Shown: positions 1 through 32,514 of the stretch, in pieces | Position numbering within the stretch: the first letter of the stretch is position 1 | How the letters are laid out: each line of letters begins with the position of its first letter | NCBI GenBank assembly: GCA_903911305.1 | Contig: CAIWDB010000117.1 | Coordinates: 1-32,514, forward strand | Direction: 5' to 3' | Source: an uncultured Methylococcaceae bacterium | GTDB taxonomy: Bacteria; Pseudomonadota; Gammaproteobacteria; Methylococcales; Methylococcaceae | Length of the DNA stretch: 32,514 nt | Notes under the pieces: generated by a model | Databases searched by the model: none | What the model saw: the letters and a program-made list of their open reading frames with translations, nothing else | Told to the model about the DNA's origin: nothing | Translations under genes and position numbers: made by a program

Positions 1-424
1 GACCCGCCAACAGAAGAAACCTTGTCACATTTTTAGGTTCATTCAAGAGAGAGGGGAAACCTGCCCACCGCCGAATCAAAGAGGCTACAATACCAGACTG
101 TAACAACACACCGACAACAATGCCAGCCGGAAGCATTATCTCCGTCCATGTCATGGAGCCATTCAATATAATTTGGGCGTTGGCAAAATAGGCACCCAGC
201 GCTATCCCTAGCAAGGACTTCTTACCCCAAATCAAAGCCGCACCCAACGCGACACCCGCTGGCGGCCAGACTGCGGACCCATATACAGGTGGAGCACTGA
301 GCAAATGCCCAAGCGAAGCTGACAACCAATACCCCAAGGCGACGAGAAGGATTGCGCCTAATAATTTGAGTGATTTAGGCATACCTATTTTCATTGGATT
401 TTTAGGGTGGTTCGATAAATCCAT
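1..424 (-). CDS. MASE1-domain membrane sensor protein (N-terminal part, cut by window edge)
   Basis: Reading leftward from ATG 424 (further in-frame ATGs at 394 and 382), the minus strand stays open to the edge of the window. The visible protein is hydrophobic. It has a first membrane segment (LLGAILLVALGYWLSASLG), then the motif VYGSAVWPPAGVALGAAL, then a short helix containing GAYFAN and another membrane segment. The WPPAG followed by GIALGAYFAN pattern is typical of MASE1, an integral membrane sensory domain usually found at the N terminus of histidine kinases or diguanylate cyclases. The output domain lies outside the window, so the type of signalling protein cannot be stated. No strong ribosome binding site decides between the three starts. 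The gene diverges from the gene cluster to its right. Confidence 0.7.
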   Translation of the reverse strand, partial: MDLSNHPKNPMKIGMPKSLKLLGAILLVALGYWLSASLGHLLSAPPVYGSAVWPPAGVALGAALIWGKKSLLGIALGAYFANAQIILNGSMTWTEIMLPAGIVVGVLLQSGIVASLIRRWAGFPSLLNEPKNVTRFLLLAG

Positions 425-459
425 AATTCAGTTGAGGTATGAAGTTTTATGCCTAAAAA

Positions 460-477
460 AGTGTATGATTTTACACT
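460..477. promoter_or_regulatory. Short inverted repeat in the divergent intergenic region, possible operator
   Basis: AGTGTA and TACACT flank a 6-nt AT-rich centre, forming a perfect 6-bp dyad. It lies about 36 bp upstream of the MASE1 gene start and also upstream of the divergent plus-strand cluster. The position fits a regulator binding site or part of a promoter, but the sequence alone does not identify a regulator. Confidence 0.3.
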
Positions 478-546
478 AACCAATTCACTCTGACCCTTAT
501 GAAAGGCGCGATTTGCAATTTATAGCAGCACATTTTAAGGTAATCA

Positions 547-594
547 TTGATGTTACGCAGCGGCCTAGGATTGGAGCGTCCGTGCGTAACATCA
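547..594. mobile_element. Short MITE-like palindromic element (deleted copy)
   Basis: The ends are perfect 12-bp inverted repeats: TGATGTTACGCA at 548-559 and TGCGTAACATCA at 583-594. The element is flanked by an exact 8-bp direct repeat, GGTAATCA, at 539-546 and 595-602, which looks like a target-site duplication. Positions 548-580 match the reverse complement of the longer element at 16355-16451 in 31 of 33 bases. This copy then lacks the inner hairpin arm, so it looks like an internal deletion derivative. It sits about 40 bp upstream of the gamma-glutamylcyclotransferase-like gene and could fold as a hairpin in that gene's leader. Confidence 0.7.
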
Positions 595-636
595 GGTAAT
601 CACTTTAATTCATCGCCTACTGCCAAGACTTCAACC

Positions 637-1035
637 ATGATCAATTTTTTCGCATACGGCACATTGCAATTACCCGAAGTCATGTTAGCCGTGACTGAAC
701 GGGCGTACAGCCCCGAAAAAGCCCGCTTGGACAATTTCGCCCGCTTTCGCTTGCGAGGCAAAAGTTTCCCAGGAATACGCCCTAAACTTGGCGCATCGGT
801 AGATGGGATTCTGTATAGGGCAATCGACACCCACACTTTACAGCAATTGGATGCCTTCGAAGATGTCTTTTATCATCGGATATCAGTTAAAGTAATCTCT
901 TCCACCGGCATTAAACTGGAAGCGGAAACCTATGTCATCAATGAGGACAGCCATAACCTGTTGCTACCGGAGGTGTGGGACTTGGAAGACTTTAGACACA
1001 ATCACTTGCAATCATTTCTGCTTCGCCACGAGTAA
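637..1035 (+). CDS. Gamma-glutamylcyclotransferase-like (AIG2/GGCT fold) protein
   Basis: This is a 132-residue protein starting MINFFAYGTLQLPEVM. The YGTL substrate-binding loop at residues 7-10 and a central acidic FEDVFYHR segment (Glu75 is the expected catalytic acid) are the hallmarks of the GGCT/AIG2 superfamily. Known members release 5-oxoproline from gamma-glutamyl compounds or act on related gamma-glutamylamines. The true substrate cannot be read from the sequence. I start it at ATG 637 because the family begins directly with the FAYGTL strand; an upstream extension would be translated from the MITE-like element. Only 4 nt separate its stop from the next gene, so the two are probably co-transcribed. 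Confidence 0.75.
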   Translation: MINFFAYGTLQLPEVMLAVTERAYSPEKARLDNFARFRLRGKSFPGIRPKLGASVDGILYRAIDTHTLQQLDAFEDVFYHRISVKVISSTGIKLEAETYVINEDSHNLLLPEVWDLEDFRHNHLQSFLLRHE

Positions 1036-1039
1036 GCTT

Positions 1040-1831
1040 ATGAAGAGATACCTGACAGCCATCATAACGGTTTGGCCTTTAGCGCTGACAGTCGGCATTT
1101 TAACCGGATTGTTTGTGCTGCGGCCTATCAATGACTTCGTTGCCTTTCATGAGCATGAAGTCAATGCCGAATCATGGACAAGCTATGTGTTGGGGGAACT
1201 GACTGGCAGTCTCCAAGGTAAAAAGCCGTCCAAAACCGCCTTTTATGCCGTGGCCGGCGGCATCCTAGGTCTATTTTTCGCAGCATTTTATATCGGTATC
1301 CATGACCGCAACCGTCGCATCGGGCAACTGACCGCCGAATTGGAAAAGGATATCGAAGCCCTCATCGCCCAAGGCGAAAGCAGTGTGCTGGAATTCAAAT
1401 CGTCTTTGCGCTGGGACTACCGCGAAAACCGGGTCAATCGGTCTTTGGAAATGCCGGTTTTAAAAACTTTGGCAGGGTTTTTAAATGCGGGCGGCGGAAG
1501 CTTACTCATCGGCGTGGATGACAGCGGGTCCATCCTTGGGCTGGAACATGATTATCAAACCCTTAAAAAACCAAACCGCGATGGTTTTGAACAATCCATC
1601 TATGGCGCGGTTGCCACCAAGTTCGGTGGCGATATCGCCCCTTATGTCCAAATTGTGTTCCACCAAGTTGCCGCCCGTGAAATCTGCCGACTCATTGCCT
1701 CCCCTGCTCCTCGCCCAGTCTATCTCGACCAAGACGGCTTGCCAAAGCTTTTTCTTCGCTCTGGGGCAACCACTCGGGAGATGAATGTACGCGAAGGGAT
1801 CGAGTGGATAGCCGCGCGGTGGAAGAAATAA
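1040..1831 (+). CDS. Membrane-anchored AlbA_2 (Schlafen-type ATP-binding) domain protein
   Basis: A 263-residue protein. An N-terminal membrane helix (about residues 5-27) and a second one (about 68-87) frame a short loop, so the C-terminal part should face the cytoplasm. A charged linker (92-110) leads to a domain with EFKSSLRWD (118-126), LKTLAGFLNAGGGSLLIGVDD (131-151) and a C-terminal LFLRSGATTREM segment. These match the AlbA_2 / Schlafen AlbA_2 family, earlier called AAA_4. Members are found in transcription-regulator-like and defence-related proteins, but the biochemical role here is unknown. ATG 1040 follows the upstream stop by 4 nt; a longer reading starting inside the upstream gene is less likely. 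Confidence 0.75.
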   Translation: MKRYLTAIITVWPLALTVGILTGLFVLRPINDFVAFHEHEVNAESWTSYVLGELTGSLQGKKPSKTAFYAVAGGILGLFFAAFYIGIHDRNRRIGQLTAELEKDIEALIAQGESSVLEFKSSLRWDYRENRVNRSLEMPVLKTLAGFLNAGGGSLLIGVDDSGSILGLEHDYQTLKKPNRDGFEQSIYGAVATKFGGDIAPYVQIVFHQVAAREICRLIASPAPRPVYLDQDGLPKLFLRSGATTREMNVREGIEWIAARWKK

Positions 1832-1919
1832 CTTTCATGCCGATTGCTTCCATTGCCGAAATTCAGTATTGAATATGCTACGATTGGCAAAAAAGGCGCA
1901 ATCACGCGAAAGGGCTAAA

Positions 1920-2981
1920 ATGAAACGAATCATCTACATTAGTACAGTTAACCGGCATTTAAGCGAGGAAGAGATCGAAAGCATCGGTCAAATCTCGGCT
2001 CGCAATAACTCAGGGGTGGGCATCACTGGAGTGCTTATCTCGGTGCATGACTACTTTTTCCAAGTGCTGGAAGGCGACGAAGATGCCATAGCCCAAGTGA
2101 TTGAACGCATCCGGCGCGATCCCCGGCACAAAGACATGCACATTTTGAAAGCGGAGACTGAAATCACCGAACGACATTTTCCCAAATGGTCGATGCGGAC
2201 CATCCGCTTAGCCGGGTCCGGGGACATAATCTTGCAAGCCATCCGCGACATGCTGCAAAACATTGCCCAATCCCACCGTGTCATTGAGCGTTACACCCAA
2301 CCCAGCGTACTTAAATTCCTCACCGAGGGCGTCAACCCGCTGACCGTGCTGCCTCGAAAAACCGACAAGATCGTATTGTTTTGCGACATGGTTGGTTTTT
2401 CCTATTTATCCGATATGTTCCCGGTGGAACAAGTCGCCGAAGTCGTCAATGCATTCTTGGAAGTCTGCTCGACGACCATTGCCGACCATGGTGGCGTGGT
2501 GGCGAAATATGTAGGCGATTGCACCATCGCCTATTTTGAACAAGGCCAATCAGACAGCGCCATTTCCGCTTGTTTGGATGTGCTGCGCCGAGTCGGCGAA
2601 ATGCGAGGAAATAACCATGATTGCCATCTGATGAAATTCCTGTATTGTGGGCTTGGGGTCGCTGCCGGCACAGTGATCGAAGGCAACTTCGGCTCTTCTG
2701 TGAAAATGGATTACACTGTGCTAGGCGGTACGGTGAACATGGCCGCAAGACTGGAAGCCTTGACCCGCCAAATCGCCAAACCCTTGGCAATGAGCGAATC
2801 CGTGATGCAAGGCGCCCAAGAAAACTGGGCATTTGTCCATGTTGGCGATTTTCAACTGAAAGGCGCGGGGAAATCCTGTCCTGTCTACAGCTTAAATGAC
2901 CCTTTGATGGATGATTTCAAGGACCATAGCCATTTGATTGAGGACATGCGACAAGCCTGTGGAAATCAAGTGCATGAATAG
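1920..2981 (+). CDS. BLUF-domain photoactivated adenylyl cyclase (bPAC-like)
   Basis: A 353-residue protein with an N-terminal BLUF flavin photoreceptor (about 1-95) and a C-terminal class III nucleotidyl cyclase domain (about 148-330). BLUF residues expected for the blue-light switch are present: Tyr6, Asn30, Gln48 in FFQVLEG, and Trp90/Met92 in FPKWSMRTI. The cyclase has metal-binding Asp156 (LFCDMVGFS) and Asp200 (YVGDC). Lys196, Asp264 and Thr266 are the residues expected for adenine recognition, and Asn273 and Arg277 lie in VNMAARLEALTR. From memory, length and order run almost residue for residue with the Beggiatoa enzyme bPAC (350 aa), so the predicted reaction is light-stimulated ATP to cAMP. 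ATG 1920 has an AAAGGG ribosome site 7 nt upstream and places the BLUF strand at the N terminus, so I reject the longer start. A Gly replaces the usual Asp in the LGDxVN motif (LGGTVN). Confidence 0.93.
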   Translation: MKRIIYISTVNRHLSEEEIESIGQISARNNSGVGITGVLISVHDYFFQVLEGDEDAIAQVIERIRRDPRHKDMHILKAETEITERHFPKWSMRTIRLAGSGDIILQAIRDMLQNIAQSHRVIERYTQPSVLKFLTEGVNPLTVLPRKTDKIVLFCDMVGFSYLSDMFPVEQVAEVVNAFLEVCSTTIADHGGVVAKYVGDCTIAYFEQGQSDSAISACLDVLRRVGEMRGNNHDCHLMKFLYCGLGVAAGTVIEGNFGSSVKMDYTVLGGTVNMAARLEALTRQIAKPLAMSESVMQGAQENWAFVHVGDFQLKGAGKSCPVYSLNDPLMDDFKDHSHLIEDMRQACGNQVHE

Positions 2982-3016
2982 AACGATTAATCCAAATTTT
3001 TTAGTGTAATAATTTT

Positions 3017-3613
3017 GTGGAACGGACATCTGAAATTGAGAGAGGCTTTACCTTGCCCTTGCAAAACGGCGAACCAGTTGATTTCCGACCGGTAAGGCCG
3101 GATGACCGGCAAATCATACAAGAGGGATTTTCTGCTTTGTCCGTCAAATCACGCTATTTCCGCTTCTTTACGCCGCTAGGCAAGCTATCCGGTGAACTTT
3201 TGCGTTATTTGACCGAGGTGGACCAAACAAGCCATGTCGCTTGGATTGCCCTAGCCCATGATGTGCCAGAGCATCCCGGCCTAGGCATCGCCCGCTTCAT
3301 CCGCCTAAAAGACCAGCCCGATATGGCCGAGTTTGCGGTCGTGGTGATTGACCGTTATCACCAAAAGGGATTGGGGACTTTCCTGACGGCAATCCTATAT
3401 CGTTTGGCGAGTATAAAACAAATTAAGACATTACGGGGTTATGTCCTGCCCGAAAACGATGTCATGAGTCATTGGTTGGGCAGACTAGGCGCGGCTGGAG
3501 AATATGACAATGGAACCTATCGGATGGATTTAACTGTTGATGGCGATTTCTCGGGTTTGCCGGATAATGAGACGGGGTGGAAGTTTCGGGAGTGTTTGAA
3601 CAGACTTGGATGA
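3017..3613 (+). CDS. GNAT family N-acetyltransferase
   Basis: About 198 residues from GTG 3017. FRPVRPDDRQIIQEGFSAL followed by SRYFRFF is the start seen in GNAT domains of the Pat/protein-acetyltransferase type. EFAVVVIDRYHQKGLGTFL carries the Q-x-x-G-x-G/A-type acetyl-CoA pyrophosphate loop (HQKGLG). A C-terminal GYVLPENDVMSHWLGRLG helix completes the fold. The acceptor is unknown. cAMP-linked protein acetyltransferases exist, and the neighbour is an adenylyl cyclase, but no cNMP-binding domain is present here, so a link is only a guess. The start is uncertain: TTG near 3053 has a better GAGAGAGG ribosome site than the GTG. Confidence 0.8.
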   Translation: MERTSEIERGFTLPLQNGEPVDFRPVRPDDRQIIQEGFSALSVKSRYFRFFTPLGKLSGELLRYLTEVDQTSHVAWIALAHDVPEHPGLGIARFIRLKDQPDMAEFAVVVIDRYHQKGLGTFLTAILYRLASIKQIKTLRGYVLPENDVMSHWLGRLGAAGEYDNGTYRMDLTVDGDFSGLPDNETGWKFRECLNRLG

Positions 3614-3637
3614 GGGGTTTGAGCGGGGCAATCAATT

Positions 3638-3643
3638 TATAAT
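3638..3643 (+). promoter_or_regulatory. Candidate -10 element of the brnTA promoter
   Basis: A perfect TATAAT lies 39 nt upstream of the brnT start in an AT-rich gap after the GNAT gene. No convincing -35 box sits at the standard spacing, so it may be a weak or regulated promoter, as expected for a self-repressed toxin-antitoxin operon. Confidence 0.35.
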
Positions 3644-3682
3644 TTGCTTGCTTTTCTTTGAATTCGAAACGAAAATCTTGTC

Positions 3683-3955
3683 ATGATTACTTGGAACGAA
3701 GCGAAGCGGCTTTGCAACTTGAAAGACCATGGGCTGGATTTCATCGGTTGCGAGGCTGTATTCGACGGACCAGTGGTTGCTTGGGATGATGACCGTGAGT
3801 CTTATGGCGAGCTGAGAATAAACTTGCTCGGTTTTCTCAACGGCATTGTCATTCATATGACTTATACTGAGCGCGGCAATGATGTTCATGTCATAAGTCT
3901 GCGCAAGGCCGAAAAACATGAAATCAGACGCTATGCCAAAGGGCTTTCCCGTTAG
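3683..3955 (+). CDS. brnT: BrnT family type II toxin (ribonuclease)
   Basis: A 90-residue protein with the BrnT signature: WNEAKRLCNLKDHGLDFIGC at the N terminus (family pattern W-D-x-x-K-x-x-x-N-x-x-K-H-G-V-x-F), a central VVAWDDDRESYGE, and a C-terminal VHVISLRKAEKHEIRRYAKG. Characterised BrnT proteins have a RelE-like ribonuclease fold, block translation when freed and are neutralised by BrnA. The gene comes first and the antitoxin second, the usual order for this family. The reading frames overlap by 38 nt, giving tight translational coupling. All expected segments are present, so it looks intact. Confidence 0.9.
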   Translation: MITWNEAKRLCNLKDHGLDFIGCEAVFDGPVVAWDDDRESYGELRINLLGFLNGIVIHMTYTERGNDVHVISLRKAEKHEIRRYAKGLSR

Positions 3956-4271
3956 CCCGGAAGAGTGGGATAAGTTGGTCGCCGAAGCCCCCGGCGAAGA
4001 TCAGCCAGCTTCGCCCAAGAAAGAAGAAACGTTTTGGCATAACGCAGTAGTGATAAATGAAGGCGGATATAGCGCTGTCAGGGCGGCATTGACCGAAAAA
4101 CGCCCGTTGCGAGAAACGCAAGATTCCACAAAGAGTATACCAGTGACTATCCACTTTGATGCCGATGTGCTTGCCGCATTAAAAGCTAGTGGAAAAGGCT
4201 GGCAAACGCGGGTAAATGCCTTGGTTCGTGCGTGGTTGGAAAGTGAGCGGATGACGAGGCCGGGTGCTTAA
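3918..4271 (+). CDS. brnA: BrnA family antitoxin
   Basis: A 117-residue protein that overlaps the 3' end of brnT. The C-terminal part, with TIHFDADVLAALKASGKGW then QTRVNALVRAWLES, is the BrnA ribbon-helix-helix-like DNA-binding and dimerisation domain. The N-terminal half is charged and probably disordered, as expected of the toxin-wrapping region. BrnA binds BrnT and represses the shared promoter. The N terminus is longer than a minimal BrnA. An internal start at the second Met (MPKGFPVSPEEW) would shorten it by five residues and is equally possible. Confidence 0.88.
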   Translation: MKSDAMPKGFPVSPEEWDKLVAEAPGEDQPASPKKEETFWHNAVVINEGGYSAVRAALTEKRPLRETQDSTKSIPVTIHFDADVLAALKASGKGWQTRVNALVRAWLESERMTRPGA

Positions 4272-4298
4272 CTGCTACAACTTCTCGTTGCCTCACAA

Positions 4299-4337
4299 TA
4301 AATACCGACTCGGTTTTGAAAACCGAGTCGGTATTTA
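4299..4337. terminator. Bidirectional hairpin terminator between convergent genes
   Basis: A perfect inverted repeat of about 19 bp per arm around the single base 4318: TAAATACCGACTCGGTTTT on the left and its exact complement on the right. It lies between the brnA stop and the stop of the oppositely oriented PEP-CTERM gene. The A/T-rich arm bases give a U-run on both transcripts, so it can end transcription in both directions. Confidence 0.85.
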
Positions 4338-4362
4338 ATTATCAGCAAACTGGCTAGAACAA

Positions 4363-4396
4363 GCCCGTTCGTTCCCTGAGCGAAGCCGAAGGGCGT
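4363..4396. repeat. REP-like intergenic palindromic repeat
   Basis: GCCCGTTCGTTCCCTGAGCG runs into AAGCCGAAGGGCG, an imperfect palindrome of the CCCTGAGCGAAGxCGAAGGG type that is scattered through many proteobacterial intergenic regions. It lies between the terminator and the end of the PEP-CTERM gene and has no coding potential. Confidence 0.55.
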
Positions 4397-4411
4397 TTCC
4401 GGCCTACAAAG

Positions 4412-5152
4412 CTAATCCGCAGATTTAGAACGCTTGCGGGCAAACCCCATCAGCAACGAACCGATGGCGAATAGCCCTAAGCTGGAAGGCTCAGGTACAT
4501 TATTCGTCGTTAAGGCAGTTGCGGAAAGAAAGCGAGCGGGTAGATTGGCTCCGGTGATGGCACCCAGACTAGTCAAACCGCCAGTGGCAGTATTGACCGA
4601 ATAAAGATGCATATCTGCACCAATGCCATATAACGCATTCTGCACATCAAAAAGCGGCATTGCTGTATAGTGGCTATCCCAGCTACCTATCCCCGTACCG
4701 ACACCCGTTAATGTATTGATTGAAAACAACTGCGGATTTCCCCACCATGAAGAGTCGTAAAGTATTCCATTACTAAAAGCCAAAACGCCAGATATATTAC
4801 TAGATTGAGTTCCTATATTCCCAATATTTGTATATGCAGCCGTTGCCAGATTGAGAGTGCCTAAACGGTTAGCGCTACCGTCACCACCATTATTCGCATA
4901 GAGTATGCCGGTCGCATCAAAAGCTACGCCAGAAATTTTGAACCCGGTGGAACCGATGGATGTCAGGTTGCCGTTTGTGGCAACAGTATACAAAGTAGAG
5001 GAGGCATTAATTTCTCTAGTCGCGTAAAGCTGTCCATTGTAGTTTGCCAAACCGCCCAACCTTTGTCCGTTATTGGCATTGATTTGGGTGTAAGCCCTAG
5101 TCTGAAGATCAAGCGTACCAAACTCATTAACATTGCCTGCCACATACACCAT
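4412..5152 (-). CDS. PEP-CTERM sorted surface protein (in-frame part; signal peptide out of frame upstream)
   Basis: The longest frame with a start encodes 246 residues. The C terminus is a textbook PEP-CTERM sorting signal: VPEPSSLGLFAIGSLLMGFA, then the basic tail RKRSKSAD. This motif is recognised by the exosortase/EpsH system, which anchors or exports proteins that often take part in exopolysaccharide or biofilm matrix. The body is a repetitive beta-rich region of about five blades (for example FGTLDLQTRAYTQI, RLGTLNLATAAYTNIG, LYSVNTATGGLTSLG), suggesting a propeller-like fold. No signal peptide follows ATG 5152, although PEP-CTERM proteins need one. The missing signal peptide is encoded just upstream, out of register by one CT repeat unit (see 5153-5240). 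ATG 5152 is therefore probably not the native start. Confidence 0.85.
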   Translation of the reverse strand: MVYVAGNVNEFGTLDLQTRAYTQINANNGQRLGGLANYNGQLYATREINASSTLYTVATNGNLTSIGSTGFKISGVAFDATGILYANNGGDGSANRLGTLNLATAAYTNIGNIGTQSSNISGVLAFSNGILYDSSWWGNPQLFSINTLTGVGTGIGSWDSHYTAMPLFDVQNALYGIGADMHLYSVNTATGGLTSLGAITGANLPARFLSATALTTNNVPEPSSLGLFAIGSLLMGFARKRSKSAD

Positions 5153-5240
5153 AGTTCCAGCTTCTGATAGTTCACTCGCTAGTAGAGTGTATAAAGCGAG
5201 TGTTAGAGAGAGAGAGAGAGAGAGGCTTTTTGGTTTTCAT
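5153..5240 (-). other. Out-of-frame signal-peptide leader of the PEP-CTERM gene (phase-variation candidate)
   Basis: ATG 5240 begins MKTKKPLSLSLS and then, with 10 CT units, runs into NTRFIHSTSE and a stop. If the tract had 11 or 8 units, the frame would join the PEP-CTERM body, giving MKTKKPLSLSLSLTLALYTL then LASELSEAGTMVYVAG. That is a basic n-region, a hydrophobic core and a polar c-region, a clear Sec signal peptide. The distance from 5240 to the in-frame ATG 5152 is 88 nt, one more than a multiple of three. There is no stop between the tract and 5152 in the body's frame, but also no start codon. A GTGGAAA ribosome site lies 5-11 nt upstream of ATG 5240. Confidence 0.8.
5205..5224. repeat. 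(AG)10 / (CT)10 dinucleotide microsatellite inside a coding sequence
   Basis: Ten uninterrupted AG units on the plus strand, read as (CT)10 by the minus-strand PEP-CTERM gene, encode alternating Leu-Ser in the signal-peptide core. Such tracts change length by slipped-strand mispairing. Any gain or loss not divisible by three units switches the downstream frame. Confidence 0.95.
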
Positions 5241-6042
5241 CGATTTTCCACGGGGGTTAAAAAACAGGGGGTTTCCCACTCTCCATTTGAGAAACCGCTT
5301 AGGAAGCGTCAATGCACGAGTGGGGTGGGGCCATCATAAGCCGCTGTTGGGCTATTGATTTTTTCCACATCTTTTTTACGTCAAAAACCAAACCGAGTCA
5401 ACCCTATCAGCCATTCTCCAGCAATTCTGTCTGAGGCAAAACGAAGCAATACGTTACTCCGGTATAAACTGCCGGAAACTAGGCTCCATGGTCGGTTTGG
5501 TTTCGGGCATCCCCCGGCACTCCTCCCTGCCAGGGCATAGGTATCTACACAAGTCCCTCTCCCCACCGGGGAGAGGGATTTAGGGAGAGGGGTGAATTGC
5601 CAGAAAGTTCGATAAAGCATAGGGTTGCCGTTTTATCGCCCTCTCCCCCGACCCCTCTCCCGCAAGCGGGAGAGGGGAGTAAAATCAATGCCTTGTGAGT
5701 TCCTATGCCCCGTTGGGGGGAGGGAACTGTAGAGCTTAATTTAACAGCGTTGCCCTGCGAGGGGAGGGGAGCAAAAACAATGGCTTGTAAGATATGTGCA
5801 TACACTAGCTGCCAGGGCAGGCTGTGCAATCTGGATAGCGGCGATCCATGCCGGTATGACGCTGCTTTTTTAACTCTTGCAGAAGAATATTGCCAACTGA
5901 TGTTAGACACGGACGAAACCGTTGCTTGTTTTCTAATCAAACGGGAGCGTCAACGCTTGCCATCCTGGACGATGGATTTTGGCATCCATGCCAAAATGAC
6001 GTTTCTACAACATGCACTTAGTTCACACTGGGAATTGCTGGC
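5241..6042. other. About 800-bp intergenic region rich in palindromic repeats, no convincing gene
   Basis: The left part (5241-5530) shows nothing recognisable. The middle holds CCCTCTCCC-type palindromes (5534-5711). A third partial copy of the CTTGT...AGATA...GCCAGGG border lies at about 5780-5822. Two copies of a GCATCCATGCC-like motif followed by ATGACG occur at 5845-5864 and 5981-6001. A plus-strand frame opens at 5780, contains several Cys and runs into the 3' end of the Nudix gene. It has no ribosome site and no known domain, so I do not call it. Confidence 0.5.
5534..5711. repeat. Composite CCCTCTCCC palindromic repeat unit with inverted borders
   Basis: The borders are an imperfect inverted repeat: GGCATAGGTATCTACACAAG at 5534-5553 against CTTGTGAGTTCCTATGCCC at 5692-5710. 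Inside are a perfect 11-bp hairpin (5554-5578, loop ACC), a 7-bp CGATAAA/TTTATCG hairpin (5610-5638) and a perfect 12-bp hairpin with a 2-nt loop (5652-5677). GGGAGAGGG/CCCTCTCCC palindromes of this type are common dispersed intergenic repeats in proteobacteria. Confidence 0.65.
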
Positions 6043-6582
6043 CTACATCCCACTCGGCTTGACATCCTCCATGCGCATGACATACTCGCCATTCTCCCGG
6101 TCGGCAAAGAAATAAGCCAGCGAGCGCCTGACTGTTTCAAAGGCGAGATCGTCCCACGGGATGTCTTGTTGCAGGAATAAACGGGTTTCCAAACTCTCGT
6201 AGCCCGGATAAAAAACCTCGTTGACCATCCGGGCGCGGAAAAAGACATAGACTTGGGATATATGCGGGAGGCTGAAAAGGTTATAGAGCGACTCGATTTC
6301 CACATCCACATTCGCTTCTTCCATCGCTTCGCGGCAAGCCGCCGCCGCTAGGTTTTCACCCATCTCCATGAAGCCGGCCGGCAAAGTCCAAAACCCCAAA
6401 CGTGGCTCTATGGCCCTTCGGCACAATAATACTTGCTCGCCCCAGACTGGAATGCAACCCACAATGACTTTTGGGTTGATATAATGGATCGTCTCGCAAG
6501 CATCGCAAATATGGCGCATTCGGTCATCGCCTTCGGGAACGCCTATCCTCACGGGTGAACCGCATTGGGAACAGAATTTCAT
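6043..6582 (-). CDS. Nudix hydrolase with N-terminal zinc ribbon
   Basis: About 179 residues starting MKFCSQCGSPV. Cys4, Cys7, Cys26 and Cys29 form a zinc ribbon. A complete Nudix box follows at about 70-92: GFMEMGE, seven residues, then REAMEEANV, with the REAMEE core that binds the metal for hydrolysing a nucleoside diphosphate linked to another group. The layout resembles NADH pyrophosphatase/ADP-ribose pyrophosphatase relatives, but the protein is too short for full NudC, so the substrate is open. I choose ATG 6582 because family members start MKFCxxCG; a TTG three codons upstream is the alternative. The gene lies 22 nt after the rsd-like gene in the same direction. Confidence 0.88.
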   Translation of the reverse strand: MKFCSQCGSPVRIGVPEGDDRMRHICDACETIHYINPKVIVGCIPVWGEQVLLCRRAIEPRLGFWTLPAGFMEMGENLAAAACREAMEEANVDVEIESLYNLFSLPHISQVYVFFRARMVNEVFYPGYESLETRLFLQQDIPWDDLAFETVRRSLAYFFADRENGEYVMRMEDVKPSGM

Positions 6583-6604
6583 TATTTGCAACCCAAAAGA
6601 GAGT

Positions 6605-7045
6605 TCATGCCGTCATGCCATCAATTAGGCGGTCTTCCAATTCGACCCGCTGCGCTAAGGAATAGCCTAGCGTCACCAAGGCATTCGGCAGTTGTTGGCG
6701 CAAGGATTCCTCTGAAATGGATTCAAATGTGTCATTGAAATCCAAGGCAACACTGGTGGTTTCGACCATTTGTGGGAATAGGTCTTCCGCCAAGGCCAAA
6801 ACTCGAACGCGATGTTCGCACCCGTTGGCCAAATGATGGAAAATCCCAAAATGTTCCAATGAGATATAGTCGATCAATTCTTGGCAAAATTGCCTGACTA
6901 AGGGTTCCAAGGCCAGTTCCGCCGGGTAGGGATGGAGCCCAATAAGTTGCTCGTACAAGGACCACACTTGCCTTCTTTTATCAATTAATTCGAGCGTTAG
7001 CTTGTGTGTTTGATGTCGGCGTTCGCAAAAACTTTCGTTGTTCAT
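6605..7045 (-). CDS. rsd: Rsd/AlgQ family anti-sigma-70 regulator
   Basis: A 146-residue, mostly helical protein. The central FCQELIDYISLEHFGIFHHL and the later VALDFNDTFES match the conserved core of the Rsd/AlgQ family. E. coli Rsd binds region 4 of sigma-70 and favours alternative sigma factors in stationary phase. Pseudomonas AlgQ affects alginate and siderophore genes. Length is close to the usual 150-160 residues. It is transcribed away from purD, so the 140-bp gap between them should hold two divergent promoters. The family call is firm, the exact regulatory target is not. Confidence 0.85.
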   Translation of the reverse strand: MNNESFCERRHQTHKLTLELIDKRRQVWSLYEQLIGLHPYPAELALEPLVRQFCQELIDYISLEHFGIFHHLANGCEHRVRVLALAEDLFPQMVETTSVALDFNDTFESISEESLRQQLPNALVTLGYSLAQRVELEDRLIDGMTA

Positions 7046-7187
7046 ATAATGAGTGGTTTTTCTTATGGGTCAATTTCGGCATACTTTAGGCTATACCGCT
7101 CGGCGGAACAATCACCCTGGGCTATAAATTTTATTGGGTCCAGACTGTCCCTCCTTTTAAACTAAAACTATACAAGGTTTTATCCAG

Positions 7188-8468
7188 ATGAATGTACTCA
7201 TCGTCGGCGGCGGTGGCCGCGAACACGCCCTCGCTTGGAAAGTAGCGCAATCGCCCTTGGTACACAAGGTTTTCGTCGCCCCCGGCAATGCCGGCACGGC
7301 ATTGGAACCGGGTGTCGAAAACGTACCCATTGAGGCAGATGACTTGGTGGCCCTACGCTATTTTGCATTGGAACATGGGGTTACCTTAACCATCGTCGGG
7401 CCGGAAGCGCCGTTGGTGGAAGGTATTGTCGATGATTTTAACACTGCGGGGCTAAAATGTTTTGGACCGGGCAAAGCCGCAGCCCAACTGGAAGGCTCCA
7501 AAGCTTTCTGCAAGGACTTTCTCACCCGCCATGGCATTCCGACGGCGGCTTATGCGAGTTTCACTGACGTGGCGGCGGCCTCGGATTACATCGCCCAGTT
7601 AGCCACCCCCATCGTGGTCAAGGCCGATGGTTTGGCTGCCGGTAAGGGAGTGGTTATCGCGCAAACGCATGAGGAAGCGCTGACTGCCATCCAAGATATG
7701 CTGACCGGTGACTCATTCGGCGAGGCGGGAAGCCGTGTGGTGATCGAGGAATTCCTAACCGGGGAGGAAGCCAGCTTCATCGTCATGGCTGACGGCACTC
7801 ATGCGCTGGCCCTTGCCACTTCGCAAGACCACAAAGCCCGCGATGATGGGGACAAAGGCCCAAATACGGGTGGAATGGGCGCCTATTCGCCCGCCCCGGT
7901 GGTGACTCCCGACATTCATCAACGTGTCATGCGTGAAGTCATCGAACCGACTTTGATCGGCATGGCCAAAGACGGCATCCCATATACCGGATTTTTATAT
8001 GCCGGTTTGATGATTGCCCAAGACGGTACGCCTAAGGTGTTGGAATATAATTGCCGTTTTGGCGACCCGGAAACCCAGCCAATCCTGATGAGGCTGAAAA
8101 GCGACCTTGTGGAGTTATGCTTGGCGGCGATTGACGGCAAATTGGATCAAGTCAGTGCGGAATGGGACCCCCGCCCTGCCTTGGGCGTGGTGATGGCGGC
8201 AGGCGGCTATCCCGGCCCTTACCGAAAAGGCGATCCAATTGGCGGGTTGCCGGGCCTACCCTCTGAACATACTAAGGTCTTCCATGCCGGAACATGGCAT
8301 CATGATTTCCACATCGTCACGTCCGGTGGGCGCGTCCTTTGTGTCTGCGCACTGGGCGACAGCGTACCCGAAGCTCAACGCAGGGCTTATGAGGTGGCTG
8401 GAAAAATCCGTTGGAAAGGGGCGTTTTACCGCAAAGATATTGGTCACAAGGCCATCGGGAGGCATTAG
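7188..8468 (+). CDS. purD: Phosphoribosylamine-glycine ligase (GAR synthetase)
   Basis: A 426-residue, full-length PurD. It begins MNVLIVGGGGREHALAWKVA (the N domain). The ATP-grasp core contains VVKADGLAAGKGVVIAQ, then EEFLTGEEASFIVMADG, DHKARDDGDKGPNTGGMGAY and FRFGDPE-type metal ligands (CRFGDPETQ). It ends in the usual C domain. The enzyme joins glycine to 5-phosphoribosylamine with ATP, the second step of purine synthesis. In many gammaproteobacteria purH precedes purD; here the upstream gene is divergent rsd. The following msrA starts 3 nt after the stop, so both are probably on one transcript. Confidence 0.97.
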   Translation: MNVLIVGGGGREHALAWKVAQSPLVHKVFVAPGNAGTALEPGVENVPIEADDLVALRYFALEHGVTLTIVGPEAPLVEGIVDDFNTAGLKCFGPGKAAAQLEGSKAFCKDFLTRHGIPTAAYASFTDVAAASDYIAQLATPIVVKADGLAAGKGVVIAQTHEEALTAIQDMLTGDSFGEAGSRVVIEEFLTGEEASFIVMADGTHALALATSQDHKARDDGDKGPNTGGMGAYSPAPVVTPDIHQRVMREVIEPTLIGMAKDGIPYTGFLYAGLMIAQDGTPKVLEYNCRFGDPETQPILMRLKSDLVELCLAAIDGKLDQVSAEWDPRPALGVVMAAGGYPGPYRKGDPIGGLPGLPSEHTKVFHAGTWHHDFHIVTSGGRVLCVCALGDSVPEAQRRAYEVAGKIRWKGAFYRKDIGHKAIGRH

Positions 8469-8471
8469 GCC

Positions 8472-9128
8472 ATGCTGAAAGATTTGTTGACCGCATCGGG
8501 ATTGAAAAAGTCGGCGGTAATGCCTATTCCAAGTAATGCGCTACCGGGCCGCGAAGAGAAACAGCCAGTGCCGGACAAGCATTTTGTCAACGGTCATCCA
8601 ATGTCACCGCCTTATCCCGACGGTATGGAAACGGCCTTATTCGCCATGGGGTGTTTCTGGGGGGCGGAGAGGCGCTTCTGGCAACAAGAAGGGGTATACC
8701 TGACGGCAGTGGGTTATGCAGGGGGTTTCACGCCCAATCCTACCTATGACGAGGTGTGCAGTGGCTTGACCGGGCATACCGAGGCTGTGTTCTTGGTTTT
8801 TAATCCGAAGGTCATTGATTATCGCCAACTGCTCAAAGCGTTTTGGGAATCGCACGACCCGACTTCGGGCATGAGGCAAGGAAATGACCGGGGAACCCAG
8901 TATCGTTCGGCGGTTGGCACATATTCGGAACATCAAAAGGCTGATGCGTTGGAATCGCTACAGGCTTACCAAGGACGTCTGGCACAGGCCGGATTTGGGC
9001 CTATCACCACCGAGATACTCGATCATCCAAGGTTTTATTTTGCAGAAGGCTATCATCAACAGTATCTGGCAAAAAATCCTAATGGCTATTGCGGACTTGG
9101 GGGAACTGGGGTCACTTGTCAAGTTTGA
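8472..9128 (+). CDS. msrA: Peptide methionine-S-sulfoxide reductase
   Basis: A 218-residue protein of the long, E. coli-type MsrA. An N-terminal extension (with NALPGRE and NGHPM) is followed by the catalytic loop [14 protein letters not shown], where Cys61 is the nucleophile. GYAGG, the conserved YHQQYL segment near the C terminus and two tail cysteines (Cys207, Cys216) that recycle the enzyme through thioredoxin are all present. It reduces the S form of oxidised methionine in proteins and free methionine. It is packed directly behind purD. Confidence 0.96.
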
Positions 9129-9185
9129 TTAAGGCAATTTCTGAAAAAGAACACCCTTTTTAGGCAGTGCTTCAGGAAGCCTTAA
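9129..9185. terminator. Inverted-repeat structure after msrA, possible terminator
   Basis: TTAAGGC at 9129-9135 pairs with GCCTTAA at 9179-9185. Inside, TTCTGAA pairs with TTCAGGAA (one bulge), and AAAAAG with CTTTTT. The stacked arms would form a long imperfect stem-loop between msrA and the M48 protease gene. There is no U-tract after the outer stem, so its role as a terminator is uncertain. Confidence 0.4.
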
Positions 9186-9267
9186 TGAAATGAGGGCCGT
9201 AGGCATTCTCGCTAGTTCCCAAACCGGAAAGGCATTGACGACGGAATTTAACATCAAGGTAAATATA

Positions 9268-10044
9268 ATGAACAAGATTCTTTTACTGATAATATGTCTA
9301 TCAGCCCTCTCCGGCTGCGCAACTTCACCGATGGGGCGTAGCCAATTGATTATGATGTCTGACAGCGAAATGGATGCCATGGGCAATAAGGCGTTTCTCA
9401 CATTGGTTCAAAAAACACCCGTGGTGCAAGACCGGCAAGCCAATGCATATGTGGATTGTGTGGCATCAGCCCTGACCCGCGAAGTGGGCGGGCAATGGGA
9501 AGTGGCGGTATTCCAAGATAAAGACGCCAATGCCTTTGCTTTGCCGGGAGGTAAGATAGGGGTCAATTCCGGGATGTTAGGCGTGGCCGCCAATCAAGAC
9601 CAGCTTGCCGCTGTCATCAGCCATGAAGTGTCCCATGTGCTGGCTAAGCATAGCAATGAGCGCATGTCGCAACAATCCGCCACGAAAATAGGTCTCGGGT
9701 TAATCCAGGCGGTGGCGAGTACGAAGGGATATGGCAGTTCGGCCATGATGGGAGCTTTAGGCTTGGGAGCGCAATATGGGATATTATTACCCTACAGCCG
9801 GATTCAGGAAAGCGAGGCCGATTTAATGGGGCTGGATTTAATGGCCAAAGCGGGTTTTAATCCACAGGAAAGCGTTAATTTGTGGATAAACATGGGCAAG
9901 GCAGGCGGCAACCAACCGGCTGAATTTTTATCCACGCATCCCTCCCACGACACCCGCATACAAGACTTGCAAAATAGGATGCCTCAAGCAATGGAACTCA
10001 GCAATAAAGCCCATGCTGCGGGGAAAAACCCTCAATGCCAATAA
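9268..10044 (+). CDS. M48 family zinc metalloprotease lipoprotein (LoiP/BepA-like)
   Basis: A 258-residue protein from ATG 9268, which has an AAGGT ribosome site 8 nt upstream. The N terminus MNKILLLIICLSALSGCATS is a lipoprotein signal with lipobox LSGC, so it should be anchored in the envelope. The catalytic HExxH is HEVSH in LAAVISHEVSHVLAKHSNER. The downstream ESEADLMGLDLMAKAGF supplies the third zinc ligand Glu, and a final STHPSHDTRIQDL motif is typical of the family. Relatives take part in outer-membrane quality control and osmotic stress. The gene is monocistronic or follows msrA. Confidence 0.92.
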   Translation: MNKILLLIICLSALSGCATSPMGRSQLIMMSDSEMDAMGNKAFLTLVQKTPVVQDRQANAYVDCVASALTREVGGQWEVAVFQDKDANAFALPGGKIGVNSGMLGVAANQDQLAAVISHEVSHVLAKHSNERMSQQSATKIGLGLIQAVASTKGYGSSAMMGALGLGAQYGILLPYSRIQESEADLMGLDLMAKAGFNPQESVNLWINMGKAGGNQPAEFLSTHPSHDTRIQDLQNRMPQAMELSNKAHAAGKNPQCQ

Positions 10045-10119
10045 TGCCACTCTTCGGCATCCAGTCCACCAAGCAATCCCTGTTTAACCATTGCCTAGGC
10101 ACTCATCTTTTCACTGTTC

Positions 10120-11466
10120 ATGAATGAAGAACCCTTAATCAGTATTCCCGAACCCGTTACATCTGACAATTCCGCGTGGATGAATTTGCGTTGGTTTTTT
10201 GTGCTACGCAATCTGCTGATTTGTGTGGAGGCTTTGAGCGTACTGATCAGCGTCTACGGCCTTGACATACCGCTGCACCAAACCGCTTTGACGGGCATCA
10301 TCACCTTGCAAGTCAGCCTTAATTTTTACACTTGGCTCAGATTGGATAATGATCGCCCCGTCAAGCCGTCCGAGCTTTGCCTGCAATTAGGCTTGGACAT
10401 ACTGACCATCACCGGCATACTTTACTTCACGGGTGGTGCAACCAACCCGCTCACGTGGTTTTATCTGCTTCCCCTGATTATTGCGGCTATCGTATTACCG
10501 CAGACTTTCACCTGGTATCTGGTGATTTTCGCCTCTTCCTGTTATACGATATTAATGCTGTATTACGAGCCTTTGCCGCTCATTATACCGATGACCTTCA
10601 ACGATGTGGCCTTGCATGATCATCACGTCATGATGGATCATGACGATATTAGGGTTCATGTGTTCGGCATGTGGTTCGGATTTGTATTTAGTGCGGTATT
10701 GGTGGCCTATTTCGTCGTCGGCATGGCCGATTCCTTGCGAAAACTCGACCGCAAGTTGTCGAATGCACGTGAACAGTCGCTACGCAACGAGCGAGTCGTC
10801 GCGTTAGGAACCTTGGCGGCTGGTGCGGCGCATGAAATGGGGACACCCTTGGGGACTATGGCGATCTTAATCCATGACATGGAGAAGGAATACGAACATT
10901 CCCACTCTCAAGAGTTGTACCAAAAGATGAAAATTCTGCGCGAACAAGTGAACCGATGCAAGGCGGCGCTTTCGGTAATGTCCGCCTCGGCAGGTGCCAT
11001 TCGTGCAGAGTCGGGACGAATCATGCCCATTTCCCGCTATATTGAGGAAATCGTCGCCACTTGGCGTCAACAAGGCTTGGACACCGAACTCGACTATGTG
11101 AAGACAGGGTTTGAACCTTCGCCCAATATTCTGGCCGAACGGACCTTGACCCATGCAATAATTAACATAATGAACAATTCTTCCGATGCCTCGCCGCAAG
11201 GCATCAAATTACGGGTACGATGGACGATTGAATACGCTATTTTTGAAATATTGGATGAAGGGCCGGGCATTTCACCTGCTATATCCGCCACCTTGGGGAA
11301 AGACCCCGTGTCCAGCAAAGAACACGGTCTAGGCGTGGGGCTTTTCTTGGCTTTCGCCGCCATCGAGCGACTGGGTGGTAAAATTAAAATGCAGCCGCGT
11401 ACAGACAAACGCGGCACTTTAACACGCATCACCCTGCCTGTGACCGGGGCAACTGGAGAAGTTTGA
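10120..11466 (+). CDS. regB: RegB/PrrB family redox-sensing histidine kinase
   Basis: A 448-residue membrane kinase with about six N-terminal membrane segments (25-200). The quinone-sensing signature GGATNP is at 105-110. The phospho-acceptor His238 lies in the RegB-type H-box TLAAGAAHEMGTPLGTM. The redox-active cysteine region LREQVNRCKAAL is conserved (Cys280). The ATPase part has NNSSDAS (N box), DEGPGIS and GLGVGLFLAF (G boxes). RegB/PrrB kinases respond to quinone redox state and oxygen and control energy metabolism. A striking loop before the last helix, LHDHHVMMDHDDIRVH (165-180), is very His/Asp-rich. regA starts 1 nt after the stop codon. Confidence 0.93.
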   Translation: MNEEPLISIPEPVTSDNSAWMNLRWFFVLRNLLICVEALSVLISVYGLDIPLHQTALTGIITLQVSLNFYTWLRLDNDRPVKPSELCLQLGLDILTITGILYFTGGATNPLTWFYLLPLIIAAIVLPQTFTWYLVIFASSCYTILMLYYEPLPLIIPMTFNDVALHDHHVMMDHDDIRVHVFGMWFGFVFSAVLVAYFVVGMADSLRKLDRKLSNAREQSLRNERVVALGTLAAGAAHEMGTPLGTMAILIHDMEKEYEHSHSQELYQKMKILREQVNRCKAALSVMSASAGAIRAESGRIMPISRYIEEIVATWRQQGLDTELDYVKTGFEPSPNILAERTLTHAIINIMNNSSDASPQGIKLRVRWTIEYAIFEILDEGPGISPAISATLGKDPVSSKEHGLGVGLFLAFAAIERLGGKIKMQPRTDKRGTLTRITLPVTGATGEV

Positions 11467-11467
11467 A

Positions 11468-12025
11468 ATGACAATCAAATTGCCGGATCATTCGGAACAA
11501 CCACGTATGTTGCTAGTGGATGATGATGCAACTTTTTGCATGGTTCTGAAAATGGCAATGCAAAAGAGGGGATTCGAAGTGTTTGTCGCCCATGACCTGG
11601 CAACCGGAATTGACTTGGCCGAAACGGCTGTGCCCGAATTTGCCGTCATTGATTTACGCATCGGTCACGAATCGGGGCTTTCTCTAGTCAAGCGGCTTGT
11701 CGAATTGGATGATCACACCCGAATCGTCATGTTGACTGGCTTTGCCAGCATTGCCACGGCGGTGGAGGCGATCAAGCTCGGTGCCATTCATTATTTGACC
11801 AAGCCGGCGGACGCTGACGAAATTGTGGCCGCCCTGCATAAAGACGGCGGTGACGAAAGCGTGGAAATCAAGGACAAGCCACTGTCAGTCAAGCGCTTGG
11901 AGTGGGAGCATTTGCAAAAAATATTGGTGGAACACGACAACAACATTTCCGCCGCCGCCCGTGCTTTGGGAATGCACCGGCGAACCTTGCAAAGAAAGTT
12001 GGAAAAACGGCCTGTGAGGAACTGA
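11468..12025 (+). CDS. regA: RegA/PrrA/ActR family response regulator
   Basis: A 185-residue regulator partnered with the kinase just upstream. The receiver has the acidic pair in LLVDDD (15-20), phospho-acceptor Asp62 in AVIDLRIG, Thr90 in VMLTGFAS and Lys112 in YLTKPAD. A short linker leads to a Fis-type helix-turn-helix at the C terminus, NNISAAARALGMHRRTLQRK, whose RRTLQRKL recognition helix is nearly invariant in the RegA family. It is expected to control oxygen- and redox-dependent genes of respiration and carbon or nitrogen metabolism. Targets cannot be told from here. Confidence 0.94.
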   Translation: MTIKLPDHSEQPRMLLVDDDATFCMVLKMAMQKRGFEVFVAHDLATGIDLAETAVPEFAVIDLRIGHESGLSLVKRLVELDDHTRIVMLTGFASIATAVEAIKLGAIHYLTKPADADEIVAALHKDGGDESVEIKDKPLSVKRLEWEHLQKILVEHDNNISAAARALGMHRRTLQRKLEKRPVRN

Positions 12026-12112
12026 TTACTTGATAAACCACCAGCAACAATGCACAGGACCCCATTTTCTGACACAATGACCCAATCATAACAACCACCG
12101 GAGATTTTCCCT

Positions 12113-12322
12113 ATGCCAGACCATGTTTATAAAGTCATTGAACTCGTTGGTTCTTCCTCAGTCAGTTCAGACGAAGCCATTCGTAACGCGATCAGCGAGG
12201 CCAGCAAAACCCACTCCCACATCAACTGGTTCCAAGTGGTTGAAACCCGTGGACATGTTGTTGATGGCACTGTCGCCCACTTCCAAGTGGTGGTCAAGGT
12301 GGGCTTCAGGCTGGAGGTTTAG
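12113..12322 (+). CDS. Dodecin flavin-storage protein
   Basis: A 69-residue protein matching the dodecin family end to end: HVYKVIELVGSSSVSSDEAI, a helix IRNAISEASKT, INWFQVVETRGHVVDG and FQVVVKVGFRLEV. Dodecins form hollow 12-mers that bind riboflavin, FMN or FAD. The Trp in NWF and the Gln near AHFQV are the usual flavin-stacking and contact residues. GGAG lies about 10 nt upstream of the ATG. It is next to a redox regulatory pair and in the same window as a BLUF flavoprotein, but no functional link is shown by the sequence. Confidence 0.93.
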   Translation: MPDHVYKVIELVGSSSVSSDEAIRNAISEASKTHSHINWFQVVETRGHVVDGTVAHFQVVVKVGFRLEV

Positions 12323-12433
12323 CGCCAAGCAACGCGGTCTTGCCCTATGCCTGAGTCATTGGCGCAAAGGCGTACTGGCGGATAACTCGATGCTCCCGCC
12401 GGGTTAAATTTTATACGGCTTTTTCTGATACCC

Positions 12434-13171
12434 ATGAGCCTGCTGGAAGGAGAAATCCACATCTGCCTTTTGCATTTGGCACCCTTTAATGACAAGGCCG
12501 TCAACCGCTGTTTGTATCTGCTCGACGATGAGGAACGCAACCGTACCGGACGTATCCGCCATTGGGAAACTCGACGCAATTTCGTGCTAGTCCGTTCTGT
12601 ATTGCGTCTGTTGCTTGGTCGCTGGCTGTCCTGTGAACCTAATTCGATTCGGTTCATGCTTGGCGTTAAGGGCAAGCCTCGCTTGGAAGGAACCGAGCCT
12701 GACCAAGGCTTGGTTTTTAACGTGTCACATTCTGGGGATTTCGGATTGATCGCCTTGGCCTGTGACACAGCAATCGGCGTGGATGTGGAACGTTGGCGCA
12801 CCATGTCGAATCAAGACGACATCGCCAAACGCTGCTTCTCGCCCGACGAACTGGCGCACTGGGATAGGCTACCGCCCGAAAATCAGCAAGAGACATTCTA
12901 CGCACGTTGGAGCTTCAAAGAAGCATTTGTCAAAGCCACAGGGGAGGGCATCGCATTGGGTTTGGATTCCTGCGTCATCGACCTTTCCGCCCACTCCCCC
13001 TGCATGACATCCATCCCTGACCGTTACGGAACGCCGGACGCATGGAGGCTTAAGGAAATCAATGTGGAACACGGCTATAGTGCTGCCATCTGTTATTTCG
13101 GGAGCACTCGCAAACTTCTTAACATCGACACGGGGGAATTGGTGAATAATTTGTTTAACCACGTGATTTAA
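12434..13171 (+). CDS. 4'-phosphopantetheinyl transferase (Sfp/Gsp type)
   Basis: A 245-residue protein with the paired half-domains of the Sfp group. FNVSHSGDFGLIAL and IGVDVERWR supply substrate-binding and Mg-binding acids. FYARWSFKEAFVKATGEGI is the W-x-x-K-E-A signature. It transfers phosphopantetheine from CoA to acyl or peptidyl carrier proteins. The long Sfp-like size (rather than the ~125-residue AcpS) suggests carrier proteins of secondary metabolism or a broad-range enzyme that also serves fatty acid synthesis. No carrier-protein gene lies nearby. Confidence 0.92.
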   Translation: MSLLEGEIHICLLHLAPFNDKAVNRCLYLLDDEERNRTGRIRHWETRRNFVLVRSVLRLLLGRWLSCEPNSIRFMLGVKGKPRLEGTEPDQGLVFNVSHSGDFGLIALACDTAIGVDVERWRTMSNQDDIAKRCFSPDELAHWDRLPPENQQETFYARWSFKEAFVKATGEGIALGLDSCVIDLSAHSPCMTSIPDRYGTPDAWRLKEINVEHGYSAAICYFGSTRKLLNIDTGELVNNLFNHVI

Positions 13172-13376
13172 GTTCGAAAACCGTTGAAAAGAGCATACCG
13201 CTTCTGTATGCTAGGGAGACTGATAATCAAGCCTAGTCACGGTTGCCAAAAAGTATCTCTTGCGGCTAAAATGAAGGCATGAGAAACAGTTCCAATTAAA
13301 CCGTCGTTTCCACCTATATGGCGGATTGTAACCGGCTCATATGAGCGTTATTACCAGTTAGTGAGATTTTGTAGTT
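13172..13376 (+). promoter_or_regulatory. Long leader of the cold-shock gene
   Basis: About 205 bp without a gene. A hairpin AGCATAC/GTATGCT (13192-13212) right after the phosphopantetheinyl transferase gene may act as its weak terminator. The rest probably contains the promoter and a structured 5' UTR of the cold-shock gene, since csp genes usually have long thermosensing leaders. No cold-box sequence was recognised with confidence. Confidence 0.35.
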
Positions 13377-13589
13377 ATGTCACAAGAGCAAAAAGGAACC
13401 GTAAAGTGGTTCAATGAAACAAAAGGATATGGTTTTATCCAACGTGAGAAAGGTAGCGATCTCTTTGTCCATTTCAGATCCATCGTCGGCAGCGGTTTCA
13501 AAACCCTCAAGGAAGGGCAACCCGTGACCTTCATTGAGATTGAAGGCCAGAAGGGTCCGCAGGCCGATAACGTATCCGTGCTACTGTAA
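13377..13589 (+). CDS. CspA family cold-shock protein
   Basis: A 70-residue single cold-shock domain: [16 protein letters not shown] with RNP1 (KGYGFIQ), then DLFVHFRSI with RNP2 (LFVHF), ending QADNVSVLL. It binds single-stranded RNA and DNA and acts as an RNA chaperone. The usual FVHFSAI is FVHFRSI here, a small change. It is followed by a strong terminator and then a DEAD-box RNA helicase, a functionally matching neighbour because both remodel RNA, often in the cold. Confidence 0.96.
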
Positions 13590-13609
13590 GGCTTCCCCTG
13601 TGCTTACCG

Positions 13610-13642
13610 AAAGCAGGCCACACAGAGTCGGCCTGCTTTTTT
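13610..13642 (+). terminator. Rho-independent terminator of the cold-shock gene
   Basis: AAAGCAGGCC at 13610-13619 pairs perfectly with GGCCTGCTTT at 13630-13639 around a 10-nt loop, and the T-run continues to 13642. It lies 20 nt after the stop codon of the cold-shock gene. Confidence 0.93.
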
Positions 13643-13769
13643 CATTATTCCGCAACGGCTATTTGTCCAAGCGGAATCCGGGCCCACTGTACATGTTACC
13701 GACACCTTTTTCTGTTTACGTCGGCGATCGGGCCCTTCGATTTTTTCTCAATTCGAGTCCCCCATCCTG

Positions 13770-15554
13770 ATGCAAGACACTGAAACGATTTTCTCTTTTT
13801 CCGACCTAGCCCTTTCTCCCTCATTATTGCAAGCCATTCGGGAAATTGGCTATGAAACCCCTTCACCTATTCAAGCCGCAAGCATACCTCCGCTTTTGGA
13901 AGGGCACGACCTTCTTGGTCAAGCCCAAACTGGTACCGGCAAAACAGCCGCTTTCGCCTTGCCTATCCTCAACAACATTGATACGTCGCGTCGCGAGCCG
14001 CAAGCTTTGGTGTTGACGCCCACTCGCGAACTTGCCTTGCAGGTGGCCGAGGCATTCCAAAGTTATGCCCGTCACTTGCCTGATTTCCATATCTTACCCA
14101 TTTATGGCGGGCAAGGAATGGATACCCAGTTGCGGCAACTGAGACGAGGCGTCCATGTCATCGTAGGCACGCCCGGTCGAGTGATGGATCATATGCGGCG
14201 TGGTACGTTGAGTCTTGCCGGACTGACCACGCTGGTGCTGGACGAAGCCGACGAAATGTTAAAAATGGGCTTCATTGACGACGTGGAATGGATACTTGAG
14301 CAATCCCCACCCGAGCGCCAAATTGCCCTTTTCTCTGCCACATTGCCTGAAGTGATTCGCAAAGTGGCAAGACGGCATTTGCGCGACCCCAAGGAAGCTA
14401 AAATTGAAAACAAGACGGTCACGGTGGAAGCTATTTCCCAACGCTACTGGCCAGTCACAGGTACCAACAAGCTGGATGCATTGACCCGCATCTTGGAGGT
14501 CGAAGATTTTGATGCCATGCTCATTTTTGTACGCACCAAAATCGCCACAGAGGAACTGGCCGAGAAGCTGGAAGCACGAGGTTATTCGGCAGGGGCGCTG
14601 AATGGAGACATGAGCCAAGCGCTTCGTGAAAAGACGGTTGAGCGGCTAAAGAAAAAATCCTTGGATATTGTGGTTGCCACCGACGTGGCTGCGCGTGGAT
14701 TGGACGTAGACCGTATTAGCCATGTGGTCAACTATGACATACCCTATGATACCGAGGCCTATATTCACCGAATCGGCCGAACTGGTCGCGCAGGACGGAA
14801 AGGTCATGCCATTCTTTTTGTAGCCCCTCGTGAACGCCGGATGTTGGGAGCCATTGAAAAAGCCACTCGACATCGGATTCGGGAGATGCACTTGCCCACC
14901 CGAGAAGACATCGCCGAACGTAGGGTGGAGCAATTCAAGGAGTTGGTGATGAACACATTGGAGGCGGAAGAATTGAGCTTCTATCGCGAATTTGTCCAAA
15001 AGCTTGGCAAGGAACAGAATCTAGCCCCGCTTGACATCGCTTCTGCACTGACTTTCCTTGCGCAGAAAGACCGTCCCTTGATTCCCGTCGAAAAGTTTAC
15101 TCAGTCCGATCACCATGACGATGGACGAGACAACAGGAGACGTGCAGAACGAACTGAGCGCCCTGACCGAGGAGAACGTCCAGAACGCTTCGACCGTGGC
15201 GAACGATCAGATAGGGGCGGCGAACGACGTGAAAGGCCGCCACGTGAATTTGATGCATCAGGCACACTGTACCGTATTGAGGTTGGGCGAAACGACGGGG
15301 TCGCCCCCAAAGACATCGTCGGTGCCATTGCCAATGAGTCAGGCATTTCTGGAAAGTCTATCGGTCATATTAAAATTTATGACGATTTCTGTACTGTCGG
15401 TCTTCCCGCCGATATTCCACAACAAACATTGAAACGCATGGAACGAATCTTTATCATGGGCAAACCGATCAATATAACGCTCTGGACAGGTGATCCTCCG
15501 CCTGCAACCTATGCCAAACGTCGGACTTATCCGCCCAAACGGGAAGAAGAGTAA
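13770..15554 (+). CDS. deaD: ATP-dependent DEAD-box RNA helicase (DeaD/CsdA type)
   Basis: A 594-residue helicase. In order: the Q motif (SPIQAASIPPLL, about 32-43), Walker A AQTGTGKT (52-59), PTRELALQV, GTPGRV, DEAD (158-161), SAT (FSATLPEVI), then the second RecA domain ending YIHRIGRTGRAGRKG. A low-complexity Arg/Asp/Glu/Gly linker (RPDRGERPERFDRGERSDRG) precedes a DbpA/CsdA-like RNA-binding domain (about 500-580) with IGHIKIYDDFCTVGLPADIP. CsdA-type helicases unwind structured RNA, assist ribosome assembly and mRNA decay, and are needed at low temperature. The CSP gene directly upstream fits this. Confidence 0.95.
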   Translation: MQDTETIFSFSDLALSPSLLQAIREIGYETPSPIQAASIPPLLEGHDLLGQAQTGTGKTAAFALPILNNIDTSRREPQALVLTPTRELALQVAEAFQSYARHLPDFHILPIYGGQGMDTQLRQLRRGVHVIVGTPGRVMDHMRRGTLSLAGLTTLVLDEADEMLKMGFIDDVEWILEQSPPERQIALFSATLPEVIRKVARRHLRDPKEAKIENKTVTVEAISQRYWPVTGTNKLDALTRILEVEDFDAMLIFVRTKIATEELAEKLEARGYSAGALNGDMSQALREKTVERLKKKSLDIVVATDVAARGLDVDRISHVVNYDIPYDTEAYIHRIGRTGRAGRKGHAILFVAPRERRMLGAIEKATRHRIREMHLPTREDIAERRVEQFKELVMNTLEAEELSFYREFVQKLGKEQNLAPLDIASALTFLAQKDRPLIPVEKFTQSDHHDDGRDNRRRAERTERPDRGERPERFDRGERSDRGGERRERPPREFDASGTLYRIEVGRNDGVAPKDIVGAIANESGISGKSIGHIKIYDDFCTVGLPADIPQQTLKRMERIFIMGKPINITLWTGDPPPATYAKRRTYPPKREEE

Positions 15555-15666
15555 ACTCCCCCTTCCCCGTCGGAACTGCCGTCGGGGATCTAACCGGCAA
15601 TCACAAAGATGCCTGTTTTTGCTGATGCCATATGTTTCACTATTTTAATGAAAAGGTAAAAATAAC

Positions 15667-16245
15667 ATGAAAGCCTTGATTCAATTAAAGTTAGTCTGGT
15701 TTCTTGCGATCCTGCTGTTTGGCCTGCAAGGGTGTGCCACCATGAGCCCAAGCGAAATCAACCAAAAGCGCGTCGAAACCCGCGCCATGGCGGATCAAAC
15801 CTTGAAGCTAGTGACGCAACAATATCCCGCAGCCAAGTCACTGCTTAAAAAGTCATCCGGCTACGCGGTATTCAGCAATTTTGGCTTCAAAATCATGTTT
15901 GGAGGCAGTGCCAGAGGTTCTGGGCTTGCGTTTAACAACGCCACCCAGCAAACGACATTTATGAAGATGATTGAATTACAGCCCGGTTTCGGGTTTGGTG
16001 CCCAAAAGTTTAAAGTTGTCTTTATCTTTGAAAACCAGAAGGCATTTAATGATTTCGTGAACTCTGGTTGGGAATTTGGCGCAAACACAGCGGCTTCCAT
16101 AAAAAGTGACACTCAAGGCGTCGGTGGCGAGTTGGGTGCGGTGGTTTCCCCCGGCGTCCACATGTATCAACTCAGTGAAACCGGTGCAATCGTCGGCATC
16201 AGCCTCACGGGTGCCAAATATTATAGGGACGATGATTTAAATTAA
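15667..16245 (+). CDS. SYLF (YSC84-like) domain lipoprotein
   Basis: A 192-residue protein. The N terminus has a hydrophobic helix and lipobox LQGCATM, so it is probably a lipoprotein. The body contains SGYAVFSNFGFKIMFGGSARGSG and later GGELGAVVSPGVHMYQLSETGAIVGISLTGAKYYRDDDLN, the glycine-rich lipid-binding SYLF/YSC84 domain. Eukaryotic members bind phosphoinositides. The bacterial role is not established, although many are secreted or envelope proteins. It is convergent with gpsA, with the MITE-like element between them. Confidence 0.88.
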   Translation: MKALIQLKLVWFLAILLFGLQGCATMSPSEINQKRVETRAMADQTLKLVTQQYPAAKSLLKKSSGYAVFSNFGFKIMFGGSARGSGLAFNNATQQTTFMKMIELQPGFGFGAQKFKVVFIFENQKAFNDFVNSGWEFGANTAASIKSDTQGVGGELGAVVSPGVHMYQLSETGAIVGISLTGAKYYRDDDLN

Positions 16246-16354
16246 CCGGTTTAATCTTTGGAATTAAGTTAGCGGCATGGTCGGTTGGTTGATTATCCCA
16301 CTCAAGCTATGGAAGCTGGGTGGGGGAAGCATATAAAAAAATATTTGAGCTAAC

Positions 16355-16451
16355 TGATGTTGCGCATGGATGTGAAAACGGAGCGTCAAAGTTTGCATTG
16401 ACAGGCGAAGCAAGCTTTGACGCTCCAATCATAGGCCACTGCGTAACATCA
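16355..16451. mobile_element. MITE-like palindromic element (97 bp, longer copy)
   Basis: The termini are TGATGTTGCGCA (16355-16366) and TGCGTAACATCA (16440-16451), inverted with one mismatch. Inside is a second, nested inverted repeat: 16380-16396 (GGAGCGTCAAAGTTTGC) pairs with 16410-16426, with a single G-U type mismatch. The flanks AGCTAAC and AGTTAAC may be a diverged target duplication. It has no coding capacity, so it would need a transposase in trans. It lies between the convergent SYLF and gpsA genes and its RNA would fold into a long hairpin, so it may also act as a terminator. It is related to the element at 547-594. Confidence 0.72.
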
Positions 16452-16510
16452 GTTAACTAAGCGATAACGTTGGTGGGATTAATCTTATCCGACCCAAAAA
16501 CCACTTCGCC

Positions 16511-17530
16511 CTAATCGCCATTCACAGAAAAACCTGTCTCTGGCTTCTGATCTCGCAAAAGTAAGTTGCGAACCGCTTCCATCGGCGACAAGCCTTCATT
16601 CAAAATCCGGTAAACTTGCTCGGTGATGGGCATATCCACACCGTGGGCCTTCGCCAAACGATGGATAACACCAGCCGTCAACACCCCCTCTATCTCTTGG
16701 CCAATTTGCCCGGCCACAACCTCCTTGGACAAACCCTTGCCCAACCCCAAACCGAAACGGCGGTTACGCGACTGATTGTCGGTGCAGGTCAAAATCAAAT
16801 CGCCAACACCCGCCAGCCCCATTAAGGTTTCTGGTTTACCGCCTAGAGCCAAACCCAAGCGCATCATTTCTGCCAAGCCCCGGGTGATCAATGCAGCCCG
16901 TGCATTGGCAGCGAAGCCCAAACCGTCCGCCATGCCCGCAGCAATAGCCAAAACATTCTTGGTAGCCCCACCCAATTGAACCCCTATCACGTCGTCGGTG
17001 GTATAGGCGCGAAACTGGGTATTGTGCAACATCCCGGCTATTTCACGGGCAAACTCTTGAGATTTAGAAGCGACTGTGATGGCCGTTGGTAGGTTGTTGG
17101 CGACTTCGCCGGCAAAAGTAGGGCCTGATAACACTGCCGATGGAGTGTTGGTCCCAAGGGTTTCGGCGATGACTTGATGGAGCATTTTTCCACTACGACA
17201 TTCCAAACCCTTAGTGGCCCATGCGATCTTAGGGATGGAATGCAAATGGGGTTGTAGTTTGGGCAACAGATCACGGAAGGCGTGACTAGGCACGACGATT
17301 AGCAGGACTTGGGAAGCCTTGACTGCAACCGCCAAGTCAGCAGTAACGGCAAGATTGCCTGGAAAGAACACGCCGGGTAAATATCGCTGGTTGCAACGGG
17401 ACTCGCTTAAGGCCGCGACATGCTTGGCATCTCGTGCCCATAGCGTGACCTCGTGCCCGTTTCGTGCGAGCAACAAGGCCAACGCCGTTCCCCAAGAACC
17501 CGCCCCGAACACCCCAACCGATTTAGACAT
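16511..17530 (-). CDS. gpsA: Glycerol-3-phosphate dehydrogenase [NAD(P)+]
   Basis: A 339-residue protein with the Rossmann motif GAGSWGTALALLLARNGHEVTLWARD near the N terminus. The domain-closing ATKGLE and SGPTFAGEVA segments are present. The C-terminal helical domain contains QLGGATKNVLAIAAGMADGL, where the Lys is catalytic. It reduces dihydroxyacetone phosphate to sn-glycerol-3-phosphate, the backbone of membrane phospholipids. It follows secB by 22 nt, as in many gammaproteobacteria, so it is the last gene of a rhodanese-secB-gpsA operon. Confidence 0.97.
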   Translation of the reverse strand: MSKSVGVFGAGSWGTALALLLARNGHEVTLWARDAKHVAALSESRCNQRYLPGVFFPGNLAVTADLAVAVKASQVLLIVVPSHAFRDLLPKLQPHLHSIPKIAWATKGLECRSGKMLHQVIAETLGTNTPSAVLSGPTFAGEVANNLPTAITVASKSQEFAREIAGMLHNTQFRAYTTDDVIGVQLGGATKNVLAIAAGMADGLGFAANARAALITRGLAEMMRLGLALGGKPETLMGLAGVGDLILTCTDNQSRNRRFGLGLGKGLSKEVVAGQIGQEIEGVLTAGVIHRLAKAHGVDMPITEQVYRILNEGLSPMEAVRNLLLRDQKPETGFSVNGD

Positions 17531-17552
17531 GGGCTAAAGCGTAAGGACAGGA

Positions 17553-18011
17553 TCAGTTCAAGGTATTGGAAGTTTGATTATTTTGTTGTTGCATATGCTG
17601 CATATAGAGCGCATCGAAATTCACCGGCGCCAGTAGCAAGGGAGGGAATCCGCCTTTGATTACCAAGTCGGATACGGCCTCGCGAACATAGGGGAAAAGG
17701 ACGGTTGGACAATAGCTACCAATCATGGGTGCCAATTCTTCTTCAGAAAACCCGATGATGGTGAAAACACCCGCTTGGGTGAGTTCGGCCAGATAGGCGG
17801 TCTTCTCTTCAAGTTTGACAGTGACGGTGACCGTCAGGCCAACTTCATATAGCCCATTTTCCAAACCTTGGGCATTGCTTGCCAGATTGAATTCGACTTT
17901 TGGTTCCCATTGTTGGGTGAAAATCACCGGTGAATTCGGTGTTTCGAAAGAAACATCCTTGATATAAAGCTTTTGGATGATGAACTGTTTTTCCTGGGTT
18001 TCTTCTGCCAT
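17553..18011 (-). CDS. secB: Protein-export chaperone SecB
   Basis: A 152-residue SecB of normal length. It begins with an acidic MAEETQEKQF tail, then IQKLYIKDVSFETPNSPVIF, the hallmark start of the SecB fold. YEVGLTVTVTVKLEEKTAYL and the SYCPTVLFPYVREAVSDLV helix follow, and the C terminus is rich in Gln/Asn. It is a tetramer that holds preproteins unfolded and delivers them to SecA. It sits 20 nt downstream of the rhodanese gene and 22 nt upstream of gpsA. Confidence 0.97.
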   Translation of the reverse strand: MAEETQEKQFIIQKLYIKDVSFETPNSPVIFTQQWEPKVEFNLASNAQGLENGLYEVGLTVTVTVKLEEKTAYLAELTQAGVFTIIGFSEEELAPMIGSYCPTVLFPYVREAVSDLVIKGGFPPLLLAPVNFDALYMQHMQQQNNQTSNTLN

Positions 18012-18031
18012 TTTTAATTCTCGTGAGTGGG

Positions 18032-18472
18032 TTACTTTTTGTGTTTTTTAACGAGGGGGAGTTTTCGGTCTTGCCAAGTCAATATGCCCCCTTCTAGATA
18101 ATAGACTTGGCTGAAACCTTCCTTGACTAATTGCTTGCAGGCTTCCTTGGAACGTGTGCCTTGCTGGCAATAGACTAGGACGGGGGCACTTTTATGCGCT
18201 TCAAATTCGTAAAATCTTTCTTTAAGTCTGCCTACGGTGATGTGGTGTGCGCCTTCAATGTGCCCCTTGGCAAATTCGTGGGGCTCTCTTACGTCAATGA
18301 CGATTGTTTGATCATGATTTAAAAGTTCGACTGCACGCGCAGGAGTTGCCAGTTTGTATTTACGGGTCAAGGTGTCGTACAAATCATGTAGCAGCAAAGT
18401 TGTTACAATGAAGAAACCGCTGCTCAACCAAAAATTATTGTTAATGAACTGTAATATCCGTTCAATTTCCAT
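18032..18472 (-). CDS. Membrane-anchored rhodanese-domain protein (YibN-like)
   Basis: A 146-residue protein. One N-terminal membrane helix (WLSSGFFIVTTLLLHDLY, about 15-32) is followed by a rhodanese domain with IVIDVREPHEFAKGHIEGAHH. The active-site loop is YCQQGTRS, in which the Cys is the sulfane-sulfur carrier. Its place upstream of secB and gpsA matches E. coli yibN, except that the grxC glutaredoxin normally found between yibN and secB is missing. The sulfur acceptor is not known. Confidence 0.88.
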   Translation of the reverse strand: MEIERILQFINNNFWLSSGFFIVTTLLLHDLYDTLTRKYKLATPARAVELLNHDQTIVIDVREPHEFAKGHIEGAHHITVGRLKERFYEFEAHKSAPVLVYCQQGTRSKEACKQLVKEGFSQVYYLEGGILTWQDRKLPLVKKHKK

Positions 18473-19259
18473 TCATTTGCCTTCGTTAAGTTTGCATGGA
18501 TTTCAGCATATTACGAAATCCTAGATATAGTATTTATTTTGAAATATTTCCCTTGTTACGCCAAATTTGTCAACTCCTAGTTAATTTGGTGTTTTCAGAT
18601 GCCGCACAAGATAGGCCAGCTACCGCTGGCTGGGCTAATTGCTTAGTGGCCCCCCTAAAGGTTTATATTTGTCTTTTTGCCGCCAACGAGCCATTCGGCG
18701 CGACTAACAAACCAAAAACCGTTACAATAGTGAACAGGACTGACACAATCCTTGAGTACAAAGCATCAATTATAGCCGTTCTACTCAGACTGACAGTGAT
18801 TTAAGATTGCCCGCTAATTATACTTTAGAATGGGCATTGTCCTAAACCCACGGGCGGTTAATTTTTAAATTCAGAGGTTGATTCGGGTGACAAGGCGGGT
18901 AGAAATTAGCATCCGGGTAATCGGTTGCTAGCGCCCTGTTCGTATCGTCCGCTTTTTTGACAGGCAATGTGGCATTGTGTTCAACGGATCAAGAAAACAC
19001 AATCCTCCTTAGCCATGTGATAATCTATTGTTAATTGGATTGACACTACGCACATTCCTCATAGCAAACCATGCTTCAAGATGGTCTAAGTCCAGCTGTA
19101 GAGGCCGGGGTGGTTTTATGTGTGCGCCTTAAAATAAAGACACGCTCTCGAATGGGAAGCAGGAATTTGCCCATGCGAGCCAATGGTATGAATTGATGGT
19201 TGGGTAAACAACGAAATTCGGCCGGCAGGCCAATCACTATGCATTGACGGTAAATACTC
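18473..19259. other. 787-bp intergenic region between the divergent rhodanese and ctpA genes
   Basis: This should contain two divergent promoters. A plus-strand open frame at 18496-18804 (102 codons) has no domain, no ribosome site and unusual composition, so I do not call it. An imperfect hairpin occurs at 19147-19179 (CTCGAATGGG against CCCATGCGAG). TTGACA boxes at 18957 and 19040 lack good -10 partners. No RNA gene or riboswitch is recognisable. Confidence 0.4.
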
Positions 19260-20567
19260 ATGTTGAATCAAAAAAATCTTCTCCTAATCGCCTTGGGGGC
19301 CGCAATGGGTGGCCTAATAGTCATCGGCGGCAATGCATTCGCCGAACGCGAGGCTGCGGAGTCGACAACGATTCCTTTTGAAGGCTTAAAGACATTCTCC
19401 GAAGTATACGGTCGTATACGCCAGGATTATGTAGAACCTGTACCTGATAGCAAATTGCTTGAAGACGCCATCCGAGGCATGTTGACGGGGCTAGACCCCC
19501 ATTCCTCATACCTTGACCAAGAACAGTACAATGAACTGAAGGTTGGCACCACGGGTCAATTTGGAGGGCTAGGGATAGAAGTAGGCATGGAAAACGGCTT
19601 CATCAAGGTCATTTCCCCGATTGACGACACCCCGGCGCAGAAAGCCGGCATCAAGGCTGGAGATTTGATCATACGTTTGGATGACAAACCCGTAAAAGGA
19701 ATGAGCCTGAACGATGCCGTCAAGAACATGCGTGGCGAACCAGGCAGCGAGATTTCGCTTACTGTGGTGCGTGAGGGAGTTGAACAGCCGCTGAAAATAA
19801 AACTTGTCCGTGACATCATCAAGGTTAAAAGCGTCAAAAGCCGCATACTGGAAGACGGTTATGGCTATGTGAGGATCACCAGCTTCCAATCTAGGACAAG
19901 CGAAAGCATGGTGGAGGCGATAAACGACCTGAAAAAAAATGGCGAATTGAAAGGACTGGTCTTGGATTTGCGTAACAATCCGGGCGGGGTGTTGAATGCA
20001 GCAGTTTCGGTAAGCGATGCATTCTTGGACAATGGCCTTATTGTTTATACAGACGGACGAATCGAAGACTCAAAAATGAAATTTAATGCTACGCCAGGCG
20101 ATATCTTAAAAGACGCCCCTATGGTAGTGTTGATTAATGCCGGTTCGGCATCAGCCTCGGAAATCGTGGCGGGTGCCTTGCAAGATCAAAAACGTGCAAT
20201 CATCATGGGTGAAAAAACATTTGGCAAGGGATCGGTGCAAACCATTTTGCCGACCAGCAATGGCGGCGCGGTGAAATTGACCACAGCGCGCTACTACACG
20301 CCGTCCGGCCGATCCATCCAAGCCGAAGGCATTACCCCGGACGTGCCGATTTCCAAGCTTAAACTGGAAGCCGTCTCACAATCCGAATTTGGCCCAATAA
20401 AAGAGTCTGACCTGGTTAACCACTTGAGCAATGAAAAGTCCACCAAAAAGGGAGAGCAAAAATCGGACGACAAATCCGAAGATGCCCTTGCCGTGCAAGA
20501 CTACCCGCTCAACGAAGCGTTGAACCTTCTCAAGGGGATTAACATTGTCAAGCAGACCAAGAAATAA
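19260..20567 (+). CDS. ctpA: Carboxy-terminal processing protease CtpA (S41 family)
   Basis: A 435-residue protease. It has an N-terminal signal or anchor helix (LLLIALGAAMGGLIVIGGNAFA), the S41 N-terminal helix region ending GLDPHSSYLD, and a PDZ domain (about 95-175) with GGLGIEVGMENG. The catalytic core has LVLDLRNNPGGVLNAAV, the catalytic Ser in NAGSASASEIVAGAL (about 293-307) and the catalytic Lys in GEKTFGKGSVQT (about 333). It trims C termini of periplasmic proteins. It is usually found behind envC and gpmI, but here a long non-coding stretch precedes it. The downstream methyltransferase follows after 15 nt. Confidence 0.95.
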   Translation: MLNQKNLLLIALGAAMGGLIVIGGNAFAEREAAESTTIPFEGLKTFSEVYGRIRQDYVEPVPDSKLLEDAIRGMLTGLDPHSSYLDQEQYNELKVGTTGQFGGLGIEVGMENGFIKVISPIDDTPAQKAGIKAGDLIIRLDDKPVKGMSLNDAVKNMRGEPGSEISLTVVREGVEQPLKIKLVRDIIKVKSVKSRILEDGYGYVRITSFQSRTSESMVEAINDLKKNGELKGLVLDLRNNPGGVLNAAVSVSDAFLDNGLIVYTDGRIEDSKMKFNATPGDILKDAPMVVLINAGSASASEIVAGALQDQKRAIIMGEKTFGKGSVQTILPTSNGGAVKLTTARYYTPSGRSIQAEGITPDVPISKLKLEAVSQSEFGPIKESDLVNHLSNEKSTKKGEQKSDDKSEDALAVQDYPLNEALNLLKGINIVKQTKK

Positions 20568-20582
20568 AATGAATGAGGAAAA

Positions 20583-21203
20583 ATGCAGTTAGAATCCATT
20601 TTGCAATCGTATGCACGCTATGCGCCGGTATATGACCATACGTTCGGTTGGCTGCTGAGTTTTCGCGGTCGTTCCATGGCGGCCGGGTTTACCAACCATA
20701 GCCCCGGCAAAATTTTAGAGGTAGGCGTGGGGACAGGCATCAGTCTGCCTTATTATCGGCACGAACATCAAGTCCATGGAATTGACATTTCCCCGCACAT
20801 GCTGGATAGGGCGAAAAAACGGGTTCACCGCAAACGGTTAGGCAATGTCACCCAATTGACCATCATGGATGCGCGCAAGCTGCAGTTTGCCGACAATACT
20901 TTTGATTCGGTTGTGGCTGCTTATGTAATGTCCGTGGTGCCTGAGCCGGAAAAAGTCATCAGTGAGATTGAGCGTGTCTGCAAGCCAGGCGGCGATGTGA
21001 TCATAGTCAATCATTTCGCGGCGGAAAAGGGTGTCCGCAGGGGAGTTGAGAAGATGCTTGCGCCTTTGTCAAACAAATTAGGCTGGCGTCCCGACATGCC
21101 GGTGGAGGATATATTGTCGCATACACATCTGTATGAAGTTTCTCGCCACAACCTCCCACCGATGGGATTATTTACATTGTTGCACTTAAAGAAAGGCGTA
21201 TAA
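20583..21203 (+). CDS. Class I SAM-dependent methyltransferase, PmtA-like
   Basis: A 206-residue methyltransferase. The SAM motif I is ILEVGVGTGISLPYY, motif II is GIDISPHMLDRAKKR, followed by TIMDARKLQFADNTFD and the CKPGGDVIIVNHF strand. The N-terminal YARYAPVYDHTFGWLLSFRG segment resembles phosphatidylethanolamine N-methyltransferases of the Rhodobacter PmtA type, which would make phosphatidylcholine precursors. Ubiquinone-type methyltransferases share the fold, so the substrate remains inferred. It lies 15 nt behind ctpA. Confidence 0.85.
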   Translation: MQLESILQSYARYAPVYDHTFGWLLSFRGRSMAAGFTNHSPGKILEVGVGTGISLPYYRHEHQVHGIDISPHMLDRAKKRVHRKRLGNVTQLTIMDARKLQFADNTFDSVVAAYVMSVVPEPEKVISEIERVCKPGGDVIIVNHFAAEKGVRRGVEKMLAPLSNKLGWRPDMPVEDILSHTHLYEVSRHNLPPMGLFTLLHLKKGV

Positions 21204-21365
21204 GTCTGCTTGGCATGGCGCGAATGGTGCGTATGTATCCACGCGCCTTGCTTAGTTATCGAAATTAAGTGTCTGTTTACATTAACAAGCTATGCTCTGG
21301 TACCTACTTACTTTCGGCAAGCTTGAATGTTACAATTTTGCTCCAATGAGTGTTCGTAGTAAGAG

Positions 21366-22097
21366 ATGCCACCTACCCACAGTGTAACCGGAGAATTTAC
21401 CCACGCTTTTGAAATCAAAAGCGGACCCGTCAACCTGCCTTTGCTGAAGCTTCTTTCCGATGATGTGGGAGCCATATCTGCACAACTTCGGCAAAAGATT
21501 AGACAGGCACCCGATTTTTTTCGAAATGCGCCGATGGCAATTGACATTCACAGCATTGCCGATGCCTCTGATAATATTGATTTCATTGCGTTGGTTAGGA
21601 TTATGCGCGATTACGGCTTGATACCGGTTGGGCTTTGTGGAGGGCAAGAGCGGCATAATCAAGCCGCGCAATCGGTGGGTTTGTCAGTGTTGTCCTTGGC
21701 TCGCCACGAGCAACCGCCGTCTCCGCCACAAGTTTCAGAAACACCAAAATCCAAATCGCCACCCGCAGAAATGCATAGCAAAATAATCGAGCAGCCTGTT
21801 CGGTCAGGCCAGCGCATTTATGTCGCTGCTGGCGACTTGGTGGTGATGTCCCAAGTTAGCGCAGGAGCTGAAATAATGGCTGACGGCAATATTCATGTCT
21901 ATGGGACGCTGCGCGGACGCGCTCTCGCGGGTGTGCAAGGCAATCTTGAAAGCCGTATCTTCTGCCATGACTTACAGGCGGAATTAGTGTCCGTCGGCGG
22001 ACACTACAAAATCAGTGAAAACATTGACGACTCCTTACGCGGAGTGCCTGTGCAAATATTTCTTCAAGACCAATCATTAATTATTCAAAGGCTCTAG
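21366..22097 (+). CDS. minC: Septum site-determining protein MinC
   Basis: A 243-residue protein. The N-terminal domain (about 1-105) inhibits FtsZ polymerisation. A Pro/Ser/Lys-rich linker (about 115-145) connects to a C-terminal beta-helix with VRSGQRIYVAAGDLVVMSQV, ADGNIHVYGTLRGRALAG and ARIFC-type repeats (SRIFCHDLQAELVSVGG). The C domain binds MinD. First gene of a complete minCDE operon; minD follows after 25 nt. Together they keep the division ring at midcell. Confidence 0.95.
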   Translation: MPPTHSVTGEFTHAFEIKSGPVNLPLLKLLSDDVGAISAQLRQKIRQAPDFFRNAPMAIDIHSIADASDNIDFIALVRIMRDYGLIPVGLCGGQERHNQAAQSVGLSVLSLARHEQPPSPPQVSETPKSKSPPAEMHSKIIEQPVRSGQRIYVAAGDLVVMSQVSAGAEIMADGNIHVYGTLRGRALAGVQGNLESRIFCHDLQAELVSVGGHYKISENIDDSLRGVPVQIFLQDQSLIIQRL

Positions 22098-22122
22098 ACG
22101 CTTTAACATAACGGGAGGATCA

Positions 22123-22932
22123 GTGGCACGAATCATTGTAGTAACTTCGGGAAAAGGCGGCGTCGGCAAAACCACCACCAGCGCTGCAATATCCATGGGA
22201 CTGGCGCTAAAGGGGCATCGCACAGCGGTCATAGACTTTGACGTGGGACTGCGCAACCTAGACTTGATTATGGGGTGCGAACGTCGCGTCGTGTATGACT
22301 TTGTCAACGTCATCAATGGCGAAGCCACCTTAAACCAAGCATTAATAAAAGACAAACGGTGCGACAAGCTGTTCATACTGCCCGCCTCCCAAACCCGTGA
22401 CAAAGAGTCCTTGACTGTCGAAGGCGTGGGTAAGGTGTTGGAAGATTTGTCCAAGGATTTTGATTACATAGTTTGCGATTCACCCGCCGGTATTGAAAGG
22501 GGGGCGACTTTAGCGATGTATTATGCCGATGATGCTATTGTAGTCACCAACCCCGAGGTATCCTCAGTCCGTGATTCAGACCGGATGTTGGGCATACTAG
22601 CCAGCAAATCCCGGCGGGCCGAACAAGGTGAAGAACCAATCAAGGAATATTTGCTGTTAACCCGATATTCGCCCCAACGGGTCAAGCTCGGGGAGATGCT
22701 CAGTGTAGAAGATGTGCAGGATATTTTATCCTTGCATTTGCTCGGCGTAATCCCGGAATCGAAAGCGGTTTTGACGGCTTCCAACTCGGGTGTGCCGGTG
22801 ATACTGGACGATAAGAGCGACGCTGGACAAGCCTTCTCCGACGTGGTTCGCCGCTACTTAGGCGAACATGTGACGCACCGTTTTATAGACCTCGAAAAGA
22901 AGGGCCTTTTCAATAGGCTATTCGGAGGTTAA
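22123..22932 (+). CDS. minD: Septum site-determining ATPase MinD
   Basis: A 269-residue ATPase starting at GTG 22123 with a GGGAGG ribosome site upstream. It has the deviant Walker [14 protein letters not shown] with the signature Lys near the N terminus, then [14 protein letters not shown] and the Walker B region [14 protein letters not shown]. The C terminus [11 protein letters not shown] is the amphipathic membrane-targeting helix. It recruits MinC to the membrane and is displaced by MinE. It lies 2 nt upstream of minE. Confidence 0.97.
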
Positions 22933-22934
22933 CC

Positions 22935-23213
22935 ATGGGACTTTTAGATTATTTTCGTAGCACCCGCCAACCGACCGCTTCCATTGCAAAGGAACGCTTA
23001 CAAATTTTGGTTGCGCATGAGCGTTCGGAACGTAACAAGCCGGATTATCTTCCGATGTTGCAGAAGGAATTGTTGGAAGTTATTCGCAAATACGTCAATG
23101 TTGACCAAGATGCCATATCGGTGACAATGGAGCAGGATGACAACCGTGAGATTCTTGAACTGAACATCATTTTGCCAGACGATAGCCAACGAAAGAAACC
23201 GAAACGTTCTTAA
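22935..23213 (+). CDS. minE: Cell division topological specificity factor MinE
   Basis: A 92-residue protein of normal length. An N-terminal membrane helix (MGLLDYFRS), the MinD-contacting [15 protein letters not shown] segment, and a C-terminal dimerisation domain with [19 protein letters not shown]. It stimulates MinD ATPase and drives pole-to-pole oscillation. Last gene of minCDE; gloB starts 19 nt later and may be on the same transcript. Confidence 0.96.
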
Positions 23214-23232
23214 TTAGTGTTGGAATCCCCTC

Positions 23233-24000
23233 ATGCTTGAAGTTGTTCAAATCCCCGTTCTGCATGATAATTATATCTATCTCATCCACGAACCCAACGG
23301 CTGGGCGACGGCGGTCATAGACCCGGCCGTTGCAGAACCCGTGCTGCAAACCTTGGAAGAAAAAGGCTGGAAGTTAACCCATATCCTCAATACCCATCAC
23401 CACGGCGACCATGTTGGCGGCAATATCGAATTGAAACGGAAAACGGGGTGCGCTGTTGTAGCCATGGCGAGGGACAAGGAACGTATACCTGGCATTGATA
23501 TCGAAGTTTCAGAAGGGGACATAATCGGGCTTGGCCATGCCGAGGCAAAAGTCTTGGATGTGCCTGGTCACACCAGTGGACATATTGCGTTTTGGTTTGC
23601 CGAGGAATATGCATTATTCTGCGGTGACACACTATTCGGTTTGGGATGCGGTAGGCTATTTGAAGGACACGCCAAAGAAATGTGGTCATCACTAGAAAAA
23701 ATCCGGGCTTTGCCTCTATCGACTCGCATTTATTCTGCCCATGAATATACCCAAGCCAACGGGCGTTTTGCCTTGCAGATGGAACCGGAAAATCAAGCCC
23801 TTCAGCAGCGCATGGAACAAATAGCCAAGTTGCGCTACCTAGGCTTGCCTACGGTTCCGTCCCTGTTGGAAGATGAATTGGCGACCAATCCATTTTTGCG
23901 TCCGCATAGTCCAGAAATACGCCGACGATTGGGTTTAAGCAAAGCCGCCGATTGGCAGGTGTTCGCGGAAATTCGGCATAGAAAAGATAGTTTTACGTGA
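23233..24000 (+). CDS. gloB: Hydroxyacylglutathione hydrolase (glyoxalase II)
   Basis: A 255-residue metallo-beta-lactamase-fold enzyme. The binuclear metal motif THHHGDHVGG is at about 54-63, the second ligand set in VPGHTSGHIAFW, and Asp/His in ALFCGDTLF and YSAHEYT. The C-terminal helical domain ends with FLRPHSPEIRRRL, as in GloB, which recognises glutathione. It hydrolyses S-lactoylglutathione to lactate and glutathione in methylglyoxal detoxification. It is the last plus-strand gene before the minus-strand polysaccharide operon, with only about 87 bp between convergent stops. Confidence 0.96.
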   Translation: MLEVVQIPVLHDNYIYLIHEPNGWATAVIDPAVAEPVLQTLEEKGWKLTHILNTHHHGDHVGGNIELKRKTGCAVVAMARDKERIPGIDIEVSEGDIIGLGHAEAKVLDVPGHTSGHIAFWFAEEYALFCGDTLFGLGCGRLFEGHAKEMWSSLEKIRALPLSTRIYSAHEYTQANGRFALQMEPENQALQQRMEQIAKLRYLGLPTVPSLLEDELATNPFLRPHSPEIRRRLGLSKAADWQVFAEIRHRKDSFT

Positions 24001-24087
24001 TAAGTTGTATGCAGCATAAACTGCTATATTTAACTTGAACGTTAATTTGTAACAGCTAGCCGATTTAATATCGCCCCACTCTTTTAT

Positions 24088-25818
24088 TCAATTTGTTTGT
24101 AGGTTTCTGCGTAAAACTAAAATGTTCGAGTTGCTAAAGGGTAGCCATCGCTGAAATGGATATTCCCTATGCACTGTATAGTTAGGAATTGACCCAAACG
24201 CAACAATATATTCGTCATCACGAACCCACCAATAGCTATTCTCTATTCTAGGTTGGTAACGAGCGTCATAAGTGTAACTACCATTAAATTCATAACCCCC
24301 ATCAATGTGATTAGGGCTTATCTTGTCTACTTCCATTAAGTTGTGCAATGCAACCCACCGGATTCTATTCCATGAAATATAATCATGTGTGGCAGCAACT
24401 GAGAACACCAAATAAATAAGAAGTAAAATGTAAGATAATACTAGCCTAGTATTATTGGATGGTGGGGGTTCTTCATTTTTTTCACTAGCATTTAATAATA
24501 TGTAAATAGGAATAAATAGTAAAAGATAACGATCAAATAATTGAACCTTACTTGCTACTAATAAAATAATAGCACAATATGCTATGCTCGTTACGGAAAA
24601 AAAATAATATGGCCATGTGTTTGTCCGGCTGATTGGGTCTGAGAATTTATTGAGGGTACTGAAAGTCATAAAAACCACTTGATATAGAACTATACTAGCA
24701 GCAATCACAGATAATATAGTTGCCGCTACCCAGAATGTAGATATTTCAATTGGAATATTCGGATTATTGATATTTAATAAAAAAGTATCGCGTAGAGTCA
24801 ATGGGCCCATGCCTGATTCGATTAGCACATTGATTGTTGAAGGCATATTTCTTTCTTTATTGCAAGATAATCCTAAAAATAATATTAATAGGATAAAAAA
24901 GGCAACTTGTATGACTTTTGGCCACTTCCCTATGATTTCCCTTGGCCGACAAGAAAAAAAATAAAATACAATGGGGGCAAGAAAGAATCCAACGTAAATA
25001 GCTATATTATATCCTTCATCTACCATTGTCTGAGAAAATTTATCAATTGTATCTGGTAACAACTCCCCGATTGACCTGTGTATACTTAATTTTGGCATAC
25101 GATCAGTATTGACTATCCAATTTTGATAGGCAAGGTGGAGAAAAATACCAATCAGTAATGGCAAAAATGCTTTTATTAAGTTAATTATCCTATAACCATT
25201 TTGGATAAGATATGCAATTGCAAAAGCAATCAGCACCACTATGCCAAATTGCCGGACAAGTATAGCGGTAAAGGAGAAAAAAAGCCCGAAAGTAATATCC
25301 GTTAATAAGTGGTACTTAAACCAACGAACCAAAAAGAAAAAAGTAATAATTACAAGGGCTAAAAAAGGTACATCGGTCATAAAGGTGTTTGAAAGACCGA
25401 AATACAAGGGGTTTACAACGAGGACCAATGCACCTAACATGGAACTATGGCGTTTGCCACCTAGTTCCCTAGTGATTAAGTATAAAGTTATGACCCCGAG
25501 CAAGCCAATAACTAGGGTGGAGACTCTTAGTGCAGTAAATGAAAAACCAAAAGGCACACAGAATAAATACCCCCAATACACTTGTGGGCCAACATTTGCG
25601 CTAGATTCAGCAGAAAACTTAAAAATGCCAGTTTCTAAAATTGACTTGACTACAGAAGCATATACCCAGTCATCATTTAAAGGAAAATCACCAATTGGGT
25701 TAACAATTATTGCCATCATTGACCATAATACGGTAATGATAAATATGTTTAATATATCAGTTTTAGTATTGTATGGAATTTTGTGATCAGCCAGAAATGT
25801 GTAGAATATTTTAGACAT
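24088..25818 (-). CDS. GT-C type membrane glycosyltransferase (ArnT/PMT-like)
   Basis: About 576 residues with roughly eleven hydrophobic segments. Near the N terminus, FPLNDDWVYASVVKSILETG carries the acidic pair expected in the first extracytoplasmic loop of GT-C enzymes that use polyprenyl-phosphate sugars. A soluble Tyr/Trp-rich tail follows the last helix. It probably adds a sugar to the O-antigen or a lipid-linked glycan on the periplasmic side; donor and acceptor are unknown. The start is uncertain: ATG 25818 has no clear ribosome site, and GTG 25863 only 12 nt after the previous stop is possible. The gene is visibly AT-rich and is last in the operon. Confidence 0.75.
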   Translation of the reverse strand: MSKIFYTFLADHKIPYNTKTDILNIFIITVLWSMMAIIVNPIGDFPLNDDWVYASVVKSILETGIFKFSAESSANVGPQVYWGYLFCVPFGFSFTALRVSTLVIGLLGVITLYLITRELGGKRHSSMLGALVLVVNPLYFGLSNTFMTDVPFLALVIITFFFLVRWFKYHLLTDITFGLFFSFTAILVRQFGIVVLIAFAIAYLIQNGYRIINLIKAFLPLLIGIFLHLAYQNWIVNTDRMPKLSIHRSIGELLPDTIDKFSQTMVDEGYNIAIYVGFFLAPIVFYFFSCRPREIIGKWPKVIQVAFFILLILFLGLSCNKERNMPSTINVLIESGMGPLTLRDTFLLNINNPNIPIEISTFWVAATILSVIAASIVLYQVVFMTFSTLNKFSDPISRTNTWPYYFFSVTSIAYCAIILLVASKVQLFDRYLLLFIPIYILLNASEKNEEPPPSNNTRLVLSYILLLIYLVFSVAATHDYISWNRIRWVALHNLMEVDKISPNHIDGGYEFNGSYTYDARYQPRIENSYWWVRDDEYIVAFGSIPNYTVHREYPFQRWLPFSNSNILVLRRNLQTN

Positions 25819-25875
25819 TACAAAATCACAAGGTAATATTGTCATTAAAAATACATGCAACACTTACTACATGGG

Positions 25876-27444
25876 CTATAAGGGAGACTTTTCGTCTCTG
25901 GAAACATAAACACGAACTTTAAGTAATGGGTCTATGCCCGGTAAGAGTTGATAGTTCTCGCGAATATAGCGTTCGATTGACGGGTTGGTTGCTTCAAAAA
26001 GTAAATCTTTGCGGTTATCCAACAGATTGTCATGGATAACTGCAAAACCAATGTTCGCAGATTTTATTCGCATAATTTCTTTCTGCTGAACAGATTCTTC
26101 TCGCAAAGAAGTGAAATAAATTTCCCAAGTAGGGGATTTTTTTTGCATTACTGCATACGCACCAGGCCAGAAAGGGGCAGAAAAGAAAAGGCGGCCATTT
26201 GATGCAAATTTTGTATTAAGTTCATTTAGCAAAGTTATTTGCGATGCGTTTTCTCTACTAACTTTTAAAACGTCTCCGTTGATATTAACGATTTCCGTTT
26301 TATTTTTATCGCTAAATAATTGATAGTAGGCTTGAGAGGAAACCATGGTTAATACGCTTACTACGAATAAAACAACAATTACGCTATGACGATATTGCTT
26401 GGATATTGCAGATGGAAAAGTGATTATGCCAAATAAAAATGGAAAAATGCCAAGTGCTAGATGGACTAAGTCAGCCCTTGCAAATGCATAATGCGCATAG
26501 GGCAACATCAATAAGCTAGATGAAATGAAAACAGGGTTGGCTTGAAATTTTCTATCGTGTCGCTTTAATACTAAATATCCAATTGAAAATATGATGATGA
26601 TAGGGATCAACATAAAAATAATCCCAGTAAGTATCTCACTTGATGATTCTATCCAAGGCGTTCCTTCAAAATGAGCCCACCAAGGTCGGGGCCAAGGCTT
26701 TGTTATGTTGGTTGAACCAGTCGAAATAAGTAACCTTATCATATCAATATTTGCATCCATAAAACCCGGAATCACCAGCAAACAGATGAGCATTGGCAAG
26801 TATCCAATAAAAACCCCCAACCCCCAAGCCATCACTGCCGTGAATCTTGTTTGCCCTCTTCGAATCCATGCCAAATAACAAAAGGCACCAATGCTTCCAA
26901 AAATTCCATATAGTCCATGATTCCTTCCAATAATAGCTGCAATGCCCACAATCAAGCCACAAAGAAAATATCGTTTGATACTTGGATAATCAATTAGATA
27001 AGCAAAACTAGCCAATAATATAATACAAGCGAAAAAATCAGAAACTTTAAAGTCTGGAGTCATCCATAACAAAAATGTGCAGGAAAGCAATAATAATTCT
27101 ATCAAGTTGAGCTGTTTTTGTTTCCAATCAGTAAGTTTGATGGCAATTATCAAAGTCAATGATTGTAAGGCTGCGTTGGAAATGCGCAGGGCTAATATAC
27201 CGTTACTACCCAGCAATTTCATAATGCCTGCTGCCCAGCAGTATCGTCCAATATCGTAAGCAATAAAATCTCGAATTGGTACCTCACCCAATAGTAACCT
27301 TTGTGTTCCATACCATAGGTAACCCTCATCCCAAAGACTGATACCCATATTACCCTGTATGGCATAGACTATCCAAGGAAACAATGCAACTATAAAAATA
27401 ACTATGGTGTTACGGTAGGAGTTATGTAGATCAATAGCTTTCAT
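25876..27444 (-). CDS. GT-C type membrane glycosyltransferase (GT39-like)
   Basis: About 522 residues with around ten membrane helices. GISLWDEGYLWYGTQRLLLG (about 34-53) holds the Asp-Glu of the GT-C first loop, and VPIRDFIAYDIGRYCWAAG follows. The motif resembles dolichyl- or undecaprenyl-phosphate-mannose type transferases. A soluble C-terminal domain of about 130 residues contains a DKNKTEIVNINGDVLKV segment. With the GT2 and GtrA proteins upstream, the likely role is transfer of a sugar from a polyprenyl-phosphate donor to the surface glycan. AT-rich, minus strand. Start at ATG 27444, with ATG 27450 also possible. Confidence 0.75.
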   Translation of the reverse strand: MKAIDLHNSYRNTIVIFIVALFPWIVYAIQGNMGISLWDEGYLWYGTQRLLLGEVPIRDFIAYDIGRYCWAAGIMKLLGSNGILALRISNAALQSLTLIIAIKLTDWKQKQLNLIELLLLSCTFLLWMTPDFKVSDFFACIILLASFAYLIDYPSIKRYFLCGLIVGIAAIIGRNHGLYGIFGSIGAFCYLAWIRRGQTRFTAVMAWGLGVFIGYLPMLICLLVIPGFMDANIDMIRLLISTGSTNITKPWPRPWWAHFEGTPWIESSSEILTGIIFMLIPIIIIFSIGYLVLKRHDRKFQANPVFISSSLLMLPYAHYAFARADLVHLALGIFPFLFGIITFPSAISKQYRHSVIVVLFVVSVLTMVSSQAYYQLFSDKNKTEIVNINGDVLKVSRENASQITLLNELNTKFASNGRLFFSAPFWPGAYAVMQKKSPTWEIYFTSLREESVQQKEIMRIKSANIGFAVIHDNLLDNRKDLLFEATNPSIERYIRENYQLLPGIDPLLKVRVYVSRDEKSPL

Positions 27445-27471
27445 TATCAACTATTTTCTTGATTAGTATGC

Positions 27472-28404
27472 TTAATCGAAATTAATACGCTCAGCTTCAA
27501 TTACCAGTGGCATATTTCGAACATGCGTATGAATGGAGCCTATATATTCTCCAAGCATACCGATAAAAAATGATTGAATCCCACCAAAGAAAAAAATTCC
27601 GATTAGAATCGGTGCGATACCAAGCTGAAAGGAATCCCAAAATATTAATTTAGCTATAAAAAACACGAAAGCTGAGAAAAAGCTTATAATAGAAAGCAAG
27701 AAACCACCCATAGCCATTAGCCGTAAGGGGACTTTTGAGTGATTTGTGATTCCCAACATCGCTATGTCATACAGCGTATAAAAGTTATTACTGCTGATTC
27801 CACGCTTACGACGAGGTTGCTTGAAAGGCACTGTGGCAATAGGATAGCCAATTTCACATAGCAAACCGCGAAAATAGGGATAAGGATCCTTGACTGTCTT
27901 CAAGATGTCGATGACTTGCCGATCAAATAGGCCAGCCCCTGTTGCATTCTGAATAAGTGGAACTTCAGATATCGTGGAAATAAGTCGATAATAGGATCTC
28001 CTTATAACGAACATAAAAGGAGATTCTTCACTTTCAGGCTTAACCGCTAATACAATCTTGTACCCTGTTTCCCATTGCTTTATAAGATCCTCAATCATCT
28101 CGGGAGGGTCTTGTAAATCGGATGAAATTAGTACACAGGCATCTCCGTTAGATTGCAACAAGGCATAATAAGGAGACCGAATATGACCAAAATTCCTCAC
28201 ATTGACAATGAGCTTGACATGTTTATCCTCTGCGATAATTGCCTTAATTCTCTTTACGGTATTGTCTGTTGAGCAATTATCAATATATATATGTTCATAA
28301 CCATAAGGAATCTTTTTCATCGTGTCAGCAATTCGTCTGTATAGCTCTTCGACGTTTTCTTCCTCATTAAAACAAGGTGTCACAATGCTAATTAATTTAG
28401 ACAT
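27472..28404 (-). CDS. GT2 family polyisoprenyl-phosphate glycosyltransferase (GtrB/ArnC/DPM1-like)
   Basis: About 310 residues. It starts MSKLISIVTPCFNEEENVEE, the GT2 nucleotide-binding start. IDNCSTDNT and SSDLQDPPEMI carry the metal-binding DxD-type acids (D-L-Q-D). QPRRKRGISSNNFYTLYDIA is typical of GtrB/DPMS. Two C-terminal membrane helices (about 230-290) anchor it. It loads a sugar from a nucleotide donor onto undecaprenyl phosphate. It overlaps the gtrA gene by 8 nt, the usual GtrA-GtrB pairing, and the two GT-C enzymes downstream would consume the product. Confidence 0.88.
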   Translation of the reverse strand: MSKLISIVTPCFNEEENVEELYRRIADTMKKIPYGYEHIYIDNCSTDNTVKRIKAIIAEDKHVKLIVNVRNFGHIRSPYYALLQSNGDACVLISSDLQDPPEMIEDLIKQWETGYKIVLAVKPESEESPFMFVIRRSYYRLISTISEVPLIQNATGAGLFDRQVIDILKTVKDPYPYFRGLLCEIGYPIATVPFKQPRRKRGISSNNFYTLYDIAMLGITNHSKVPLRLMAMGGFLLSIISFFSAFVFFIAKLIFWDSFQLGIAPILIGIFFFGGIQSFFIGMLGEYIGSIHTHVRNMPLVIEAERINFD

Positions 28405-28807
28405 GATTAAATACAAACCTCTTATTCAAAATAAACGCCAGCACCGCCATAGGAAAAATCAAAATGGCACCGCCAATGTAGGGGGAGTATCCTATATGAG
28501 AAAAAAACTTAATACCTAAAGCGTTTAAAACGTAGGTAATCGAATAAGTTACAAAAAATTTATAGATCAAACTATTGTTATGTGATCCAAAAACCAGTTT
28601 TCCTGTGCTTTTGAAGTTGAATAATATTCCTATAAGAGTCGCCATAAGCAAAGCTAATGAATAGTGCAGTCCCAAAAACAAAAAAAAGGCAAAACAACTA
28701 TAGCCAAACAGAGTATTGAGGATTCCAACCAATAAAAACTTCTGAAATTGTAAAAAGGTGGGGTTAGAGTGCAAATATACTCTAAGGTTTGTTACTTTAT
28801 ATTCCAT
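28397..28807 (-). CDS. GtrA family membrane protein (probable lipid-sugar flippase)
   Basis: 136 residues with four membrane helices. FQKFLLVGILNTLFGYSCFA is the classic GtrA start, and the last helix ends ILNKRFVFNH, the GtrA C-terminal signature. GtrA proteins are thought to flip polyprenyl-phosphate-linked sugars across the inner membrane. The gene overlaps its GT2 partner downstream, and its start overlaps the end of the epimerase gene, so translation is tightly coupled. Confidence 0.88.
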   Translation of the reverse strand: MEYKVTNLRVYLHSNPTFLQFQKFLLVGILNTLFGYSCFAFFLFLGLHYSLALLMATLIGILFNFKSTGKLVFGSHNNSLIYKFFVTYSITYVLNALGIKFFSHIGYSPYIGGAILIFPMAVLAFILNKRFVFNHV

Positions 28808-29739
28808 TGATTAATCATTAATTCTGATTCGGATAAAACGGTGTCTAGCGATGTTTTTGTAGGTGTAAAGCCCAAGGCTTCAGCCTTATAATTCTTTGAA
28901 TAATAGTTCACCTTTTGGCCTGTGGCATTGATGCCAATGGGTATATTTCTAGTTTCATACTTTAAACCAAATTTTTCTTGCATTGCCGATAGTAAGGTAA
29001 ATTTATCAATTGGGGCTTTGGTGTAACAGTCGAATGCATCATTAGTTGCTTCCGCTGAGAGTATGACTGAAATTAATTGATGAAAATCATCAGGGCCGAT
29101 GTAATCTCGGATTATATTGTCAGAAGATGTTGTCAAGATTTCATGGGTTTGGATGGCCCTTATAATATCGGTTATAAGGAATCTTTCTGCAATATTCTGT
29201 GTGGGGCTCACATAGCTAAATACTCGAATGTCAACAATTGATAAATGCGCGAGTGATCGATGGCGACATTCTGCGTAAAGTTTGGCTATGGCATACCAGT
29301 CTTGTGGCATGGGGTTATTGATCGGTATCTTGGCCTTTGAGTATTGATCAACGGGTTCATCGAAGCATGAACCATACACCGCGCCGCTGCTGAGAAAAAG
29401 GTATCGGCAACTGGGGTAATGCCGCAGATATTCTAAGATATATTGGTCAAATTCCGCTGTCACTTCGAAAATTGATGCGCCCATAGCTTTAATTTTCATG
29501 GGGTTTCCAGCCCCGATGAAATTGATGATGGCATCAAATTCAACTGCCTTGCCAAGGCCAAAGCAGGACAGGTTGGCTACTTTATATCCATGATCGGACA
29601 AACCAAAGACTTCCAACCACTGCCCAACTATCTCCGGTTGTCGGGCATAGAGAAATAAATCATGAACTTTATGCTTAGAGAACGATACGACCAAATCTTT
29701 AGCTATCTGGCTGGTGGCACCGAGTATCGCAATCCGCAT
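28792..29739 (-). CDS. NAD(P)-dependent sugar epimerase/reductase (extended SDR)
   Basis: A 315-residue extended short-chain dehydrogenase. The N-terminal nucleotide motif is GATSQIA, a variant of GxxGxxG with Ser/Gln/Ala at the usual glycine positions. The catalytic Ser lies in FLSSGAVYG, and Tyr and Lys in DWYAIAKLYAE (YxxxK). In the RfbH context it most likely reduces or epimerises C4 of a CDP-3,6-dideoxy-4-keto sugar, like abequose, paratose or tyvelose enzymes. The exact product is not readable. It begins 3 nt after the transketolase C subunit stop. Confidence 0.8.
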   Translation of the reverse strand: MRIAILGATSQIAKDLVVSFSKHKVHDLFLYARQPEIVGQWLEVFGLSDHGYKVANLSCFGLGKAVEFDAIINFIGAGNPMKIKAMGASIFEVTAEFDQYILEYLRHYPSCRYLFLSSGAVYGSCFDEPVDQYSKAKIPINNPMPQDWYAIAKLYAECRHRSLAHLSIVDIRVFSYVSPTQNIAERFLITDIIRAIQTHEILTTSSDNIIRDYIGPDDFHQLISVILSAEATNDAFDCYTKAPIDKFTLLSAMQEKFGLKYETRNIPIGINATGQKVNYYSKNYKAEALGFTPTKTSLDTVLSESELMINQWNIK

Positions 29740-29742
29740 TTT

Positions 29743-30663
29743 TTAGTTACCGATTAAGAAGCCATGAATCTGTTGCTTGATCGCTTCAACATCCAAACCG
29801 TGTTCCTTTAGCAAATATTCATAACTTCCACAATAACGCGAGAATCGATCCCGAACGCCAACTCTGAATATCCTAACTGGCGCAAACTCAGATGAAAGCT
29901 CAGCTATGGTGGAACCTAACCCCCCTAGAACGGAGTGCTCTTCTATCGTCACGATTGCGCGAGCGTGTCTACAGATATCAGTCACCTGTTCAGCATTAAT
30001 TGGTTTAATAAATGGTACACTCCAAACAGTTGCGTCAGGGTATGCTTCAGTCGCAATCTCCATTGCTGTGCATAGCATTGATCCCGTGGCGATAAATGCT
30101 AGATTCTCTGCCATGCTGCCGGATTTAACCTGAAATAAATCGCCATAATTAACTTGAGGTTTGGATGCATGAACATCCCCGCGGTCAGATTTTCCCATGC
30201 GCAAATAGACCGATGATTTTGATTGGTACGCCATTTCCATGCACACCGTCACTTCAAAACGATCACCCGGCGAATAGACCGACAAGTTGGGTATTGCACG
30301 GGTACACGCAATGTCTTCTGTCGATTGGTGACTTGTACCTAAATGGCTATAGACAAAACCAGCCCCATCACCAATGAAAATGACGGGTAATTTATCATGC
30401 GCCACATCAAGCTTGATCTGTTCGACTACCCGTATAGGGATAAAGGCACTCAAACCATAAACGAATGGCCTAAACCCCGCCCGTGCCAGACCGGCCGCCA
30501 TGCCAACCATGTTTTGTTCGGCAATTCCTGCATTGATATATTGTTTAGGGCATTCTGAGCGGAAGTCATCAAACAATGCATAGCCATGATCGCCCGTGAG
30601 GAGCAGGATGTTAGGATCGGCCTTAGCGAGACGCACTAATGCTTCTGAAAAAGCGTCTCTCAT
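29743..30663 (-). CDS. Transketolase-like ThDP enzyme, C-terminal (pyrimidine-binding) subunit
   Basis: A 306-residue half-transketolase. INAGIAEQNMVGMAAGLARAG holds the catalytic Glu of the pyrimidine domain (IAEQ). TSHQSTEDIACTRAIPNLSV and a transketolase C domain (SVPFIKPINAEQ, VTIEEHSVLGGLGSTIAE) follow. Together with the N subunit next door it makes one full ThDP active site. Its ATG overlaps the N-subunit stop (ATGA), so the chains are made in equal amounts. Placement among sugar-nucleotide genes points to two-carbon ketol transfer on a surface sugar rather than the pentose phosphate pathway. Confidence 0.9.
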   Translation of the reverse strand: MRDAFSEALVRLAKADPNILLLTGDHGYALFDDFRSECPKQYINAGIAEQNMVGMAAGLARAGFRPFVYGLSAFIPIRVVEQIKLDVAHDKLPVIFIGDGAGFVYSHLGTSHQSTEDIACTRAIPNLSVYSPGDRFEVTVCMEMAYQSKSSVYLRMGKSDRGDVHASKPQVNYGDLFQVKSGSMAENLAFIATGSMLCTAMEIATEAYPDATVWSVPFIKPINAEQVTDICRHARAIVTIEEHSVLGGLGSTIAELSSEFAPVRIFRVGVRDRFSRYCGSYEYLLKEHGLDVEAIKQQIHGFLIGN

Positions 30664-31481
30664 TTAATACCCTCGGTTATTGCACGCAAGGCCATTGCGT
30701 AGGTTTCAGCGTTAAGCCTTGTGTAATGCCAGATGTTGTCATGCTCCATAAAAGGAACCCCTTTGCCTTTGATAGTCTTGGCAATCAGCGCTTTCGGTGA
30801 TTTCGATTTGCTTTCAGTAAGATTGGTGATGGCATCGTCAATAGCGGTTTCATCATGACCATCTATTGTCATCGCAACGAATCCAAAACTCTCAAATTTG
30901 GATTGCACTGAACCTAGTTTGAGCACTTCATCTGTGCTTCCCATGGCCTGAAAGCCATTTTCATCCACAATCACCATGAAATTTTCCAAGTCATGGTGGG
31001 CCGCAAACAGGGCACCCTCCCAAATGGGTCCTTCATTAATTTCACCATCGCCCACCAATGCATAGGTTTTCTGGTCAGTCCCCCGTAATTTTGCGCCCAT
31101 CGCCAAACCGACTCCGACCGAAAACCCATGACCCAAGGAACCTGATGTCACTTCCAAACCATTGACTAGCGAATCGGACAATCCTTTTAGCTCACTACCG
31201 TCAGAGAAATAGCCCGAAAATGCGTCATCTTTGAGCCATCCTAGTTCTCGCAGACACGCATATTGAGCCATAACCCCATGGCCCTTGCTTAGGACAAGAT
31301 AATCGCGGTTTGCGGCGAGCGGATCGTTCCCAGGGTAGCGCAAATGCTTTCTATACAATACAGCCAACAGTTCAATGATCGAAAATGCACACCCGATGTG
31401 AACAGTGGAACCTGCGTAGGCCATCTCAAGCACGGTTTTACGGAGGGTTTTTGCATTAAACATTTTAGCCTGTGCATTCAT
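30660..31481 (-). CDS. Transketolase-like ThDP enzyme, N-terminal (diphosphate-binding) subunit
   Basis: A 273-residue half-transketolase. MAYAGSTVHIGCAFSIIELL, LSKGHGVMAQYACL and TSGSLGHGFSVGVGLAMG precede the ThDP diphosphate/Mg motif GDGEINEGPIWE and the continuation to VDENGF (G-D-G-x-N-x-x-N type). It lacks the pyrimidine and C domains, which the neighbouring gene encodes. Housekeeping transketolase is one chain of about 660 residues, so this is the split type. It lies 13 nt downstream of rfbH. Confidence 0.9.
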   Translation of the reverse strand: MNAQAKMFNAKTLRKTVLEMAYAGSTVHIGCAFSIIELLAVLYRKHLRYPGNDPLAANRDYLVLSKGHGVMAQYACLRELGWLKDDAFSGYFSDGSELKGLSDSLVNGLEVTSGSLGHGFSVGVGLAMGAKLRGTDQKTYALVGDGEINEGPIWEGALFAAHHDLENFMVIVDENGFQAMGSTDEVLKLGSVQSKFESFGFVAMTIDGHDETAIDDAITNLTESKSKSPKALIAKTIKGKGVPFMEHDNIWHYTRLNAETYAMALRAITEGIK

Positions 31482-31494
31482 CTTATTCGCCGAT

Positions 31495-32514
31495 TCATGA
31501 ATTGCCCTTGAAAAAGCTCTCGATTTTGCTGGCGGAGAAATCTAACATTTCTACTGATAAACTTGGCTGCACCCCAATCCAAAAAGTATGATTCATGATG
31601 GTATCGGTGTTGGTCAGTTCGCCACTGATGCGGAAATTCCGCCCCATCATATAAGGTTGGCGGGTCAGGTTTCCAGCAAACAATAACCGCGTTCCGACTT
31701 TGTGCGCATTTAGATGATTGAGCAAATCAACCCGGTTGATATTCGCTTCCTCGCGTATGGTAATCGGGAAACCAAACCAAGAAGGTTCCGAATGGGGAGT
31801 GGCTTCAGGCAGTATGAAAAATTCTTCGCAGCTTTTCAGGCGTTGCTTGAGGTATTCGAAATTACGTTTGCGAGCTTCGATAAAGCCAACTAACCTATCC
31901 ATCTGTGCCAACCCACAGGCCGCTTGCATGTCGCTAATCTTGAGGTTGTAGCCAAGATGGGAATAGGTGTATTTGTGGTCATAGCCATAAGGCAGTTCGC
32001 CCAATTGCCAGTCAAAGCGCTTACCACAGGTATTGTCTTTGCCCGGCCCACAAAAACAGTCCCGCCCCCAGTCGCGGAAGGATTCGATGAGTGGTCGTAG
32101 CGGAGGCGAGTTAGTAAATACTGCCCCGCCCTCACCCATGGTGATGTGGTGTGCGGGATAAAAGCTGATCGTGCCGATGTCGCCAAAATTGCCGACAAGC
32201 TTACCTTTGTAGGTTGAACCCAAGGCATCGCAGCAATCTTCGATGAGCCAAAGATTGTACTTTTTTGCGAGGGCAGTGACCACATCAAGGTTATAGGGAT
32301 TGCCCAAGGTATGGGCTAACATAATAGCCTTGGTTTTCGGCCCTATCGCTTCTTCGATTTTGGTGGAATCGATGTTGTAAGTCGGAATGTCTACATCCAC
32401 AAAAACGGGAATCGCACCAAATTGGATAATAGGATTCACCGTCGTGGGAAATCCGGCTGCCACGCTAATCACTTCATCTCCCGGCTTGATGGCACGGTCA
32501 CCCAGCTTATGAGA
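31495..32514 (-). CDS. rfbH: CDP-4-dehydro-6-deoxyglucose 3-dehydrase (E1, RfbH); 5' end outside window
   Basis: About 340 residues are visible, and the frame is open through the right edge ([20 protein letters not shown]), so the N terminus is missing. It is a DegT/DnrJ-fold PLP protein, but the Schiff-base Lys is replaced by His in [15 protein letters not shown], the mark of the E1 dehydrase. The [2Fe-2S] ligands fit C-X57-C-X1-C-X7-C exactly: Cys of EDCCDALG, then [18 protein letters not shown]1 removes the C3 hydroxyl of CDP-4-keto-6-deoxyglucose with an E3 reductase, giving CDP-3,6-dideoxyhexoses. rfbF, rfbG and the reductase would be expected to the right of the window. Confidence 0.95.

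Follow-up and report, generated by a model that had tools for sequence, protein, structure and literature searches.

In photoactivated adenylyl cyclases (PACs), a flavin absorbs light, the BLUF domain changes and the connector helix switches on the conversion of ATP to cAMP in a homodimer. The closest described systems are OaPAC from Oscillatoria acuminata (PDB 5x4t, 4yus), which has the same two-domain layout and the same photochemical and catalytic residues as the PAC described here, and bPAC from Beggiatoa (PDB 5m27), in which layout and key residues also agree once the numbering is shifted by one. The connector helix that joins the BLUF and cyclase domains is described, with its role and layout, in PMC6937261. 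For LprA, the PAC of Leptospira kobayashii, the role in its own host has been studied, and light modulates swimming motility there (PMC9043183).

The PAC of the present locus differs from OaPAC (45.0% identity) in carrying Gly270 in place of an aspartate, in belonging to a methanotroph branch and in having a candidate redox partner encoded in the same genome. Its identity to bPAC is lower (41.2% over 347 residues), and bPAC sits with OaPAC and proteins of another family, designated f35. Like LprA it is a natural bacterial PAC, but its putative output is a redox protein rather than motility.

A predicted BLUF-type adenylyl cyclase in a methanotroph

The window, by which we mean the whole stretch of 32,514 nucleotides that was analysed, is contig C117 of a methanotroph genome (G000; 5.84 Mb in 661 contigs). 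An open frame on its forward strand (positions 1920–2981, ATG to TAG) encodes a PAC of 353 residues, composed of a BLUF domain (residues 1–92, positions 1920–2195; Pfam PF04940, E 1.4e-28), a linker (residues 96–145, positions 2205–2354) whose alignment with the OaPAC connector-helix region is free of gaps, and a class III cyclase domain (residues 151–318, positions 2370–2873; PF00211 Guanylate_cyc, E 1.7e-11). The initial annotation, made from the DNA letters, had read the same two domains in the same 353 residues. In a phmmer search against the PDB, OaPAC (5x4t) aligned to residues 1–329 without a gap (E 6.1e-98), so that the BLUF-to-cyclase join fits the layout of OaPAC and bPAC, and bPAC (5m27) aligned to residues 1–335 (E 1.7e-91). 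No match was found in an NCBIfam search, and a structure prediction based on five close sequences gave a model of unusably low quality (mean pLDDT 41.5).

The residues of the BLUF switch are all present (Tyr6, Asn30, Gln48, Trp90 and Met92). In the cyclase domain, whose residues we take to have their customary roles, both metal aspartates (Asp156 and Asp200), the purine pocket (Lys196, Asp264 and Thr266), the catalytic Asn273 and Arg277 are retained. The nine positions listed in the initial annotation (Tyr6, Gln48, Asp156, Lys196, Asp200, Asp264, Thr266, Asn273 and Arg277) were all recovered, and alignment with bPAC gave the same layout with each of them one number below its bPAC counterpart, assuming the bPAC numbering in which the tyrosine is Tyr7.

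Homologues at 80–87% identity were found in four uncultured Methylococcaceae MAGs. Compared with these four congener copies, the window PAC gave dN/dS values of 0.03–0.08 for the BLUF domain, 0.08–0.16 for the linker and 0.07–0.10 for the cyclase, ratios which are rough since several dS values exceed 1. The low values in the cyclase part indicate purifying selection on the catalytic part. A pseudogene or a chance open frame can be dismissed on the basis of the conservation and the dN/dS values. The gene thus very probably encodes a BLUF-type photoactivated adenylyl cyclase, with a predicted light activation and a predicted preference for ATP that agree with its residues.

Phylogenetic position

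A tree was built from the BLUF domain and linker only, using 22 stand-alone PAC rows and 27 rows from PACs fused to a second protein (described below), after leaving out three fragments (L029, L048 and L136) and three near-duplicates (L113, L119 and L123). The window PAC fell within a methanotroph clade of 44 rows, apart from bPAC and OaPAC (support 100/98), and bPAC grouped with OaPAC and the f35 proteins of genomes G069, G213 and G320 (100/98). Nearer kin of bPAC exist in another gammaproteobacterial family, with identities to bPAC of 59.1% (G213) and 58.5% (G069). The description of the window PAC as closely matching bPAC was therefore overstated, and a close orthologue of bPAC or a member of the bPAC subgroup is ruled out by identity and tree alike. 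What holds of the proposed natural bPAC relative in a chemotroph is the enzyme type and the host: the prediction that a chemotroph naturally carries an adenylyl cyclase of the BLUF type has good support, because the congeners are uncultured Methylococcaceae MAGs.

Two second copies of PAC, L024 (G034:C180:17690–18718) and L025 (G036:C115:3772–4800), sit together on one long branch of the tree and have serine in place of the second metal aspartate.

A partner protein with DoxX, NDH-2-like and CNB parts

A search of 38 genomes of the window's family revealed PAC sequences inside much longer open frames (965–1238 residues) in G016, G025 and G037. The additional N-terminal part of these frames matched the Pfam domains DoxX, Pyr_redox_2 (NDH-2-like) and cNMP_binding (CNB); DoxX was not among the matches of the G037 frame, which a contig end truncates. 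The window genome encodes this partner as a separate, PAC-free protein of 896 residues (G000:C248:6898–9585), and the PAC and partner genes lie on different contigs (C117 and C248), with no linkage apparent from the assembly.

The NDH-2-like part of the window partner (PF07992, E 7.7e-16) makes up the middle of the protein and aligns with an NDH-2 type NADH:quinone reductase (PDB 9mqy; E 1.2e-22), which it also resembles in a C-terminal stretch. The partner differs from that enzyme by its additional DoxX and CNB parts; its separate forms read GGT instead of GGG in their first FAD motif and lack a recognisable GD motif at the C-terminus, judged by what we take to be the FAD and NADH motifs of NDH-2. 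The altered FAD motif and the missing GD motif make the redox activity of the partner unsure, and with such doubtful cofactor motifs the NDH-2-like part may be a sensor or a scaffold rather than an enzyme.

The CNB of the window partner (P0002 FGEIALLQDSIRTATV) carries the stretch FGExAL...RxATV, which we take to be the phosphate-binding cassette consensus of PKA-type CNBs, and is accordingly predicted to bind cAMP. Seventeen separate partner rows were compared; the cassette is present in all 15 that cover the CNB, the other two (L082 of G003 and L083 of G024) being cut by contig ends. The CNB of G024 lies on its other fragment, L084.

Beyond the order, where the draws contain few of the order's own members, only G000 matched the partner at full length among 369 genomes of the class (E to 1e-30), and only G000 matched among 398 genomes of the phylum (E to 1e-50). 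Partial or weak matches were obtained in five further class genomes, one of them a frame of 554 residues in G197 that spans the NDH-2-like and CNB parts with 26% identity.

Co-occurrence and gene order

In an order-wide survey of 251 genomes (PAC E to 1e-30, partner E to 1e-40), PAC and partner were each found in 47 genomes: 45 carried both, two PAC only (G011 and G012), two the partner only (G003 and G024) and 202 neither. Of the two genomes with the partner only, G024 is 72% complete, and in G003 a contig end cuts the partner, which has 74% identity with the G016 fusion, shares its GGG motif and may therefore be a truncated fusion. When the 31 genomes with a fused gene were left out, 14 genomes with both, two and two with one, and 202 with neither remained, a co-occurrence with a Fisher p of 3e-18 when kinship is ignored; within the window's family alone the p value, again ignoring kinship, was 5e-6. 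The 14 unfused genomes with both proteins fall in four genera, and one congener of the window genome (G026) has neither. That PAC and the DoxX/NDH-2-like/CNB partner go together across the order is a new observation.

Gene order links the two in some genera. In all six genomes of genus g14 (G031–G036), the partner is followed by PAC and then by an MBL-fold metallo-hydrolase, with a gap of 154–232 nt between partner and PAC in the five cases measured and a run that crosses contig ends in G036. Two of these hydrolases were run against Pfam and both matched Lactamase_B_2, one of them also a receiver domain. In G022 and G023, the partner is followed by an Apyc1-family gene with an MBL fold (PF23023, E 2.2e-30 in G023) and a small cytochrome c gene, and then by PAC on the other strand; homologues of the small cytochrome c also occur in the loci of G031, G032, G035, G037 and G509. 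Apyc1 is a phosphodiesterase family for cyclic mononucleotides, and the neighbouring hydrolases are candidate erasers of the PAC signal. Genomes of genus g8 that lack PAC (G013 and G014) also carry Apyc1-like genes, so membership of this family does not by itself point to a PAC circuit.

The fused form

A single gene encoding partner and PAC, with the sensor as the C-terminus, was found in 31 genomes, three from the window's family and 28 from family f2, the latter being all the PAC-bearing f2 genomes in the draw. The frames of G037, G541 and G565 are cut at the start by a contig end. In G606 the fused gene is split: L147 (C139) runs through the CNB into the BLUF domain and then into off-family sequence, and the rest is found on L136 (C76). 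This break within the BLUF domain may be a contig artefact or break, or an insertion.

Every fused row retains Tyr6, Asn30, Gln48, Trp90 and Met92 where it covers them. The cyclase residues follow another course. The first metal aspartate, Asp156, has given way to Ser, Asn, Thr, Lys or Cys in all 31 fused rows, and each stand-alone row covering the position retains it. Among 27 fused rows, Asp200 is kept in four, Asn273 in one, Arg277 in six and Lys196 in 17; the 22 stand-alone rows all keep Asp156, Lys196, Asn273 and Arg277, and 20 of them keep Asp200, the exceptions being the second copies of G034:C180 and G036:C115.

The CNB has changed as well. The cassette FGExAL...RxATV occurs in none of 29 fused CNBs, all 29 of which instead show R-x-[ED]-[TS]-[VI], with an acidic residue before the threonine (serine in one row) that is present in none of the separate partners. 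The 29 represent the 31 fused proteins, one copy with an identical stretch having been dropped and G606 lying outside the set; examined separately, the G606 cassette is of the fused type. We infer that the altered cassette would spoil cAMP binding.

Mean identities among the fused proteins were 0.70 for the BLUF domain, 0.73 for the linker and 0.50 for the cyclase, and among 17 stand-alone methanotroph PACs 0.58, 0.65 and 0.58, respectively; since the fusion, BLUF domain and linker have stayed conserved and the cyclase has drifted. Pairwise dN/dS in the fused form, from nine pairs of which eight gave BLUF and linker values and seven gave cyclase values, was 0–0.15 for the BLUF domain, 0–0.07 for the linker and 0.12–0.36 for the cyclase, a range overlapped by that of the stand-alone cyclases (0.06–0.10 in six pairs and 0.13 in one). 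The fused pseudocyclase thus looks relaxed but not free, as would be expected of a structural relay.

In the PAC tree, the 27 fused rows form a single clade (100/99) nested among the stand-alone methanotroph PACs, with the window genus as its sister at modest support (85/76). This nesting indicates one fusion, from a catalytically intact stand-alone PAC, with decay of the cyclase afterwards. As fusion, cyclase loss and cassette change all fall in one clade, they count as one event and not as 31. A quick tree of the partner part also placed 29 fused rows apart from 14 separate rows, with the warning that long branches meet there.

Proposed mechanism and alternative explanations

The best overall explanation, which we consider probable, joins a light-to-cAMP PAC, a partner that reads the cAMP through its CNB, and fused relatives that are free of the messenger. 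In the lake methanotroph of the window, blue light would be absorbed by the flavin of the BLUF domain and the signal would pass through the connector helix, leading to the formation of cAMP from ATP in a homodimer. The CNB of the separate partner encoded on C248 is, by comparison with its relatives, likely to be the main reader of this cAMP, and light would thereby tune a redox module in the membrane, possibly under photo-oxidative stress. In the fused relatives a tether would have replaced the messenger. The lost cyclase residues and the altered CNB cassette suggest that the BLUF domain and pseudocyclase there probably act on the redox part directly. A wider and more tentative proposal is that these are two forms of one blue-light-controlled membrane redox protein, a messenger form, to which the window genome would belong, and a fused form in which cyclase and cAMP site have decayed and the pseudocyclase serves as relay. 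In some genomes, the messenger form may possibly include the adjacent hydrolase as eraser.

If true, natural PACs would gain a specific effector that is not a transcription factor, and light would be tied to a membrane redox protein in methanotrophs. A second messenger would have been replaced by a covalent tether, a change that can be compared across living relatives, and the fused BLUF–pseudocyclase–redox protein would offer optogenetics a new design. The literature searched yielded nothing joining methanotrophs with BLUF and blue light, nothing joining BLUF, cyclic nucleotide binding, oxidoreductase and adenylyl cyclase, and nothing joining NDH-2 or NADH dehydrogenase with a cyclic nucleotide-binding domain and cAMP.

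The most serious alternative, although an unlikely one, is that the PAC works but that its cAMP enters a general pool for CRP-like regulators, the partner being one reader of several or no reader at all. The window genome does hold 11 CNB matches above the cut-off, the partner among them, and two of the others look CRP-like by eye. At L033:1152–3841 (G000:C466), the frame of one of these two overlaps a class III cyclase frame of 652 residues, perhaps a second writer–reader pair for cyclic nucleotides in this genome. Moreover, G069, G213 and G320 carry PAC and are absent from the six partner-matched genomes among the 369 (apparently the same draw), and together with G011 and G012 they indicate that PACs can serve other readers. 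The placement of PAC and partner on separate contigs of the window genome also weighs against the proposed link. The co-occurrence, the neighbouring genes in g14, the fusion and the joint change of cyclase and CNB residues nevertheless favour the partner as main reader. A further BLUF match in the window genome (L032, G000:C446:11079–11351) lies in a frame of 142 residues without a cyclase match.

Another possibility, which we regard as improbable, is that PAC and partner merely share a light or oxidative-stress regulon, with the CNB binding some other ligand and the fusion reflecting co-regulation. It draws on the genes around the loci. A homologue of a di-haem cytochrome c peroxidase-like protein (Haem_bd/CCP_MauG, from a Pfam run on one f2 member) lies beside the fusion in 20 of 28 f2 loci, downstream and on the same strand in the 19 with tabulated positions; in two g14 loci such a gene is found about 3 kb off on the other strand. 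MsrP- or MsrQ-like genes, called by Pfam (PF00174 or PF01794) or by similarity, occur near five of 56 compared loci, including the partner locus of the window genome, and a photolyase gene follows the fusion in G016. Such neighbours hint at photo-oxidative stress. Against this possibility stands a CNB cassette that is canonical in 15 of 15 separate partners and differs just where the cyclase is dead.

The G016 locus (L090:4898–13063) carries on one strand a short PAS protein, MsrP/MsrQ-like genes, the fusion and the DNA photolyase; the NCRFLQG stretch of the PAS protein is presumably LOV-like.

Two reports (PMC12211021 and PMC7474682) raise the idea that light inhibits the oxidation of methane in lakes, although in the second one's own data no clear relation to the intensity of light emerged, and it allows that such effects could be limited or even absent. 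A link between the PAC system and such inhibition is speculative.

Residue 270

The sequence LGGTVN in the window PAC, pointed out in the initial annotation, is real, with Gly270 (codon at 2727–2729, forward strand) at the position of Asp271 in bPAC. Residue 270 is glycine in all five stand-alone PACs of the window genus, aspartate in most other stand-alone PACs, glutamate in G022 and G023, and asparagine in the two second copies. Given this variation within the methanotroph branch, dark activity cannot be read from LGG, and any effect on the dark activity of the window PAC is only a guess. Taking LGG as the sign of a dead enzyme is unsupported, since D, E or G occurs in relatives with intact catalytic residues. 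That the cyclase is constitutive, inactive or cGMP-making, with no light-to-cAMP switch, could be argued from Gly270 and from the fact that residues cannot show activity, but is very improbable given that all catalytic and purine-pocket residues are kept and that the cyclase dN/dS against the congeners is low.

Genes around the window PAC

Three genes on the forward strand flank the window PAC. Upstream lie an AIG2-like gamma-glutamylcyclotransferase (547–1035; PF06094, E 3.6e-18), a homologue of which (70%) is found directly upstream of PAC in two of the four congener loci (L005 and L006), and a Schlafen AlbA_2-domain protein (932–1831; PF04326, E 2.8e-15), for which no homologue was found in the four congener loci L005–L008. 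Downstream, starting 35 nt past the PAC stop, is a GNAT-like acetyltransferase (3017–3613; PF13302, E 6.6e-4, under the Pfam cut-off), with homologues (61–80%) after PAC in L005, L006 and L007 and none found in L008. By Pfam, no eraser is present among these three neighbours, and PF23023 (the Apyc1 family) had no match in the window genome.

Further along the window, a histidine kinase (HATPase_c) adjoins a response regulator with a Fis-type HTH (10120–12025). The HEMGTP motif of the kinase recalls, on our assumption, the RegB/RegA redox system, and the pair would be another redox- or light-related regulator in the window. On the minus strand, a MASE1 sensor domain is found in an open frame that is cut by the window edge (2–424), and a PEP-CTERM protein is encoded at 4412–5152.
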